Positions 1 through 64,000 of a DNA stretch of 64,000 bases are shown piece after piece (position 1 is the stretch's first letter; each line of letters opens with the position of its first letter). Position numbers and translations under genes: made by a program. The notes beneath the pieces were generated by a model. That model searched no databases. It saw only the letters and a list, made by a program, of their open reading frames with translations, and was not told the origin of the DNA. The DNA is taken from contig JAHEAX010000003.1 of the NCBI GenBank assembly GCA_024642525.1, positions 1 through 64,000 of the forward strand. Direction: 5' to 3'. Source of the DNA: Erythrobacteraceae bacterium. Its GTDB lineage: Bacteria; Pseudomonadota; Alphaproteobacteria; Sphingomonadales; Sphingomonadaceae.

Positions 1-186
1 GCGGCATCCAGTGGAAGATGCCGCAAGAGAATGGCGCGGCTGTTCCGTCTGTCCTGGATCGCACCGGAGATCGTGGATGCGATCCTGGCCGGTCGGCAGC
101 TAGGGTTTCTCAGTCCTAATGCCCTTCTCGCGGCCGACTTGCCATTGGACTGGCCGGGACAGAAGGCTGCGCTCGGCTTCGGCTAA
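1..186 (+). CDS. C-terminal end of a serine recombinase (partial)
   Basis: The frame is open from the first base and stops at 184-186, giving 61 residues. The text contains RMARLFRLSWIAPEIVDAIL, then GRQ and, near the end, LPLDW followed by GQKAALGF. This is the usual C-terminal tail of large serine recombinases of the resolvase/invertase superfamily, where a helix-turn-helix-like segment is followed by an 'LPLDW..Q...LGF' ending. The catalytic N-terminal domain lies outside the window, so activity cannot be judged. It suggests that an integrated element or its remnant ends here, next to two tRNA genes. I am fairly sure of the family and unsure whether the gene is intact. Confidence 0.7.
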   Translation, partial: AASSGRCRKRMARLFRLSWIAPEIVDAILAGRQLGFLSPNALLAADLPLDWPGQKAALGFG

Positions 187-196
187 GCCAAGGTAA

Positions 197-278
197 GTGG
201 GGTCTGTAAATCGGCCTCCTGAGACTGAGGCCGGAAATCCCCCACAAACGCTCTAGTCTGCCAGTCTCAAGACCCCAC
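197..278. repeat. Nested inverted repeats downstream of the recombinase
   Basis: A 9-bp arm GTGGGGTCT (197-205) is the exact reverse complement of AGACCCCAC (270-278). Inside it, CGGCCTC (212-218) pairs with GAGGCCG (227-233), and GAGACTG (221-227) can alternatively pair with CAGTCTC (262-268). The arms allow two competing folds. No open frame of note lies here. It may be a transcription-end structure or a recombination-site remnant of the element whose recombinase ends at 186. Confidence 0.5.
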
Positions 279-372
279 ATGAATTGTTGCGCGCGCCAAA
301 GGCCGCAGAAACGCGGGCCTCACAGGCGCTCTGGGCTGAGCGCGCCAGAAGTCTGGCGATTTTGGGAGTGAG

Positions 373-448
373 TGGTGCCGCTTAGGTGACTCGAACACCT
401 GACCCCATCATTACGAATGATGTGCTCTACCAACTGAGCTAAAGCGGC
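373..448 (-). tRNA. tRNA-Thr (anticodon CGT)
   Basis: On the minus strand the sequence begins GCCGCTTTAGCTCAGTTGG, has an anticodon loop TTCGTAA with anticodon CGT, a T arm with GTTCGAGTC, and ends AAGCGGCACCA with CCA encoded. The seven-base acceptor stem (GCCGCTT with AAGCGGC) pairs perfectly. Length is 76 nt. Confidence 0.97.
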
Positions 449-479
449 CCTGCACGCTGCGGGTGGCAGCGGCTGAAAA

Positions 480-553
480 TGGAGGCCCGAGCCGGAATCG
501 AACCGGCGTGCGAGGATTTGCAGTCCCCTACGTAACCACTCCGCCATCGGGCC
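480..553 (-). tRNA. tRNA-Cys (anticodon GCA)
   Basis: On the minus strand the gene begins GGCCCGATGGCGGAGTGG, has anticodon loop CTGCAAA with anticodon GCA, a T loop GGTTCGATTCC, and ends TCGGGCCTCCA with encoded CCA. The acceptor stem pairs over seven bases. It lies 31 bp upstream, in its own orientation, of the tRNA-Thr gene, so both may be co-transcribed. Length is 74 nt. Confidence 0.97.
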
Positions 554-709
554 ATTCCTTTTACGCATCGCTGCCAGCGGCATTGAATTGCAAAGGAAGC
601 GGCCCCCTAGCGCCTCGCGCGGGGCAAGGCAATCCGCTTGTTCGAAATTGCTTTGCATAATCCCGAACGGGGCTGGCCTTGCGACAAAGTTTCGTTATGA
701 AACCTTCGG

Positions 710-1489
710 ATGACCATTGGACAACTGATCGAGCCCATAACCGCGCAAGGCGGCAAGATATCGCTTCCCGCGGCAACGCAGTGGATGCAGGGGCGGACAT
801 TGTATGGCGGTGCATCAGCCGTAATTGCCTATGCCGCTGCAACCCGTGGCTTCCCTGACCTGCCGCCGCTGCGCGCCGCGCAGATCGGTTTTGTGGCCCC
901 TGTCGGCACTGATATGGAATTGCGGACAGAAATGATTCGCCAGGGGCGTAATGTTGCCCAGCTGCGCAGCGATATTCTGTGCGAAGGCAAGGTGGCGTTG
1001 ACCGCATTCTGGCTGTTCGGGACAGAGCGTGAGCCAAATGGCCGCTTTCCCGCGCCGCCGCCAGTTCGTGATGCAGGTGTGCCGGAAGATTGCGCGGATG
1101 CATTTTCCCAGCACGGGCCAGACTTCCTGCGCAACAATTATGAAGTGCGCTACACCGCTGACCGGGTGGGTGCGGGCGAGCCACTGGTGCGCCGGTGGGT
1201 GCGCCTGCGCGAGGGATCGGACCTCGACCCTGTTTCGGAAATAATCCTGATGGGTGACACTTTACCCCCATCTGCCGTGCGCCTGATGGAGCGGCGCGGG
1301 CCGATCAGTTCGATCAACTGGTCGTTCAATATTCTCGACCCGGAACCAACCACACGCGATGGCTGGTGGTTGGCAGAAACTGCCAGCGACCATGCCGACC
1401 ACGGATATTCGAGCGAGCGGCTGCGGATGTGGAACACCGCGGGAGTTCAGGTCACATCCGGCATCCAGTCAGTGGCGATTTTTGGCTGA
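710..1489 (+). CDS. Acyl-CoA thioesterase family protein (TesB-like, double hotdog)
   Basis: A 259-residue protein with the layout of two-hotdog acyl-CoA thioesterases (4HBT_3/TesB-like). The first hotdog lies at about residues 15-105, with LYGGASAVIAYAAATRGFP near residue 32. The second is at about 130-255, with the family signature GDTLPPSAVRLM followed by SSINWSFNIL. Such enzymes hydrolyse acyl-CoA to free fatty acid and CoA in the cytoplasm. The gene stands alone on the plus strand and converges on the enoyl-CoA hydratase-like gene downstream, which also suggests acyl-CoA metabolism. Substrate chain length cannot be read from the sequence. The ATG at 710 is the only reasonable start. Confidence 0.85.
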   Translation: MTIGQLIEPITAQGGKISLPAATQWMQGRTLYGGASAVIAYAAATRGFPDLPPLRAAQIGFVAPVGTDMELRTEMIRQGRNVAQLRSDILCEGKVALTAFWLFGTEREPNGRFPAPPPVRDAGVPEDCADAFSQHGPDFLRNNYEVRYTADRVGAGEPLVRRWVRLREGSDLDPVSEIILMGDTLPPSAVRLMERRGPISSINWSFNILDPEPTTRDGWWLAETASDHADHGYSSERLRMWNTAGVQVTSGIQSVAIFG

Positions 1490-1505
1490 TCGCAGCCGGT
1501 GAGGG

Positions 1506-2312
1506 TCAGACGTCTGTAAATTTGGCTGGCCGCTTGGCCATGCCTGCCATTACAGCCTCTATCTGGTTGGGTGTGCGCATGATGGCGTGTTGCTCAATGC
1601 TTTCTTCCATCAGCAGATCGTCGGTTGAACGGTCCTGCATGGCGTTCGAAAGACGCTTTGCCGCCCTGATTGCATGCGGATTACGCGAGGCGATTTCATG
1701 TGCAATCGCCGTGGCGCGTGCGTGCGGGTCTTCATCCTGGAAAGTCGCAAGGCCCATCGAAACCGCTTCTTCGCCGCTGAAAATCCGGTTGGTATAAACC
1801 AGCTCTCGCAGGACATCGTCGCGCACCAGCCCGCGCCACAACGCATATCCGCCCATGTCCGGCACGAGGCCCCATTTGAGTTCCATGATGGCCATGCGCG
1901 CATCGGGCGCCGCAATGCGGATATCCGCGCCGCTGGCAATCTGCATACCGCCGCCAAAGCAGACGCCGTGGATGGCAGCGATGACCGGCACCGGCAGTTT
2001 GCGCCACTGGGTGGCGACCTGCTGGAACTTGTTGGAATTGCCGAATGTGCGTTCCGTCAGGCTCGGTTCGTCAGGCGAAGGCTGCCGACCGAAACTGGCC
2101 GTGTCGAGCCCGGCGCAGAATGATTTCCCCTCGCCCGACAGCACCACGACCCGCAGGCCCTTGGTTTTCTGGAGGACATGGCCTGCCTCGATGATGCGGT
2201 CGAACATTTCCGGGTCGAGCGCATTCATCTTGTCGCCGCGCACAAGGCGCACCTGCGCTACGCCATGTTCATCCATCGTAATCGAAACGCGGTCATTCTG
2301 AGGGAAATTCAT
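1506..2312 (-). CDS. Enoyl-CoA hydratase/isomerase (crotonase) family protein
   Basis: A 268-residue crotonase fold protein. The oxyanion-hole segments are seen as FCAGLD at about residues 66-70 and IHGVCFGGGM at about 115-123. Glu144 (in AIMELKWGLVPDMGG) and Glu170 (in LRELVYT) align with the two catalytic glutamates of hydratases, so a hydratase or isomerase activity is plausible. The start was placed at 2312 because AGGTG sits six bases before this ATG; an upstream in-frame ATG at 2318 would leave no spacing. The gene overlaps the end of the winged-helix gene by 20 bp, so translation may be coupled. The exact acyl-CoA substrate is unknown. Confidence 0.85.
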   Translation of the reverse strand: MNFPQNDRVSITMDEHGVAQVRLVRGDKMNALDPEMFDRIIEAGHVLQKTKGLRVVVLSGEGKSFCAGLDTASFGRQPSPDEPSLTERTFGNSNKFQQVATQWRKLPVPVIAAIHGVCFGGGMQIASGADIRIAAPDARMAIMELKWGLVPDMGGYALWRGLVRDDVLRELVYTNRIFSGEEAVSMGLATFQDEDPHARATAIAHEIASRNPHAIRAAKRLSNAMQDRSTDDLLMEESIEQHAIMRTPNQIEAVMAGMAKRPAKFTDV

Positions 2313-2760
2313 CTGCATCACCTGTAAATCCTGCTTCGCGATCATCGTTGCCCAAGCGGAGGTAGCTGTCCAGATATTGTTGCAGCCGGGGCGGGCCATC
2401 GTCGCGGCGCAGGACCGGCGATGCATCCGCGTCGAGCAGATATCCCGCAGGTACCGTCACGATCAGCCAGCTGAGGCCATAGACATGGAGCTTTGCACGA
2501 AGCCTGGCGATATGCACTTCGACCCGGTTCGTTTCGGGATGATGGTCGATCCGCCACACTTCTGCCAGCAAGCGCCGGCGCGACAGCGGCTGGCCTGCAC
2601 ATTCTGCCAGCCGCCAGAATAATTCGAACTCGCGCGGGTGCAGGCGCAGCCAGCGGCCTTCAATGCTGCCATCGCGATGAAACAGGTCGAGCATGACAGG
2701 GCCGGCGCGAAAATGGCGCGGCATCATCTCGGCCCCGGCAAGAAAAGATGCGCGACCCAT
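2293..2760 (-). CDS. Winged-helix DNA-binding protein (OmpR/PhoB-type effector domain without receiver)
   Basis: The protein (about 155 residues) matches a Trans_reg_C winged helix at about residues 35-110: LHPREFELFWRLAECAGQ, then LLAEVW, then the recognition helix region NRVEVHIARLRAKL and the wing IVTVPAGYLLD. No receiver domain precedes it, so it is either an orphan regulator or controlled by other means. The C-terminal 40 residues are of no known type. The start is uncertain: ATG at 2760 is used, but a TTG at 2790 is also in frame and ATGs lie further in. It overlaps the crotonase gene by 20 bp and is probably co-transcribed with it. Confidence 0.75.
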   Translation of the reverse strand: MGRASFLAGAEMMPRHFRAGPVMLDLFHRDGSIEGRWLRLHPREFELFWRLAECAGQPLSRRRLLAEVWRIDHHPETNRVEVHIARLRAKLHVYGLSWLIVTVPAGYLLDADASPVLRRDDGPPRLQQYLDSYLRLGNDDREAGFTGDADEFPSE

Positions 2761-2806
2761 CCGGTTCAGCCGGACGGACAGGGGCGACAAGCCCAGTGGT
2801 GGAATA

Positions 2807-3265
2807 TCACAACAGCCGGCCCGACTGCATGCTGTAGATTTCAGCCTTGGTAACGATGAGGTGATCGAGCAGCGCCATGCCCAGCGCCGCCGCCAGCCGC
2901 CTCACTCGGTCGGTCGAGCGGATGTCGTCAACGCTCGGCCGGCAGATGCCTGACGGGTGGTTGTGGGCAAGGATAAAACCGCGCGCATCGGCGGCAAGCG
3001 CTTTGCCGAACAGATTGCGCGCGCTGGTGACTGCGCTGTGCGGCAGGCCTGCCACCAGTGTTTCATCCGTCAGATAATATCCGGCCGAATCGAAATAGGT
3101 CACATGAAGACGTTCTTCATTGGCCCCTTCGAAATGCGTACGGAGGAATTTGAGGAATTCCGGATTGGCAAAGGGCGCGGCAGACGGAAGTCTTTCGTGC
3201 TGCGCCCATCCGTTTATCGCGGGGTGTTCAAGGCGCCCGGTGATTGCGCGGAAGGCCTGCGCCAT
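2807..3265 (-). CDS. JAB/MPN-domain protein, RadC-like (short form)
   Basis: A protein of about 152 residues that contains the JAMM metal-binding signature HNHPSG followed by a downstream Ser-Val-Asp-Asp at about residues 100-112, as in RadC/YeeS proteins. It ends TKAEIYSMQSGRLL, also typical of RadC C-termini. The N-terminal helix-hairpin-helix-like region of full RadC (total about 220-240 residues) is missing. The role of RadC is not settled; it is no longer regarded as a recombination protein. The start at 3265 overlaps the upstream membrane-protein gene by 52 bp. The longer open frame upstream only reads that gene in another frame, so it was not used. Confidence 0.75.
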   Translation of the reverse strand: MAQAFRAITGRLEHPAINGWAQHERLPSAAPFANPEFLKFLRTHFEGANEERLHVTYFDSAGYYLTDETLVAGLPHSAVTSARNLFGKALAADARGFILAHNHPSGICRPSVDDIRSTDRVRRLAAALGMALLDHLIVTKAEIYSMQSGRLL

Positions 3266-3717
3266 TCCCTGTAAGGGCCATAGAGCCCGAGGCGCTTTCG
3301 GTGCATCAACAACCCAAGGGCCAGAACCGAAATCTGAAAATAGGACGGGAGAATGTAGAGGATCGCATAGGCAATGGGGGACATCGCCTCGGTCATCTCG
3401 CGCGCCAGATGGGCGCTCAGCGCGATCAGTTGCAGGCCTGCAATCCATAGCGTGTACATCCGGTTGGCGCGCAGGGCGATTACGACCAGCGCAATGGTTG
3501 CTGCAAGATCGAGACCGGCATGGAAGATATCGACCGATGCCAGCGTGACCCCTTTGTGCAGGATGAGATGGTAGCACCGGTCAGCTGTGAACATGCCCAG
3601 GATGACGAGGGCGGTGGCGCGTTCCGGACCGCCACCTTTCCCAATCGCCAGCGCGCAGACCACCGCCATCAAAACAAATTGGATGACGGATCGGTTGTCC
3701 AGTATCAGCTGAAGCAT
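3214..3717 (-). CDS. Multi-pass membrane protein of unknown function
   Basis: I do not recognise this 167-residue protein. It shows about four to five hydrophobic stretches: residues 10-27 (VIQFVLMAVVCALAIG), 33-46, 64-82 (LAATIALVVIALRA), 88-101 and 115-138 (PIAYAILYILPSYFQISVLA). It ends with an Arg-rich tail, so it is most likely an inner-membrane protein. It lies between a 119-residue protein gene and the JAB-domain gene, all on the minus strand with short gaps or overlaps, which suggests one transcript. Confidence 0.65.
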   Translation of the reverse strand: MLQLILDNRSVIQFVLMAVVCALAIGKGGGPERATALVILGMFTADRCYHLILHKGVTLASVDIFHAGLDLAATIALVVIALRANRMYTLWIAGLQLIALSAHLAREMTEAMSPIAYAILYILPSYFQISVLALGLLMHRKRLGLYGPYREWRRPSAQSPGALNTPR

Positions 3718-3734
3718 GGCGCCTTCATCAAGGT

Positions 3735-4094
3735 TTATCCCGCGTCGTGCAGGGTAAGGGCCTGCATTGCCGGCGTGGGCATGGCATCAAGCGCGCTTGG
3801 CTCGATAATGGTGGGAATGTCTTCATCAGGGCCGGCCCGTTCACGCGCGACCTTGCTCAATTCGTCATGCACGCGCAGCAGGCTGGTCGACATGGACAGC
3901 GCCTGCTGTTCCGCCTGGTTCAGCCGCATGATGGCCCGTTGGCCTGCGTCGAGCGGGATATCGGGATTCTGGCGTGCCAGGATCATGGCCTGCTTCAGCT
4001 TGGCACAGGCCAGCATGGCTTCATCGGAAAGGGCTTCTGCCTCGCGCATCAGCTTGCGGATATTAAGCGCATCCGCACGTATCTGGGTTGTCAT
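3735..4094 (-). CDS. Conserved-looking hypothetical protein, helical
   Basis: A 119-residue soluble protein without a motif I recognise. The first 75 residues are strongly helical and charged (IRKLMREAEALSDEAMLACA), with regular heptad-like hydrophobic spacing that suggests a coiled coil or helical bundle. The C-terminal third is Pro/Ala-rich. CGGAG about nine bases before ATG supports the start. It is followed at 18 bp by the membrane-protein gene and preceded at 36 bp by the LuxR-type regulator gene. Confidence 0.6.
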   Translation of the reverse strand: MTTQIRADALNIRKLMREAEALSDEAMLACAKLKQAMILARQNPDIPLDAGQRAIMRLNQAEQQALSMSTSLLRVHDELSKVARERAGPDEDIPTIIEPSALDAMPTPAMQALTLHDAG

Positions 4095-4130
4095 CGAAAT
4101 GTCTCCGGAAAACTCCGGGCGTGTCCGGGC

Positions 4131-4724
4131 TCAACCGGCAGTGCCCTGGCTATCTACGGGGACGGAAGCCTTGCCATCCAGCACCTCGCTTAGGGAAAGC
4201 GCCGCCGAAACGACCAGGACCACTGCGGCAATCATGCCAAAGGCGAGCCCGACCATGACAGCGAGACGGTAAAGGACGGCATTGTCACCGTCGAGCGCCC
4301 CGAAGACGACCACCGGTTCGATATCGTGTGCCCAAAGCGCATCGCGTGCGACCACATGGGCATCGGACACTCGGATCGAACCGGGGTCATCCCGGATCGA
4401 CTGCTGGGCCAGAATGTCCAGTTCAGGCAGCTGCTTATTGCTGTATGCAACATTTCTGAAGGGGGTCTCTGCATCTTCCCCCTCGACACCATTCTCTTCG
4501 GCAGGCTCGCTGATTCTGAATTTTTCGACCAGCTCATTAAGGCTGGAAGCACCGTAAATGGTCTTCAATGCGCGGATATGCTGGTTGATGCGGGTTTCGG
4601 ACACACCCATTTCACCGGCGATCAGCTTGATAGGCTGCCGCCGGTCGATGCCTTCCATTACGGCGCGCTGCTTTTCGGTCAGCGCCCGGGTGCCCTCGCC
4701 GATCAAAGAATGTTCCTTTCCCAT
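4131..4724 (-). CDS. LuxR-type HTH regulator with a C-terminal membrane anchor
   Basis: A 197-residue protein. Residues 13-60 form a GerE/LuxR-type helix-turn-helix: ALTEKQRAVMEGIDRRQPIK, then IAGEMGVSETRINQHIRALK. After a variable acidic linker (about 65-145), a single long hydrophobic segment spans about residues 150-175 (LAVMVGLAFGMIAAVVLVVS). The DNA-binding head would thus sit in the cytoplasm, held to the inner membrane by a tail anchor with a short periplasmic end. No receiver or ligand domain is present. AAGG seven bases before ATG supports the start. Targets are unknown; the downstream genes on the same strand are candidates. Confidence 0.75.
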   Translation of the reverse strand: MGKEHSLIGEGTRALTEKQRAVMEGIDRRQPIKLIAGEMGVSETRINQHIRALKTIYGASSLNELVEKFRISEPAEENGVEGEDAETPFRNVAYSNKQLPELDILAQQSIRDDPGSIRVSDAHVVARDALWAHDIEPVVVFGALDGDNAVLYRLAVMVGLAFGMIAAVVLVVSAALSLSEVLDGKASVPVDSQGTAG

Positions 4725-4828
4725 TCACCAGCCTTGGTAGGTCATGCCTCGCGATTCGGCAAATTCCTACGCGGCTGGAAACAGGCTAGGCACTGATAAG
4801 CAATGTAAAAACCATTGACCGGCCCCAG

Positions 4829-4873
4829 CCACCCGAAGTTCAGCCAGCCGAAGTTCAGCCACCCGCAGTTCAG
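4829..4873. repeat. Three tandem 15-bp repeats at the 3' end of alaC
   Basis: Three adjacent units, CCACCCGAAGTTCAG (4829-4843), CCAGCCGAAGTTCAG (4844-4858) and CCACCCGCAGTTCAG (4859-4873), differ by one or two bases. On the minus strand each unit contains TGA in the reading frame of alaC, and the first of these is its stop codon. This looks like slippage expansion of the 3' end. Confidence 0.85.
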
Positions 4874-6051
4874 GTGACCGAGGCCAGATATCTTTTCACA
4901 TTGCGTGCTGCCTGTCGCAGCCGCTGTTCATTTTCCACCATGGCGATGCGGACGAAGCCTTCGCCTTCCTCGCCATATCCGACGCCCGGTGCCACGGCGA
5001 CTTCGGCGTGTTCCAGCAATTGCTTCGAAAATTCGAGGCTGCCCATGGATTTCAAGGCAGGCGGAAGCGGTGCCCATGCAAACATGGATGCAGGTGGCGG
5101 CGGAATGTCCCATCCAGCCCTTCCGAATGCCTCGACCATGACATCGCGCCGTTTGTGATACAGCAGGCGATTGCTTTCAACGATGTCCTGCGGCCCGTTC
5201 AGCGCCGCGCAGGCTGCTGCCTGGATCGGGGTGAATGCGCCATAATCGAGATAGCTTTTAACCCGTGTCATCGCTGCAATCAGCGCCCTGTTTCCCACGG
5301 CAAAACCCATGCGCCAACCGGCCATGGAATAGGTCTTGGACATGGAGGTGAATTCCACCGCGACATCTTTCGCGCCGGGCACCTGCATGATTGAAGGGGT
5401 AGGATTGCCGTCAAAATACAGTTCGGAATAGGCAAGATCGGACAGCACCCAGACTTCGTTTTCCTTCGCCCAGGCCACCAGTCGTTCGTAAAACGCCAGG
5501 TCAACCACTTCGGCCGTGGGATTGGACGGGTAATTCACCACCAGCACGCTGGGGCGCGGCACGGTGAAGGCCATCGCATTGTCGAGCGCACGCCAGTAAT
5601 CTTCATTGGGCGTGGTCGGCACCGAACGGATGGTCGCCCCTGCAATGATGAAGCCGAATGTATGGATCGGGTATGACGGGTTGGGTGCCAGCACCACGTC
5701 ACCGGGCGCGGTGATGGCATTGGCAAGGCTGGCCAGCCCTTCCTTGGACCCCATGGTCACCACCACTTCTGTTTCCGGGTCGAGATCGACCCCGAAGCGC
5801 CGACCATAGTAATTGGCCTGTGCCCGCCGCAAGCCGGGGATGCCGCGCGACTGGGAATAGCCGTGCGCGGTCGGCTTGCGCGCCACTTCGCACAGCTTGT
5901 CGATGACATGGGCTGGCGGCGGCTGGTCCGGGTTGCCCATGCCAAGGTCAATGATATCCCTGCCTTCACGCCGGGCCGCGTGACGCAGGCCGTTCACTTC
6001 GGCGATCACGTAAGGTGGCAGGCGCTTCATGCGGTAGAAATCGGTATCCAT
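4870..6051 (-). CDS. alaC: Aminotransferase AlaC-like (glutamate-pyruvate transaminase)
   Basis: A 393-residue fold-type I PLP aminotransferase. The PLP lysine is in SMSKTYSMAGWRMGF at about residue 240, and SNPTAEVV and YGAFTPIQ are conserved pieces. The whole text, from RLPPYV near the start through DIIDLGMGNPDQ, HGYSQSRGIPGLRRA and SIMQVPGAKDVAVEF, closely follows E. coli AlaC (YfdZ). AlaC interconverts pyruvate plus glutamate with alanine plus 2-oxoglutarate. Some alphaproteobacterial relatives are annotated as LL-diaminopimelate or aspartate aminotransferases, so substrate preference is inferred. The gene is monocistronic, and its stop lies in the 15-bp tandem repeat. Confidence 0.87.
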   Translation of the reverse strand: MDTDFYRMKRLPPYVIAEVNGLRHAARREGRDIIDLGMGNPDQPPPAHVIDKLCEVARKPTAHGYSQSRGIPGLRRAQANYYGRRFGVDLDPETEVVVTMGSKEGLASLANAITAPGDVVLAPNPSYPIHTFGFIIAGATIRSVPTTPNEDYWRALDNAMAFTVPRPSVLVVNYPSNPTAEVVDLAFYERLVAWAKENEVWVLSDLAYSELYFDGNPTPSIMQVPGAKDVAVEFTSMSKTYSMAGWRMGFAVGNRALIAAMTRVKSYLDYGAFTPIQAAACAALNGPQDIVESNRLLYHKRRDVMVEAFGRAGWDIPPPPASMFAWAPLPPALKSMGSLEFSKQLLEHAEVAVAPGVGYGEEGEGFVRIAMVENEQRLRQAARNVKRYLASVT

Positions 6052-6228
6052 TGTATCCCTTGGTGTGTGTTAGGGCGGTTTGCCCGGGCAAGTTGTGTGT
6101 TCGAAGCCTGATTATCAGAGAAGCAATAATTGCATAGGTGCAATCGCTCTCGCGCAATCCTATAAGGCAAAGACACCCTTCAAGGTACGTCCACGATGTG
6201 CCGCGCACAACAAGACGAGAGGCCAGAC

Positions 6229-8100
6229 ATGGCAGGCGCCAGCAAACCCAGCGATCCGTTCAGCGAATTGATGCAAACCCAGGCAGAGCAGATGCAGTCG
6301 TTTTTCAGCCAGATGGTGCCCGGCACTGCGGGCGTAATGCCGACTGACACCAGCATGGCGCAATGGGGCGAAGTCGCAACCAGGCTGCAAACCATGTGGG
6401 CCGATTTCCAGTCATCGCAGCAAGTAGAAACAAATCCTATCACCGCGATGTTCGACCCGACGCAGTGGCTGGGCATGGCACAGGAATGGTATGCGAAGAT
6501 GCCCCTGGCAGACCCCGCGCGCCAGAAGCAGATGTGGGATGACAGTGTCGAACTGTGGCAATCCGTGCTTGGCCAGTACCGCATTGGTGATGATGGAGAA
6601 CTGGACGAGGAAAGCACTCCCGAACTGCCCCGCAAGGACCGCCGCTTTGCCGATCCGCGGTGGAAGAACCAGCCGGTCTTCGCTTTGATCCACCAGACGT
6701 ATCTGATGCTGGCAGAACGCATGAATGCAATGGTCGACGAAATCGACGGCATTGATGCGGCCAAGCGCGAGCAATTGCGCTTTGCAACAGGTGCGATGAT
6801 CGAGGCGCTAAGCCCGGCCAATTTCCCGGCAACCAACCCGATCGTGCTTGAGCGCACGCTGGAAAGCGGAGGCGAAAACCTGGTAAAGGGTATGGAACAC
6901 CTGATGTCCGACCTGAAGCGCGGACAGTTGACCCACACCGATACCGATGCATTCAAGCTGGGCGAAAACATCGCCGTCACGCCGGGCAAGGTGATCCATG
7001 AAACCGAGCTTTACCAGCTGATCCAATACAGCCCTGTGACAGAAGAAGTGCTGGAAACCCCGCTGGTGATTTTCCCGCCGTGGATCAACCGCTTCTATAT
7101 TCTCGACCTTAATCCCAAGAAGAGTTTCATTCGCTGGGCTGTCGAACAAGGCGTGTCGACTTTCGTCGTCAGCTGGAAATCGGCCGATGCGTCGATGAAG
7201 GATATTGTATGGGACGATTACATCCGCGCGCAGATGGATGCGATCGACCATGTAAGGGCACGGCTGAAGGTAAAGTCCGTCCACACCATCGGTTATTGCG
7301 TTGCAGGCACCACCCTTGCCGCCACGCTGGCGATACTGGCCCGCCGCGGCGAGGCAGACAAGGTAAAGAGTGCCACCTTCTTCACAGCGCAGGTCGATTT
7401 CGAGAAAGCAGGCGAGCTTCTGCACTTTGTCGATGATACGCAGATCAAGGCGATCGAGAACATGGCCACTGACGGCTATCTCGACGGGCGCGTAATGGCG
7501 GCCACCTTTAATCTGCTGCGGGGCACTGATCTCATCTGGAATTATGTGATCAACAACTACCTGCTGGGCGAGGATTATCCCGCGTTCGATCTGCTTCACT
7601 GGAACGGCGATGTCACCAACCTGCCGGCCAAGTGGCACAAGAGCTATCTGATTGACCTTTATCGCGACAACCGCCTGGTGGTGCCTGATTCCATGTCTGC
7701 CGATGGAACCCCGATTGATCTCACCAGGGTCAAGACGCCGTGCTACATCCAGGCTGGCAAGGAAGACCACATCGCCCCAGCCGCCAGCGTGTGGCGGGTG
7801 ATGGACCAGTTTTCAGGGCCGATGCGCTTCGTGCTTGCCGGGTCCGGCCATATTGCCGGGGTGGTGAACCCGCCCGATGCCAACAAGTATCAATACTGGC
7901 TCAACGACAAGGATGTCTCGACGCTGGAAGAATTCGTTGCGGGTGCGGTGGAACACAAGGGCAGCTGGTGGCCGGACTGGATCGAATGGCTGAACCAGCA
8001 AGATAGCGCCAAAGTGCCCACCAAAGGCAAGCGCAAGCCCGGTGAAAAAGGCGATACGGTCATCGAAGATGCGCCAGGCCGTTATGTAATGGCCCGATAA
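6229..8100 (+). CDS. phaC: Class I poly(3-hydroxyalkanoate) synthase
   Basis: A 623-residue PhaC that polymerises 3-hydroxyacyl-CoA on the surface of PHA granules. The lipase-like box is GYCVAGT with nucleophile Cys357; Asp513 (GKEDHIAP) and His541 (GSGHIAGV) complete the triad. The second Gly of the usual GxCxGG box is Ala. An N-terminal PhaC_N region precedes the alpha/beta hydrolase core, and the length fits class I synthases, which work without PhaE or PhaR subunits. ATG 6229 is preferred over 6196 because GAGAGG precedes it at good spacing and MAGASKPSDPF is a typical start. The phasin gene follows on the same strand with its own promoter. Confidence 0.95.
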   Translation: MAGASKPSDPFSELMQTQAEQMQSFFSQMVPGTAGVMPTDTSMAQWGEVATRLQTMWADFQSSQQVETNPITAMFDPTQWLGMAQEWYAKMPLADPARQKQMWDDSVELWQSVLGQYRIGDDGELDEESTPELPRKDRRFADPRWKNQPVFALIHQTYLMLAERMNAMVDEIDGIDAAKREQLRFATGAMIEALSPANFPATNPIVLERTLESGGENLVKGMEHLMSDLKRGQLTHTDTDAFKLGENIAVTPGKVIHETELYQLIQYSPVTEEVLETPLVIFPPWINRFYILDLNPKKSFIRWAVEQGVSTFVVSWKSADASMKDIVWDDYIRAQMDAIDHVRARLKVKSVHTIGYCVAGTTLAATLAILARRGEADKVKSATFFTAQVDFEKAGELLHFVDDTQIKAIENMATDGYLDGRVMAATFNLLRGTDLIWNYVINNYLLGEDYPAFDLLHWNGDVTNLPAKWHKSYLIDLYRDNRLVVPDSMSADGTPIDLTRVKTPCYIQAGKEDHIAPAASVWRVMDQFSGPMRFVLAGSGHIAGVVNPPDANKYQYWLNDKDVSTLEEFVAGAVEHKGSWWPDWIEWLNQQDSAKVPTKGKRKPGEKGDTVIEDAPGRYVMAR

Positions 8101-8131
8101 ACACTTCATTAAGAAGCGAATTTCTGGATTT

Positions 8132-8192
8132 TGCTGCACTGCACAAAAATCCTTGACTTCCATGCTGCAATGCCTATTTTGTGCACTGCAAC
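8132..8192 (+). promoter_or_regulatory. Phasin promoter with TGC-rich candidate PhaR sites
   Basis: TTGACT (8153-8158) and TATTTT (8175-8180) with a 16-bp spacer make a sigma70-like promoter. Three TGC/GCA-rich motifs bracket it: TGCTGCACTGCA (8132-8143), TGCTGCAATGC (8163-8173, between the boxes) and GTGCACTGCAAC (8181-8192, at the start site). TGC-rich sites are what the PHA-responsive repressor PhaR binds upstream of phaP in Paracoccus and Rhodobacter. The positions would suit repression when PHA is absent. The phaR gene is not in this window. Confidence 0.6.
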
Positions 8193-8237
8193 ATAAAGCT
8201 CGTTTGGACGGGCATTGGAAGCACAAGGATTTTTATC

Positions 8238-9041
8238 ATGGCTGATCAGGCCGCAAGCAAGATCGATGCAGCAACCGAAAAGGCATATGCCGATGCTGCT
8301 GCAAAGAATGTCGAAGCTGCAAAGGCTCCGGCAAAGAAGGCAGACGAGACCGTCAGCGTTGCTGCTGTGGCCCAAGCTGTCGAAGCAGAACCCAAGCCAG
8401 TGGCAACAAAGGCCGTTGCAGCAAAGCCTGCACGCAAGCCTGCTGCCAAGCGCAAGGCACCTGCCAGGAAAGTAGCGGCCAAGAAGGTCGTCGCCAAGAA
8501 AACTGCCGCGAAGCCCGCAGCACGCAAGACCGCTGCCGTTCGCAAGACTGCCGCTCCGGCAAAGACCAAGACAACAATTCGCAAGGAAACCATCATGACC
8601 AAGGCTAAAGAAACCACCGCCGATTACACCGCACAGGTCAAGGAAGGCTTCGCAGAACTTCAGACCCGCGCCAAGACCGCTTACGAAAAGGGCACCGTGC
8701 TCGCTTCGGAAATGGGTGAATTCAGCAAGCAGAACGTTGAAGCTGTTGTCGAAGCAGGCAAGATCCTGGCTGCCGGCATGCAGGACATGGCCAAGAGCTA
8801 CGCTGAAGAAGGCAAGGCCGCTGTTGCGACCATTTCTTCCGACGCCAAGGAAATCGCTGCTGTGAAGTCGCCTACCGAATTCGCACAGCTGCAGAGCAAG
8901 ATTGCCAGCCGCAACTTCGACGCGACCGTGGCAACTGTTTCGAAGACCACCGAAGCATGGGTCAAGCTGGCCAATGAAGCCTTCGCGCCGATCTCCAGCC
9001 GCGTAAGCGTTGCCATGGACAAGGTCCGCAAGGCAGCTTGA
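8238..9041 (+). CDS. Phasin with Lys/Ala-rich histone-like N-terminal tail
   Basis: A 267-residue phasin-family protein. Residues 1-118 are an Ala/Lys/Pro-rich, basic, disordered tail with AAK- and KPAA-type repeats (ARKPAAKRKAPARKVAAKK), like AlgP, histone H1 and the tail of PhaF. Residues 120-262 form the phasin helical domain (AQVKEGFAELQTRAK, then FSKQNVEAVVEAGKILAAGM). Phasins coat PHA granules; the basic tail could bind the nucleoid and help segregate granules, as PhaF does in Pseudomonas, where the order of domains is reversed. AAGGA lies eight bases before ATG 8238. A second in-frame ATG at 8595 with its own AAGGA could yield the phasin domain alone. Confidence 0.85.
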   Translation: MADQAASKIDAATEKAYADAAAKNVEAAKAPAKKADETVSVAAVAQAVEAEPKPVATKAVAAKPARKPAAKRKAPARKVAAKKVVAKKTAAKPAARKTAAVRKTAAPAKTKTTIRKETIMTKAKETTADYTAQVKEGFAELQTRAKTAYEKGTVLASEMGEFSKQNVEAVVEAGKILAAGMQDMAKSYAEEGKAAVATISSDAKEIAAVKSPTEFAQLQSKIASRNFDATVATVSKTTEAWVKLANEAFAPISSRVSVAMDKVRKAA

Positions 9042-9111
9042 AGCCATCTTGCCCCACGCGGGCAGGAAGGCGCTGATCACCGGACTTATTGACCGGTGAA
9101 GCAAGATAAAG

Positions 9112-9150
9112 CGGGTCGGACGGTTAATTCCGTCCGGCCCGTTTGCTTTT
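9112..9150 (+). terminator. Intrinsic terminator of the phasin gene
   Basis: CGGGTCGGACGG pairs with CCGTCCGGCCCG around a TTAATT loop (one G-T pair), followed by GTTTGCTTTT. It ends the phaC-phasin region. Confidence 0.85.
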
Positions 9151-9256
9151 ATTTCCCTGTGCCGTGCCTGTTTCACGATGGAACAGGGTTAATCGACCAG
9201 CCAAATTGCGTGCACCATCTTGCACAGTGGGAACCCGATACGATATTACCTGCGCC

Positions 9257-9634
9257 ATGACAGTCCGATCGCATCATACCTACGCCGAACTTTTCACGGT
9301 CCGCGCATCCGAAAAAGCACCGGGTGATGGCGATGGTGAAGGCCAGGTCGGCATCGCCACCAAGACGCAGACCAAGACCAAGAAGCCGAGCCAGTACAAG
9401 GTTCTGCTGCTGAATGACGATTACACGCCCATGGAATTCGTGGTGATGGTGCTGAAGCGGTTTTTCCGCATGGACATCGACCAGGCAACCAGGGTGATGC
9501 TGCACGTGCACCAGAAGGGTGTCGGCATTTGCGGCGTGTTTTCCTATGAAGTTGCCGAAACCAAGGTGAATGAAGTGATGGATTTCGCCCGGCAGAACCA
9601 GCACCCGCTGCAATGCACGCTGGAAAAGGCATAG
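9257..9634 (+). CDS. clpS: ATP-dependent Clp protease adaptor ClpS
   Basis: A 125-residue ClpS. The core starts at about residue 45 with [17 protein letters not shown], then VLKRFF and [20 protein letters not shown], which hold the residues that bind N-degron side chains and the ClpA N domain. The end [10 protein letters not shown] is also typical. ClpS delivers N-end-rule substrates to ClpAP. The first 40 residues are a variable extension. ATG 9257 gives the usual size; the frame runs upstream of it without another good start. clpA is not adjacent in this window. Confidence 0.93.
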
Positions 9635-9755
9635 CCCCTGTAATCTGCTCACCCGTCTGACTGAAACGGCGCTGTGCCAACAGGGGGCATGACCGCCAGC
9701 GATTTTCGCGCTAAGGGCGCGCAACACCTTTGGAAAACCGGCAGGCTGCGCGACC

Positions 9756-11021
9756 TTGTTCAAAATTATCCCCGCCATTGACCGGTATATATTGCGACTG
9801 GTGATCGTGCCCATGCTGGGCGTGTTCGTGCTGGCCGCATCGCTCCTCATCCTCGACAAGATGCTGCGCCTGTTCGACTTTGTCGCAACAGAAGGCGGGC
9901 CGGTTGGCGTTGTCTTCAAGATGCTGGCCAGCCTGATTCCCGAATATGCCAGCCTCGCCATTCCGCTTGGGCTGCTGCTCGGCATCCTGCTGGCTTTCCG
10001 CAAACTGGCCACCACCAGCGAGCTGGACGTGCTGCGCGCCGTGGGCCTTGGCTATGGCCGCCTGCTGCGCATTCCCTATATCATCACGCTGGTTCTGGTC
10101 GGCCTTAACGTGGCGCTTGTCTTCTACGTCCAGCCGCTCAGCCGGTATTATTACGAACAGCTGGAATATGAACTGCGGTCCGGCGCGCTTGGCGCGTCGA
10201 TCAAGGTGGGCGAATTCACCACTCTGGCTGATCGCACGGCACTCAGGATCGAGGAAAGCCGCAACGAAGGCCGCCAACTGATCGGCATTTTTGCGCGCGT
10301 TGCCAACAGCAAGGGGCAAGTGCTGTCCATCTCTGCACGGGAAGGCAATTTCCTCGCGACGTCAGACAACCCCGACACCATTATCCTGCGCCTGACCGAT
10401 GGCACCATCGTGCAGGACATGGGCGGACCGGGTCAGGCAAAATCAACGCCGCGCGTGCTCAGCTTTACCCGGCATGACCTGCCGATAGATTTGCCCGCGA
10501 TGGAGAAATTCCGTCAGCGCGGCGATGCCGAACGCGAATATATCCTGCCCGAACTGCTCCGCATCGGGTGGAGCCCCGATGGCACCGAAACCCAGCGCGA
10601 TGCTAGCCAGGCCAGCTTCAACTTCCGCATGGTCGAAGTGGTAATGATGCTGCTGATGCCGCTATTGGCCGTGGCTCTTGCCATTCCGCCCAAGCGATCG
10701 ACATCGGCGCTGGGCGTGTTTGTTTCCATCGTGATGGTCGTCGCCTATCACAAGGTGAACGAATACGGGCAGGACTTTGCCACGCTGGGCCGCGCCGATC
10801 CGGTGTTGGCGCTGTGGGGGCCATTTGCCGTCTTTGCCGCGCTGATTATCTGGATGTATTACCGCGTGGCCTATGTGCCGGGCGGGCAGGCAATCGGCGC
10901 GCTGGAAAGCGGTTCTGCCAAAATTTCCAAAAAAGTGCGCAAGCTGTTTCGGCGCAAGCGCCGCCGTTTCGAACCTGCCATGGATGATGATGGCAATTTG
11001 CAACCGGAGGCAGCGCAATAA
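9756..11021 (+). CDS. lptF: LPS export ABC transporter permease LptF
   Basis: A 421-residue YjgP/YjgQ-family permease. It has transmembrane segments near residues 11-33, 56-82, 97-120, 300-320, 326-345 and 355-375, with a large periplasmic beta-jellyroll domain between the third and fourth. LptF pairs with LptG and the ATPase LptB to lift lipopolysaccharide from the inner membrane to the LptC-A-D bridge. The start is TTG at 9756, since no ATG precedes the first membrane helix. The C-terminal tail is very basic (KKVRKLFRRKRRR). lptG follows after 3 bp. Confidence 0.92.
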   Translation: MFKIIPAIDRYILRLVIVPMLGVFVLAASLLILDKMLRLFDFVATEGGPVGVVFKMLASLIPEYASLAIPLGLLLGILLAFRKLATTSELDVLRAVGLGYGRLLRIPYIITLVLVGLNVALVFYVQPLSRYYYEQLEYELRSGALGASIKVGEFTTLADRTALRIEESRNEGRQLIGIFARVANSKGQVLSISAREGNFLATSDNPDTIILRLTDGTIVQDMGGPGQAKSTPRVLSFTRHDLPIDLPAMEKFRQRGDAEREYILPELLRIGWSPDGTETQRDASQASFNFRMVEVVMMLLMPLLAVALAIPPKRSTSALGVFVSIVMVVAYHKVNEYGQDFATLGRADPVLALWGPFAVFAALIIWMYYRVAYVPGGQAIGALESGSAKISKKVRKLFRRKRRRFEPAMDDDGNLQPEAAQ

Positions 11022-11024
11022 GCC

Positions 11025-12122
11025 ATGCAGCTCGATTTTTTCCCTTCGCGCACGCTGACGTTCTATCTGGCCAAACTGTTCGCTGTGCGCATCATTGCCA
11101 TGCTGGCAGTGCTGGTGCTGGTGCTCATGTCCCTCGACCTGCTCAGCACCAGCGGCGAAATTCTGGGTGCGCCGGGCAATGGCCAGGCTCAGCTGTGGAC
11201 CTATGTGACCTTGCGCGTGCCGCAGCTAATCGCGCGGTTCCTGCCTTATTCCGTTCTGCTCGCCACCATCATTTCGCTCGTCACGCTGAACCAGAACAGC
11301 GAAGTGGTGGCGATGAAGGCAGCCGGCCTGTCTGCGCATCAGGTATTGGCGCCATTGCTGCTGACCGCAGCAGTGGTTTCGCTCATCAGCTTCACCTTCA
11401 ACGAACGCGTTGTAACCCGCGCCACGGCGACGCTGAAGGCATGGGAAAACAATGATTTTGGCCCTGTCCCGCAGGATTCCGGCATTAAGTCCAACGTCTA
11501 TCTGGTGGATGGCGACAATATTCTCGCGGCCAGTTCCATCACAGGGGCAGGCGCATCGACGCAAATGAACGGCGTGACCTGGTACAAACGAAACGAAGGC
11601 GGCATCCTGTCCGAACAGGTCCGCGCCGCGAAAGCTGTCTATGCCGGCCCCGGCTGGGAACTGCAGGATGCGACCCGTTTCGAAGTCCAGACCGCCGATA
11701 CCACCCGGCTGGACCGGATCGTGGTGGCCAAGGGCCTGACGCCTGAACAGATCGAACTCGATAGCATTGATGCCGATGCGCAAAGCTTCTGGAAATTGTC
11801 CGGTTCCATCGCGGATTACGAAGCCGCTGGCCGCCGCACCACGGAATTGCGGGCCAAGTGGTGGCACAAGATTTCAGGTCCGCTGTCCGCATTTCTGATG
11901 CCTCTGCTGGGTGCGGTTGCGGCGTTTGGACTTGCCCGATCAGGCCAGCTTTTCGTCCGTGCCATCATCGGCATGGGCCTTGGCTTTGCCTATTTCGTGG
12001 TCGACAATGCGGCGCTGGCTATGGGTAATTTCGGCGGATATCCGCCCTTCCTGGCTGCATGGGCACCGTTCTTCCTGTTCCTGCTGATCGGTGAAACCGT
12101 TCTCATCCGGACAGAAGAGTGA
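11025..12122 (+). CDS. lptG: LPS export ABC transporter permease LptG
   Basis: A 365-residue partner of LptF with the same plan. Helices lie at about residues 18-38, 64-84, 100-120, 283-303, 310-330 and 340-360, with a periplasmic domain at about 130-270. Motifs such as FLPYSVLLATIISLVTLNQN and NSEVVAMKAAGLS are typical of LptG. GGAGG in the end of lptF lies upstream of its ATG. The stop codon overlaps the GTG start of the next GNAT gene, so the three genes form one operon. Confidence 0.93.
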   Translation: MQLDFFPSRTLTFYLAKLFAVRIIAMLAVLVLVLMSLDLLSTSGEILGAPGNGQAQLWTYVTLRVPQLIARFLPYSVLLATIISLVTLNQNSEVVAMKAAGLSAHQVLAPLLLTAAVVSLISFTFNERVVTRATATLKAWENNDFGPVPQDSGIKSNVYLVDGDNILAASSITGAGASTQMNGVTWYKRNEGGILSEQVRAAKAVYAGPGWELQDATRFEVQTADTTRLDRIVVAKGLTPEQIELDSIDADAQSFWKLSGSIADYEAAGRRTTELRAKWWHKISGPLSAFLMPLLGAVAAFGLARSGQLFVRAIIGMGLGFAYFVVDNAALAMGNFGGYPPFLAAWAPFFLFLLIGETVLIRTEE

Positions 12123-12646
12123 CACCGGCCGCATGGTCGCTGCGCCTGGCACGGCCGGAAGATGCAGCCAGCCTGCCCGCGATCGAACGTTCTGCCGCAC
12201 AGCTTTTCAGGACAGACCCCGAACTCACCTATCTGGCCGATGCGCCGGGTATTTCCGAAGCGCGGCATCGCGTGTTGATTGGCAAAGGCCGATGCCTGGT
12301 GGCGCTTCAGTCTGGCCAGATAACCGGATTTCTGAGCGCCCGCAGTTTTGGCCGCGAAATTCACATCGAGGAAATGTCTGTCCTTGCATCCAGCCAGAGG
12401 TCGGGAATTGGCGCAGGCCTGATGCGCGCGGCGATGGTCGATGCGCGCAATTCCGGCTTTCAGGCCATAACGCTGACGACATTTTCCGACATTGCATGGA
12501 ATGCACCGTTCTATGCCCGCCTTGGCTTTGTCGAGGTGGAGGACATTTCTGCCCACGCAAGGCTGGCGCAATTGCTGGAAAAGGAAGCGGCAGCGGGCCT
12601 GCCGCCTGCCCGCCGGATTGCGATGATCCGCTTTCTCGAAAGCTGA
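12119..12646 (+). CDS. GNAT family N-acetyltransferase
   Basis: A 175-residue GNAT protein. The acetyl-CoA loop is read as VLASSQRSGIGAGLMRAAM at about residues 85-105, after strand HIEEMSV. The C-terminal part has TTFSDIAWNAPFYARLGFV, the usual last strand region. The start is GTG within GTGA, overlapping the lptG stop. The substrate is unknown; co-transcription with lptFG could simply reflect compaction. Confidence 0.8.
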   Translation: MTPAAWSLRLARPEDAASLPAIERSAAQLFRTDPELTYLADAPGISEARHRVLIGKGRCLVALQSGQITGFLSARSFGREIHIEEMSVLASSQRSGIGAGLMRAAMVDARNSGFQAITLTTFSDIAWNAPFYARLGFVEVEDISAHARLAQLLEKEAAAGLPPARRIAMIRFLES

Positions 12647-12663
12647 GAGCAGCGGAGCATTAG

Positions 12664-12688
12664 GGAACAAAATCGGCTGGGCTGCGTC
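12664..12688 (+). promoter_or_regulatory. EcfG-like promoter before the small lipoprotein gene
   Basis: GGAAC at 12664-12668, a 16-bp spacer, and CGTC at 12685-12688. This differs from the EcfG consensus GGAAC-N16/17-CGTT only in the last base. The distance to the ATG at 12718 is about 30 bp. It suggests the lipoprotein belongs to the general stress response. Confidence 0.5.
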
Positions 12689-12717
12689 TTGCCCTCAACC
12701 GATTAAAGGAGTTCATC

Positions 12718-13014
12718 ATGAAGAAAACCGCCCTGATTCTTGCCATGCCCGCGCTGCTGTCGCTGGCCGCTTGCGCTGATAATGACGCTGCCGGTGAAGC
12801 CGATGCTGCTGCAACCGCGGCAGACACAACCACCGCTGCGATGCCGGCAGAAGGCACCGCTGCAATTGTAACCGACGGCGAAACCGTGACCACCGCAAAT
12901 GGCGACCGCGTGACCATCGATGCCAATGGCGTTAATGCCGACATCACCGATGGCGACACACGGGTACGCGCCAATGTGGATGGCAATCCGTCAATCACGG
13001 TCGAGACTGAATAA
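12718..13014 (+). CDS. Small secreted lipoprotein of unknown function
   Basis: A 98-residue protein with a lipoprotein signal peptide: MKKT start, hydrophobic core, and lipobox LSLAAC with Cys19. The mature part begins with an Ala/Asp/Thr-rich disordered stretch to about residue 60, followed by short Val/Thr-rich strands (GETVTTANGDRVTIDANG, then DTRVRANVDGNPSITVETE). No enzyme motif is visible. AAAGGAG lies upstream of ATG. The likely site is the periplasmic face of the outer membrane. The EcfG-like promoter points to stress induction. Confidence 0.7.
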   Translation: MKKTALILAMPALLSLAACADNDAAGEADAAATAADTTTAAMPAEGTAAIVTDGETVTTANGDRVTIDANGVNADITDGDTRVRANVDGNPSITVETE

Positions 13015-13042
13015 ACCGCGCCTGACCGGCGTTCCAGACAAA

Positions 13043-13080
13043 TGCGAAGGGGCGGTCCGGCAACGGGCTGCCCCTTCGCA
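13043..13080. terminator. Strong hairpin after the lipoprotein gene, possible terminator
   Basis: TGCGAAGGGGC pairs perfectly with GCCCCTTCGCA around a 16-base loop. No T run follows, so termination would be weak or factor-dependent. Confidence 0.5.
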
Positions 13081-13220
13081 CGGGTTGGTCAGCCAATGTT
13101 AAGCGACAGGTCTATATTGCAGCGCAGCATAATGCCCTGTAACGGGCTAGAACTCGCGCTTGTGGCGCAGACGGCATCGGCCTGCTATGGGCCTGTCACC
13201 AATATTTCAGGAAATTGACC

Positions 13221-14036
13221 GTGTCCCAGACCCAACCCGCAGCCAGCAATAAGGCAGACAGCGCCGATCAGAGCGATCTCCCGTTCTGGAAGCGTAGCCA
13301 TTATCTCGACCGGATGACGCTGGGCCAGCTGATTGTGGCCTATTTCCAGCATTATACCATTATCACCTATCTGGGCCTTGTGGCCCTGTGTGTGGTGGCC
13401 TTCACCTTCTACCCGGCCAGTTTCTGGGGCACCGTTTTTTCGGCAGCGGCAGCATTCTTTGTCTATCCGCTGGTGTGGCACCTGCTGCACCAATATGTGC
13501 TGCACGGCCAATGGATGTGGAAGTCCAAGTGGCTTTCGCCCACGTGGAAGCGCATCCATTATGACCATCACCAGGACCCGAACGAGCTGAATGTCCTGTT
13601 CGGCGCATTGCACACCACCGTGCCAACCATTGCCATTGCGACCCTGCCCGTGGGCTGGTTGATCGCAGGACCAGGCGGCGCGCTGACCGCCTTTGCAGCG
13701 GGCCTCCTGACCACCTGCTATTATGAATTCATGCACTGCATCCAGCATCTGGCGTTCAAGCCGAAATGGGCGTGGGTCCAGCATATGAAGCAGCGTCACA
13801 ACGAACATCACTATTTCGATGAAACGGGCAATTTCGGCATCACCAACTATGGCTGGGACCGCCTTCTCGGCACATTTTACGAAAAGAAGGAACGCCCCAA
13901 GCGTTCGCCCAGCGTGTTCAATCTTGGCTATAATGAAGAAGTCGCCAAGACCTACCCTTGGGTGAAGGAACTGTCCGGCGGCATCGCCAGCGGCCACCCG
14001 CGCCGCCGTGCGATGGGCAAGGAAAGCCAGTCCTGA
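13221..14036 (+). CDS. Fatty acid hydroxylase / sterol desaturase superfamily protein
   Basis: A 271-residue membrane di-iron hydroxylase. Histidine clusters typical of the superfamily are visible: HLLHQYVLH (about 92-100), HYDHH (about 117-121), HCIQH (about 176-180) and HMKQRHNEHHYF (about 193-204). Hydrophobic segments lie at about 38-62, 65-88 and 135-170. Such enzymes use O2 and a di-iron centre to hydroxylate or desaturate lipids or carotenoids; the substrate here is unknown. GTG 13221 is chosen over TTG 13215 because AGGAAA sits seven bases before the GTG. The next gene, an acyltransferase-like protein, follows closely and may act on the same lipid. Confidence 0.8.
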   Translation: MSQTQPAASNKADSADQSDLPFWKRSHYLDRMTLGQLIVAYFQHYTIITYLGLVALCVVAFTFYPASFWGTVFSAAAAFFVYPLVWHLLHQYVLHGQWMWKSKWLSPTWKRIHYDHHQDPNELNVLFGALHTTVPTIAIATLPVGWLIAGPGGALTAFAAGLLTTCYYEFMHCIQHLAFKPKWAWVQHMKQRHNEHHYFDETGNFGITNYGWDRLLGTFYEKKERPKRSPSVFNLGYNEEVAKTYPWVKELSGGIASGHPRRRAMGKESQS

Positions 14037-14086
14037 TCACCTTCTGAGCGGTTGTGAATGCATTCCACGGGTGGGGACTTTGGATA

Positions 14087-15244
14087 ATGGGTGAAATTTC
14101 CGTCACGCCGATTTCGGCGGCAAACAAGCGGGACCGGGCGCGATTTGTCGATCTGGGCCGGAAGTTTTCCGACAAGGTCCCGCACTTCGTACCGCAATTG
14201 CGGTCCGAGCAGATGGAACTGGTCAACCCTGCGAAAAACCCGTTTTTCGAACACGCCCGCGTCCAACTGTTCATCGCGACGCGAGACGGGCAGGACGTAG
14301 GCCGGATTTCAGCCCATATCGACGAACTGGCGCTGACCATTCCGGCTGACCAGGGCATGGGCCCTGGAACCGGTATGTTCGGATATTATGATGCCGTGGA
14401 CGAAGCCGTGGGCGATGCCTTGCTCAAGACCGCCGAGGATTGGCTGCGCGAACAGGGTATGACCAAGGTGCTGGGGCCGATCTCGCTTTCCATCTGGGAA
14501 GAACCGGGCCTGCTGGTGAAGGGCCATGACCATTCGCCCATGCTGATGATGGGCCACCATCCAGCCCATTACCAGGCATGGATCGAAGCGGCAGGCTATG
14601 TGCCTGTAAAATCGCTTTATACCTATGATTTGCCGATCAAGGACTACTTCCCGCCGCTGGTCCAGCGGATCGTCAAATCGGGCGAGCGCAATGACCGGAT
14701 CAAAATCCGGCCAGTCGACAAGTCCCGCTTTGAAGATGAAGTGCGGATAATCCTTGGTATTCTGAATGATGCATGGTCGGGCAATTGGGGTTTTGTACCC
14801 TTTACCGAGCGCGAGATTTCCTACGCAGCCAGGAAAATGCTTCCGCTGATTCATCCTGAACTGGTGCGGATTGCAGAGCTTGACGGGCGACCGGTCGCCT
14901 TCATGATCACTTTCCCCGACATCAACGAGGCATTGGAGCAAACAGGCGGCAAACTGTTCCCCTTCGGCTGGCTCAAACTGCTGCGCTGGGTCCGTCGCCC
15001 TCGCGGCAAGCATATGCGTGTTCCGCTGATGGGCGTGCTTAAGGAATATCACAATTCGCGGCTCGCCAGCCAACTGGCTTTCATGATGATCGAGCTCATC
15101 CGCCAGGATGCAGTGGGCACCTTTGGCGCGACCCGCGCCGAAATCGGCTGGATTCTCGATGACAACCAGGGAATGGTCGCCATCGCAGAAACAATCGGCA
15201 GCAACATAAACCGCGAATATCTGATCTATTCAAAACCGCTTTGA
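14087..15244 (+). CDS. GNAT-fold acyltransferase-like protein, conserved, function unknown
   Basis: A protein of about 385 residues of the large N-acetyltransferase-like family seen in alphaproteobacteria. It has an N-terminal GNAT half with GRISAHID, then MFGYYDAVDEAVGDALLKTA and LGPISLSIWEEPGLLVKG, and a second half with WGFVPFTEREISY and ATRAEIGWILDDN. Membrane segments are absent. It follows the fatty acid hydroxylase by about 50 bp, so a lipid N- or O-acyl transfer is conceivable; members of the GNAT superfamily make ceramide in Caulobacter. That link is inference only. ATG 14087 has GGGGA upstream; a GTG at 14054 is also in frame. Confidence 0.65.
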   Translation: MGEISVTPISAANKRDRARFVDLGRKFSDKVPHFVPQLRSEQMELVNPAKNPFFEHARVQLFIATRDGQDVGRISAHIDELALTIPADQGMGPGTGMFGYYDAVDEAVGDALLKTAEDWLREQGMTKVLGPISLSIWEEPGLLVKGHDHSPMLMMGHHPAHYQAWIEAAGYVPVKSLYTYDLPIKDYFPPLVQRIVKSGERNDRIKIRPVDKSRFEDEVRIILGILNDAWSGNWGFVPFTEREISYAARKMLPLIHPELVRIAELDGRPVAFMITFPDINEALEQTGGKLFPFGWLKLLRWVRRPRGKHMRVPLMGVLKEYHNSRLASQLAFMMIELIRQDAVGTFGATRAEIGWILDDNQGMVAIAETIGSNINREYLIYSKPL

Positions 15245-15306
15245 CGCAGCAGCCCCACGGTCTGTGGCGCAACAGCCACGCATAGGGTAAAAGGATACCG
15301 GCGGCG

Positions 15307-15332
15307 GGAACCCATCGGCATGGGCCGACGTT
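15307..15332 (+). promoter_or_regulatory. EcfG promoter of the single-domain response regulator
   Basis: GGAAC (15307-15311), 17-bp spacer, CGTT (15329-15332) is a perfect match to the alphaproteobacterial EcfG consensus. A second copy, GGAAC (15341-15345)-N17-CGTC (15363-15366), follows 34 bp on, with one mismatch. Both read towards the ATG at 15381. Confidence 0.8.
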
Positions 15333-15380
15333 CACATTCGGGAACCCGGCGCTTTGTCGGCACGTCCGGAGTTTGTGTCT

Positions 15381-15803
15381 ATGGTCAGCATTGCAGGAAA
15401 CAAGGCACCAGCCGGTTTTCGCAGAATCCTGGTGGTCGAGGACGACGCCTTGCTGGCGATGTCTATCGAACAGGCTCTGATCGATGCAGGCGCAGGTGAA
15501 GTTATCCTGTGCAGTTCAACCGAAGAGGCACTCGCCTCGCTACGCGAACATCGGCCCGATGCAATGGTTCTCGATGTTCATCTGGCAGATCGCGACGATG
15601 GCTGGGCATTGGCCGAACTGGTCAACGAAGTTGGCCCTCGTCCGCCGCGCATAGTGTTTTCGACAGGCGCGCCGCAGGATATCCCGCAGGCCATTGCCGA
15701 ACTGGGTTCCGTGCTCGAAAAACCGTATGACCCGGCTGACCTGATTGAAGCAATCCGCGGGCCTGAACGTCGCGGGCTTTTCTCCCTGCTGCGCAAATCC
15801 TGA
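15381..15803 (+). CDS. Single-domain response regulator (stress response)
   Basis: A 140-residue stand-alone receiver domain. Acidic pocket residues are Glu20-Asp21-Asp22, the phosphoacceptor is Asp65 (MVLDVHL), and Lys114 (VLEKPY) and Thr95 (VFSTG) are in place. The segment around FSTG followed by KPY resembles the FAT GUY type of single-domain regulators, such as SdrG of Sphingomonas, which relays phosphate in the general stress response; this is inference. ATG 15381 has CGGAG ten bases upstream. The perfect EcfG promoter and its position beside phyR support a role in that pathway. Confidence 0.8.
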   Translation: MVSIAGNKAPAGFRRILVVEDDALLAMSIEQALIDAGAGEVILCSSTEEALASLREHRPDAMVLDVHLADRDDGWALAELVNEVGPRPPRIVFSTGAPQDIPQAIAELGSVLEKPYDPADLIEAIRGPERRGLFSLLRKS

Positions 15804-15907
15804 ACAGTCTTGAAGCAACCCAAGTCTGAAACGCTGAGCCATCGCGCAGGTTAATCCCTTGCGCGATTACGCCCGCTTGCAGCTACTCCGTCTGCCCATT
15901 CCTAACG

Positions 15908-15999
15908 AAAAAAGGGCCTCCGCTCTTCTGATGAGCGGAGGCCCTTCGGGATCGTATCACAGCCGTTTGGACGGGAGGGGGGGTCTCGGCGGTGATAAG
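15908..15999 (-). ncRNA. Candidate GsrN-like small RNA of the general stress response
   Basis: There is no credible protein frame in this 459-bp gap between genes. On the minus strand an EcfG-like promoter (16005-16029) is followed by a stem AUCAC-c-GCCG (15987-15996) pairing with CGGC-u-GUGAU (15956-15965), whose loop carries seven consecutive C and then UCCC. A perfect 12-bp terminator stem follows (15933-15944 with 15914-15925), ending in six U. The size is about 90 nt. GsrN of Caulobacter is a sigT-dependent RNA with a 5' hairpin exposing a C-rich loop that pairs with G-rich mRNA leaders. This RNA has the same plan and sits inside the phyR-ecfG locus. The 5' end is estimated from the promoter. 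Confidence 0.72.
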
Positions 16000-16004
16000 A
16001 CCAT

Positions 16005-16029
16005 AATGCCCGGCAGGAAAAGCGGTTCC
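16005..16029 (-). promoter_or_regulatory. EcfG-like promoter of the small RNA
   Basis: On the minus strand GGAAC (16029-16025), a 16-bp spacer and CATT (16008-16005) differ from the EcfG consensus by one base in the -10. The A/T-rich stretch just upstream (about 16038-16063, with two A7 runs) could act as an UP-like element. Confidence 0.62.
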
Positions 16030-16206
16030 CGCGACGCCAAAAAAATTGCAAAAAAATATTTGCTCCCCCTCTGACCAGTCTGACAGTGACGTTGAAACGC
16101 CGATCAGTGTGGGGCCTAGGCTGGTCCCGCGCGGCCGCCCGAACCATTTGGGCATCGGCAGGCTGCCTGCCGCTTGCAAAAATAATCATGTCTGTCACGA
16201 CAAACC

Positions 16207-16231
16207 GGAACCATCGCGCCGCGCACGCGTT
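16207..16231 (+). promoter_or_regulatory. EcfG promoter of phyR
   Basis: GGAAC (16207-16211), 16-bp spacer, CGTT (16228-16231): a perfect EcfG consensus, 31 bp before the phyR ATG. It implies positive feedback on the anti-anti-sigma factor. Confidence 0.88.
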
Positions 16232-16262
16232 AAAACCGCGCGAAACATAGGGAAGGGTTACC

Positions 16263-17057
16263 ATGTCACTTGGTGAACAGGTCGCTACAAATTTACCGTA
16301 TCTGCGCCGTTATGCGCGTGCACTCACTGGCTCTCAGGCAACGGGCGATGCATTCGTCCGGGCAACGCTTGAAGCCGCATTGGCCGATGAAGAACTGAAG
16401 GCTTCGCTCGAACAGGGGCGTGTTCCGCTCTACCGGGCGTTCAACAAGGTATGGTCCAGCGCCTATCTGGAAGTGGACCAGGCATCATCGCAGGGTTCCG
16501 ACCATGAAGATGCAGCCAATGCCCGTCTCAGGTCGATCACACCGCTTAACCGGCAGGCTTTGCTGCTGACAACGCTGGAAGACTTCAGCATCGATCAGGC
16601 AGCCGAAATCATGGACCTCGATACCGGCGACGTGGAATCGCTCGTGCAGGAAGCTGTCGAGGAAATCGACCGCGAATCCACCACCAGCGTTCTCATCATT
16701 GAAGACGAACCGCTCATCTCGATGCAGCTTGAAGACCTCGTCTCCTCGCTGGGTCATGAAATCTGCGGGACTGCCGCAACGCGGACGCAGGCACAGGAAG
16801 TGGTTGCAGAACGCACTCCCGGTCTGGTCCTTGCCGATATCCAGCTGGCTGACGGTTCCTCGGGCCTCGATGCGGTCGACGATATCCTTGCCATTGGCAG
16901 CGTGCCTGTCATCTTCATCACTGCCTATCCGGAACGCCTGCTGACAGGTGACCGGCCGGAACCGACCTATCTGGTTACCAAGCCTTTCCAGGAATCGACA
17001 GTGCGCGCTGCCATCAGCCAGGCACTGTTCTTCGGATCGAGCCGCCCGCTGGCATGA
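16263..17057 (+). CDS. phyR: Anti-anti-sigma factor response regulator PhyR
   Basis: A 264-residue protein with the PhyR architecture. An ECF sigma-like domain (residues about 5-135, with LRRYARALTG and LLLTTLEDFSIDQAAEIM) is joined to a C-terminal receiver (142-258) with Glu147-Asp148, phosphoacceptor Asp192 (LVLADIQL), Thr220 and Lys240. When phosphorylated, the sigma-like domain binds NepR and frees EcfG. The Asp192-Gly198 region and the FITAYPERLLTG segment match the family. GGGAAGGG lies before the ATG. The gene has its own EcfG promoter and is followed by a terminator, so it is monocistronic. Confidence 0.95.
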   Translation: MSLGEQVATNLPYLRRYARALTGSQATGDAFVRATLEAALADEELKASLEQGRVPLYRAFNKVWSSAYLEVDQASSQGSDHEDAANARLRSITPLNRQALLLTTLEDFSIDQAAEIMDLDTGDVESLVQEAVEEIDRESTTSVLIIEDEPLISMQLEDLVSSLGHEICGTAATRTQAQEVVAERTPGLVLADIQLADGSSGLDAVDDILAIGSVPVIFITAYPERLLTGDRPEPTYLVTKPFQESTVRAAISQALFFGSSRPLA

Positions 17058-17101
17058 TGCAGATCATCTGACCTGTCGGGTTGGTCCGGCATGAAAATAG
17101 C

Positions 17102-17136
17102 AAGGGCTCGCCAGAAATGGCGGGCCCTTTCGTTTT
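17102..17136 (+). terminator. Intrinsic terminator of phyR
   Basis: AAGGGCTCGCC pairs with GGCGGGCCCTT (one G-T pair), loop AGAAAT, then TCGTTTT. It separates phyR from the convergent kinase gene. Confidence 0.88.
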
Positions 17137-17198
17137 GCCGGTTCGTGCAGCGTCGACGTGATTGCAGCGGCGCTGCTATCCGTCCGGATGGCGGGATC

Positions 17199-18848
17199 TC
17201 AGCGCTTCGCCCGCATGGCGAAATCGCTTGGCGTGCGGATCGGCACGGTGATGACGCAGCGCACGCCAGATGGGTTGAAATCAAGCTCGACAGGATTCTT
17301 CAACTCATGTGCCACGATCTTCTCGATCAGATCCGTGCCGAAACCGCGCACACGGTCCTGCTTCACAGGCGGGCCATCAGCTTCCTGCCACACGACACGG
17401 GCAAAACCGTCATCATGCGTCCAGTTGACGCTGACCTTGCCGCCAGCGGCCGACAGTGCGCCATATTTGGCGGCATTAGTGGCAAGTTCGTGGATAGCCA
17501 GGCCAAGCGACAGCGCCTCGTTAGGGGCCAGATCCACATCAGGCCCATCGATGGAGGTGACACCGCCATTGCCTTGCGCATAAGGTGCCAGTTCCGCTTC
17601 GATCACGGCCTTGACCGGGGTTGTCCCCCATTCCGACTGGGTCAGCAAATCGTGCGTGGCAGACAGGGCACGAATGCGTCCGTCGATCCCTTCCGCAAAA
17701 TCATCCAGCGATGTGGTGCGGCGGCGGGTCATGGCGATAATCGAAAGCACATTGGCCAGCGTATTCTTGACCCTGTGGTTTAATTCGCGCGTCAGTGAAT
17801 TGCGGATCGAATTCTGTTCGTGCAACCAGATGAGCGAAGCACGGTCTTCCAGCGCTTGCTGCGCCAGCAGGCGTGACATCAGCATCAGCAGGCTGGCCAC
17901 CAGCGCGCCGAAGATAAGCGTTGCCATGGATAGCTGGGACAAAACGCCGCTGCGGGCAGATTCCACCAGCAAGTTCATCGGATGGTTCGCGACCATCACC
18001 GGTTCCGAAACCGCATCGCCGGCAACAGAGCCAAGCGGCACTTCGGCCAACAGATTGGCATCGGAAATCTCGCCATCATAAAGACGGATGCCCGCCTTGC
18101 CGCGCCCTTCCAGTTCCAGCGCCGACTGGAGGAAATCCTGCGCGTTGAAGGGGCTGTAGATGAAGCCTTTCAATTCACGCTTGATCGCGCCACTACGGAA
18201 AACGGGCATATAGATAAGAAAGCCAGCTTCATTATTTGATCCGTCCTGCCGCAACACGATTTTGCCGCTGGCCGTCGGACGCAAATCCTGCACTGCCTTG
18301 TCCATTGCGAATTTGCGGACATCTTCGGAATACATATCGAAGCCGAGAGCACGCCTGTTGCGCATCGTATCAGGCTGGAGAAATGTGACAGGAACGACCA
18401 GCCTGCTGCTGCCGTCGGGCACTGGATGGACTTTGGTGAAACCGGTCAGGTTCGATTGAAGTTCACTTTCGAACCGGGCAAGATCATTGGGGCGCACGGC
18501 CTCTGCCCAACCGATGCCGCCGCCGCCGCGATAATCTGTATCCAGACGTAATTCGTTCACAAAACGCCGGAAAAGCGGGCCTTCAACCTCGTCCACCGTG
18601 GCCAGCAAGGCTGCCCCTGCCCGCAGATAGGATGAACTGGAACTGCCGCGCCGTTCGATCGCAGATGCCACGGCCTGTGCAGTTTCTCGCAGCCGCGCCC
18701 TGTCTCGCTGGCTCTCCCCGCGCTCGATTGCATAGACGCTGAGCGCAGTAATCGAAGCGATCAACAGGAAGATTGCGAGCGGGACCGCGCGCGGATAATC
18801 CACGAGCAGCCGCCGTGCCCGCCTCTCCCGATTTTCCGCCCGTTCCAA
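17199..18848 (-). CDS. CHASE-domain HWE/HisKA_2 sensor histidine kinase of the stress response locus
   Basis: A 549-residue membrane kinase. TM1 is at about 22-40, a periplasmic CHASE domain at about 75-260 (with GWAEAVRP and GFDMYSEDVRK), and TM2 at about 305-328. The HisKA_2 phosphoacceptor helix has His358 (TRELNHRVKNTLANVLSI), followed by an HWE-type ATPase with HELATNAAKYGALS and a GFGTDLI box. Kinases at this position (PhyP in Sphingomonas, GsrP/GsrK in Erythrobacter) act on PhyR as kinase or phosphatase; which applies here cannot be read from sequence. It is divergent from nepR-ecfG and shares an overlapping EcfG-like promoter with it. The signal bound by CHASE is unknown. Confidence 0.9.
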   Translation of the reverse strand: MERAENRERRARRLLVDYPRAVPLAIFLLIASITALSVYAIERGESQRDRARLRETAQAVASAIERRGSSSSSYLRAGAALLATVDEVEGPLFRRFVNELRLDTDYRGGGGIGWAEAVRPNDLARFESELQSNLTGFTKVHPVPDGSSRLVVPVTFLQPDTMRNRRALGFDMYSEDVRKFAMDKAVQDLRPTASGKIVLRQDGSNNEAGFLIYMPVFRSGAIKRELKGFIYSPFNAQDFLQSALELEGRGKAGIRLYDGEISDANLLAEVPLGSVAGDAVSEPVMVANHPMNLLVESARSGVLSQLSMATLIFGALVASLLMLMSRLLAQQALEDRASLIWLHEQNSIRNSLTRELNHRVKNTLANVLSIIAMTRRRTTSLDDFAEGIDGRIRALSATHDLLTQSEWGTTPVKAVIEAELAPYAQGNGGVTSIDGPDVDLAPNEALSLGLAIHELATNAAKYGALSAAGGKVSVNWTHDDGFARVVWQEADGPPVKQDRVRGFGTDLIEKIVAHELKNPVELDFNPSGVRCVITVPIRTPSDFAMRAKR

Positions 18849-18909
18849 GGTTTGCTGGCCTTCCTGTGACGCCGTAGCACCGGTCGTCTATAACTAATGT
18901 CTCACGCAG

Positions 18910-18934
18910 GGAACCAAAGAAGCGCATCTTCGTT
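18910..18934 (+). promoter_or_regulatory. EcfG promoter of nepR-ecfG
   Basis: GGAAC (18910-18914), 16-bp spacer, CGTT (18931-18934): a perfect EcfG consensus, 79 bp before the nepR ATG. It gives EcfG autoregulation together with its anti-sigma factor. Confidence 0.88.
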
Positions 18935-18936
18935 CC
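18912..18936 (-). promoter_or_regulatory. Overlapping divergent EcfG-like promoter of the CHASE kinase
   Basis: Reading the minus strand over the same bases gives GGAAC (18936-18932), 16-bp spacer, GGTT (18915-18912), one mismatch from consensus. It points at the kinase gene, whose ATG lies 64 bp away. The two promoters interlock, so one bound polymerase would exclude the other. Confidence 0.55.
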
Positions 18937-19012
18937 CCGTTACACTAAGGTATTTCATCTTCCGCGCCACGGGGTCACGGCGCGCGTACGATCAGGGATT
19001 TTTTAGCAACAC

Positions 19013-19189
19013 ATGACGTCCGATAAGAACAAGAAATCCGAGAAAGGTTCGGAAAGCAAGAAAATGACTGGCGAGCAACAACGCCCGGAATGGGCTAACG
19101 GCTTGCGCCAACTGTACGATTCCGTCGTGGAAGAACCGCTTCCTGACAGTTTCAAAGACCTTTTGGCGAAGCTGGACAAGAAGTCCTGA
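19013..19189 (+). CDS. nepR: Anti-sigma factor NepR
   Basis: A 58-residue protein. After a Lys/Ser/Glu-rich N-terminus (about 25 residues) comes the NepR core GLRQLYDSVVEEPLPDSF followed by DLLAKL, which forms the two helices that wrap around EcfG. NepR holds EcfG inactive until phosphorylated PhyR takes it away. The stop codon overlaps the ecfG start as ATGA, so the two are translationally coupled. The assignment rests on both the core motif and its place before ecfG. Confidence 0.95.
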   Translation: MTSDKNKKSEKGSESKKMTGEQQRPEWANGLRQLYDSVVEEPLPDSFKDLLAKLDKKS

Positions 19190-19797
19190 TGGCTGACGAA
19201 GTCCGTACGGCCTCGGAAAAGGCCGATTTCAAACGCGAATTGACGGATGTCGTCCCGCACCTGCGTGCATTTGCGCGCGGTCTGTGCGGCCGTCCGGACA
19301 TGGCCGACGACCTGGTGCAGGAAACCATGCTGAAGGCATGGGCTGCGCAGGACAGGTTCGAACCAGGCACATCCATGCGAGCATGGACCTTTGTTATTCT
19401 GCGCAATGCCTATCTCACCGATATGCGCCGTAACCGCTTCCGCGGTGAGTATGATGAAAACGTCGCCGAACGCATCCTGACCGCACCGGCAGGACAGGAA
19501 GAACCAATCCATCTATCCGACATGCACCGCGCATTGCTGACCTTGCCGCCCGAACGGCGCGAGGCGCTGCTTCTCGTGGGCGCTGGTGGCTTTTCCTATG
19601 AAGAAGCAGCCAGCATTTGTGGCTGCGCTGTCGGCACCATCAAGAGCCGGGTCGGGCGTGCCCGATCCGCACTTAATTCCATGATGGAAGATGGCGATAT
19701 TCCCCAGCGGTCAGTCAATGATGCGACTGCGCATCGGGCCATCCTGCAGGAACTGGACATGGTGGCAGCCGGCAACGGAATCGCGTCGAAAGACTGA
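19189..19797 (+). CDS. ecfG: General stress sigma factor EcfG (ECF15 family)
   Basis: A 202-residue ECF sigma factor. Region 2 covers about residues 18-85 (HLRAFARGLCGRPDMADDLV, then AWTFVILRNAYLTDMRRNR) and region 4 about residues 107-165 (LLTLPPERREALLLVGAGGF, then EEAASICGCAVGTIKSRVGR). The linker and the family context with NepR place it in the EcfG/ECF15 group, which reads GGAAC-N16/17-CGTT. Such promoters are seen before nepR, phyR and the response regulator in this window. A C-terminal extension of about 35 residues follows region 4. Confidence 0.96.
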   Translation: MADEVRTASEKADFKRELTDVVPHLRAFARGLCGRPDMADDLVQETMLKAWAAQDRFEPGTSMRAWTFVILRNAYLTDMRRNRFRGEYDENVAERILTAPAGQEEPIHLSDMHRALLTLPPERREALLLVGAGGFSYEEAASICGCAVGTIKSRVGRARSALNSMMEDGDIPQRSVNDATAHRAILQELDMVAAGNGIASKD

Positions 19798-19905
19798 TCC
19801 AGGCTTGCCGGATAATATCCGCTTGAAAATCCGCCTGACCGGTGCATCTGTTGTGTTCGCATGGCAGTGTGGCGTGATGACGCGCAGGTGCAACAAGGAC
19901 GTTCG

Positions 19906-21123
19906 ATGACAGGTGAAGCCCCTTCCTCCGATCGCCCGATGGCCGCAGAACCTGCGGCCACTGCAGACAGCGCGCCTCCGCGCCGGAGAATGGCATTTGC
20001 CGAACAGGAATTGCGCCTGATCTCGGCCTTGGTGCTGCTGCTGGGTGCGGGATTTTTCCTTGCCCTGCCGTTCGTGCTTTCGATCGGCTCGGTAGTTTTC
20101 CTGCCCGTGGTCACAGCGCTTGTCCTCACTATCATGTTGTCCCCACTGGCGGACAAGCTGGCGGCATGGGGCCTGCCAAACACGCTGGCCTCGATTGTAT
20201 CGCTGCTTTCGTTTTTTGCTGTCCTGGTGCTGGCGCTGGCGCTGATCCTCCAGCCAGCGGTTGACCTGTTTGACCGCGTACCGGCCATGGCAGAAAAGGT
20301 CGGCGAGCGTTTTTCCGAATTCCAGGCAGAATTTGCGTGGATATCGATCACTAACGAACGGCTTGCAGAGGCAACCGGCCAATCGAGCGGGCGCGAAGTG
20401 GTGCTGGCCAGCCCATCTGTCATACAGCAGCTGGCATTCGCCACCCCGTCAGTGGTCCTCGAGACCCTGCTGACGCTGCTGATGACCTTCTTCATGATCG
20501 AAGCCCGTGTGCGTATGCGCCGCCACCTTCTGTTCGATCGCACGTCCTTTGGCACCAGCATCAAGGCAGCGCGCGCCATGCGCGAAATGCAGGACCGTGT
20601 GGCGGCCTATATACTCACCGTCACATGGATAAACGGCTGTGTTGGCGTGGTGGTGGCGCTGGGTGCCTGGGCATTGGGCGTGGAGGCACCCGTTATGTGG
20701 GGCGGCCTTGCTGCGCTTCTGAACTTTGTGCCCTATATCGGGCCGCTCATCATGACATCGCTGCTGGCGTTGTTTGGCATCGGCACGGCGGAAACAGCGT
20801 TCCTCGGGATCATCCCTGCACTGGCCTATCTGGGCCTACACACCGTGGAATCCAATGTGATCACGCCGTCAATTCTGGGCGCAAGGTTCACCATGAACCC
20901 CGTTCTTATCTTGATTGCGCTGAGCTATTTCTCGTGGGTCTGGGGCGTTTTCGGCGCGCTCTTGTCAGTGCCGATTTTGCTAATGCTGACCGCATTTTTC
21001 GACCATGTCGGCCGCCCTAACCTGATCGGCTTCTTCTTTGGCGAGCCGCTGTTTTCAGGCGATGTGCTGGAAATGAGCGCGGATAGCAATTCTGACCAGG
21101 GCGCAGCGGCAAAAACAGCCTGA
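19906..21123 (+). CDS. AI-2E family transporter (YdiK/PerM-like)
   Basis: A 405-residue polytopic membrane protein of the AI-2E (UPF0118) family. It has paired N-terminal helices at about residues 35-75, a helix near 85-110, a soluble middle (about 115-180), and a C-terminal bundle with GLAALLNFVPYIGPLIMTSL and HTVESNVITPSILG, both signature pieces. Members export small molecules or act as Na+/H+ antiporters; the substrate here is unknown. ATG 19906 has AAGGA six bases upstream; an earlier in-frame ATG at 19861 lacks one. It follows ecfG by about 110 bp, and read-through from the stress operon is possible. Confidence 0.85.
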   Translation: MTGEAPSSDRPMAAEPAATADSAPPRRRMAFAEQELRLISALVLLLGAGFFLALPFVLSIGSVVFLPVVTALVLTIMLSPLADKLAAWGLPNTLASIVSLLSFFAVLVLALALILQPAVDLFDRVPAMAEKVGERFSEFQAEFAWISITNERLAEATGQSSGREVVLASPSVIQQLAFATPSVVLETLLTLLMTFFMIEARVRMRRHLLFDRTSFGTSIKAARAMREMQDRVAAYILTVTWINGCVGVVVALGAWALGVEAPVMWGGLAALLNFVPYIGPLIMTSLLALFGIGTAETAFLGIIPALAYLGLHTVESNVITPSILGARFTMNPVLILIALSYFSWVWGVFGALLSVPILLMLTAFFDHVGRPNLIGFFFGEPLFSGDVLEMSADSNSDQGAAAKTA

Positions 21124-21141
21124 CGCCTCGATGCCGGAAAC

Positions 21142-21177
21142 AAAAGGCCCGCCATGTCGCAACATGGCGGGCCTTTT
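21142..21177. terminator. Bidirectional terminator between the transporter and sodB
   Basis: AAAAGGCCCGCCATGT pairs perfectly with ACATGGCGGGCCTTTT around CGCA, giving U runs in both directions between convergent genes. Confidence 0.92.
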
Positions 21178-21200
21178 CAATTGTCAGATCGGCCGGGCGA

Positions 21201-21812
21201 TCAGCAAGGATATTTCCAAGTGCTGCCGCGGGCCAGATTGTCCGAAGCGAATGCCCAGTTGAGCTTCTGGTTGATTACCGCATCAAGATAAGCGGGGCGC
21301 TTGTTCTGGTGGTCGAGGTAATAGGCGTGTTCCCACAGGTCGATAACCATCAGTGGGTTGAAGTCGCTGTCTGCCAGCGTGTCACCGTCATGCGTTTCCT
21401 CGATCGAGAGCTTGCCGCGCTTTTCAGCCAACCAAACCCAGCCGCTGGCGAAGTGGCCTGCGCCCTTGTCAGCCAGCTTTGCCTTCAGGTCGTCAACCGA
21501 ACCGAATGCTTCGTTGATCAGCGAAGTCAGTTCATCGGAAGCCGATGTCGTGTCAGCAGCCAGCGAATGCCAGTAGAAGCCGTGATTGTAGGTCTGGGCC
21601 GAATTGTTGAACAGGCCCTGGTTGGATCCGCGCGCTGCGGCGATCACGTCTTCGAGCGACTTTCCCGCAAGATCGGTGCCTTCAACAGCGGCATTTGTCT
21701 TGTCAATATAGGCCTGGTGATGCTTGCCATGGTGATACGACAGGGTTTCTGCCGAAATCGCGGGGTCAAGTGCGGTGTCTGCATAAGGCAGCGGGGTAAG
21801 TTCGAAAGCCAT
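21201..21812 (-). CDS. sodB: Superoxide dismutase [Fe]
   Basis: A 203-residue Fe/Mn-type superoxide dismutase. Metal ligands are His27 (TLSYHHGKHHQAY), the His in NHGFYWHSL, and Asp and His in DLWEHAYYLD. The FNNSAQTYNH and GSGWVWL-like (ASGWVWL) stretches and the short length favour the iron form. It disproportionates superoxide to H2O2 and O2 in the cytoplasm. No EcfG consensus was seen upstream. It is monocistronic and bounded by the terminator at 21142-21177. Confidence 0.95.
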   Translation of the reverse strand: MAFELTPLPYADTALDPAISAETLSYHHGKHHQAYIDKTNAAVEGTDLAGKSLEDVIAAARGSNQGLFNNSAQTYNHGFYWHSLAADTTSASDELTSLINEAFGSVDDLKAKLADKGAGHFASGWVWLAEKRGKLSIEETHDGDTLADSDFNPLMVIDLWEHAYYLDHQNKRPAYLDAVINQKLNWAFASDNLARGSTWKYPC

Positions 21813-21893
21813 GGTATCTCCATTGGTCAGCTATAAGAAACAAGGGGTTCACAATTCCAACGCCTGTCCGGCGAAAGAGTTGCACGTAAACGT

Positions 21894-23141
21894 CTAGTCC
21901 TGAGTAGAACGATCAACCGTTGCTGTCACGGCCACATTCATCGTCACATTGGCCAAAGTGCGCATGATGTCGGGCAACATTTCCACCGCCACCAGCAGCG
22001 CGAGCGGTTCAACCGGCACACCCATGGCAATGGCAATCGGCCCGATTGAAACGACAAAACTGATCGAACCGGGAAGGCTGACAGACCCGACGCTGATGAC
22101 AAATGCCACCGCAATGCCGGCCAGCATCTGCGCCAATGTCAGTTCCACCCCGGCGAGCGAGGCGACGTAGATTACCACAGCCAAATTCATCGCCGGGCTG
22201 GTCGCGCGGAAAATGGCGACCGCCAGCGGCAGCACGAAATCGGCGGTCCTTTCCCTGATGCCAAGTCTGCTGGCGCTATCCAGCATGGCTGGCAGGCTGG
22301 CGAGCGAGCTTTGTGTGCTGACTGCCACCGCCTGCGCTGGCACCAGCGCCTTGGCAAAGCGCAACGGGCTAATGCCCGCGCCAAGCAGTGCAAGCAGATA
22401 GCCGCCGACCAGCACCAGTACACCCATGGCAGAAACTGACAGGATGTAATGCCCCAGCGTTGCAAATGCGCCGCCTCCACTTCTGGCCGCGACACCCACC
22501 GCCAGCGCAAACACGCCCACCGGCGCGGCCCACAGCACCCACCCGATGATGGTGAGCATGGTGTTGGCCAGCGCGCGGAAAAACCCCAGCAGCACAGCGC
22601 GCTGGTTTTCAGGAATGCGCACCATGGCCAGCGCAAACAGCGCAAAGAATATGGTCAATGGCAGCATCGCGGTTTCGGCGGCAGCGGCAATGACATTGGG
22701 CGCGATCAGCGAAGTGATGAAATCTGCAATGACCGGCACTTGCTGCGGGCCAAGATTACCGGTTTCGAGCATCCCCGATGCAGCGGCAGGGATGGGGAAT
22801 GCTTCGAGCAGCAACGGCATTGCCAGCACGGTGGCTGTTCCGCTGGCAATCAACACGGCAAAGATACACGCCAGCATCAGCCGTGCTGCCTTGCCCGCCC
22901 GTGCCGCCAGCGCCATTTGCGTGATGCCCAGCACCAGCAGCGCGGCCACCAGCGGAATAATCGTCATCTGCAAGGCGCGAAGCCATAAAGAACCAACCGG
23001 CTGCGTAATCGCCAGCGCCATGTCCAGCGCGGCGCTGTCGGCCAGCAGCAGGCCCGCAAACAGGCCGGCTACCAGCCCGCCGAAGGTCCACCAGACCGGA
23101 AGATGGATGGAAACCAGATCGCCCCGTTCGCCTGTATTCAT
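21894..23141 (-). CDS. Dicarboxylate/amino acid:cation symporter family protein
   Basis: A 415-residue DAACS-family (GltP/DctA-like) secondary transporter. It has about eight membrane helices and the re-entrant loop motif region QSSLASLPAMLDS at about residue 275, followed by LPLAVAIFRATSPAMNLAVV, comparable with the NMDGT region but without that exact motif. The exact substrate, glutamate, dicarboxylate or another acid, is not evident. ATG 23141 gives the family length; the open frame continues upstream only as the complement of glmM. It is divergent from glmM. Confidence 0.85.
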   Translation of the reverse strand: MNTGERGDLVSIHLPVWWTFGGLVAGLFAGLLLADSAALDMALAITQPVGSLWLRALQMTIIPLVAALLVLGITQMALAARAGKAARLMLACIFAVLIASGTATVLAMPLLLEAFPIPAAASGMLETGNLGPQQVPVIADFITSLIAPNVIAAAAETAMLPLTIFFALFALAMVRIPENQRAVLLGFFRALANTMLTIIGWVLWAAPVGVFALAVGVAARSGGGAFATLGHYILSVSAMGVLVLVGGYLLALLGAGISPLRFAKALVPAQAVAVSTQSSLASLPAMLDSASRLGIRERTADFVLPLAVAIFRATSPAMNLAVVIYVASLAGVELTLAQMLAGIAVAFVISVGSVSLPGSISFVVSIGPIAIAMGVPVEPLALLVAVEMLPDIMRTLANVTMNVAVTATVDRSTQD

Positions 23142-23285
23142 GTCGCTCTGATCCGGCAAATTCACCACTCCCCTTTCCTTTGGCTGTTTAACGCGCCAGA
23201 AGCCCGTGGCAACAACTTGCGCAGGCTTGATACCGGCCCCATCAATGGCCGGGCAGCAGCCTGCGAGTGAATTTGAATTGGGATA

Positions 23286-24626
23286 ATGATGGGACGCAAA
23301 TTTTTCGGCACTGACGGTATCCGCGGCCGCACCAACGAAGGCGTGATGACCGCTGCGACGGCCATGCGCGTGGGGCAGGCTGCCGGCCGCCATTTTCTGC
23401 GCGGCGACCACCGTCACCGCGTCGTAATCGGCAAGGACACGCGCCTGTCTGGCTATATGATGGAAAGCGCGCTGGTTGCAGGGTTCACCAGCGTGGGCAT
23501 GGACGTGGTGATGACCGGCCCCCTGCCCACCCCTGCAATCGCGCTGCTGACCCGTGAATTGCGCGCAGACCTTGGGGTGATGATTTCTGCCAGCCACAAT
23601 CCGTTCGAGGATAATGGCATCAAGCTGTTCGGTCCCGACGGCTTCAAACTGTCCGATGAAGACGAACTGGCCATCGAAGCTGCCATTCAGGCCGATCAGG
23701 ACCTTGCGCCGTCCGGCGATATTGGCCGTGCACGACGGATTGATGACGCGCGCGGGCGCTATATCCATGCAGTCAAGAAATCGCTTCCGGAACATATCCG
23801 CTTCGACAGCCTCAAGATCGTGGTCGATTGCGCCAATGGCGCTGCCTATGAAGTGACGCCTTCTGCCATCTGGGAACTGGGTGCGCGGATTGTCACGCTG
23901 GGGGTCAGCCCCAATGGCCGCAACATCAACGACGGCGTCGGCTCCACTTCGCTGGATGCACTGAAGGCTGCTGTCATCGCGGAAAAGGCCGATATCGGCA
24001 TCGCGCTTGATGGGGATGCGGACCGGCTGATCGTGATCGACGAAAAGGGCCAGACGGTCGATGGCGACCAGATAATGGCGTTGATCGCGACCCAGATGGC
24101 GCAAAGCGGCGAATTGAAAGGCGGCGGCATTGTCGCAACCGTCATGTCAAACCTGGGACTGGCACGTTACCTTGAAAGCCAGGGCCTGACGCTGGAACGC
24201 AGCAAGGTGGGCGATCGATATGTGCTGGAAAAAATGCGCGCAGGCGGTTTCAATGTCGGCGGCGAACAGTCAGGCCACATGATCATGCTGGACCATGCCA
24301 CCACCGGCGATGGCACGATTGCCGCATTGCAGGTGCTGGGCGCATTGGTCCAGTCGGGCAAGAAGGCCAGCGAAATGCTCCACCTGTTCGATCCGGTGCC
24401 GCAACTGCTCAAGAACGTGCGATATTCAGGCGCTTCCCCGCTGGAAAATGACACGGTGAAAGCCGTCATCGAACAGGCAGAACAGGAACTGGCTGGCAAA
24501 GGCAGGCTGGTTATTCGCGCATCGGGCACAGAACCCCTTATCCGCGTCATGGCTGAAGGCGATGACAGCCAGCAGGTAGAAGACGTGGTCGACCGCATTT
24601 GCGATGCTGTAAGGGATGCCGCCTGA
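23286..24626 (+). CDS. glmM: Phosphoglucosamine mutase
   Basis: A 446-residue GlmM, converting glucosamine-6-phosphate to glucosamine-1-phosphate for UDP-GlcNAc, peptidoglycan and LPS synthesis. It starts with [11 protein letters not shown]. The active serine is Ser103 in [13 protein letters not shown]; the metal loop is DGDADR; the sugar loop GGEQSGH and the phosphate loop [12 protein letters not shown] follow in order. The length is typical. The stop overlaps the start of the DUF1272 gene as ATGA, and thiD follows, so the three genes form an operon. Confidence 0.96.
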
Positions 24627-24850
24627 TGCTGGAAATGCGCCCTGATTGTGAGCGCTGCGGAACAGACCTGCCGGCAGCAGCCAGCGGCGCTTTCATCTGC
24701 AGTTTCGAATGCAGCTTTTGCGCGGCTTGTGCAGAAGAACTGGATGATTGCTGCCCCAATTGCGGCGGCGAATTGATGGACCGGCCCACGCGCAGCACGA
24801 AATTGCAGGAAAAATTCCCTCCTTCGGCAGAACGCAAGTTCAAGGGATGA
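24626..24850 (+). CDS. DUF1272 zinc-ribbon-like protein
   Basis: A 74-residue Cys-rich protein of the DUF1272 family: LEMRPDCERCGTDLP at the start, FICSFECSFCAACA in the middle and CCPNCGGELMDRPTR near the end. Nine to ten cysteines in CxxC pairs suggest one or two zinc sites. Its function is unknown in all species. Its start overlaps the glmM stop and its stop overlaps the thiD start, which argues for steady co-translation. Confidence 0.85.
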   Translation: MLEMRPDCERCGTDLPAAASGAFICSFECSFCAACAEELDDCCPNCGGELMDRPTRSTKLQEKFPPSAERKFKG

Positions 24851-25614
24851 TGGCCGCAACGCCTGCCCGGCCTGCGCGGATACTCGCAATCGCCGGGTCC
24901 GATAGTTCTGGCGGTGCCGGCATTCAGGCAGATATCAAGACCATCACCATGATGGGCGGCTATGCGATGACGGCCATCACCGCTGTCACTGCCCAAAACA
25001 CCTTGGGTGTAACGCAAGTGCTGGCCTTGTCGCCCGACATGGTGGCTGCGCAGATTGATGCGTGCCTGTCGGATATCGGCGTTGATGCGGTAAAGATTGG
25101 AATGCTGGGTTCCGCAGAAATTGCAGCAGTGGTGGCAGACCGGCTCGAACACGCGGGCATCCCCACCATTTTCGACCCCGTCATGATTGCCACCAGCGGC
25201 GCGGCGCTGGCGGACGAAGATACTATCGCTGCTTTCGACCGGCTGATTTCACTCGCTACGCTGACCACGCCAAACGTCGCTGAACTGGCGGCTTTGGGCG
25301 GGCATGCCGGCATGGCTCTGCGCGGCAGAGCTTATCTCGCCAAGGGCGGCGATGCCGAGGGCACAGAAATCGAAGACCGGCTGATCCGCCCCGGCAATGA
25401 CGACATTATCTGGCGCGCATCCCGCATTGAAACACGCCACACCCACGGCACTGGCTGCACATTGTCGAGCGCCATTGCGACGGGCCTGGGCCAGGGCATG
25501 GCGCTGGATGATGCCATTGCCGCAGGGCGCCAGTTTGTGAGGGCCGCACTATTGGCTGCGCCCGGCTTTGGCCAGGGTTCAGGCCCGCTGGGCCATCACG
25601 CGGTCAAAGGCTGA
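24847..25614 (+). CDS. thiD: Hydroxymethylpyrimidine/phosphomethylpyrimidine kinase
   Basis: A 255-residue ThiD of the ribokinase fold. N-terminal ILAIAGSDSSGGAGIQADIK, then GGYAMTAITAVTAQNT, and the C-terminal anion hole/catalytic motif HTHGTGCTLSSAIATGL with the catalytic Asp one residue away replaced by Gly-Thr-Gly-Cys, as usual for ThiD. It phosphorylates HMP and HMP-P for thiamine synthesis. ATG at 24847 and at 24850 are both possible; both overlap the DUF1272 stop. Some members phosphorylate pyridoxal, so a broader kinase role cannot be excluded. Confidence 0.9.
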   Translation: MMAATPARPARILAIAGSDSSGGAGIQADIKTITMMGGYAMTAITAVTAQNTLGVTQVLALSPDMVAAQIDACLSDIGVDAVKIGMLGSAEIAAVVADRLEHAGIPTIFDPVMIATSGAALADEDTIAAFDRLISLATLTTPNVAELAALGGHAGMALRGRAYLAKGGDAEGTEIEDRLIRPGNDDIIWRASRIETRHTHGTGCTLSSAIATGLGQGMALDDAIAAGRQFVRAALLAAPGFGQGSGPLGHHAVKG

Positions 25615-25637
25615 CGCAGCAACGGCTGCCGCCGCCT

Positions 25638-26519
25638 TCAGTCTTCCAGCTCGTAGAATTTCGAAATATGCGACCAGGCTTCGTCGGCAGTCTCGCACCA
25701 CCGAAACAGGTTCAGGTCTTCGTGGTTGATCGTGCCTTCATCTGCCAATGCCTCGAAATCGATGACCTTGTTCCAGAATTCCTTGCCGAACAGCAGGATC
25801 GGCATGGCCTTCATCTTGCCGGTCTGGATCAGCGTCAGCAGTTCGAAGAATTCGTCGAATGTGCCGAAACCGCCGGGGAACACAGCCACGGCCTTGGCGC
25901 GCAGCAGGAAGTGCATCTTGCGCAAGGCGAAATAGTGGAACTGGAACGACAGGTAAGGCGTCACATAGCTGTTGGGCGCCTGTTCGTGTGGCAGCACGAT
26001 GTTGAGCCCGATCGATTCCGCACCGGCTTCCGATGCACCGCGATTGGCCGCTTCCATGATGGAGGGTCCGCCGCCTGAACAGATGACAAACTGGCGTTTG
26101 CCATCCTGCACAATCGACTTTTCGCTGACCATCCGCGCCAGATTATAGGATTCCTGGTAATATTTTGACTTGGCGGCCAACCGTTCGGCCACGGCCTTCC
26201 TGTCACCCGTGGCATTGGCGACCAGCGCTTCTGCTTCCTCTGGCGAAGGAATGCGGGCAGAACCATACATCACCAACGTTGAGCCAACGCCAGCTTCATC
26301 CAGCAGCATTTCAGGCTTCAGCAACTCCAGCTGGAAGCGGACGGGGCGCAGTTCCTCGCGCAGCAGGAAATCGCGGTCCTGGAATGCCAGCTTATAGGCC
26401 GGATGCTGTGTCTGCGGGGTGCCGTACGGAAGAGCCTTGGAAAATTCCGCCTCTTTTTCCGCCGGATAGAATTTGCGACCGGTAAGGTTGTGATCGTGAT
26501 CGTCGTTTTTCGTGTTCAT
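25638..26519 (-). CDS. LOG family protein (TIGR00730-like Rossmann fold)
   Basis: A 293-residue member of the LOG/lysine-decarboxylase-like superfamily. The signature PGGFGTFDEFFE is at about residue 215 and the glycine-rich FVICSGGGPSIMEAANRGA at about 150. Family enzymes are nucleoside 5'-monophosphate phosphoribohydrolases (cytokinin-activating or nucleotide-salvaging), not lysine decarboxylases. It is longer than plain LOG (about 180-200), with an N-terminal extension of some 90 residues, as is common in proteobacterial type II LOGs. It is monocistronic and convergent to thiD. Confidence 0.85.
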   Translation of the reverse strand: MNTKNDDHDHNLTGRKFYPAEKEAEFSKALPYGTPQTQHPAYKLAFQDRDFLLREELRPVRFQLELLKPEMLLDEAGVGSTLVMYGSARIPSPEEAEALVANATGDRKAVAERLAAKSKYYQESYNLARMVSEKSIVQDGKRQFVICSGGGPSIMEAANRGASEAGAESIGLNIVLPHEQAPNSYVTPYLSFQFHYFALRKMHFLLRAKAVAVFPGGFGTFDEFFELLTLIQTGKMKAMPILLFGKEFWNKVIDFEALADEGTINHEDLNLFRWCETADEAWSHISKFYELED

Positions 26520-26597
26520 GCGCCGCAGTTAAGGAGGCCCATGCCGAACGGCAAGAAGCTTTTGAGATTGCTGCAACCTGGATTGCACTCGAAAAGC

Positions 26598-26671
26598 TGG
26601 ATGCCCCGTGAGGATTCGAACCTCAATTGACGGAGTCAGAGTCCGTAGTCTTACCATTAGACGACAGGGCA
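26598..26671 (-). tRNA. tRNA-Gln (anticodon CTG)
   Basis: On the minus strand it begins TGCCCTGTCGTCTAATGG, has anticodon loop CTCTGAC with anticodon CTG, a T arm with GGTTCGAATCC, and ends CGGGGCATCCA. The acceptor has a T-A first pair, as expected for glutamine tRNAs, and one G-T pair. Length is 74 nt with CCA encoded. Confidence 0.95.
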
Positions 26672-26872
26672 ATATGCGAAACGCAGCATACAGCTTGGAG
26701 CGGGCGTGCATCTAGTTTTGCTTGCGCGCCACGTCAAGGGCGCTTTCGCCCCAAGTTGAATCTCTGCACGGCACCCGCTGCAATCGATATGCTTGCCCAC
26801 TCGCCCTGCCGCCGCTAGCATCCCCGTCAGGTCCCCGTGAAACCTTCGCGGGAGGAAAAGAAAGTTAGTGTA

Positions 26873-28183
26873 ATGGCGGAATTTTCTCCGCCGGACAGTC
26901 AGAATACGGCTGGAACAAACGAGGTCGACAAGTCCGGCAAGGTAGCCGATTTTCGCTACAAGCGTCCCTCGCAGCCAGAGACATTCGCGCCCGGTGGCAA
27001 TCGGGCGTCGCGCCGTGACAAGAAACGCGGCAAACGCGGCAGCGGCAAATCCGCAAAAACGCGCAACGCAGGGCCGCAGAAAAATGCGGCCAATACGAAC
27101 ACGCCGGCTGTTGCCAGTGCAGAACCGGCCAATGCGAATATCGCGAACCAGGCCGCAGCGGCACCACACCGGCGGCAGGCCTATGCTGCGCTTGATCTTG
27201 GTACCAATAATTGCCGATTGCTGATTGCGCGCCCTGAAGGCGAGAATTTCACCGTGATAGATGCTTTCAGCCGCGTAGTGCGGCTGGGCGAAGGGCTGGC
27301 CAAATCCGGCAGGCTGAGCGACATCGCGATGGACCGCGCCCTTGGTGCCTTGCAGGTCTGCGCTGAAAAACTGCGCCGCCGCAATGTCCACCTGGCGCGA
27401 TCTGTCGCCACGGAAGCCTGCCGCCGTGCAGCCAATGGCATGGATTTTATCGAACGTGTCCGGCAGGAAACAGGCATTGTTCTCGATATCATCACCGCGC
27501 AGGAAGAAGCGCGTCTGGCGGTCCTCGGGTGCCACATCCTGCTGGAAGGCGGCGAAGGTCCGGCTGTCATTTTCGATATCGGTGGCGGTTCGACCGAACT
27601 GATCCTGATCGAACCGGGCGGTCCTGTGCCGCGCATCCTTGATTGGCAAAGCGTGCCTTGGGGCGTGGTATCGCTGACAGACACAGTCGGCCGGTCTGAA
27701 GGAACGGCGCAGCAGCGGCTGGAGCGTTATGCCGACATGCGCCGCGTGGTTTCCGAAAGTTTCGCCCCCTTTGCCGAACGCATTGCCCGGACAGCCCGCG
27801 AATCGGACGAAATCCGCCTGCTCGGCACAAGTGGCACGGTCACCACGCTGGCCAGCCTGCATCTGGAACTGCCACAATATGACCGGCGCGCGGTAGACGG
27901 GCTGATTGTGCCATCAGGCTCCATGCGGGAAATCAGCACACGCCTATCCACCATGTCTCCGGAAGACAGGCGCCAATTGCCGTGCATCGGCAATGACCGG
28001 GCCGATCTGGTGGTGGCAGGCTGCGCAATATTGGAATCAATTCTGGACATCTGGCCCGCAGACAGGTTGGGGGTGGCAGACCGCGGCATCCGCGAAGGCA
28101 TACTGCGCAGTTTGATGGCGGCGGACGTCGAAGGCGAACGAAGCCGCGCCGCAGTGAAGAATTTACGGAGTGACCAGATATGA
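26873..28183 (+). CDS. Ppx/GppA-family phosphatase with a basic N-terminal extension
   Basis: A protein of about 436 residues. After an unusual N-terminal region of about 95 residues rich in Lys, Arg, Asn and Ala (RASRRDKKRGKRGSGKSAK), the ASKHA-fold Ppx/GppA core begins with AALDLGTNNCRLLIA. It continues with AQEEARLAVLG, VIFDIGGGSTELIL and LLGTSGTVTTLA. The family hydrolyses polyphosphate or pppGpp; which substrate cannot be told. ATG 26873 is used; a GTG at 26837 is an option, and GGAGG lies between the two. The stop overlaps the rlmE start (ATGA), a pairing common in alphaproteobacteria. Confidence 0.85.
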   Translation: MAEFSPPDSQNTAGTNEVDKSGKVADFRYKRPSQPETFAPGGNRASRRDKKRGKRGSGKSAKTRNAGPQKNAANTNTPAVASAEPANANIANQAAAAPHRRQAYAALDLGTNNCRLLIARPEGENFTVIDAFSRVVRLGEGLAKSGRLSDIAMDRALGALQVCAEKLRRRNVHLARSVATEACRRAANGMDFIERVRQETGIVLDIITAQEEARLAVLGCHILLEGGEGPAVIFDIGGGSTELILIEPGGPVPRILDWQSVPWGVVSLTDTVGRSEGTAQQRLERYADMRRVVSESFAPFAERIARTARESDEIRLLGTSGTVTTLASLHLELPQYDRRAVDGLIVPSGSMREISTRLSTMSPEDRRQLPCIGNDRADLVVAGCAILESILDIWPADRLGVADRGIREGILRSLMAADVEGERSRAAVKNLRSDQI

Positions 28184-28854
28184 GCCGTTCGGGCCGTGAT
28201 CCAGACAAGCGCGTGCGCACCGCCAAAGGGCGCACCGCATCCAGCGTCCGCTGGCTGGAACGGCAGCTGAATGACCCTTATGTGAAACAGGCCAAGGCCG
28301 ATGGCTATCGCAGCCGCGCCGCCTACAAGCTGCTGGAACTGGACGAACGGTTTAACCTGCTGAAAGGCGCCAAGCGGGTCGTCGACCTCGGCATTGCGCC
28401 GGGCGGGTGGAGCCAGGTGGTCCGCAAGGCCAGCCCCAAGGCGGCAATTGTCGGAATTGACCTGCTGCCGACCGAACCGATTGACGGCGTGACCATCTTC
28501 GAGATGGATTTCATGGCGGATGAAGCGCCCGCCGCGCTCGAGGCTGCGCTGGACGGCAGGCCCGATCTCGTCATGTCAGACATGGCCGCCAACACCGTGG
28601 GACATAAGCAGACAGACCATTTGCGCACGATGGGCCTGGTGGAAGCAGGCGCATGGTTCGCGGTCGACAACCTTGCGAAGGGCGGCACATTTGTCGCCAA
28701 GGTGCTGGCTGGCGGCACCGATACAGAATTGCTGACCTTGCTGAAAAAGCATTTCACCAGTGTGAAACACGCCAAACCCCCTGCCAGCCGCAAGGGATCT
28801 TCGGAATGGTATGTGATTGCCCAGGGCTTCAAAGGACGCCCCGAAGACGCGTAA
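28180..28854 (+). CDS. rlmE: 23S rRNA (uridine-2'-O)-methyltransferase RlmE (FtsJ)
   Basis: A 224-residue FtsJ/RrmJ. SAM motif VVDLGIAPGGWSQV lies at about residue 66. Catalytic K-D-K-E residues are found as Lys50 in SRAAYKLLELDE, Asp in LVMSDMAANTVGH, Lys in FVAKVLAGG and Glu in SSEWYVIAQG. It methylates U2552 of 23S rRNA during large-subunit maturation. A basic N-terminal tail of about 20 residues precedes the core. It is translationally coupled to the Ppx/GppA-family gene. Confidence 0.94.
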   Translation: MSRSGRDPDKRVRTAKGRTASSVRWLERQLNDPYVKQAKADGYRSRAAYKLLELDERFNLLKGAKRVVDLGIAPGGWSQVVRKASPKAAIVGIDLLPTEPIDGVTIFEMDFMADEAPAALEAALDGRPDLVMSDMAANTVGHKQTDHLRTMGLVEAGAWFAVDNLAKGGTFVAKVLAGGTDTELLTLLKKHFTSVKHAKPPASRKGSSEWYVIAQGFKGRPEDA

Positions 28855-28892
28855 CGCAGGCAGCCGCCAATGCCTGATATTCCCGCACAAAC

Positions 28893-28919
28893 AAAAAGGC
28901 CCCGCTTTCGCAGGGCCTT
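28893..28919 (-). terminator. Intrinsic terminator of the cytochrome c gene (weakly bidirectional)
   Basis: On the minus strand AAGGCCC and GGGCCTT form a stem followed by TTTGTTTG. On the plus strand only CTCAT follows, so it mainly serves the minus-strand gene. Confidence 0.75.
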
Positions 28920-28947
28920 CTCATAATCTTCAAGATATTTTCCGGTG

Positions 28948-29616
28948 TCAGCCAGCTGGCGTCGGTGCCGTGGCTTCGCCCGCTGGTGTCGGCGCTGCAA
29001 CCGCGCCAGCAGCATCGCCGCCCAGCGTATCGGTCACAGGTGCTGCGGCATCCGCTGCGCCTTCTTCGGCAGCAGGTTCTGGCGCTTCTGGTGTCGGCAG
29101 AGCCGGACCGCCGCCATTTTCACGCAGATAGAGAATGATATTGGCGCGGTCTGCAGCATTGCCCAGACCGGCAAAGCTCATCTTCGTGCCAGCGGCAAAT
29201 GCGCGCGGGCTCTTCAGCCATGCGTCGAGCGATTCGTAATCCCATGTGCCGCCGTGGCCGGAAAGATCCGAGCTATAGGCAAAACTGGGAGCATGTTTGC
29301 CAATACCCGTGCCGATGACGCCGTAAAGATTAGGGCCGATACCCGTGGCGCCGCCCTGCGCGATGGTGTGGCAGGCCGTGCATTTTGCGAAGATTTTTTC
29401 ACCGGCAGCGGCATCGCCGGTAGCCAGCAAGGTTGCCAGCGAAGGACCGGCATCCGCGCCGCCTTCTTCGGCAACGCCTTCAATCGGGAAGCCGCCTTCT
29501 TCAGGAAGTTCTGCCTTGTCAGCGTGGAATACGCGCGAACTGACGGCAGAAAGCCCCAGCGCGATGATCCCTGCGAAAAGCACCCATCCGGCGGTAGTGT
29601 TAAAACGATCGTCCAT
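28948..29616 (-). CDS. Membrane-anchored class I cytochrome c (CycM/c552-like)
   Basis: A 222-residue protein. An uncleaved N-terminal anchor spans about residues 8-28 (TAGWVLFAGIIALGLSAV). The haem site is Cys79-Thr-Ala-Cys82-His83, and Met146 in GTKMSFAG is the sixth ligand. A c2-type fold spans about 65-168. The C-terminal 50 residues are an Ala/Pro/Glu-rich tail (TPEAPEPAAEEG), which is unusual in length. CycM-type proteins carry electrons from the bc1 complex to terminal oxidases at the periplasmic side of the inner membrane. It is monocistronic and divergent from pheA. Confidence 0.9.
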   Translation of the reverse strand: MDDRFNTTAGWVLFAGIIALGLSAVSSRVFHADKAELPEEGGFPIEGVAEEGGADAGPSLATLLATGDAAAGEKIFAKCTACHTIAQGGATGIGPNLYGVIGTGIGKHAPSFAYSSDLSGHGGTWDYESLDAWLKSPRAFAAGTKMSFAGLGNAADRANIILYLRENGGGPALPTPEAPEPAAEEGAADAAAPVTDTLGGDAAGAVAAPTPAGEATAPTPAG

Positions 29617-29779
29617 GCGTCAAGAATCCGGCGTCTGCTGTAATTGAATGTATCGCGCGCCGCTTTAGGGACAGCCAGACAAGACTGCAAGTGCGGCAAT
29701 CATTCTCAGTGGGGCAAGAATGGCCCTTTCACGCCTTTTCCACATTGCCCGAAGCCACTTCCGGGGTTAGTCGCCACCT

Positions 29780-30691
29780 ATGACGCACAGTTTTCCCGCC
29801 CCCGCGCTCGCCATGGTAGAGCGTATGCAAGCTGCCGCAGCAGCCAATCCTGCGCAGGCGGTGGCCTTTCAGGGTTCGCCCGGCGCAAATTCGCACCGGG
29901 CGGCATGTGAAGCAGCGCCCGATTGCCTGCCGCTGCCCTGCTTCAGCTTTGAAGATGCGCTGGACGCTGTAAAAGATGGCCGTGCAGCCAGCGCCATTAT
30001 CCCCATCGAAAACAGCCAGAATGGCCGCGTGGCGGATATCCATTTCCTGCTGCCGGAAAGCGGGCTTTCCATCGTGGGCGAACATTTCATGTCTATCAGC
30101 CACGCACTGATGGCCCTGCCGCACAAAGACGGATCGCTTGGCCCCTTTTCTGTCGCCTACAGCCACCCGCAGGCGCTGGGCCAGTCGCGGCACTTTCTGC
30201 GTGAACGGGGCATCGTGCCGCTGAGCCATGCTGATACGGCAGGCGCTGCGGCCTATGTCGCTGAAAAAGGCGACCCCAATGTTGCGGCAATCGCACCGGT
30301 GCTGGCGGCCGATCTCTATGGTCTTGCGATCGTGGAAGACAAGGTCGAGGACGCGCATGACAATATGACCCGCTTTGTCATACTGGCACGCGAACAGCTG
30401 GACCCGGCCACACTGGCTGGCGATACGGCGATGACCACTTTCGTGTTCGAAGTGAAGAATATCCCTGCGGCCCTTTACAAGGCGATGGGCGGGTTTGCGA
30501 CCAACGGGGTCAATATGACCAAGCTGGAATCCTATCAGAAAGGTGCCAGCTTTGCCGCGACCACCTTCTATGCCGACATCATCGGCGCGCCGGGCGATCC
30601 CGCGGTTGACCGCGCGCTGGAAGAACTGGCGTTCCATTGCAAGGAACTGCGGGTGTTGGGCAGTTACCGGCAGGCACGACCGCGCGGTTGA
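29780..30691 (+). CDS. pheA: Prephenate dehydratase
   Basis: A 303-residue monofunctional prephenate dehydratase, the step to phenylpyruvate in phenylalanine synthesis. The catalytic domain is at about residues 25-205: VAFQGSPGANSHRAA, IPIENSQNGRV, then the active-site DNMTRFVILA. A C-terminal ACT domain (about 215-295) carries GVNMTKLESYQ, close to the Phe-binding ESRP motif of the family, so feedback inhibition by phenylalanine is expected. No chorismate mutase domain is fused. Confidence 0.94.
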   Translation: MTHSFPAPALAMVERMQAAAAANPAQAVAFQGSPGANSHRAACEAAPDCLPLPCFSFEDALDAVKDGRAASAIIPIENSQNGRVADIHFLLPESGLSIVGEHFMSISHALMALPHKDGSLGPFSVAYSHPQALGQSRHFLRERGIVPLSHADTAGAAAYVAEKGDPNVAAIAPVLAADLYGLAIVEDKVEDAHDNMTRFVILAREQLDPATLAGDTAMTTFVFEVKNIPAALYKAMGGFATNGVNMTKLESYQKGASFAATTFYADIIGAPGDPAVDRALEELAFHCKELRVLGSYRQARPRG

Positions 30692-30712
30692 AATTGCGGC
30701 TGGCAGACCAGC

Positions 30713-32299
30713 CTAGTCAGCAGCGGGTGCGGGGCAATACCGGCTGATGAAATCGGCATGGAGCGGCAGCGACTGTGCTGCCTGATCAACCTCTGCGGCA
30801 ATGGCGCGGATTTGGCCTGCGATCTGGACGGGGTCAGCCCGGTTGGCCAGCGCGTGGACCCCGCGCGGGTAAAGCCCCTGCCCCAGCAGAAGCGCGCTCC
30901 AGCTGCCCAGCTGGAACAGATGGCCCTTGTGGACGGACAGGAAGCCGCTTTCTTCCCAATATTCCAGCGTTTCAGCCAGACTGGCGGGAATATCCATGGT
31001 CCGCACATGGTTCCAGAAATCGGAATCGCTGCGGCCCGTCACTTTGTAATGCGCAATGATGAAATCCCGCACCCGCTCCCATTCTTCTGCTGCCAACAGG
31101 TTGAACCTGTCCCGCATGAGCGGGTCCATCCGGCGGGAGGGGAAATGTTCGATCAGGCTTTCCAGCGCCGATTGCACTAGGTGGATACTGGTGGATTCCA
31201 GCGGTTCCAGAAAACCGGCGGCAAGGCCGATGCCAATCACATTGCCAACCCATGCATTGCGGCGGCGGCCGGCCTGAAACTTCAGAAGCCGGGGCGTATC
31301 GAGCGCGGGCGTGTCGAGCGCGGCCAGCAGGCGCTGTTCCGCATCCCCCTCTGTGCCGAATGCGCTGGCAAAGACATGGCCGTTGCCGGTGCGGTGCTGC
31401 AAAGGGATGCGCCATTGCCAGCCGACATTATGCGCCGTGGCTTTGGTAAAAGGCGCGATAGAGGATGTCTCGCGTGCGCTCGGCACCGCCAGCGCGCGGT
31501 CGGCGGGCAGCCAGTGGCTCCAGTCGTCGAAAGGTTCGTCCAGCGCGCCGCCCAAAAGCAGGCTGCGAAAGCCGGAACAGTCGATGAAAAGGTCTGCTTC
31601 CAATTCGCGCCCGTCATCCAGCACCACGGCGGCAATCCGGTCTTCGGCCACATCTTCGCCCGATCCCTTCCTGACGCTGCTGATACGCCCTTCCAGCCGC
31701 TTCACGCCGCGCGCTTCTGCAATGGTGCGAAGGTATTTGCCGTAAAGATGCGCATCGAAATGATAGGCGTAGGTATAGCGTGAAAGGGGCGACTGGGGTG
31801 ACGGGTCCGGCAAGGCAAAGCGCCCTGCCCGCGCTGCTGACTTCGCCAGAAACATGTCTTCCCATGCAGGGTAGTCCGCCGCGCCGCCAGCCAGCCGGCC
31901 CACCATCCACCAATGGTGCAGCTTCACGATGGCATCGATTTCGCGGCCGACATAGCCGAACTGGTGGATGTAGCGGTCGCCAATCGCACCCCAATTGTGG
32001 AACTCGATCCCCAACTTGAAGGTGGCCTGCGTGGCCTTCATGAATTCGCGTTCGTCCAGCCCGATGAACCGGTTGAATTGCCTAATCGGCGGAATTGTCG
32101 CTTCGCCGACCCCCACGATGCCGATGGCATCGCTTTCCACCAGCTGGATCTGGGTATCGCGCGAAAGGGTGGTCGCCAGCATGGTGGCGGCCATCCACCC
32201 GGAAGAACCGCCGCCCACGACAAGGACTGAACGAACCCGGTCTTCACGCGGATCGGCAGGAACATGATGCTGCAGGTCGAGTGCTGGCATGGGCTGCAC
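30713..32299 (-). CDS. Tryptophan-halogenase-family flavoprotein
   Basis: A 528-residue FAD-dependent enzyme of the tryptophan halogenase family. FAD motif VVGGGSSGWMAA lies at about 27-38. The catalytic lysine position is Lys95 (ATFKLGIEF); WQWRIPL (Trp294-Leu300) is the WxWxIP motif; Glu368 in LEPLESTSIHL corresponds to the active glutamate. All hallmarks of a working halogenase are present. In sphingomonads such genes usually sit beside TonB-dependent receptors, but here it stands alone between pheA and the MoxR operon. A partner flavin reductase is not seen, and the substrate is unknown. An alternative ATG is at 32290. Confidence 0.87.
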   Translation of the reverse strand: MQPMPALDLQHHVPADPREDRVRSVLVVGGGSSGWMAATMLATTLSRDTQIQLVESDAIGIVGVGEATIPPIRQFNRFIGLDEREFMKATQATFKLGIEFHNWGAIGDRYIHQFGYVGREIDAIVKLHHWWMVGRLAGGAADYPAWEDMFLAKSAARAGRFALPDPSPQSPLSRYTYAYHFDAHLYGKYLRTIAEARGVKRLEGRISSVRKGSGEDVAEDRIAAVVLDDGRELEADLFIDCSGFRSLLLGGALDEPFDDWSHWLPADRALAVPSARETSSIAPFTKATAHNVGWQWRIPLQHRTGNGHVFASAFGTEGDAEQRLLAALDTPALDTPRLLKFQAGRRRNAWVGNVIGIGLAAGFLEPLESTSIHLVQSALESLIEHFPSRRMDPLMRDRFNLLAAEEWERVRDFIIAHYKVTGRSDSDFWNHVRTMDIPASLAETLEYWEESGFLSVHKGHLFQLGSWSALLLGQGLYPRGVHALANRADPVQIAGQIRAIAAEVDQAAQSLPLHADFISRYCPAPAAD

Positions 32300-32367
32300 C
32301 TTGCCGATTTCGGGGCAGAAGGGAAAGCGGCAATCCTAGGGATTTTACATAGCCGGAGGTTGCGCCC

Positions 32368-32511
32368 ATGTTTCAACTGCTTGCACCCTTTGTCGCGACC
32401 TGCCACCACCACGGGCGTGTCAACGGCAAACGGGGAAGCGACGTTCGGCAGCGGGAAAACCGCTGCACAGGGGTGGGAAACCATCCGCGCCGACGCGTCT
32501 ATCCAGTATGA
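32368..32511 (+). CDS. 47-codon frame with a strong ribosome site, probable displaced N-terminus of the DUF4129 protein
   Basis: GGAGG (32355-32359) lies eight bases before ATG 32368, the best ribosome site in this region. The frame reads MFQLLAPFVAT, then diverges into CHHHGRVNGK and stops at 32509-32511 inside the next gene. Dropping one base near 32401 would fuse MFQLLAPFVAT to the DUF4129 frame. It is therefore either the real start of that gene broken by a one-base change (natural or sequencing), or an overlapping leader peptide. Confidence 0.45.
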   Translation: MFQLLAPFVATCHHHGRVNGKRGSDVRQRENRCTGVGNHPRRRVYPV

Positions 32512-33088
32512 ACCGGTGGTTCCGCCGACAGAACCGGAAGTTCCCGGCTGGCTGCAACGTCTGGGTGACTGGCTGTCCGAATTTTTCGCCCCGCTTGGCC
32601 GGTTTTTCGGTGAAGCCTGGCCGATCTTCAAATGGGGCCTGCTGGCGCTTGCCATCGCGGCCCTGCTCTACTTCGTCTACCGCATGGTCGAGCCGCTGAT
32701 TGGCCGCCACAAGGCAGCCCCTGCTGAAAGCGAAAACTGGGTGCCGGAACGCGAAGAAGCGATGGCACTGCTGGAAGATGCTGACCGGCTGGCCAGCGAA
32801 GGCAGGTTCGATGAAGCAACGCATCTCCTGCTGCTGCGCTCTGTCAGCCAGATTGCTGCTGCCCGCCCCGATTGGGTGGAACCTTCATCCACCGCCCGCG
32901 AAATTGCTGCACTGCCAGCCCTGCCCGATGGCGCAAGGGCAGCCTTTTCCACCATAACGCAGCGGGTGGAACGCAGCCTGTTTGCCTTGAGGAGCCTGGG
33001 CGCGGAAGACTGGCACATCGCGCGCGAAGCCTATGCCAGCTTTGCCCTTGCATCCTTGCCCATGCGTGCAGCCGAAGGCGCGGCATGA
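32417..33088 (+). CDS. DUF4129 domain protein, first gene of the MoxR operon
   Basis: A protein of about 223 residues. After about 30 N-terminal residues with GWETIRADASIQYEP come a Pro/Trp-rich linker (about 32-60), a membrane helix at about 70-92 (WGLLALAIAALLYFVYRMVE), and a cytoplasmic C-terminal DUF4129 domain with EEAMALLEDADRLASEGRF and HLLLLRSVSQIA. DUF4129 proteins accompany MoxR/DUF58 genes, but their job is unknown. GTG 32417 is used because upstream sequence in frame is antisense to the halogenase start. It has no ribosome site, whereas ATG 32368 in another frame has a perfect one. The stop overlaps the next start. Confidence 0.7.
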   Translation: MSTANGEATFGSGKTAAQGWETIRADASIQYEPVVPPTEPEVPGWLQRLGDWLSEFFAPLGRFFGEAWPIFKWGLLALAIAALLYFVYRMVEPLIGRHKAAPAESENWVPEREEAMALLEDADRLASEGRFDEATHLLLLRSVSQIAAARPDWVEPSSTAREIAALPALPDGARAAFSTITQRVERSLFALRSLGAEDWHIAREAYASFALASLPMRAAEGAA

Positions 33089-34386
33089 CTGGCAAGCCAT
33101 CATCCCCCTTCAGCCCCAAAATAGTGCTGGCGCTGGTCCTGTTTGGCGCACTCGCCTTTTTCGCCACGCTTTATTTCATCGGCACTGGCCAGACCGGCGG
33201 GGAGAATGATGGCGGCGGCCATGCGGGGGGCAAGGGCATCAACGGCTATGCCGCACTTGCGGGTTTGCTGAAGGCAGAAGGGCATGATGTCAGCCTGTCG
33301 CGCAGCCCCGGCGCAATGGATGATTATGCCCTGCTGATGCTGACCCCGCCCATGGGCATGGATGCACAAGACCTGCAGGAAGTAGTGGCGAGCCGCAGCT
33401 ATCTTGGCCCGACCATCATCGTGCTGCCCAAATGGCAGGCCGCAGCCATACCCCAGCAGTGGGATGTCAAAAAGGATACAGGTTGGGTGGTGCTGGCAGG
33501 CGCGTTGGTGCCGCCATGGGCCAAGGACCTGAAAGGCGATCTCGCATTCGGCATTTCGGTTGGCGCGCTGGAACAAGGCGGGCCTGACTGGAGAGGGCCT
33601 GACTGGAGAGGGATGGGGCTGGCAGGAAAACTGCCCGATGCCGCGCAGTCCATGTCGGTTTTTGCCCCTCAGATCATCACGCTGGTCAGCAATTCGGAAG
33701 GTGAAACCATCGCCGGATATGTTGACAATGACGGATATTATCCTGCCCTCGCAGAAGCGGCAGGGGTTTCGCCGGGCGAATATGACGACAGGGACAGCGA
33801 CCGTTGGGGTGTCATCATCGTCGCCGAACCTGACCTGCTGAACAATTACGGCCTTGCTGACCGCAACCGCGCCATGCTGGCCAGCAAAATTGTCACCCTG
33901 GCCATGGAAGGCGAAGACCTGCCGATCATCTTCGACCTGACGCAAAGCGGGCTCGGCGGCGCGAAAAACCTGCTGACGCTGGCTTTCAAACCCCCATTCC
34001 TCGCAGCTACAATCTGCCTGATGCTGGCAATGTTGGTGGTGGGCTGGCGGGCATTCCGCAGGTTTGGCCCGCCTGTGGCCGAAGGGCGTGAAATCGCCTT
34101 TGGCAAACGCCAGCTGGTCGCCAATAGCGCCAGCCTCATCCAGCGGACCCGGCGGCTGCATCTGCTGTCTCTACCCTATGCCCGCATGATGCAGCAGCGG
34201 ATTGCCGCAGCGCTGGGCCTGCGCAAGGCGGAACCACAGGAAATCGACGCCATGCTGGCCCGCAGGCTGGATGGTGAACCTCGCTTCAGCCAGCTGGTCG
34301 AACAGCTGCGTTCCGCCCGCACACCGCAAGAATTGTTACGCGCTGCAACCGCGCTGAAATCCCTCGAAAGGAAACTTTCACGATGA
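33085..34386 (+). CDS. DUF4350 domain membrane protein
   Basis: A 433-residue protein with TM1 at about 12-30 ([20 protein letters not shown]), a large periplasmic domain (about 35-305) and TM2 at about 310-330 ([20 protein letters not shown]). A basic cytoplasmic tail of about 100 residues follows. The [21 protein letters not shown] start of the domain is typical of DUF4350 proteins in MoxR clusters. An in-frame 15-bp duplication (33580-33609) repeats GPDWR. Start and stop both overlap neighbours as ATGA, so the operon is tightly coupled. Confidence 0.8.
33580..33609 (+). repeat. Perfect 15-bp tandem duplication inside the DUF4350 gene
   Basis: GGGCCTGACTGGAGA occurs twice back to back (33580-33594, 33595-33609), giving [11 protein letters not shown] in the periplasmic domain. 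The lack of any difference between copies suggests a recent event. Confidence 0.95.
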
Positions 34387-35345
34387 GCATGACCCTGGAA
34401 GATGTCCGCAAACTGGCAGCTGCCATCCGCAGTGAAGTGGCCAAGGCCATTGTCGGGCAGGAAGAGACAGTAGACCATCTGCTGGTCGCCCTGTTTGCGC
34501 AGGGCCACGTGCTGCTTGAAGGGCCGCCCGGCACTGCCAAGACATTCCTCGCGCAAAGTTTTGCGACAGCGCTGGGGCTTGATTTTGGCCGCATCCAGTT
34601 CACGCCAGATCTGCTGCCGGGCGATATCCTCGGTTCCAACCTGTTCAATTTCCAGACGAGCGAATTTTCGCTGACGCGTGGGCCGATCTTCTGCGACCTG
34701 CTGCTGGCGGATGAAATCAACCGCACGCCGCCCAAGACACAGGCAGCCCTGCTGGAAGCGATGCAGGAAAGGCGCGTGACACTGGACGGCGAAACGCATC
34801 CGCTGCCGCCCCGCTTCATGGTGGTGGCAACGCAGAACCCGATCGAGAACCAGGGCGTTTATCCGCTGCCCGAAGCCCAGCTCGACAGGTTTCTGTTCAA
34901 GCTGCTGGTGCCTTATCCCAGCGAGCAGGAAGAAGCCGCAATCGTTGCCCGTTTCGGCGACCGGCAAGGTCCGCCCCGCGCAGAAGATTTCGGCGTTTCT
35001 GCCGTGGCAGGGGCTGACCTGCTGGCGCAGGCGAATGCCGCAATCAGCGGTGTTACCGTGGCCGGCGAAATCATCGACTATATTGTCCGGCTGGTGCGTT
35101 CCACCCGCGAGAATTCCGACCTTACCACGGGTGCCAGCCCACGTGCGGCGGTTCTGCTGGCCAATGCCGCACGGGCACGCGCGGCATTGGAAGGGCGCGA
35201 TTATGCCATTCCTGACGATGTGAAGGCACTGGCGACTTCGGTCCTGCGCCACCGGCTGGTTCTTAGCCCCGCAGCTGAGATAGAGGGCCGCGAAGTGGAA
35301 ACACTGGTGGCTGAACTGGTCGAAACAACGCAGGCCCCGAGATAG
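34383..35345 (+). CDS. MoxR-family AAA+ ATPase
   Basis: A 320-residue MoxR ATPase. Walker A is GPPGTAKT (about residue 45); Walker B is [20 protein letters not shown]. Sensor 1 is [20 protein letters not shown] and the DRF arginine-finger region follows. The C-terminal lid has [11 protein letters not shown]. MoxR ATPases act as chaperones for protein complexes together with DUF58/VWA proteins encoded next door. The ATGA overlap with the DUF4350 gene and the DUF58 gene 14 bp downstream fix its place in the operon. Confidence 0.93.
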
Positions 35346-35359
35346 ACACTGGCGGCGGT

Positions 35360-36688
35360 TTGACCTTCCCCATCATCCCCACGGCCCGCGCGGCCTGGCT
35401 TGCAGCGCTTGCTGCGCCGCTGGCAATTGTCATTGCGGCAGCGGCACCTGGTGCATGGGTGCTGGCACCGGCGGCAGGCGCGGCCTTGCTGGTGCTGGTG
35501 TTGCTGGACGGGCTGATTGCCGGACGGCTGGACGACTGGCAGCTTGTGGCGCCAGCCGATGCCGAAGTGGGCGAAGCCCTGAACCTGCGCATCATGGCCG
35601 ATATTACGCACCGCAACGGGTCATCTGTCCCGGAAGCCGCACTGGAATTCGACCCACGCCTCGGTTCTGGCGGGCGCTGCGCAATGGCGCTTCAATATGA
35701 TGCTGAAACCGCCAGCTGGCAGAGCAGCGCGTCCCTCGTGCCGCAGCGGCGCGGCACGGCGGCGATCACGCAGATGTGGCTGCGCTGGGCTGGCCCGCTG
35801 GGGCTGGGCGCAAGGCAGGTCAGCCAGATGCCCGGCAACACAGTGCGGGTGTGGCCCGATCTTGCCCCCATCCGCTCGCCGGAATTGCAGAATTACCTGC
35901 GCGATGCGCAATTCGGTCTGATTGCGCGGCGTATCCGCGGTGAAGGCACACAGTTTGAAGCCATGACCGAATACGAACCCGGCATGGACCGCCGCCGGAT
36001 CGACTGGAAAGCCAGCGCGCGCCACACCCGCCTCTATGCCCGCGAAAATGAGAGCGAACGCAACAACCAGATAGTATTTGCCTTCGATTGCGGACAGGCC
36101 ATGTGCGAAACTGTGGGCGGCCTGCCGCGGATTGACCGCGCGGTGACAGCCGCACTGACGGCCTCCTATGTGGCGTTGAAAGGCGGCGACAGGGTGGCAC
36201 TGTTCGGCTTTGCCCAGCGCCCCGAAGTCATCACGCCTTTTGTGGGCGATACCCGTGCATTTACCCAGCTGCAAAGCGCGGCGGCCAACCTCGATTATCA
36301 TGCAGAGGAACCCAATTTCACGCTGGCCATGGCAACATTGACGGCGCGGCTGCAACGCCGGTCACTGATCATCCTGTTTTCCGATTTCACGGACCCGACG
36401 GCAGCTGAACTGATGATTGAAAGTGTCGGCCGTCTGGTAAAGAAACACCTCGTGCTGTTTGTAACCATCGAGGATTCTGAAATTTCAGGGCTGACCGATG
36501 CCGACCCCGATAACCTTCACACAATGGCGATGGCCGTCAGCGCCGACACGCTGGCACGGCAGAGGATGCTGGTGCTGGAACGGCTGCGCCAGATGGGCGT
36601 CGATATCATCGAAGCGCCGTGGGAAAAGATCGGCTACCGGCTGATCGACCGCTATCTTTCCATCAAGCGGGCAGGAACCATCGGATGA
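35360..36688 (+). CDS. DUF58 domain protein (MoxR partner)
   Basis: A 442-residue protein with two N-terminal membrane helices (about 10-28 and 32-50), a beta-rich middle, and the DUF58 core at about 200-225 (FEAMTEYEPGMDRRRIDWKA, then SARHTRLYAREN). A von Willebrand A-like fold follows with VFAFDCGQAM in place of a full MIDAS DxSxS. A TTG at 35360 is the start; no ATG is available before the first helix. DUF58 proteins are thought to be clients or partners of MoxR. The stop overlaps the next start (ATGA). Confidence 0.85.
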   Translation: MTFPIIPTARAAWLAALAAPLAIVIAAAAPGAWVLAPAAGAALLVLVLLDGLIAGRLDDWQLVAPADAEVGEALNLRIMADITHRNGSSVPEAALEFDPRLGSGGRCAMALQYDAETASWQSSASLVPQRRGTAAITQMWLRWAGPLGLGARQVSQMPGNTVRVWPDLAPIRSPELQNYLRDAQFGLIARRIRGEGTQFEAMTEYEPGMDRRRIDWKASARHTRLYARENESERNNQIVFAFDCGQAMCETVGGLPRIDRAVTAALTASYVALKGGDRVALFGFAQRPEVITPFVGDTRAFTQLQSAAANLDYHAEEPNFTLAMATLTARLQRRSLIILFSDFTDPTAAELMIESVGRLVKKHLVLFVTIEDSEISGLTDADPDNLHTMAMAVSADTLARQRMLVLERLRQMGVDIIEAPWEKIGYRLIDRYLSIKRAGTIG

Positions 36689-37758
36689 AGGCACCTGTCC
36701 TGAGAAACCTGTTTCGCAAACAGGCGATCGAAATGCCGCCCGCAATCGAGGCGGCAGCCCTGCGGTCCGACAGGTTCCGGCTTGAACGCGAGCCTGAATG
36801 GCGGCGGCTGGAAGCTATTTTGAACCGCATGGAAAAGGGGCGGCTGCGCTCTATCCCCGACGAAGATGTGCTGGCCCTGCCCGCGCTATATCGCATGGCG
36901 GCTTCCAGCCTTTCAGTTGCACGGGAGACATCGCTCGACAAATCGACGCTGACCTATCTGGAATCGCTGGTCCAGCGCGCATGGTTCCAGGTTTATCGGC
37001 CCCAGCAGGGTTTTCTCGGCTGGCTGCGCGGTTTTCTGGGTGGCGGGCTTAGCCGGTCGGTCCAGCAAATCTGGCTGGATATCTGCATTGCACTGGCCGC
37101 CATGATCGCAGGCACCATCACAGGATGGCTGCTCGTTTCCCGCGATCAGGAATGGTATTATGCGTTGGTACCCACAGGCTTCACCGACAGCCGCGTGCCC
37201 GGTGCCACGCGCGAGGTGTTGCTGGAGAGTCTGGCCGTGCAGCAGGATGCGCAAGGGCTGAGCGCATTTGCCGCTTATCTGTTCAGCAATAATGCGGGCG
37301 TCTCCATCCTCGCTTTTGCGCTAGGCTTTGCCTTTGGCGTGCCATCCCTGTTGCTGCTGGTGCATAATATGGCTGTACTGGGCGCGATGTGGTGGCTCTT
37401 TTCAGATGCTGGGCTGAGCTGGGAATTCGCCGCCTGGCTGAGCGTGCATGGCACCACTGAACTGTTCGCGATCCTGCTGGCAGGGGCAGCGGGCATTCAT
37501 ATCGGGCGGGCAATGGCGTTCCCCGGTTCGCGGTCGATCATGGCGGCAGCAGCGCAAAGTGGCCGGCGTGCGGCACAGGTAATGGCAGGCGTGGTGCTGA
37601 TGCTGATGGTTGCAGCCCTGCTCGAAGCATTCCCGCGCCAGTTGCTGGGCATGAACGAACGCTTTCTTATCGGCGGCAGTATGCTGGCCATCTGGGTCAC
37701 CTATTTCTTCGCGCTTCGCCCCGCCAAGCCGCCTTTTTTGCCAGAGCCGCGCGAATGA
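36685..37758 (+). CDS. SpoIIM-family (stage II sporulation protein M-like) membrane protein
   Basis: A 357-residue protein. A cytoplasmic N-terminal part to about residue 125 carries WRRLEAILNRMEKG. Membrane helices follow at about 130-152, 208-232, 234-255, 260-280, 290-312 and 325-345. The FSNNAGVSILAFALGFAFGVPSLLLL piece (read in parts) is the signature of SpoIIM-like proteins. The family is not restricted to spore formers; in Gram-negatives it travels with MoxR, DUF58 and RDD genes. Its role may be an envelope export or remodelling function, which is inference. It overlaps both neighbours by 4 bp. Confidence 0.85.
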   Translation: MKAPVLRNLFRKQAIEMPPAIEAAALRSDRFRLEREPEWRRLEAILNRMEKGRLRSIPDEDVLALPALYRMAASSLSVARETSLDKSTLTYLESLVQRAWFQVYRPQQGFLGWLRGFLGGGLSRSVQQIWLDICIALAAMIAGTITGWLLVSRDQEWYYALVPTGFTDSRVPGATREVLLESLAVQQDAQGLSAFAAYLFSNNAGVSILAFALGFAFGVPSLLLLVHNMAVLGAMWWLFSDAGLSWEFAAWLSVHGTTELFAILLAGAAGIHIGRAMAFPGSRSIMAAAAQSGRRAAQVMAGVVLMLMVAALLEAFPRQLLGMNERFLIGGSMLAIWVTYFFALRPAKPPFLPEPRE

Positions 37759-38675
37759 ACCGCCCTTCACAACAGGTAGGCCGGTTGGTGGCTGAAAGGC
37801 GGCGGCGCATGGTGATAACGCCCGAGGGCATTGCCCTGCCTTTCACCATCGGTTCGCGCTCTGCCCGGTTTGGCGCGCTGATGATCGACTTCATGATTAT
37901 CGGCTTCACCCTGATGCTGGTGACTGCATTGCTGTTGTGGATGTTTGGCGGGCTGCTTTCGTCCATGGGCAGTTCGCAAGGCATGAATGGCCCGGTCGAA
38001 TTTCTGGTCATCTTCTATTTCCTGCTGCTGTTTGTCGCCCGCTACGGCTATTTCCTCGCGTTCGAGATGGGGCCGCGCGGGGCCACACCGGGCAAACGCC
38101 TGCTTGGCATCAGGGTAGCGGCGCGTGACGGGGGGCGGCTGACGGCAGAAGCGGTTATTGCCCGCAACCTGCTGCGCGATATCGAGATATTTCTGCCGCT
38201 GGTGTTCATTTTTTCGGCCCCCAGCGGCGAAGGCGGGCCTGCGGGCCTTGCCGCCATGGCATGGTTTGCCTGCTTCATGCTGTTTGCCGTGTTCAACAAG
38301 GACGCGATGCGCGCAGGCGACCTGATTGCAGGAACATGGGTGGTAGAAGCCCCGCGCACCAAATTGGCAGAAGCCCTTTCCACCACCACCGCCGCTGCCA
38401 GCGGCACCAGCGATGTGACGGGCGCAAAATACAGTTTCGGGGAAGCTGAACTTGCGGTCTATGGTGAATATGAATTGCAGACCCTGGAACGTATCCTGCG
38501 CGATGGAAACGAGGAAGCGATAGGCAAGGTGGCCGAGACAATCTGCCGCAAGATCGGCTGGACCGCAGGCACCGGCGATGAACGCGCCTTCCTTGAATCC
38601 TTTTACGCCCAATTGCGGGCCAGGCTGGAAGGCGGCATGCGTTTCGGGCGGCGCAAGGCCGACAAGCATTCGTGA
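37755..38675 (+). CDS. RDD family membrane protein
   Basis: A 306-residue protein. The RDD domain covers about residues 25-200, with the Arg in RSARFGALMIDFMIIGF and further helices at about 45-70, 80-100, 140-160 and 165-180. GATPGKRLLGIRV is a family hallmark. A cytoplasmic C-terminal part of about 100 residues follows. RDD proteins are of uncertain function, and some are transporters of compatible solutes or Na+/H+. The start overlaps the SpoIIM-like gene (ATGA). Confidence 0.85.
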   Translation: MNRPSQQVGRLVAERRRRMVITPEGIALPFTIGSRSARFGALMIDFMIIGFTLMLVTALLLWMFGGLLSSMGSSQGMNGPVEFLVIFYFLLLFVARYGYFLAFEMGPRGATPGKRLLGIRVAARDGGRLTAEAVIARNLLRDIEIFLPLVFIFSAPSGEGGPAGLAAMAWFACFMLFAVFNKDAMRAGDLIAGTWVVEAPRTKLAEALSTTTAAASGTSDVTGAKYSFGEAELAVYGEYELQTLERILRDGNEEAIGKVAETICRKIGWTAGTGDERAFLESFYAQLRARLEGGMRFGRRKADKHS

Positions 38676-38686
38676 AGGGGAAGATG

Positions 38687-39622
38687 ATGCAGATGGATCG
38701 CCGCAACCTGATACTGGGTTCTGCCGCCAGCGCGCTGGCCGCCGCCGTTCTGCCTGCCTGCGTCCCCATCGATACCAGCCGGCCCGGACGGCTGGCAGCA
38801 AAATTGCGCATCATCGAAGCTGCGTCAGGCGGCGCGCTGGGCGTCAGCGTGCGCCACATAGGCACCGGCCAGACGCTGGAATATCGGGCGGACCAGCTGT
38901 TTGCCCATTGTTCGTCATTCAAGATGTCGCTGGCCGCGATGGTGATGAAGATGGGGCAGGACGGCCAGATTGATCCGTCACAGCGGGTACGCTGGACACA
39001 AAGCGACCTGATGGCGGTTTCCCCCTTCACCACCAGCCGCCTGGATCAGGGCGCGACCATGCTGGAACTGGCCGAATTCACCCAGAAATATAGCGACAAT
39101 GCCGCGGCAAATATACTGCTGGGCAGGCTGGGCGGGCCAGCCGCGCTGACACGGTTCTGGCGATCGATCGGCGATGAAACCAGCCGGCTGGACCGGACCG
39201 AGCCATCGCTCAACAATGTCCCGCCGGGCGAAGTGCGCGACACCACCACGCCCCATGCAATGGCGATGACGGTGGAGAAAATCCTCTTCGGCGATGTCCT
39301 GTCAGCGCAGAACCGCGCGCTGTTGCAACAATGGATGGTGGACACGCCCACCGGCGCACGGCGGGTGCGGGCGGGCCTGCCTGAAAGCTGGCGCGCAGGC
39401 GACAAGACCGGCACATCCATCGTCCCGACAATTGGCGGCATCTATGTCGATATCGGCTTTGCTTCGCCCGCGGGCGTTGCAGACCAGCGGCAGGCGCTGA
39501 CATTTGCCACCTATTTCCGCACGATCAGGCCGCAGACGGACATGGACCCGGCATCAGAAGACGTGCTGGCGCAGGTGGGCCGGGTCATCGCCCAGTTTTC
39601 CGAGACAATCGGCGTTTACTAA
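38687..39622 (+). CDS. Class A beta-lactamase, probable Tat-exported lipoprotein
   Basis: A 311-residue serine beta-lactamase. Motifs in order: Ser76-Ser-Phe-Lys79 (SxxK), Ser136-Asp-Asn138 (SDN), Glu172 in EPSLN (ExxLN, omega loop), and Lys240-Thr-Gly (KTG). All class A catalytic residues are therefore present. The signal has twin arginines (MDRRNLILGSAASALAAAV) and ends LPAC with Cys25, so it may be a Tat substrate and a lipoprotein, though Pro before Ala-Cys is unusual. AAGGGG is five to six bases before ATG 38687; ATG 38684 or 38693, or GTG 38672 overlapping the RDD stop, are alternatives. It is the last gene of the MoxR operon. Spectrum cannot be predicted. Confidence 0.88.
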   Translation: MQMDRRNLILGSAASALAAAVLPACVPIDTSRPGRLAAKLRIIEAASGGALGVSVRHIGTGQTLEYRADQLFAHCSSFKMSLAAMVMKMGQDGQIDPSQRVRWTQSDLMAVSPFTTSRLDQGATMLELAEFTQKYSDNAAANILLGRLGGPAALTRFWRSIGDETSRLDRTEPSLNNVPPGEVRDTTTPHAMAMTVEKILFGDVLSAQNRALLQQWMVDTPTGARRVRAGLPESWRAGDKTGTSIVPTIGGIYVDIGFASPAGVADQRQALTFATYFRTIRPQTDMDPASEDVLAQVGRVIAQFSETIGVY

Positions 39623-39652
39623 CAGTCTGGCAAAGCCGCGCCGCGCAAAGCG

Positions 39653-40660
39653 TCAGTCGCCGGGAAAAATCGCCACTTCGTTGACGCCTTCGCTGGTGGC
39701 GCGGCCCCGATACATGCCTTGCGTGTTGAACGAGAACACCGCGTCCCCTGCTGGCGTCACCACGATCACGCCGCCATCACCGCCCAGTTCCTTCACTTCT
39801 GCCATGACCCTGTCCGCAGCGGTCTGCGGGTCTTCCTTTGCGAGGCGCATACGGGTGCAGATTTCATGGGCAACGCCAGCGCGGATGAAATATTCCCCCG
39901 CGCCCGTCGCCGATACGGCGCATGACCGGTTGTCAGCATAGGTTCCGGCACCGATTATCGGCGCATCGCCAATCCGGCCCCAGCGTTTGCCCGTCAGCCC
40001 GCCGGTAGATGTGCCGGCCGCAACATTGCCATGCATATCCAGCGCAACTGCGCCCACCGTGCCATATTTATGGTCCACATCGAAAGCGGTCAGTTTCTGG
40101 GCTTTCAATCGCTCCAGCGAATCCCTGCGCGGCTGGGTAGCAAACCATTCAGGCGGTGCTGTTTCCAGACCGTGTTCGGCTGCAAATTCCTCTGCGCCGG
40201 CCCCGCTCAGAAAAACATGGCGCCCGTCCTTCATCACTGCATCGGCCAGCAAAATCGGATGGCGCACAGATTTTACGCCCGTAACAGCCCCTGCCGAACG
40301 GTTGCGCCCGTCCATCACGGCAGCGTCGAGCTCGTTATCACCTTCCCAGGTGAACACCGCGCCTCGTCCGGCGTTGAATTTGGGGTCATCTTCCATGATG
40401 ACGATGGCGGCCTGCACGGCCTCCATCGCGGTGCCGCCATCACGCAGGACGGCAGAACCAGCATCCAGCGCCACTTGCAGCGCGGCGCGGTAATCGGCCT
40501 GCTGCTGCGGGGTCATCTTGTCCCTGTCCATCGTGCCTGCCCCGCCATGTATGGCGATGCTCCATGCCTGATGGTGAACGGTGTTATCCTGGGCGTTGGC
40601 TGAAATGGATGTCATCATGCCTGCAAGACCCAGAGCGAGTGCGGGGAGGAGATATTTCAT
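39653..40660 (-). CDS. Isoaspartyl peptidase/L-asparaginase (Ntn hydrolase), secreted
   Basis: A 335-residue plant-type asparaginase of the Ntn-hydrolase fold. The nucleophile freed by autocleavage is Thr201 in HKYGTVGAVALD. IAIHGGAGT near residue 37 and GTSTGGLTGKRWGRIGDAPI are also conserved. A cleavable signal peptide (MKYLLPALALGLAGMMTSI, cut near ANA-Q) sends it to the periplasm. It hydrolyses isoaspartyl dipeptides and asparagine. ATG 40660 is chosen for the signal peptide; the frame continues upstream without purpose. It converges on the beta-lactamase gene. Confidence 0.92.
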   Translation of the reverse strand: MKYLLPALALGLAGMMTSISANAQDNTVHHQAWSIAIHGGAGTMDRDKMTPQQQADYRAALQVALDAGSAVLRDGGTAMEAVQAAIVIMEDDPKFNAGRGAVFTWEGDNELDAAVMDGRNRSAGAVTGVKSVRHPILLADAVMKDGRHVFLSGAGAEEFAAEHGLETAPPEWFATQPRRDSLERLKAQKLTAFDVDHKYGTVGAVALDMHGNVAAGTSTGGLTGKRWGRIGDAPIIGAGTYADNRSCAVSATGAGEYFIRAGVAHEICTRMRLAKEDPQTAADRVMAEVKELGGDGGVIVVTPAGDAVFSFNTQGMYRGRATSEGVNEVAIFPGD

Positions 40661-40799
40661 GCACCGGTTGCTAGCACACAATCGGCCCATGAAAAGCCCG
40701 CCCCAGAGGAGGTTATCCACTTACCGCGCAGCGCATTTTTCCGAAAAACGGCCAACCATGCTATTCTGTGCGCAATAAAATGAAGGGGGAGACTTATTT

Positions 40800-42014
40800 A
40801 TGCAAATAGGAAGATACCGTTTCGACGAAGAAGTGGCGATGCAGGTTATCGAGAAACTTGGCCTCGCGCTTGTAATCCTGATTGCGACATGGGCCTTGGC
40901 GAAGGCAGCCAAATGGGCATTTGCCAAGCTGGTCGACAATGTCAGCTTCTTTCAACGCAATACCGGCAGCGGCAAGAGCCTTGGCGAAAGCCTCGGTTCC
41001 ATCGTCAGCCTGCTGATCTGGCTGTTCGGCCTGCTCGGCATCCTTCAGGTGTTCGAACTGGGCGGCGTGATGAGCCCGGTCCAGACACTGCTTAATTCCA
41101 TCATGGGCTTTGTTCCCAATCTGGTTGGCGCGGGCCTGTTGTTCTTTGTCGGCCTGATGATTGCCAAGATTGTCCGCGATATTACCATCACTGCCCTGCA
41201 GACGGTGGATTTCGACAAATGGGCCAATCGCGGCGGGGTTGAAAATGCCACGGGCAACAGCGCCATTTCCAGGACGATCGGCACGATCATATATGCATTG
41301 ATCGTCATCTTCGTTTCGATCCTGGCGCTTGATACTCTGGGGCTGGAAAGTGTTTCGGCGCCTGCCAGCAACATGCTGCAACTGGTGTTCAACGCCATTC
41401 CCAATGTCATCGGCGCGGCAATCCTGCTGGGCATCGGCTATATGATCAGCAAATTTGTTGCCAACATCATGGCAGAAGTGCTGACCGGCCTTGGTGTCGA
41501 CCGTGCGCTGGGCGCGACCGAATTGCTGCCCGAAGGCACGACGGCAACAGGCGTATTGGCCCGCGTGGCGCAAATTGCCATCGTGCTGTTTTTCGCCATT
41601 GCCGCGACGCGGATGCTCGGCTTTATCGAACTGACGGCCATTCTGGACGAAGTGCTGGTATTGGGCGGAAGGGTCATCTTCGGCGCAGTGGTCATCGGGC
41701 TGGGCTTCCTCATCGCAAACCTGCTGGCGCGGGTGCTGGGCGGTGCAGGCAGTTCATCCATGGCGGGCAACATCGTCAAATGGTCCACCATCATCCTGTT
41801 CACCTTCATGGGCCTGCAATATACCGGCGTCGGTGACATCATCACCGAAACGGCATTTACCGCTATCGTGGTAGGCATGTCGGTGGCTGGCGCACTGGCC
41901 TTCGGCCTTGGCGGCCGCGAATGGGCAGCGCGCAAGCTGGAACAGATGGATAGTGGCAGCGCAGCTGCGCCGCCCAAGCCCAAGGCCCGCAAGTCAGGCC
42001 CGGTGGGCGACTGA
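40800..42014 (+). CDS. MscS-type mechanosensitive channel-like protein with repeated TM helices (CmpX-like)
   Basis: A 404-residue membrane protein with repeated conserved TM-helix units (about residues 15-35, 65-88, 95-125, 160-180, 190-215, 255-275, 285-310 and 345-370). GVGDIITETAFTAIVVGMSV, then ALAFGLGGREWA near the end resemble the MscS pore-lining helix followed by the AFGLG turn. The usual cytoplasmic vestibule is missing, as in CmpX-type proteins. It probably acts in the inner membrane in osmotic or envelope stress. GAAGGGG lies upstream of the ATG. Confidence 0.78.
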   Translation: MQIGRYRFDEEVAMQVIEKLGLALVILIATWALAKAAKWAFAKLVDNVSFFQRNTGSGKSLGESLGSIVSLLIWLFGLLGILQVFELGGVMSPVQTLLNSIMGFVPNLVGAGLLFFVGLMIAKIVRDITITALQTVDFDKWANRGGVENATGNSAISRTIGTIIYALIVIFVSILALDTLGLESVSAPASNMLQLVFNAIPNVIGAAILLGIGYMISKFVANIMAEVLTGLGVDRALGATELLPEGTTATGVLARVAQIAIVLFFAIAATRMLGFIELTAILDEVLVLGGRVIFGAVVIGLGFLIANLLARVLGGAGSSSMAGNIVKWSTIILFTFMGLQYTGVGDIITETAFTAIVVGMSVAGALAFGLGGREWAARKLEQMDSGSAAAPPKPKARKSGPVGD

Positions 42015-42072
42015 CACCGGAACCGGACAACCGGGCTTCTCTGCTGCTTCTATTGAGCGCAGAAAGATAGTA

Positions 42073-42100
42073 GGGGCGCAGGATCATGATCCTGCGCCCC
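42073..42100. repeat. Perfect 28-bp palindrome straddling a start codon
   Basis: GGGGCGCAGGATCA (42073-42086) is followed directly by its exact reverse complement TGATCCTGCGCCCC (42087-42100). The ATG of the next GNAT gene (42086-42088) is at the dyad centre. A GCTTCTTTGG follows, so it could serve as terminator of the channel gene, and it would hide the GNAT start when folded. Confidence 0.85.
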
Positions 42101-42601
42101 GCTTCTTTGGCAGATGCCACTGCCCTTGCCGCCCTTGGCCGGACCAGTTTCTGCGCGGCTTTCGACGGGCTATATTCACAAGAAGACCTCGATATTTTTC
42201 TTGAGCAAAGCTATGCCGAAGATGTCGTGGCGGGCGAGATTGCCAATGACGATTTCGTGCATTGCCTGGCCATGGACGGGGAAATGCTGGTCGGCTTCTG
42301 CAAGCTGGCGCTGAACGACTATTATTCAGGCCATTCCGATGCGAAAAATCCGCTGGTTCTGGTGCAGCTTTATACGGCGCCCGAAATGACGGGGGCCGGC
42401 ATTGGCGCTACGCTGATGGACTGGGCGATTGACGAAGCGCGCCGGCAGGGACATGATGCCATCCAGCTGTCGGTATATAGCGAGAATTTCGGCGCGCAGC
42501 GATTTTACCAGCGATATGGCTTTACCAAGATCGCCGACATCCATTTCCAGGTTGGCAGCCAGCTGGACGAGGAATTCCTCTTCGAACTGCGCCTCGCCTA
42601 G
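42086..42601 (+). CDS. GNAT family N-acetyltransferase
   Basis: A 171-residue GNAT with the usual MILRPASLADA start. Strand VLVQLYTAPEMTGAGIGATL holds the acetyl-CoA loop at about residues 92-112, and YSENFGAQRFYQRYGFTKI ends the fold. The substrate is unknown; similar proteins act on spermidine or ribosomal targets. Its start codon is in the centre of a perfect palindrome, and no ribosome site precedes it, so translation may be weak or regulated. Confidence 0.8.
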   Translation: MILRPASLADATALAALGRTSFCAAFDGLYSQEDLDIFLEQSYAEDVVAGEIANDDFVHCLAMDGEMLVGFCKLALNDYYSGHSDAKNPLVLVQLYTAPEMTGAGIGATLMDWAIDEARRQGHDAIQLSVYSENFGAQRFYQRYGFTKIADIHFQVGSQLDEEFLFELRLA

Positions 42602-42746
42602 GGTCAGGCAAATTTTCGGCCCGCAGGAACCTTACGGCCCACCATTGCTTGAGGATTCACATGCCCGCGCATAACGCGCGCGCCACAATTTGCGCGTCAG
42701 CTTTCGGGATAGTCCCGCGGCTCTGCTCAAGGAAACCGTTTGGGAC

Positions 42747-43841
42747 ATGGATCAGAACACCGGCATCCCGATCAATCAGGAAATACTGGAACTGCAGGCC
42801 CGCCTTGCAGAACTGTCCGAAGAAACGCAGCGCAGCAGCGCTTATGCGCGCAAGAGCGTGCAGCGGCTCAACATGCTCGAAGCCGTGCTGGAAACCGTGC
42901 CTGTGGGCGTGGTGCTGGCCGACCATGCCGGACAGATCATCCACGGCAACAGCCAGGTTGTCGAAATGCTTCGCCACCCAGTCTATAATTCCGTCGATGT
43001 GAACGAATACGACCAATGGGTTTCCTTCCACGCCGATGGCACCCGCGTTGCGAACCACGAATATCCGCTGTCGCAGGTCATCGTCGGCGATGTAGAGCGG
43101 GCCGAACTGGACGTGCATTACCAGCGCGGGGACGGCACCCGTTTCTGGATGCGGATCATCGGCAAGCCCGTGATCGACAACGATGGCAACAAGATCGGCG
43201 CTGCCGTCGCCCTGCTCGATATCGACGAGGAAAAACGCCTTAACGAAACACAGAACCTGCTGATCAAGGAGCTGAACCACAGGGTCAAGAATGCCTTCAG
43301 CGTGGTCAAATCGATTGTCGCGCAGACCTTGCGCCGCGAAAATGTTTCTACCGAATTGCGCGAGACGCTGGACGAGCGGCTGAACGCCTACGCCGCGGCC
43401 CATTCGCGGCTGGTCAACATGACCTGGGAAAAGGCATTGCTGAGCGATGTCGCCGAAGAAACCGCAGGCCGCATCGGTGCAGAACGCGTCCGCACGAGCG
43501 GGCCGGCGATTTCGCTCCCTTCCCGAGAAGCGCTGGCGACTTCCATGGCGTTTTACGAACTGGGCACCAATGCCGTGAAATATGGCGCGCTGTCAGTTCC
43601 TGAAGGTCAGGTGGACCTGTCCTGGCATCTCGCCGGTGAAGGCGCAGACCGCAGCCTGTCAGTCGACTGGATCGAAACAGGCGGCCCCACCCCTGCTACG
43701 CCCACCCGCAAGGGCTTTGGCTCTTTCGTGATTGATCGTGCGCTTTCTGCCGAGACAAGAGGGAAAGTGAAAATCGACTATAATAAGCATGGTTTGCGCT
43801 GGAACCTGACCATGCCTTTGCCCGTTGTATCAGTGACATGA
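42747..43841 (+). CDS. Soluble PAS-HWE sensor histidine kinase
   Basis: A 364-residue cytoplasmic kinase. It has a coiled coil at about residues 10-45, a PAS domain at about 45-160 (ETVPVGVVLADHAGQIIHGN) and a HisKA_2 helix with His178 (IKELNHRVKNAFSVV). The HWE-type ATPase has MAFYELGTNAVKYGALS and GFGSFVID. No Cys of LOV type is visible in the PAS, so light sensing is unlikely. The response regulator gene overlaps its end (ATGA), so the pair forms one unit. HWE kinases often feed PhyR, so crosstalk with the stress locus is possible. ATG 42747 is one choice; a TTG at 42690 is in frame. Confidence 0.87.
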   Translation: MDQNTGIPINQEILELQARLAELSEETQRSSAYARKSVQRLNMLEAVLETVPVGVVLADHAGQIIHGNSQVVEMLRHPVYNSVDVNEYDQWVSFHADGTRVANHEYPLSQVIVGDVERAELDVHYQRGDGTRFWMRIIGKPVIDNDGNKIGAAVALLDIDEEKRLNETQNLLIKELNHRVKNAFSVVKSIVAQTLRRENVSTELRETLDERLNAYAAAHSRLVNMTWEKALLSDVAEETAGRIGAERVRTSGPAISLPSREALATSMAFYELGTNAVKYGALSVPEGQVDLSWHLAGEGADRSLSVDWIETGGPTPATPTRKGFGSFVIDRALSAETRGKVKIDYNKHGLRWNLTMPLPVVSVT

Positions 43842-44221
43842 CCCATTCAGCAGACAAACCTACTCGTATCTTTATCGTTGAAGACGAAGCGCTTCTGGCA
43901 TTTGAAATGACAGACGTGCTCGAAGACCTCGGCTTCGAAGTCGTCGGACCGAGCAATCATCTTGATGATGCCAAGGTAACCGCCGCATCGAGCGAGATTG
44001 ACGTCGCCTGCCTCGATGTGAATCTGGGCGAGGGCAAAACATCCAAGCCCGTCGCCGAGATCCTGCGTGAACGCGGGATTCCCTATGTTTATATCACTGC
44101 ATATGATGCCAACCAGATCACTTTCCTGCAGCCCGATGAAAAGGTTGTGAAAAAGCCGGTGAGTGGCAGGAAGCTGCTCGAAGCGCTGCGGATCGTCTAT
44201 CCGCATCTGGAAACCAAGTAG
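43838..44221 (+). CDS. Single-domain response regulator paired with the PAS-HWE kinase
   Basis: A 127-residue receiver domain. Acidic residues Glu15-Asp16 (FIVEDEALL), phosphoacceptor Asp60 (ACLDVNLG), Thr in YITAYD and Lys in VVKKPVSG are all present. No output domain is attached, so it must act through protein contact or as a phosphate relay. Its start overlaps the kinase stop. It differs from the regulator at 15381 in lacking the FSTG segment and any EcfG promoter. Confidence 0.87.
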   Translation: MTHSADKPTRIFIVEDEALLAFEMTDVLEDLGFEVVGPSNHLDDAKVTAASSEIDVACLDVNLGEGKTSKPVAEILRERGIPYVYITAYDANQITFLQPDEKVVKKPVSGRKLLEALRIVYPHLETK

Positions 44222-44255
44222 ATCGCGGCGGGAAAAGGTCAGGGCAGATGCCCTG

Positions 44256-45248
44256 TCAGAGCCATTTCCATTTCCAGAACAGCATCACTTGCATTGCCAG
44301 AATGGCAGCGCAAATCCCCACCACGATCCAGAAGGCGTTGGGTTCATTCATGCCCGGGATACCGCCGACATTGATGCCAAGAAGGCCCGTCACAAAGCCC
44401 AGTGGCAGGAAAATCGCGGCGACAATGGTCAGCAGGTAATTGGTCCGGTTTGAACGGGCAACCGCGCGGGCGCGCAGTTCGTCCTGCAGCACCATCGCGC
44501 TTTCCTTGCTGATATTGATATCATCCAGAAAACGGCGCAGCCGGGCGATCGTTTCGGCAATTTCGCGCCGGTCATGGTCTTCAAACCATTCAGGCGCATC
44601 GCGCGAGATAATCTCCAACGCTTCGTGCTGCGGCCCCATGTGCCGCTGAAGCCCAAGGCAATTGCGGCGGATGACAGTGATCTTGTCCAGCATTTCATCC
44701 GCATATTCGCCGGTGTCGGTATCTTCGAGCAGGTCGATATGATCGTTCATGTCGATGATCGAACTGTTCATCCGGTTGACCATATATTCGGTCATGGATG
44801 TGACCAGTGCGCCTGCATCCCTGGGACCATTCCCAGCATCAATATCCGCCAGCGTGTCGCGCGGGGTTTGCAATGGGTGGCGGCGCAGGCTGAGCATGTG
44901 GACACCGTCGGACCACATCTGCATCGAAACCATGTCTTCCGGCTCTGCACCGGGGTTGAAATTGATGCCGCGCAAGGTTGCCACCAGCGTATCGCCTTCG
45001 CGAAATGCGCGGGGCCGTGTTGCATCGCTGGTCAGCAGTTCAGCCGTGGGTTCAGGAATGCCGAGCTGTTCCTGCAGCCATTCGTAGACTCCGGGCCGAT
45101 TGCGGCAGAGATGCATCCACACGACTTCGTCAGGGTTTGCCGGCTTCCACGTCTGGATTTCTTTCCAGCCGATGGGGCGTCCGCCGCCCTTGCCGTCCAG
45201 CACCCTTGCAAAAAGCAGGGGTGTTTCGTCCGTAAGTCCGTCCGTCAT
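44256..45248 (-). CDS. zntB: CorA-family transporter, ZntB-like
   Basis: A 330-residue CorA/ZntB protein. The cytoplasmic funnel spans about residues 1-265, including MQMWSDGVHMLSLRRHP and long helices near HMGPQHEALEIISRD. Two C-terminal helices lie at about 275-295 (LLTIVAAIFLPLGFVTGLLG) and 305-326. Between them lies GINVGGIPG, the ZntB form of the GxN motif, in place of GMN of Mg2+ channels. It probably transports Zn2+ with protons. The end FWKWKWL is basic. ATG 45248 gives the family length; several in-frame ATGs lie upstream. Confidence 0.85.
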   Translation of the reverse strand: MTDGLTDETPLLFARVLDGKGGGRPIGWKEIQTWKPANPDEVVWMHLCRNRPGVYEWLQEQLGIPEPTAELLTSDATRPRAFREGDTLVATLRGINFNPGAEPEDMVSMQMWSDGVHMLSLRRHPLQTPRDTLADIDAGNGPRDAGALVTSMTEYMVNRMNSSIIDMNDHIDLLEDTDTGEYADEMLDKITVIRRNCLGLQRHMGPQHEALEIISRDAPEWFEDHDRREIAETIARLRRFLDDINISKESAMVLQDELRARAVARSNRTNYLLTIVAAIFLPLGFVTGLLGINVGGIPGMNEPNAFWIVVGICAAILAMQVMLFWKWKWL

Positions 45249-45620
45249 CGTGGGTATTTCTTCATACATCGACGGCTTCATGCCCCAAAGAATGGCCGCT
45301 GTCATGCGTCTGCGTGAATAGCCCCTGCCGGCGAGGCGTACTGCCCACATCGCCACATCCCGATAAGGCCGGAAAAAGCGCGCAAAACCCCCAATTTTTA
45401 CAAAGCTTCGCTTGTTCTATATGCCTGTCGCATGCCCATCTGTCCCGGCCGGTTGCCTGCCGCGTAACTGCCTGTGATCAAAGGGAAAGATGGTGCAATA
45501 GCGGGTACGCCTTTCTGGCGTCGCCTTGCTGACCGGGGGGTCGCAAAATCACGACGGGTCGGTTCTGATGCCGCAGGTATCTGGCCGTTTTCCCGCCAGG
45601 CTGATCTTGCGGAGGTATTT
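45249..45620. other. Gap of 372 bp between ZntB and the haloperoxidase-family gene
   Basis: The segment is the shared divergent promoter region. I see no credible small gene. TTTACA and TATATG near 45395-45425 could be promoter elements for the plus-strand gene, but the spacing (15) is short. The 45249-45356 part could be an N-terminal extension of the ZntB gene if an upstream ATG is used. Confidence 0.4.
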
Positions 45621-46847
45621 ATGGTCAGATTGAATGTGGCTGCCGCGGCACTTGCTGCTGCATTGGCGGCAATGCCTGCAAAGGCGGATGTGGTTACCGA
45701 CTGGGCCGAGTTCGGACGGGTTGTTTCTGCCGGTGACAGGCAACCGCAAACTCCCGAAACCTATTACAACGAAACGCGGCTTGCCCTTGCCATGTTCGAA
45801 GCTGCCAATGCCATCGACCGCAAATATGAAAGCTTTCTGGGCATGGAAAAGGCACAGGAAGGTGCCTCGATGAATGCCGCCGTGATTACCGCGGCCTACA
45901 CGGTCCTTGCCGCCCAGCATCCGTCCCGCAGTGCCGATCTTGATGGCAGCTATGAACTGGCAATTGCCCAGATCAGCGATGCTTCTGCGCGCGACAAGGG
46001 CGTGGCCATCGGCAAGAAGGCCGCCGAAGCAGCCCTGGCATCGGGCGCATTCGATGCGTCCCGCACGGTTGTGCCATATCGCCCGCGTACATCGCCCGGT
46101 GTCTGGGTGCCGGTTTCACTGCCTTCGGTAATGGATGAAATCGGCAACATGACGCCCTGGGTCATCAGCGATATCGAAACTTTCATGCCGCCGCCGCCAC
46201 CAGCGCTTACCAGCGAAGTCTGGGCGCGCGACCTGAATGAAGTGAAGCGGTTGGGCGGCAGGAAAAGCACAGAGCGCACATCCGTGCAGAGCCGGATTGC
46301 GCGATACCGGATCACGCCAATCGTCATGCCTACATTGCGGGCAATCGCAGACCTTCCCGGCCGTTCTACCGTGCAGAACGCGCGCATGTTCGCGCTGGTC
46401 AACCTGGCTGGTGACGATACCAGCGTGGTCACCTTCGCGGCCAAGTTGCGCTACAATTTCTGGCGTCCCATCACGGCCATCCGCAATGCCGATGATGATG
46501 GCAACCCGGCCACCGCCACAGAAGCTGACTGGCAGCCCTTCATCGGCACGCCCAACTTCCCTGAATACCCCTGCGCGCATTGCAGCGGCACCGCGGCGAT
46601 TGCCGAGGTGCTGAAGGCCGAAGTGGGCAACGAACCGGCAGGCGGGGTCCAGATCGGCTCGCGCTCGCTCGATTATTCCGCAGTGCAGGTGCTGCCTACT
46701 TTCGACCAGTGGGTGAGCGAGGTTTCCATGTCGCGCACGCTGGGCGGGGTACATTACCGCTTTTCCAACATTGCAGGCGAAGACATTGGGCGGGCGGTTG
46801 CCAGGGTGGCGCTGACGAAGTTGCGGCCCCTGCCACCCTCTGACTGA
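45621..46847 (+). CDS. Vanadium-dependent haloperoxidase / PAP2-superfamily protein, secreted
   Basis: A 408-residue protein with a signal peptide (MVRLNVAAAALAAALAAMP). The PAP2-type active site is read as KLRYNFWRP (KX6RP), then PCAHCSGTAA in place of PSGH, then SRTLGGVHYRFSN (SRX5H). Vanadium haloperoxidases and acid phosphatases share this fold. The long intervening sequence and PEYPCAHCSG are typical of bacterial vanadium-dependent haloperoxidase-like proteins. Activity, halide or phosphatase, cannot be told. GGAGG five bases before ATG 45621 fixes the start. Confidence 0.82.
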   Translation: MVRLNVAAAALAAALAAMPAKADVVTDWAEFGRVVSAGDRQPQTPETYYNETRLALAMFEAANAIDRKYESFLGMEKAQEGASMNAAVITAAYTVLAAQHPSRSADLDGSYELAIAQISDASARDKGVAIGKKAAEAALASGAFDASRTVVPYRPRTSPGVWVPVSLPSVMDEIGNMTPWVISDIETFMPPPPPALTSEVWARDLNEVKRLGGRKSTERTSVQSRIARYRITPIVMPTLRAIADLPGRSTVQNARMFALVNLAGDDTSVVTFAAKLRYNFWRPITAIRNADDDGNPATATEADWQPFIGTPNFPEYPCAHCSGTAAIAEVLKAEVGNEPAGGVQIGSRSLDYSAVQVLPTFDQWVSEVSMSRTLGGVHYRFSNIAGEDIGRAVARVALTKLRPLPPSD

Positions 46848-46913
46848 GCGGGCGGCAGCGGCCTTGGCGTTCTGACGTTGTTTCGCCGCATTTAGGCGAC
46901 TATAGGCAGGGCT

Positions 46914-48050
46914 ATGTCATCAATCAGACCATGGCGCGATATCGAGCGCCGCAAGAGCCGGCAGATCATGGTCGGTAACACGCCCGTTGGCGGCGATGCG
47001 CCGATCACGGTGCAGACCATGACCAATACGCTCACCTCCGACCCGGTAGCGACAATCAACCAGATCCGCCGCTGCGAAGAAGCGGGCGCGGACATTATCC
47101 GCGTGTCCTGCCCCGATGTGGAAAGCACCGCTGCACTGAAACGCATCGTCAAGGCAGCGCGCGTGCCGTTGGTGGCGGACATTCATTTCCACTACAAACG
47201 CGCGCTGGAAGCTGCCGATGCCGGCGCTGCCTGCCTGCGCATCAACCCGGGCAATATCGGTTCCAACGAACGGGTTGCAGAAGTCGTGCGTGCCGCAAAA
47301 GCCAATGGCTGCGCCATCCGTATCGGCGTGAATGCCGGCAGCCTGGAAAAAGACCTTCTCGAAAAATATGGTGAGCCGTGCCCCGAAGCACTGGTGGAAA
47401 GCGCGCTCGACCATATCAAGCTGCTGCAGGACCACGATTTTCACGAATATAAGGTCGCGGTAAAGGCAAGCGACGTATTCCTTGCCGTGGCAGCGTATCA
47501 GGGCCTGGCCGATGCCGTGGATTGCCCTTTGCACCTTGGCATCACGGAAGCGGGCGGCCTGATCGGCGGCACGGTGAAAAGCGCAATCGGCATCGGCAAT
47601 ATGCTGTGGGCCGGCATTGGCGACACAATCCGCGTTTCCCTTTCGGCAGAACCCGAAGAAGAAGTGCGCGTCGGCTTCGAAATTCTCAAATCGCTGGGTC
47701 TTCGCACCCGCGGCGTTCGGGTGGTTTCCTGCCCCAGTTGCGCACGGCAGGGCTTCGATGTGATCCGCACCGTTTCGGCGCTGGAAGAACGCCTGCAGCA
47801 CATCAAGACACCGCTATCGCTGTCGGTGCTGGGCTGCGTGGTCAACGGACCGGGCGAAGCGCGTGAAACAGACATCGGCATTACCGGCGGCGGCAATGGC
47901 AAGCACATGGTCTATCTGTCCGGCGTGACCGACCATCATGTGCAGTCTTCCGATATGCTCGATCATATTGTCGAGCTGGTCGAAGCCAAGGCAGCCGAAA
48001 TTGAAGCAGAGGCAGTCGCCGCTGCCACCATTTCCGAACCGGCAGAATAG
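46914..48050 (+). CDS. ispG: 4-hydroxy-3-methylbut-2-enyl diphosphate synthase (IspG)
   Basis: A 378-residue IspG (GcpE), the MEP-pathway step from MEcPP to HMBPP. It has a TIM-barrel N-terminal part with [17 protein letters not shown] and ADIHFHY, and a C-terminal 4Fe-4S domain with ligands in [11 protein letters not shown] (CxxC), [11 protein letters not shown] (third Cys and following Glu). Shorter than plant IspG, so it is the bacterial two-domain form. The C-terminal extension is Ala/Glu-rich. It is followed 48 bp on by an FAD oxidoreductase gene. Confidence 0.96.
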
Positions 48051-48097
48051 CCGGGGGCACATAAGGTCGCGTCACAACCCAAAGCAGGAGGTCTTCA

Positions 48098-49519
48098 ATG
48101 GCCGGGATCGAGACGGACTATCTTATTATCGGCTCTGGCGCGGTCGGCATGGCATTTGCCGACACCATGCTGGATGAAGACCCGGATGCCCACATCACCA
48201 TTGTCGACCAGCATGCGAAGCCGGGCGGGCACTGGAACGATTCCTACCCGTTTGTGGCTTTGCACCAGCCTGCTTCATACTATGGGCTTAATTCACTGCC
48301 GCTCGGCAACGACCAGATCGACTGCACCGGGCCCAACAAGGGCTATTACGAACTGGCGACCGGCACGGAAATCTGCGCCTATTACGAAAAGGTGATGAAC
48401 ACCCGCTTCCTGCCCAGCGGCAGGGTCACTTACCTTCCAATGACCATCTATCTCGGCAACAGTCGCATCAGCAGCATCCTGTCTGGCAAGGAAAGCGCCG
48501 TGAATGTCCGCCGCAAGGTGGTCGATGGCACTTTCTACAATACCTCGGTCCCGGCCACGCATACGCGCAAGTTTACGGTTGCAGCAGGCACCCGGATTGC
48601 CATCCCTAACGACTTGCCGGGCCTATGGAAGCGCCCCGATGAAATACCTGCCCATTATGCCATTCTTGGTGCTGGCAAGACCGCCATGGATGCTGTCGTC
48701 TGGCTGCTGCGTTCCGGCGTGGCACCGCAGGACATCACCTGGGTGCGGCCGCGCGAGACATGGATGTTCAACCGGGCCAATACCCAGTTCGGACCGGAAT
48801 TTTTCGAACAGGCAATCCGCTCGCAGATTTCGCTGATGCAAGCTGCCGCGACGGCGCAAACCGCCGATGACATCTTTCTGACGCTGGAAAAGACCGATTA
48901 CATGCTGCGGATCGACCCCGATGTGCTGCCCACCAAGTTCCACTTTCCTGTAACATCCCATGGCGAACTGGACCTGATGCGGTCTGTAACGCGGGTCATC
49001 CGCAAGGGCAGGCTGACGGGCATCGAACCTGCCCGGATGCTGTTTCCGTCAGGCGATGAAACCGTGCCCGAAGACACATTGTTCGTCGATTGCACTGCCA
49101 CTGCCGTAAGTGTGCGCCCGACACGGCCCCAGTTCGAGGACGGTCTGATTACCCTGCAGATGATGCATGTGCCGCTGGTTGCGCTCAATGCGTCTGTCGC
49201 GGCATTCCTCGAAGCGAATTTCGATACGGACGAGGAAAAGAACACGCTGGGCGAAGTCAGCCCGTTTGTGGATTCCACCCTGCAATATCCTCTGGCCCTG
49301 CTCACCACTACGATGAACAGGGTCCGCTGGTCGATGTCGAAGCCAATCAGCGACTGGCTTTCAACCAAGCGCCTCGATCCGACAGGGCCGCTGATAGCTT
49401 CCCTGCCAGCAGGCGATCCGCGTTTTGCCTTGCTGGGCGAAGTGCAGGAAGCCACACGGGCGGCAATTCCCAATCTACACCGGCTGGCGGCAATGGCTGC
49501 TGCCCCTGCACAAGGTTGA
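48098..49519 (+). CDS. FAD-dependent oxidoreductase (NAD(P)-binding Rossmann flavoprotein)
   Basis: A 473-residue flavoprotein. The N-terminal dinucleotide motif is YLIIGSGAVGMAFADTML at about residue 8, and HAKPGGHWNDSYPFV follows, as in flavin monooxygenase-like proteins. A second Rossmann motif, AILGAGKTAMDAV, is at about 185 (NAD(P)H site). I do not know its substrate; relatives are annotated as NAD(P)/FAD oxidoreductases of unknown reaction. AGGAGG six bases before the ATG is a very strong ribosome site. The thioredoxin-like lipoprotein gene follows 8 bp later, so the two likely form one unit. Confidence 0.8.
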   Translation: MAGIETDYLIIGSGAVGMAFADTMLDEDPDAHITIVDQHAKPGGHWNDSYPFVALHQPASYYGLNSLPLGNDQIDCTGPNKGYYELATGTEICAYYEKVMNTRFLPSGRVTYLPMTIYLGNSRISSILSGKESAVNVRRKVVDGTFYNTSVPATHTRKFTVAAGTRIAIPNDLPGLWKRPDEIPAHYAILGAGKTAMDAVVWLLRSGVAPQDITWVRPRETWMFNRANTQFGPEFFEQAIRSQISLMQAAATAQTADDIFLTLEKTDYMLRIDPDVLPTKFHFPVTSHGELDLMRSVTRVIRKGRLTGIEPARMLFPSGDETVPEDTLFVDCTATAVSVRPTRPQFEDGLITLQMMHVPLVALNASVAAFLEANFDTDEEKNTLGEVSPFVDSTLQYPLALLTTTMNRVRWSMSKPISDWLSTKRLDPTGPLIASLPAGDPRFALLGEVQEATRAAIPNLHRLAAMAAAPAQG

Positions 49520-49527
49520 CAAGACAA

Positions 49528-50043
49528 ATGCGTAAACTGGTCGCGCCGGCACTCGTGCTGGCTTTTCCTGCGGCATTGCTGGGCGGGTGCACCACTGCGG
49601 CATCACGGCAGCATCAGGCAGCCGCCGATCATCCGCAAGCACAGCTGTATGATGAAAACCGCGATGCTGCTTCAGATGTCGATGCAGCCATGGCCAAAGC
49701 AGCAACAGGCGGCAAGAATGTGCTGGTCGCAATGGGCGCGAACTGGTGCCATGATAGCCGCGCATTCGCAGGTTGGATGCAGACCCCGCGGTTTGCTGAC
49801 ATGCTGGCGCAGCGTTACGAAACGGTGTTCGTGGATGTCGGCCATCCCCAGGAAGGCAAGGGCCGAAACCTGGACGTGGCAAGGCGCTTCGGGTTGAACG
49901 AAATTACCGGCACGCCCACGGTTCTGGTGATTTCGCCCGATGGCCGCCTGCTCAACCGCGATACGGCCGCAAGCTGGCGAAATGCGGCCAGTCGCAGCGC
50001 AGATGCGATATATGGCGAGCTTTCAGCCTTTCCCTTGCCATAA
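49528..50043 (+). CDS. Thioredoxin-like lipoprotein
   Basis: A 171-residue protein with a lipoprotein signal (MRKLVAP, hydrophobic core, lipobox LLGGC, Cys21). The mature part has a thioredoxin fold with NVLVAMGANWCHDSRAFAGW at about residue 65 and the cis-proline segment ITGTPTVLVISP. The active site is WCHDS, with only one Cys, so it is not a simple dithiol oxidoreductase; a role in thiol binding or a DUF255/thioredoxin_7-like function is more likely. It follows the FAD oxidoreductase and sits before an L,D-transpeptidase-like gene. Confidence 0.75.
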   Translation: MRKLVAPALVLAFPAALLGGCTTAASRQHQAAADHPQAQLYDENRDAASDVDAAMAKAATGGKNVLVAMGANWCHDSRAFAGWMQTPRFADMLAQRYETVFVDVGHPQEGKGRNLDVARRFGLNEITGTPTVLVISPDGRLLNRDTAASWRNAASRSADAIYGELSAFPLP

Positions 50044-50072
50044 ATCCATTCACCCATCCTTTAGGATGGTTT

Positions 50073-50798
50073 ATGTATATTGGCGCTATGAAACGGCGTG
50101 AACTCCTCACTGGCAGCCTTGCGGCGGGTATTTCGCTGACGGTTGCGCCGCGTGTTTTCGCGCAGGCCAGCCCGCATGGGCTGCGTGACCGGAAGCTGTT
50201 TGAAATCGCCAGGACCCAGCAGGAAAAGGCCGGCAGCCTGCTGTGGCGCAGGGATTTCGTCGGCATTGCAGACTTCGGCCTGCGGTCTTCCGAACCACGG
50301 TTCCATTTCGTGAATGTTGAAGGTGACCGGATTGATTCCTTCCGCGTGGCCCATGGCACTGGTTCCGACCCTGAACATGATGGCTGGCTGAACTGGTTTT
50401 CAAACCAGAACGGGTCAAACGCCACCAGCGCGGGCACTTACATGACTTATGGTTGGTATACTGGCCGCTATGGCACTTCCATCCGGCTCGACGGATTGGA
50501 CCGCACGAATTCCAATGCGCTTGACCGCGCGATTGTGATGCATCGCGCCCAATATGCAGAGCCGGAACACCTGGCCCGGTGGGGCCGGCTTGGCCGGTCA
50601 AACGGCTGTTTCGCCATGAGCGATGCGGATTTCAAACTGGCCCTGCTGCACCTTGGCGGTGGGCGGGTGCTTTATGCAGACCGGCTTGGCCTTGGCCCTG
50701 ACGGCCAGATTGTGGAGCCCTATACTCCTCCGGCTATCACGCCGCTGACGCCGGAAACGCCAACTGCCACGCAGCAAGCAAATCCCGGCGTTTATTAA
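50073..50798 (+). CDS. Murein L,D-transpeptidase catalytic-domain family protein (YkuD_2), exported
   Basis: A 241-residue protein with a probable Tat signal (MKRRELLTGSLAAGISL, cut near VFA-QA). The catalytic-type motif GRSNGCFAMSD (Cys about 186) and a HGTGSD stretch are typical of the YkuD_2 family. Members may cross-link or edit peptidoglycan in the periplasm. ATG 50073 has AGGA six bases upstream, inside a small CCATCCT-AGGATGG hairpin; ATG 50088 gives the cleaner signal peptide but has no ribosome site. The tail is Pro/Thr-rich. Confidence 0.8.
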   Translation: MYIGAMKRRELLTGSLAAGISLTVAPRVFAQASPHGLRDRKLFEIARTQQEKAGSLLWRRDFVGIADFGLRSSEPRFHFVNVEGDRIDSFRVAHGTGSDPEHDGWLNWFSNQNGSNATSAGTYMTYGWYTGRYGTSIRLDGLDRTNSNALDRAIVMHRAQYAEPEHLARWGRLGRSNGCFAMSDADFKLALLHLGGGRVLYADRLGLGPDGQIVEPYTPPAITPLTPETPTATQQANPGVY

Positions 50799-50847
50799 AC
50801 AGAAGTCTTCTGTTCTGAGTGCGCAGGCGTTTTCAACCTGACTACCG

Positions 50848-52230
50848 TCAGGTCTGCAGATCATCCTCGATCGGAATAACCTGTTCACCCGTCACGCGGC
50901 TGCGGTTCGGCATCCGCGGAGCATCGAAGCTGGCCAGCACCGGCGCATCGCGATCATAGATATCGGGGAAGGTCGAGAGTTTGCCTTCGATGTCCTTCGC
51001 CATGGTGAAATAGGTGATGTAAACCGGCATCGTCTTCTGGAAACCGACCTTGGTATATTCGCCGCCCTTGATCAGGTTGACGCCTTCTTCCGGCGAAAGT
51101 CCGCCTTGAAGAATGGCCAGCGTGATCGCCAGTTCCGTCGCCCGTTCCGTGCGGATGCAGCCGTGGCTCAACGCGCGGTTGTCATTGGCAAACAGGCCGC
51201 GCGCCGGTGTGTCATGCAGGAAGATGGCGTGGCGATTGGGCATGTCCAGTTTCATCAGGCCCAGCGAATTGGTCGGACCAGGCTGCTGAACCACGCTGAC
51301 CCAGCCGTTTTCGCCCTTCGTCGCCTTGTACCCTGCATTCCGCGCCCAGGTCGGGTTGTTCAGCACGCGAGCGCCCAGCCCTTCGCCCTTCACGATGGAC
51401 TGCGGCACGGTCCAGGTCGGGTTGAAAATAACCCCTTCCACGCTTTCCGCCAATTGCGGCGTGGCCGTGCGGCCCGGTTTGCCCACCACGGTCTTGTAAG
51501 TGCGCACGATATTGTCGTTGACCGTCAGCCGTAGCTGGAATTCGGGAACGTTTGTCATCAGATACTGGCTGCCGAGATCACGGGCGAGCCAGCGCCAGCG
51601 GTCCATGTTGGCACGGATCATCTTGCGATGTTTCCCCTTGGCAGCAGGGGTTTTGGCCAGTTCTGCTTTCAGCAGCGCGTAATCGGGATGTTCTGGCATG
51701 ATCCCTGCCAGCGCCCCTTGCAGATCGCCGCTTTCCAGGGCCTGTGTCATCAACGTCGATGTCGGGTAACGGTCGGCATCAGGGTCGAACACGAACCACT
51801 GCTTGCGCGATTCCATGGGGGTGCGCCCGTCGCGCAGGTCTTCCACCAGCCAGGCAAATGTCTGGCTGGCAAGTTCGTCCAGCTGCTCGCTGGTGCCAAG
51901 GGCAATGGCGGCGCGCAGTTCGGGCAGATTGTAATCGGCAGGATCAAGCCCTTCGGCCCCGATCCCTTCGATGACACTGACCAGCGTTTTTACATTGGTC
52001 AGCGACCAAGGCTGCGTGATCGAGGGGATTTCCTGGACGATTTCCTGTGAGAAAGCCTCGGCAACGCTTTGCGGCTTTGCCTTCGCTGCTTCTTTCTGCA
52101 CTTCCTTTTGCACTGGCACATTGGCATCCTGCGGCAACAGGTTGGCAGGGTTTGCCTGGCGCGCAGAAAGCGGTGCAGCCACGGCCAAAGCGGCAGTGGC
52201 CAGCAGGGAAACGCGAACGGAAATCTTCAT
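50848..52230 (-). CDS. L,D-transpeptidase (YcbB/LdtD-like)
   Basis: A 460-residue periplasmic enzyme with a signal peptide (MKISVRVSLLATAALAVAA, then PLSARQ). A scaffold domain (about 55-215, with GAEGLDPADYNLP and DLRDGRTP) precedes the YkuD catalytic domain (about 230-400). The active cysteine is in ALSHGCIRTE, with the distal His in HAIFLHDTP. It makes 3-3 cross-links in peptidoglycan or attaches proteins. Unlike LdtD of E. coli no peptidoglycan-binding domain is evident and it is shorter. It converges on the YkuD_2 gene. Confidence 0.9.
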   Translation of the reverse strand: MKISVRVSLLATAALAVAAPLSARQANPANLLPQDANVPVQKEVQKEAAKAKPQSVAEAFSQEIVQEIPSITQPWSLTNVKTLVSVIEGIGAEGLDPADYNLPELRAAIALGTSEQLDELASQTFAWLVEDLRDGRTPMESRKQWFVFDPDADRYPTSTLMTQALESGDLQGALAGIMPEHPDYALLKAELAKTPAAKGKHRKMIRANMDRWRWLARDLGSQYLMTNVPEFQLRLTVNDNIVRTYKTVVGKPGRTATPQLAESVEGVIFNPTWTVPQSIVKGEGLGARVLNNPTWARNAGYKATKGENGWVSVVQQPGPTNSLGLMKLDMPNRHAIFLHDTPARGLFANDNRALSHGCIRTERATELAITLAILQGGLSPEEGVNLIKGGEYTKVGFQKTMPVYITYFTMAKDIEGKLSTFPDIYDRDAPVLASFDAPRMPNRSRVTGEQVIPIEDDLQT

Positions 52231-52406
52231 AAACTCTCAGCCCTTGTGCCGGAAATATACCGGAAATGCGCCGGAAACTACAGTCCGGGAATTGCATGAT
52301 TCTCAAAATAGCTCAAATGCTGGTTCATCATCAACCGTTCCGGCTGACTCCCCGCTGAATTGACAGGGATAGTGACGGATAAAACCGCCGGGACTATGCC
52401 TCCGCA

Positions 52407-53300
52407 ATGCAGGACGACGCATCTTCCATACGCCCTATCGTGCCGGTTCTGGCGACTGTTGTCGGCATTGGTGTATTCTCGCTGATGGATGCCTTCATGA
52501 AAAGCGCGTCCATCGCGGCAGGTGCATATAGCGCGCTGCTGGTCCGTTCCGTGCTCGGTGTGCTGCTGGTCGGGCCAGCGTGGTGGATATCTGCCCGCAA
52601 ATGGCCGCAGCGCAGCATCATGCGCCTGCATCTGCGGCGCGGCATTGTCGTTGCCGGGATGGCGCTTTCCTTCTTCTTCGCACTGGTCCGCCTGCCGCTC
52701 GCAGAAGCCATTGCCATGTCGTTCATTGCCCCTCTCATCGCACTTTATCTGGCGGCATTGCTGCTGGGCGAGAAAATACAGCCGCGCGCGATAATCGCCG
52801 CGCTGCTTGGCCTCGCAGGGGTGGTCATCATCGTGGGCGGACGCGTTGGCCGCGAAAAAATGACCGACGATGCCATTCTGGGCCTGATCGCATTGTTCAT
52901 TTCCGCAGTGCTTTATGCATGGAACCTCGTGCTACAGCGCGAACAGGCGCTCGTCGCCAAACCGGCAGAAGTCGCCAGTTTCCAAAGCGGGGTTGTCAGC
53001 CTGATGCTGCTGATCCCTGCACCGTTCCTGTTCAGCGTGCCGCCGCAGTCTGTATGGGGCGATCTGGTGGCATCAGCAGTGCTGGGTGTGGCTGCATCCA
53101 TGATCCTGTCATGGGCTTATGCCCGCGCAGAAACGCAGGTGCTGGTGCCGGTGGAATATACCGGTTTTCTGTGGGCAGTGTTGTTCGGTTGGCTGTTCTT
53201 CCGCGAACCGGTCACGCTGGCAACGGTGGCTGGCACCGTGCTGATCGTTTACGGCTGCTGGATTGGCACGCGTTCGCGGCCTGAACAAGGCATGGTCTGA
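52407..53300 (+). CDS. DMT family transporter (EamA)
   Basis: A 297-residue protein with ten hydrophobic helices in two EamA halves (about 12-145 and 160-290). FFALVRLPLAEAIAMSFIAP marks the first repeat and VEYTGFLWAVLFGWLFFREP the second. Members export metabolites or amino acids; the substrate is unknown. The start at 52407 is the first ATG after a short leader. It is divergent from the L,D-transpeptidase gene. Confidence 0.88.
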   Translation: MQDDASSIRPIVPVLATVVGIGVFSLMDAFMKSASIAAGAYSALLVRSVLGVLLVGPAWWISARKWPQRSIMRLHLRRGIVVAGMALSFFFALVRLPLAEAIAMSFIAPLIALYLAALLLGEKIQPRAIIAALLGLAGVVIIVGGRVGREKMTDDAILGLIALFISAVLYAWNLVLQREQALVAKPAEVASFQSGVVSLMLLIPAPFLFSVPPQSVWGDLVASAVLGVAASMILSWAYARAETQVLVPVEYTGFLWAVLFGWLFFREPVTLATVAGTVLIVYGCWIGTRSRPEQGMV

Positions 53301-53308
53301 CCCGCGCC

Positions 53309-53470
53309 TTATCGCGCCTGTTTTGCGCTTTCCATCTCAGCGGCTTGCGCCGGCGCATCGGTGAAACCGATGGCAGCACCGAAACAGGCCGTAACGGCCA
53401 GCACGGCGGCAACAAGGCCGGCCCGTAGCGAATGGGTATTGCGGTTCCCGGATCGTGTCAGGCTGGTCAT
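53309..53470 (-). CDS. Small 53-residue secreted or membrane peptide
   Basis: The frame runs MTSLTRSGNRNTHSLRAGLV, then AAVLAVTACFGAAIGF, then TDAPAQAAEMESAKQAR. GGGGAG lies six to seven bases before the ATG, a good ribosome site. One hydrophobic stretch (about 18-36) followed by DAPAQAAE looks like a signal peptide with a cut after AQA, which would leave a mature peptide of only about ten residues, or a single-pass membrane peptide. I recognise no family. It is divergent from acnA. Confidence 0.6.
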   Translation of the reverse strand: MTSLTRSGNRNTHSLRAGLVAAVLAVTACFGAAIGFTDAPAQAAEMESAKQAR

Positions 53471-53717
53471 TTCTAGCTCCCCTTTAGTGCCATCTGCATG
53501 GCCTTCATTTAGCTAAACAATGCAGATGCCCCGCTTCGGGTTCCGGTCGCCCTGTTTCGCGCATATCCGTGGGCCTCTTGACCTAGCGGGCATGAACGCG
53601 CAGGTGCGCAGCAGATATTGGCTCCCCGCCTGCGAATCCCCCTTGGGCAATGTCTGTCGGACAGGTCCAGGAATTGCGGGCGGTACGAGCGCCACCCATG
53701 AAAGGACCCCGCGCAGT

Positions 53718-56390
53718 ATGACCCAGGTCGGTAAGGACACGCTCGCTACACGCAGCACCATGAATGTCGGCGGCAAGGAAATTGCCTATTATTCGCTGGC
53801 CAAGGCCGCCGAAAAAGTGGGCGACGTAAGCCGCCTGCCCTATTCGATGAAGGTCCTGCTGGAAAACCTGCTGCGTTTTGAAGACGGTGGCTTCACCGTT
53901 TCTGAAGACCATATCCGCGCGATTGCCGACTGGCAGAAGAACCCGCAGACAGGCAATGAAATCCAGTATCGCCCCGGCCGCGTGCTGCTGCAGGATTTCA
54001 CCGGCGTTCCCTGCGTGGTCGATCTGGCCGCCATGCGCGATGCCATCGCCAAGTTGGGCGGCGACACGCAGAAGATCAATCCGCAGGTTCCCGTGCATCT
54101 GGTCATCGACCATTCGGTGATGGTGGACGAATTCGGCCACCCCAAGGCGTTCGAACACAATGTCGAACTGGAATATCAGCGTAACGCAGAACGTTACGAC
54201 TTCCTGAAATGGGGTTCCAAGAGCCTCGATAATTTCAAGGCGGTCCCTCCCGGCACGGGCATCTGCCACCAAGTGAATCTGGAACATATCGCGCAGGCAG
54301 TATGGACCAGCGCTGGCCCTGACGGCGTGACAGTTGCCTATCCTGACACCTGTGTTGGCACAGACAGCCACACCACCATGATCAACGGGCTTGGCGTGCT
54401 CGGCTGGGGTGTTGGCGGGATCGAGGCAGAAGCCGCGATGCTGGGCCAGCCCATTTCCATGCTCATCCCCGAAGTCGTCGGCTTCAAGCTGACGGGCGAA
54501 ATGGCCGAAGGCATCACCGCGACCGATCTGGTGCTCACCTGCGTGCAGATGCTGCGCCAAGTGGGCGTGGTGGGCAGCTTTGTCGAATTCTACGGCCCCG
54601 GCGTCAGCGCGTTGAGCCTGGCTGACCGTGCCACCATCGCCAACATGGCACCGGAATATGGCGCAACCTGCGGCTTCTTCGGCGTTGATGACAAGACGAT
54701 GGAATATCTGCGCCTGACAGGCCGCAGTGAAGACCAGCTTGCCCTCGTTGAAGCCTATTACCGCGAACAGGGCATGTGGTTCGACCCATCGCACGAGCCG
54801 GTCTTTACCAAAACGCTCAGCCTCGACATGAACAGCGTTGTTCCTTCGCTCGCCGGTCCCAAGCGTCCACAGGACAAGGTTGCGCTGCCCGAAGTCGATG
54901 AATTGTTCAATTCCGACCTTGCCAAGCTCTACAAGAAATCCGCGCCCGAGCGCGTCAGCGTCGATGGCAAGGACCACGACATTGGCGATGGCGACGTGGT
55001 GATTGCCGCTATCACCAGCTGCACCAACACGTCCAACCCGGATGTGCTGATTGCTGCTGGCCTGGTGGCCCGCAAGGCGCGCGCCAAGGGCCTGCTTCCC
55101 AAGCCCTGGGTGAAAACCAGCCTTGCACCTGGCTCGCAGGTCGTGACCGATTATCTGGTGAAAGCCGGCCTGCAGGACGATCTCGATGCCATTGGCTTCG
55201 ATCTGGTCGGCTATGGCTGCACCACCTGCATCGGCAATTCCGGCCCGCTGGCCGCGCCGATCAGCGCCGCGATCAACAATAATGACATCGTTGCCGCCAG
55301 CGTCCTTTCGGGCAACCGCAACTTTGAAGGCCGGGTCAGCCCCGATGTGCGGGCTAACTTCCTCGCATCGCCGCCGCTGGTGGTGGCCTATGCCCTGCGC
55401 GGCACCGTCACCACGGATATGGTTTCGACCCCCATCGGGCAGGATCAGGACGGCAATGACGTGTTCCTGAAGGACATCTGGCCGACCAACCACGAAATCT
55501 CCGACCTGCGCGCCAACTCAATCGACCGCGCCATGTTCGAAGCCCGCTATGCCGACGTCTACAAGGGCGACGAACATTGGCAGGCGATCAATGTGGTTGG
55601 GTCTGACACCTATCAGTGGCGTCCGGGCAGCACCTATGTCGCCAATCCGCCCTATTTCGAGGGTATGAGCATGACCCCGGCGCCGATAGTGGACATCATG
55701 GAAGCCAAGCCGCTGGCGATGCTGGGCGATTCTGTCACCACCGACCACATTTCGCCCGCCGGATCGATCAAGGAAGATTCGCCTGCCGGTGAATATCTGA
55801 TGTCCAATCAGGTCGCCAAGGCAGACTTCAATTCCTACGGTTCGCGCCGCGGCAACCATGAAGTGATGATGCGCGGCACTTTCGCCAATATCCGCATCAA
55901 GAACGAAATGGTCCCCGGCGTCGAAGGCGGCATGACCACCTACGGCGGCGAAACCATGGCGATTTACGATGCTGCTATGAAGCACAAGGCCGATGGCACA
56001 CCGCTGGTGGTAATCGCAGGCAAGGAATATGGCACCGGCTCCAGTCGTGACTGGGCTGCCAAGGGCACCAACCTGCTGGGCGTGCGCGCCGTGATCGTGG
56101 AAAGCTACGAGCGTATCCACCGTTCAAACCTTGTCGGCATGGGCGTGCTGCCGCTGCAATTTGCAGCGGGCGACACGCGCACGACGCTGGGCCTGACGGG
56201 GGATGACAGTTTCACCGTTCGCGGTCTGGCTGACCTCACGCCGGGTCAGGACGTGACGGTTGATGTCACCCGCGCCAATGGTGAAACCTTCAGCTTCACT
56301 GCCAAGTGCCGGATCGATACCGCCAACGAAATGGAATATTACCGCCACGGCGGCATCCTCCATTACGTGCTGCGCAACCTCGCCGCGTAA
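53718..56390 (+). CDS. acnA: Aconitate hydratase A
   Basis: An 890-residue aconitase that interconverts citrate and isocitrate. Cluster ligands are Cys in [11 protein letters not shown] and two in [25 protein letters not shown] and [15 protein letters not shown] are conserved; the swivel domain starts near [15 protein letters not shown] and ends with [12 protein letters not shown]. The length and motif order match bacterial AcnA/IRP1-type enzymes. The ATG at 53718 ([12 protein letters not shown]) starts the family; the frame is open upstream but not conserved in style. The intergenic region of 247 bp before it contains an inverted repeat (ATCTGCAT 53492-53499, ATGCAGAT 53520-53527). Confidence 0.97.
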
Positions 56391-56420
56391 ACTTCGCCAG
56401 CCGAGCAGGCTGCAGACATT

Positions 56421-56456
56421 AAAAAGGGCGGCTCCCTCGCGGGGGCCGCCCTTTTT
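56421..56456. terminator. Bidirectional terminator between acnA and the repeat protein gene
   Basis: AAAAAGGGCGGC pairs with GCCGCCCTTTTT around a 12-base loop, with five-base U runs on both strands. Confidence 0.92.
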
Positions 56457-56483
56457 GTTTGGCCGAAGGCCGCAAGCGGGCGG

Positions 56484-57608
56484 TTAGCCGCCCTTTGCAA
56501 CCTTGAGTTTGCGTCGGCCCAGAACTGCGGCAGCAGCAGCGCCGAACAGGATCATCATCGGCGGGGCGGGAACAGGTGTGCCGCCAGTCGTGGTGGTCGT
56601 GGTCATTCCCGATGTGGTCAGGCCCGATGTGGTCATGCCCGAACTGCTCGTCGTGGTGGTCGATGTCGAACTGGTCATGTTGCCCGACGTGGTCGTGCTG
56701 GTCGAAATATTGCCTGACGTCGACGTGGTTGTGCTCGACACATTACCGGACGTTGAAGTGCTGGTGCTCGACACATTGCCCGATGTGCTCGTCGTACTCG
56801 ACACGTTGCCAGACGTGGACGTGGTGCTGGAAACATTGCCGGAAGTCGATGTCGTGCTGCTGACATTGCCCGAAGTGGATGTCGTGCTCGACACATTTCC
56901 CGAAGTCGACGTGGTCGTGGTGGTCGTCGTCGTCGAAGAAGACGGGGGCGGCGGCGGCGGCGGGGGTGCCGGATCGCCGCTGGTCGAGCTGGAGGGCGGG
57001 GGTGGCGGCGGGGGTGCCGGATCGCCGCTGGTGGTGCCGCCGCTGGTAGTGCCATCGCTGGTGGTGCCGCCGGTGGTCGTAGTGGTGGACGTGACGGTTA
57101 CATTGCCGCTGCTCGAGCCGCCGCCACCGCCGCCGCCGAAAAATCCACCGAAGAAGCCGCCGCCGAAGCCGCCGCCAAATCCGCCGCCGCCGCCAATTAC
57201 GGTGACACTTCCGCCATCGCCGCCCGAGACAGGGCCGGACGGGGGAAGCGGAATAGCGGCCATCGCCATGCGATAGGCCGGCGGGCATTCGACGCCATCG
57301 GCATTCGGCCCGTAACCAAAGATTGGCGCACCTTCATGCGGCATGCCGGCAATCATGGCGGGGCCAGCAGGCTCGCATTCCACGACGCGCTTCACGATGC
57401 GCCGCTTGCGCTTCTCAGGCTTGGGAATGCGGCGTTCTGCACGGCGTTCCTTCACATATTTCACCGGCGCGGACTTAACCGACTTTACCGATTTATAGGA
57501 TGCAGGATCAGCAGAAGGCGCTTCGGCCACATGCACCGCCCCGCCAGCAAGCAGAGCGCCGCCTGCTGCGGTTGCGGATAATTTAGCCAGGGCCATCTTT
57601 ACCGACAT
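56484..57608 (-). CDS. Low-complexity exported protein with SGNV repeats and a PEP-CTERM-like sorting tail
   Basis: A 374-residue protein in clear zones. Signal peptide: residues 1-30 (MALAKLSATAAGGALLAGG). Basic zone: about 40-75 (KERRAERRIPKPEKRKRR). Gly-rich zone: about 125-170 (GGFGGGFGGGFFGG). Pro/Ser/Thr zone: about 185-235 (two copies of GDPAPPPPPP). Repeat zone: about 236-340, decapeptides of the type STTSTSGNVS, at least six near-copies. C-terminus: PVPAPPMMILFGAAAAAVL, followed by GRRK, which fits a PEP-CTERM sorting signal (Pro-rich entry, hydrophobic helix, basic end). Probably an extracellular or cell-surface protein anchored or exported by an exosortase. The function is unknown. 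Confidence 0.75.
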   Translation of the reverse strand: MSVKMALAKLSATAAGGALLAGGAVHVAEAPSADPASYKSVKSVKSAPVKYVKERRAERRIPKPEKRKRRIVKRVVECEPAGPAMIAGMPHEGAPIFGYGPNADGVECPPAYRMAMAAIPLPPSGPVSGGDGGSVTVIGGGGGFGGGFGGGFFGGFFGGGGGGGSSSGNVTVTSTTTTTGGTTSDGTTSGGTTSGDPAPPPPPPPSSSTSGDPAPPPPPPPPSSSTTTTTTTTSTSGNVSSTTSTSGNVSSTTSTSGNVSSTTSTSGNVSSTTSTSGNVSSTSTSTSGNVSSTTTSTSGNISTSTTTSGNMTSSTSTTTTSSSGMTTSGLTTSGMTTTTTTGGTPVPAPPMMILFGAAAAAVLGRRKLKVAKGG

Positions 57609-57826
57609 GGGTACGCTCTCTTGTTACTTTCGAGGGCAGCCTCGACCGCGGCGATTCCGCAATCCGGCACTTCCCTGTCAGCACATCAGACGCTGCCGGG
57701 GGCCTTCCAGCAATCATGTTAACCATGAATTGGGCGCGCAAATCCAAAAAGCTGCATGGTCGCACGGGGGTTTGGGCCAACTTGTCCCACTATGGAACCG
57801 AACCAGACCCAAATGCTGATACGAAA

Positions 57827-58867
57827 TTAACCTTTTGTATCAAACAAGCCCGTTTGTTCTGCCGGACCTGTCGGTGCGGGCGGCTGTTTTTCAAGGTGAG
57901 CCCATGCCGAATCGTTGAGGCACCGGCCACGCGCCGTGCGCGCCACCAGGCCCAGCTGGATGAGGTAGGGTTCAACCACTTCTTCCACCGTGTCGCGCGG
58001 TTCGGACAGGCCCGCCGCCAGCGTTTCCACGCCCACAGGCCCGCCCTTGTAGATATCCGCGATCATGTTGAGATAGCGTCTGTCCATCGCATCAAGGCCC
58101 AGCCGGTCAACCTCCAGCCGGGTCAGCGCATCATCTGCCACCTTGGCCGTAACCACCCCGTCCCCTGCCACATGGGCAAAATCGCGCACGCGCCGCATCA
58201 AACGGCCGGCAACTCGCGGCGTGCCGCGTGCACGGCGGGCAATTTCGCGCGCACCATCGGGGTTGATCTTCATGTTGAGCAGGCCTGCACCGCGCGTAAC
58301 CACCCGTTCCAGTTCTGGCACGGTGTAGAAATTGAGCCGCACGGGAATGCCGAACCGGTCGCGCAGAGGCGTGGTCAGCAGACCCTGGCGCGTGGTTGCG
58401 CCAATCAGCGTAAATGGCGGCAGGTCGATCCGCACACTTCGGGCAGACGGTCCCTCGCCGATGATGATATCCAGCGCACGGTCTTCCATCGCGGGATAGA
58501 GCACTTCTTCGACCACGGGATTAAGCCTGTGAATTTCGTCGATGAACAGCACATCATGCGGTTCAAGATTGGTCAGCAGCGCGGCAAGGTCGCCTGCCTT
58601 GGCAATTACCGGGCCAGACGTGGCGCGAAAACCCACGCCCAGTTCCTTGGCGACGATCTGCGCCAGCGTGGTTTTGCCCAGCCCCGGGGGGCCGAAGAAC
58701 AAGACATGGTCCATCGCTTCGCCGCGCCCGCGCGCCGCCTCGATGAAGACACGCAAATTGTCGCGCGCGGCTTCCTGCCCGACAAATTCGGCGAGCGATT
58801 TTGGCCGCAGCGCCGCATCCGGGTCTTCCGGCTGGCGATCGGGGGTAAGGTCGGGATTATCGGTCAT
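57827..58867 (-). CDS. ruvB: Holliday junction branch migration ATPase RuvB
   Basis: A 346-residue RuvB. Walker [14 protein letters not shown] is at about residue 60, Walker [15 protein letters not shown] at about 110, sensor 1 [17 protein letters not shown] at about 155. The winged-helix end has [20 protein letters not shown]. RuvB forms hexameric rings that drive branch migration with RuvA. Its start lies 18 bp after the dsrE-like gene, which separates it from ruvA in this operon. Confidence 0.97.
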
Positions 58868-58885
58868 TGCAGGCAGTGCCAGCCT

Positions 58886-59449
58886 TCAAAACGGGTTCAA
58901 TGTGTAGCCCTGCTGCTGGAGCAAGGCATCGGCTGTCATCGCGGACAGGGCAATTTCCACACCCGGAACCAGGTCCGCGCGCTTGATGCCGTAAACAGTC
59001 GCAGTCTGGCCGCAGAGAAATACCTGCACGCCGTGCGCCAGCAATTCGGCCAACGGCGCTTCGCTGGCATTTGGCTTGCCTTCCATGCGTGCGGCAAAGG
59101 CTGCGCCGTTCAAAAGATCGAACGCGGCCTTGCCGTGGATGACCACGGCAACCTTAACCCTGCTTTCCGGCACACCGCCGGCGACATGCATGTTGATGAA
59201 GCGCGCAGCGGAATCGAGAGTGCGGTTGATCTTGGCATCGTCAGCCTGCACCGATGTATCGAACAGGACCTTGAAGGCGGCATCGGCAGGCAAAGCCGCC
59301 GCTTCATCCACCTTTGCCACCGCGCCGAAGGTCTGGAAGACAGGGCCGGGTTTGAAGGCAGAAAAATCCTGTGCGGCAGCAGGCGCAGCGGACAATACCG
59401 CGAGCGCAATGATGGCGGCTAACCCCGCGTGAATTCTATTTCGAAGCAT
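58886..59449 (-). CDS. Periplasmic DsrE-family protein between ruvA and ruvB
   Basis: A 187-residue protein with a signal peptide (MLRNRIHAGLAAIIALAVL, cut near AAA-QD). The DsrE/DsrF-like fold has VKVAVVIHGKAAFDLLN and VQVFLCGQTATVYGI, with a single Cys at the usual position of the active Cys. DsrE proteins take part in sulfur relay; a periplasmic form is of unknown role. ATG 59449 has AAGGG eight bases upstream; the ATG at 59464 has none. It overlaps the ruvA stop by 14 bp, so it is part of the ruv operon. Confidence 0.8.
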   Translation of the reverse strand: MLRNRIHAGLAAIIALAVLSAAPAAAQDFSAFKPGPVFQTFGAVAKVDEAAALPADAAFKVLFDTSVQADDAKINRTLDSAARFINMHVAGGVPESRVKVAVVIHGKAAFDLLNGAAFAARMEGKPNASEAPLAELLAHGVQVFLCGQTATVYGIKRADLVPGVEIALSAMTADALLQQQGYTLNPF

Positions 59450-60038
59450 GTTTGAGCCCTTCACGAATCAAGACATTAAGGTCCGCATCATCGCCCAGTA
59501 TAGCCTGCGCCTTGGCCACGGCACTGGCGGCAACCGCCGGCTTGAAGCCGAGGTTTTGCAGGGCCGAAACCGCATCTGCGCTGGCCGAACCTGCCGCGAT
59601 GGTGACCGTGCCGACCGCTCCACCGCCGCCGGGCATTCCGCCTGCCTTGTCTTTCAGCTCATTCACGATGCGGCCCGCCAATTTCGGTCCAACGCCATTG
59701 GCGCGCGCCACCATGGCGGCATCACCACTGGCGCAGGCGGTCTGCACTTCTGCAATGGAAAGCGCCGACAGGATGGCCAGCGCGACCTTGCTGCCCACGC
59801 CCTGCACCTGTGTCAGCAGGCGGAACCAGTCGCGTTCAGCCGCATCGGCAAAACCGAGCAGGCGCATGTCATTTTCGCTGACCTGCAAATCGGTATAGAC
59901 AGTACAGGCCCCGCCTACATCACCCAGCGCCGACAGGGTGCGGGCAGAACAATGGACGAGATAGCCGACACCGGCGACATCGATCACCGCCCAGTCGGCA
60001 CCGGTTTCGTCCAGCAGTCCCTTAAGCTTTGCGATCAT
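59436..60038 (-). CDS. ruvA: Holliday junction branch migration protein RuvA
   Basis: A 200-residue RuvA. The N-terminal OB fold (MIAKLKGLLDETGADWAVID, then VHCSARTLSALG), helix-hairpin-helix pair (VQGVGSKVALAILS and ANGVGPKLAGRIVNELKDK), and the C-terminal RuvB-binding domain (DAVSALQNLGFKPAVAASAV) are all present. RuvA tetramers hold the four-way junction and load RuvB. ATG 60038 has AAGGACG upstream. It is followed by dsrE-like and ruvB genes; ruvC is not in the window. Confidence 0.96.
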   Translation of the reverse strand: MIAKLKGLLDETGADWAVIDVAGVGYLVHCSARTLSALGDVGGACTVYTDLQVSENDMRLLGFADAAERDWFRLLTQVQGVGSKVALAILSALSIAEVQTACASGDAAMVARANGVGPKLAGRIVNELKDKAGGMPGGGGAVGTVTIAAGSASADAVSALQNLGFKPAVAASAVAKAQAILGDDADLNVLIREGLKHASK

Positions 60039-60159
60039 CTGACGTCCTTGGGCATGGTTTGTTCTTGCGCGTAAAGCTGCGCTTGGTCCACCCTTTATGG
60101 ACATTTATGGACAGCGGGCCGCCTTTGCGACATGAACCGCCGCAGTTTGAGGGACAAGC

Positions 60160-61227
60160 ATGAGCGTCAACACATTCGGCAGAGTTCTGCGGTTCACCAC
60201 CTGGGGTGAAAGTCACGGGCCTGCGCTGGGCGCAGTGCTGGACGGCTGCCCGCCGGGCATCGCCCTGACAGAAGAGATGATCCAGCCCTTCATGGATGCG
60301 CGCGCACCGGGCCAGTCGAAATTCACCACCCAGCGGCGCGAACCCGATGCGGTAAGGATCCTGTCTGGCGTGTTCGAGGGCAAGACCACTGGCACCCCTG
60401 TCAGCCTGATGATCGAAAATGTCGATCAGCGGTCCAAAGATTATTCCGAAGTGGCCAAGGCCTATCGTCCCGGCCATGCCGACTATGCCTATGATGCTAA
60501 ATACGGTTTCCGCGATTATCGCGGCGGTGGGCGCAGTTCTGCGCGGGAAACCGCTGCACGCGTGGCGGCAGGCGCAGTGGCACGGTTGATCCTGCGGCAA
60601 GTAAAAATCACCGCCTATGTCAGCCAGATCGGCAAGGACGAGATTGACCGCAGCGCTGTGGATTTTGACCAGATCGGGCGGAACCCGTTTTTCTGCCCCG
60701 ATGCAGCAGCGGCAAAACGCTGGGAAAACCTGGTGGATGAAGCACGACTGGCCGGTTCATCGCTGGGTGCAGTGGTGGAATGCGTGGCCGAAAACGTGCC
60801 CGCAGGCTGGGGCGCACCTGTTTATGGCAAGCTGGATGCAGACCTTGCAGGCGCGATGATGGGTATCAACGCGGTAAAGGGCGTGGAAATCGGCGCGGGT
60901 TTCGGGGCGGCGATGTTGAGCGGAGAAGAAAACGCCGACCCCATGCGCGCAGGCGAAGGCGGGCCGCAATTCGAAGCCAATAATGCAGGCGGCATCGCAG
61001 GCGGCATTTCGACCGGCCAGCCGGTGGTGGTGCGGGTGGCATTCAAGCCAACCAGTTCGATCTTGACCGCTGTGGATACGATTGGCCGCGACGGTGAAAA
61101 CACACAAATCCGCACGAAGGGCCGGCATGACCCCTGCGTGGGCATCCGCGGCACACCTGTCGTCGAAGCGATGATGGCACTGGTGCTGGCAGATCACATG
61201 ATGCTGCACCGGGCGCAATGCGGTTGA
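60160..61227 (+). CDS. aroC: Chorismate synthase
   Basis: A 355-residue AroC, the last step of the shikimate pathway, reduced-FMN dependent. Signatures in order: [17 protein letters not shown] (first His), [20 protein letters not shown] with [15 protein letters not shown], and near the end [20 protein letters not shown]. The length is typical of the bacterial enzyme. The gene is divergent from ruvA and is not in an operon with another aro gene. Confidence 0.97.
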
Positions 61228-61406
61228 AACTACCGCTTCCTGCCCCGTTCAAGGGCAAGTTTCGCGTGCCTTTCGCAAATGCACAAAAGTCATTGGCGCC
61301 TACGTCATAAATCGGCCTAAGCGTTCAATGTTCCACAATTAATTTATTCAATCAATATCATCGGAAAACTCGCCTTTCATTGGGCAGGGCTGCTCCCTAT
61401 CTCGCG

Positions 61407-61435
61407 GTTGCAATATTCATATTCGCAACTGCAAC
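61407..61435 (+). promoter_or_regulatory. Inverted repeat upstream of ahpC, candidate regulator site
   Basis: GTTGC (61407-61411) and GCAAC (61425-61429, again 61431-61435) flank AATATTCATATTC just before the ahpC ribosome site. AhpCF genes are commonly OxyR-controlled, but I do not see a full OxyR motif, so the binding factor is open. Confidence 0.4.
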
Positions 61436-61450
61436 ATAATGGAGCCCACT

Positions 61451-62032
61451 ATGACCACCATGATCGGCAAGGAAATCCAGCCTTTCGTCGCACAGGCATT
61501 CAAACCAACCGCACAGGGCAAAGGCGAATTCGTCGAAGTTACCGACGGTGACGTGCGCGGCAACTGGGCCGTATTCTTCTTTTATCCGGCTGATTTCACC
61601 TTCGTCTGCCCGACCGAGCTGGAAGATCTGGCTGAACAGTACGAAACGCTGAAGGGCATGGGCGTGGAAGTCTATTCCGTCTCCACCGACACCCACTTCA
61701 GCCACAAGGCATGGCACGAAACTTCGGAAAAGATCGCCAAGATCAACTTCCCCATGCTGGGCGACCAGAACCACACCATCGCCAACAATTTCGGCGTTCT
61801 GCGCGAAGGCCAGGGCCTGGCTGACCGTGCGACCTTCGTGGTTGATCCTGATGGCGTGATCCAGGTGATGGAAATCACTTCGGAAGGCGTTGGCCGCAAT
61901 GCCAAGGAACTGGTCCGCAAGATCAAGGCTGCACAATATGTCCGCGCCAACCCCGGCCAGGTTTGCCCTGCCAAGTGGGAAGAAGGCGAAGAGACCCTCG
62001 CGCCTTCGCTCGACCTCGTCGGCAAGATCTAA
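61451..62032 (+). CDS. ahpC: Alkyl hydroperoxide reductase subunit C (peroxiredoxin)
   Basis: A 193-residue typical 2-Cys peroxiredoxin. The peroxidatic Cys53 is in [12 protein letters not shown]; the resolving Cys is near residue 173 in [26 protein letters not shown] and SHKAWH are AhpC-type. It reduces H2O2 and organic peroxides with electrons from AhpF. GGAG six bases before ATG 61451 fixes the start over an ATG at 61439. ahpF follows, with a hairpin between the two genes. Confidence 0.97.
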
Positions 62033-62088
62033 GCCCTTCGCCTGATCGAATACAGCTAGCCGCAGCACTGGTTGCGGCCAAAGGACGG

Positions 62089-62120
62089 CCCGGGGCTCCC
62101 CTCCCGCCCCGGGTCGTTTC
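62089..62120 (+). terminator. GC-rich hairpin between ahpC and ahpF, partial terminator
   Basis: CCCGGGGC (62089-62096) pairs with GCCCCGGG (62106-62113), followed by TCGTTTC. The short U tract suggests partial termination, so more ahpC than ahpF message, or protection of the ahpC 3' end. Confidence 0.6.
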
Positions 62121-62154
62121 TTCCCAGATACTATCTGAATTTCGGAGAATTTCG

Positions 62155-63759
62155 ATGCTCGACACCGCCATGAAGCAGCAGCTGACGACCTATCTTGGCA
62201 ATCTGCGCGAGCCAATCGAGCTGGTTGGCACCATCGGCAGCGACGAAACCTCCGCCAAGACCCGCGCATTGCTGGAAGACATTGCCGCGCTGCACCCCAT
62301 GGTGACAGCGTCGTTTGACGGCACCGCAACCCGCGCACCCAGCTTTCTCATCCGCCGTGCGTCTGACCATGATGCGGCGGTAACTTTTGCCGGTCTGCCC
62401 ATGGGCCATGAATTCACCTCGCTCGTCCTCGCCCTTCTGTGGGCTGGAGGACACCCGCCCAAGGTGGATGCAGATGTGATCGAACAGATCAGGGCGCTCG
62501 ACGGCACTTTCGATTTCGACATGTATTTCTCGCTATCATGCCAGAACTGCCCCGACGTGGTGCAGGCGCTGACGCTGATGGCCATCTTCAACCCGCGCAT
62601 ATCCGCCACACTGATCGAAGGGGGCGCGTTCAAGGATGAAGTCGAAAGCCGCAAGGTCATGGCCGTGCCGGCTGTGTTCCTGAACGGTGAACCCTTCGCC
62701 AATGGCCGCATGGAAGTGGCCGAAATCATCGCCAAGCTGGATAGCGGCGCAGGCGAAAAAATGGCCCGCAAGATCGCCGCTAAAGACCCGTTCGAAGTGC
62801 TGATCGTGGGCGGCGGGCCTGCGGGCGCTTCGGCGGCGATCTATACCGCGCGCAAGGGCTTTCGCACAGGTATCGCCGCAGAACGCTTCGGCGGGCAGGT
62901 GCTGGACACGATGGGTATCGAGAACCTGCCGTCTGTCACCTATACCGAAGGCCCCAAGCTGGTGGCCCAGCTGGAAGCCCATGTCGCGGATTACGACATT
63001 GACGTGATGAACCTGCAGCTGGCTGAAAAGCTGGTGCCAGCCAGCAAAGAAGGCGGATTTCACGAACTGCGCCTGGCCAATGGAGCATCGCTGAAGGCGC
63101 GTTCGATCATCCTGACAACCGGGGCGCGCTGGCGCCAGCTGGGTGTGCCGGGCGAAGCTACCTATCGCAACAAGGGCGTTGCATATTGCCCCCATTGCGA
63201 TGGCCCGCTGTTCAAGGGCAAGCGCGTGGCTGTGATCGGCGGCGGCAATTCCGGCGTGGAAGCGGCAATCGACCTTGCCAATATCGTTGGCCATGTAACC
63301 CTGATCGAATTCGACAGCCAGCTGCGCGCTGACGAGGTGCTGCAGAAAAAGCTGCGGTCCATGGCCAATGTGGACATCATCACATCTGCCAAGACCACCG
63401 AAGTGACCGGCGATGGCCAAAAGGTGAACGGCCTTACCTATCAGGACCGAAACAGCGCCGAGGAAGTGCATGTCGCGCTGGATGGCGTGTTCGTCCAGAT
63501 CGGGCTGGTTCCCAACACCGAATGGCTGAAAGATTCCGGGCTGGAACTGTCGCGGTTCGGTGAAATCGTGATCGATGATCGCGCCGCCACCAACATTCCC
63601 GGCATTTTTGCCGCAGGCGATGTCACGACTGTGCCTTACAAACAGATCGTCATTGCCATGGGTGAAGGTTCCAAGGCGGCGCTCAGCGCGTTTGATTACA
63701 TCATTCGCAACGAGCCTGCGGCGGAAATTGCCCAGGCTGCACAGGCTGTCAGCGCCTGA
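62155..63759 (+). CDS. ahpF: Alkyl hydroperoxide reductase subunit F
   Basis: A 534-residue flavoprotein disulfide reductase that passes electrons from NAD(P)H to AhpC. The N-terminal tandem thioredoxin-like domains (about 1-200) have LSCQNCPDV as redox site. The FAD domain starts at [20 protein letters not shown], the NAD site is [18 protein letters not shown], and the second redox pair is [17 protein letters not shown]-type end ([13 protein letters not shown]) and [13 protein letters not shown] complete the family pattern. GGAGAA lies upstream of ATG 62155. Confidence 0.96.
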
Positions 63760-63780
63760 GCCCTTTCGTCTTGCCGGTGG

Positions 63781-64000
63781 CTATGCCCCCCGGCGCAGGA
63801 CAATATAGATCGCACCGTCGCCACCATGGCGGCGGTGCGATTTTCGTATGGCGGCAATGGCATCGGCGTGGGGGCCAGCGGCCAGCCAGTCGAGTATCTT
63901 GGCACGGATCGCGCCGCGTTTGGTCGCCCGGTCTGCAGCTTCAACCGGTCGCGGTTTGCCCGTTACCACCAGCACCAGCCGCGCGCCCATTGCCCGGGCC
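63781..64000 (-). CDS. Smr-domain protein, 3' part (partial)
   Basis: The minus-strand frame is open to the window edge and stops at 63781-63783. The 70-odd visible residues contain GARLVLVVTGK, then RGAIRAKILDWLAAG and HGGDGAIYIVLRR, the second half of an Smr (MutS2 C-terminal) domain. The first half with the LDLHG motif lies beyond the edge. Such stand-alone Smr proteins (YdaL/SmrA-like) are thought to be nucleases or ribosome-associated factors. Confidence 0.82.
   Translation of the reverse strand, partial: ARAMGARLVLVVTGKPRPVEAADRATKRGAIRAKILDWLAAGPHADAIAAIRKSHRRHGGDGAIYIVLRRGA

Follow-up and report, generated by a model that had tools for sequence, protein, structure and literature searches.

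The minus strand of the window, a 64,000-nt stretch of contig JAHEAX010000003.1 from an Erythrobacteraceae bacterium, very probably carries a small RNA (sRNA) gene within the general stress response (GSR) locus. The gene has a GGAAC-type promoter, a 5' hairpin with a C-rich loop and an intrinsic terminator. It is conserved in related genomes, where its stems covary, and it is linked to phyR. We infer that it probably acts as a stand-alone, trans-acting sRNA of the EcfG general stress regulon, the loop of which would pair with G-rich mRNA leaders.

Direct reading of the minus strand gave a −35 box GGAAC (16029–16025), a 16-nt spacer, a −10 box CATT (16008–16005) and 7 nt before the RNA, which runs from about 15997 to 15908 (about 90 nt) and begins with UAUCACCGCCG. 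The predicted start at 15996–15997 follows from the 7-nt spacing from the −10 box. The 5' hairpin (15997–15955), with 10 pairs and one mismatch, opens at the predicted first nucleotide. Its 5' strand, UAUCAC-C-GCCG (15997–15987), and its 3' strand, CGGC-U-GUGAUA (15965–15955), which closes as CGGCUGUGAUA ahead of a linker, enclose the loop AGACCCCCCCUCCCGUCCAAA at 15986–15966, containing seven C, U and three C, with the core CCCCCUCCCGUCCA. The terminator (15946–15908) has the stem AAGGGCCUCCGCUC/GAGCGGAGGCCCUU, in which 12 pairs are extended by two A-U pairs at the base to 14, and six U ending at 15908. The original prediction had described the promoter, the 10-position stem, the C7-U-C3 loop and a perfect 12-bp terminator stem with six U, and all were confirmed, together with the two further A-U pairs. 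It had given the span as 15908–16029; the element is there, but the RNA proper covers only about 15997–15908, and position 16029 belongs to the −35 box.

The predicted fold of 15911–16005 has an energy of −49.0 kcal/mol (z = −7.89), much of it supplied by the terminator, and none of 200 shuffled sequences was as stable. The lowest-energy fold also closes a 3-pair GAC/GUC helix within the C-rich loop. As predicted, the RNA lies in a 459-bp gap between the response regulator gene (end 15803) and phyR (start 16263) that holds no credible protein. Two minus-strand ORFs of 98 and 120 aa overlap the sRNA and are not credible genes, since the length of the aligned region ranges over 90–99 nt regardless of frame.

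Pfam searches confirmed the predicted location between a single-domain response regulator and phyR, inside the stress locus. The regulator gene (15354–15803, plus strand; Response_reg) is convergent with the sRNA, and the promoter scan placed an EcfG-type promoter GGAAC-N17-CGTT for it at 15307 (plus). phyR (16263–17057, plus; PhyR_sigma2, PhyR_sigma-like and Response_reg) has the promoter GGAAC-N16-CGTT at 16207–16231 (plus). Further along lie a CHASE/HWE histidine kinase gene (17199–18848, minus), nepR (19013–19189, plus; NepR), with an EcfG-type promoter at 18910, and a sigma-70-type factor (19189–19797, plus; Sigma70_r2 and Sigma70_r4_2), named EcfG because its gene adjoins nepR and phyR. 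EcfG-type promoters thus precede the regulator, phyR and nepR-ecfG, and those of phyR and the sRNA are of one type and point away from each other. At 18910–18936, a plus-strand GGAAC-N16-CGTT overlaps a minus-strand GGAAC-N16-GGTT, forming a near palindrome between the HWE kinase gene and nepR-ecfG, which by its sequence may drive both directions.

The first query spanned 136 nt, promoter included, and had matches in 18 of 59 genomes, counting the window's own. The alignment comprised the window and 16 relatives (17 rows); the match in L018 (24 nt, E = 0.0099), with no GSR gene beside it, was too short and was left out. GGAAC followed by N16 or N17 stands at a fixed distance in all 17 rows, with the −10 box 7 nt (once 8 nt) before the hairpin; this box reads CATT in 16 rows and GGTT in one. 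The loop core is identical in all 17. In the MAFFT alignment, pairing holds for 92.4% of 408 cells and 10 of the 24 pairs change on both sides; none of 500 shuffles reached these values, although 32 of the 500 equalled the alignment on one covariation measure, further pair types. The two-sided changes fall in 8 of 14 terminator pairs and in 2 of 10 pairs of the 5' hairpin, where 99.4% of cells are paired and 7 of 10 pairs are invariant. A larger model-fitted alignment (99 matches, 95 distinct, two weak), which leans toward the covariance model by construction, shows two-sided change in 19 of 24 pairs and in 14 of 14 terminator pairs. Conservation of the C-rich loop and stem in related genomes had been set beforehand as the check on the original prediction, and it was found, with an unchanged core and covarying stems.

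Linkage to phyR was equally regular. A loop-pattern scan of named genomes, which misses the GCGA variant, gave at least 119 sites, and 108 of those listed have phyR (>60% identity) in the stretch fetched. In all 108, phyR is encoded on the other strand, beyond the sRNA promoter, and the two genes stand head-to-head; the response regulator is convergent with the sRNA at all 68 listed sites where it was scored as near. The 11 listed sites with no phyR in the stretch show the regulator in nine cases and only the next gene in two (L123 and L154). The distance between phyR and the sRNA is 152–332 bp in most cases, and otherwise 965–1057 or 1431–1563 bp. At six loci of the 1-kb type that were inspected (L022:1678–2427, minus strand, and five others), a gene on the sRNA strand stands between the sRNA and phyR; the one tested by Pfam encodes a Crp/Fnr-type regulator. 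Where phyR is about 1 kb away, it keeps its own GGAAC promoter.

Two covariance models were used, R1 (the full RNA without promoter) and R2 (promoter and 5' hairpin without terminator). Among the matches listed for the promoter-less queries, R1 and the loop pattern, GGAAC stands 20–45 nt before the core in 148 of 148 distinct sequence windows; 11 of these were also in the first, promoter-containing search, and one site too near the end of its stretch was left out. Over 153 distinct sequence windows, the −10 columns read C in 149, A in 133 or G in 17, T in 149 and T in 147, and the spacer between the two boxes has freer bases. The EcfG-type promoter that had been claimed is thus borne out as a motif, and this motif suggests that the sRNA depends on EcfG. 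Its CATT departs from the CGTT consensus. According to work on Sphingopyxis granuli, CATT is the −10 box of PmltA2, a promoter transcribed in vitro by both EcfG proteins, and in EcfG promoters of this species a change to CGTT raises output and a change to CATT lowers it (PMC7083833).

R1 matched 107 of 249 genomes in the window's GTDB family (f1) at E ≤ 0.01; 102 were strong (≥55.6 bits), with one strong match in every such genome, and 5 had weak matches only. In the order, 107 of 296 genomes matched at E ≤ 0.05, and the 90 strong ones (≥63.8 bits) all belong to f1. In the class, 17 of 385 genomes matched at E ≤ 0.1, with only four strong, all in f1; R2 recovered the same four strong genomes from these 385, and five weak ones (L337–L341) with no GSR genes in their flanks. 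The large-sample searches use stricter filters, at which weak matches are lost. Weak R1 matches elsewhere (L072–L088) have no GSR gene in their 1.5-kb flanks, and the six inspected lack GGAAC within 60 nt of their upstream side. One weak match (L086:1501–1582; G131, C1:1160806–1160887; 25.9 bits with R1) is a C6-loop hairpin followed by a strong terminator, with no GGAAC in the preceding 60 nt and no GSR genes nearby.

Among the matches listed, the carriers are Erythrobacteraceae-type genera, Novosphingobium and Blastomonas marina, the names including Erythrobacter, Porphyrobacter, Qipengyuania, Altererythrobacter, Croceibacterium, Croceicoccus, Citromicrobium, Pelagerythrobacter, Tsuneonella and others; a name missing from the loop-pattern matches listed says nothing on absence. 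Thirty genomes were picked for having no strong match, and 19 of them have a phyR relative (20 loci). One of these loci (L089, in G347) holds a diverged copy beside phyR, with a full GGAAC-N16-CGTT and two C-rich runs in the hairpin, scoring 36.8 bits with R1 and 20.0 with R2. None of the other phyR loci among the 20 exceeded 19.2 bits (R1) or 13.0 bits (R2) with filters off. A further match, in G375 (C22:665028–665125), scored 36.3 bits, close to the value for L089. Since the strong matches are all in f1 and L089 is diverged, the gene appears confined to part of the family and able to diverge. The original prediction of a Sphingomonadales counterpart therefore stands as to a conserved gene but was too wide, as only part of one GTDB family has the gene.

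In the proposed mechanism, stress would free EcfG, which would transcribe the sRNA from GGAAC-N16-CATT; the regulator gene, phyR and nepR-ecfG, each with a GGAAC promoter, would be transcribed by it at the same time. The resulting RNA of about 90 nt would open with a hairpin at its extreme 5' end that displays the invariant loop (AGACCCCCC(C)UCCCGUCCAA), and would end at the strong terminator. The loop would then base-pair with G-rich mRNA leaders and alter their translation or stability. Because the nearest downstream gene is convergent, the RNA is not a leader and should act in trans. CCUCC is the core of the ribosomal anti-Shine-Dalgarno (anti-SD) sequence. The sRNA loop contains CCUCC and resembles motifs of GsrN, NfeR1 and SisA, and pairing with G-rich leaders was for this reason taken as the likely mode. 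GsrN, a C-loop sRNA driven by an EcfG-type factor, is described as acting on a G-rich leader (PMC5869019), and repression by way of anti-SD motifs is reported for NfeR1 and SisA (PMC10746234 and PMC12559287, respectively).

One possible target lies next to the gene itself. EcfG would make the sRNA, the loop would mask the unusual G-rich ribosome-binding site of phyR mRNA, GGGAAGGGG, and PhyR would be limited, damping the stress switch and shutting the response down. If this were true, the general stress response would have its own RNA arm acting back on its switch; we regard such feedback as unlikely. The phyR leaders of carriers often read CGGGAAGGGG before AUG. Among 133 distinct phyR leaders beside the sRNA, 76 contain GGGAAGGG or GGAAGGGG, and 12 contain GGGGUCU, which is complementary to AGACCCC of the loop and part of the complement of GAGACCCC. 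GGGAAGGG itself occurs in 55 of the 133; four sets of neighbour genes (n = 36 to 82) have at most one instance each, and 20 phyR leaders from genomes with no strong match have none. The mean pairing energy of these latter leaders is −10.5 kcal/mol (19 leaders, L089 left out), although 3 of the 20 also reach about −18 kcal/mol. The phyR leaders beside the sRNA pair with the loop at a mean of −15.55 kcal/mol; the reversed loop gives −12.60 and permuted loops give −13.43, with 6 of 200 permutations reaching the observed value, and neighbour-gene leaders average −9.2 to −13.3 kcal/mol. phyR pairs more strongly than the neighbouring regulator in 75 of 97 loci with both genes; these phyR-leader statistics ignore relatedness, and some loci come from one genome twice. 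Against feedback, a bulge or mismatch interrupts the duplex, the loop is retained at several Erythrobacter and Porphyrobacter loci that lack the phyR motif, and the window's own phyR leader pairs at only −12.9 kcal/mol, weaker than the mean.

For the preferred reading of a trans-acting RNA that pairs with G-rich leaders, targets were sought in the window's own genome. The original prediction had proposed a scan for G-rich leaders near start codons, and loop-complement pattern scans of this genome found no convincing target. Thirty-two sites lie within two mismatches of the 13-nt loop complement, exact only at the gene itself, versus 105 for the backward-read pattern; 30 of the 32 were read. 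The scarcity could reflect word composition or avoidance; the backward control differs in word content, and the low count is left uninterpreted. The pattern GGGAGGGG(N)G has 14 sites including the gene itself, and only one of the 13 others, all read, lies close to the start of a long ORF, 15 nt ahead of the ATG in a DUF418 gene (L267). By sequence, this gene and a DUF4440 gene (L258) are candidate targets. In L258:1500–1605 (C55 of the same genome), GGACCGGGGGGGG precedes the DUF4440/SnoaL-like gene, the GTG start of which was chosen by script; its pairing with the loop, −36.5 kcal/mol, is the strongest among the 29 other sites read.

coxB (cytochrome oxidase subunit II) was considered as a target and rejected. 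Its GGGAGGGGG, among those 14 sites and 105 nt before the start in the window's organism, sits by eye between GCTTGA (−35-like) and TATAGG (−10-like) in the comparison, and therefore looks like promoter DNA rather than a leader. Roughly 85–140 nt before coxB, L273 and its relatives carry the inverted repeat GCGCTTG-AGGGAGGGGG-CAAGCGC over the promoter-like spacer; it recurs with variation in several genera and is perhaps a regulator site, judging by its sequence. Separately, L178:7359–7443 (minus strand; Altererythrobacter sp. C41) is a further sRNA-like element with a hairpin, whose loop contains CCTCCTCTCC, and a strong terminator, and scores 27.5 bits with R1. Its best Rfam match, Scr3202, is below threshold (30.9 of 52 bits), and the element is possibly a second anti-SD sRNA.

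Somewhat less likely than phyR feedback is descent from a common ancestor with GsrN of Caulobacter, the sRNA being a true, drifted orthologue that also protects from peroxide by stabilising katG mRNA. The architecture, the EcfG-type promoter and the place in the GSR locus agree with this, as does a weak, sub-threshold likeness to Caulobacter CC1840, for which no link to GsrN has been made. However, R1 and R2 gave nothing credible beyond f1 among 385 class-wide genomes, a sample that may or may not include Caulobacteraceae. Of 24 genomes searched, 23 have katG-type genes, yet GGGG near the start occurs in only 6 of 24 katG leaders (23 genomes, one with two loci; start codons set by a distance rule, some perhaps internal), and no conserved G-tract or loop site was found in these leaders by sequence. 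The katG leader of the window's organism pairs with the loop at −11.3 to −12.1 kcal/mol, and the region does worse than shuffles (−12.1 versus a mean of −18.5). A good site was seen in single genomes such as L310, whose katG region holds GGAGGGGG and pairs at −24.5 kcal/mol versus a shuffled minimum of −23.7. katG was accordingly rejected as a target, and a connection to peroxide defence through it was not supported.

There is a small chance that the RNA is a sponge or a protein-binding RNA rather than one that pairs with mRNA: the genome has few near-complements of the loop and the scans yielded no clear mRNA target, but in this class an unvarying C-rich loop commonly marks sRNAs that act by pairing. 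That the hairpins are merely the terminator of the response regulator gene joined to chance upstream sequence is highly improbable, for although the stem, a near-perfect inverted repeat, lies 105 bp past the stop of that gene, only the sRNA strand carries the U run, the promoter, 5' hairpin and loop are conserved far beyond the needs of a terminator, and they are conserved also where no regulator adjoins the RNA (L012, L042, L051, L061 and L069).

The trans-acting EcfG-regulon sRNA proposed here was compared with known systems. At gathering scores, Rfam returned only three tRNAs for the window, and in a relaxed search no family fits the sRNA. CC1840 (RF01521) has a similar two-hairpin layout with a C-rich first loop and reaches 26.7 bits in the window versus a gathering score of 50; it rose above the cut-off only in the control Caulobacter vibrioides and in none of 289 class genomes. 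The alpha-r14/NfeR1 family (RF02344) shares a C-rich anti-SD motif in hairpin loops and scores 23.0 bits in the window and 24.4 in L002, versus a gathering score of 58.8. NfeR1 is described with three anti-SD hairpins, each with CCUCCUCCC, and a sigma-70 promoter (PMC10746234), whereas the present sRNA has one C-rich hairpin of differing sequence and GGAAC. The alpha-R8/SisA-D/MmgR family, absent from the Rfam results for the sRNA region, has a conserved 10-mer with an anti-SD signature; its members are described as mostly linked to the FGase gene (PMC12559287), and the sRNA here is linked to the GSR locus.

The closest parallel is GsrN of Caulobacter crescentus (CCNA_R0081; PMC5869019). Both RNAs have an EcfG/SigT-type promoter, here conserved as a motif, a length of about 100 nt, a C-rich loop near the 5' end, here predicted to be exposed and backed by covariation, and an intrinsic terminator. 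Both lie near core GSR genes, as GsrN is reported to do in most Caulobacteraceae (PMC5869019). They differ in the −10 box, CATT in the present sRNA, in the loop, CCCCCUCCCGUCCA versus six tandem C in GsrN, in the head-to-head arrangement with phyR seen wherever phyR is in view, and in the katG leader site, which is not conserved here. GsrN is further marked by cleavage into a stable 5' isoform, by pairing with a G-tract of the katG leader and by the peroxide sensitivity of its deletion mutant. BLASTn matches to GsrN are reported only in Caulobacteraceae (PMC5869019). Putative GsrN homologues of Rhizobiaceae were predicted, according to the same source, from transcription data and from three sequence features, an EcfG site, the GSR locus and a C-rich loop, and the sequence features all occur here; R1 and R2 did not find these homologues in the class search. 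The original prediction of a GsrN counterpart thus holds for anatomy, promoter, locus and likely mode; shared descent gained no support from the model searches.

The best reading is that the sRNA works like GsrN, as its anatomy suggests. No description of this RNA was found in the openly licensed literature searched. We file the gene as a new, unannotated family among EcfG-driven C-loop sRNAs. A conserved, phyR-linked candidate of this kind in many relatives of Erythrobacter litoralis would mean either that EcfG-driven C-loop RNAs have greater age and generality than has been supposed or that they arose more than once, and repeated origin, if true, would point to a benefit that a stress sigma factor draws from an RNA partner.
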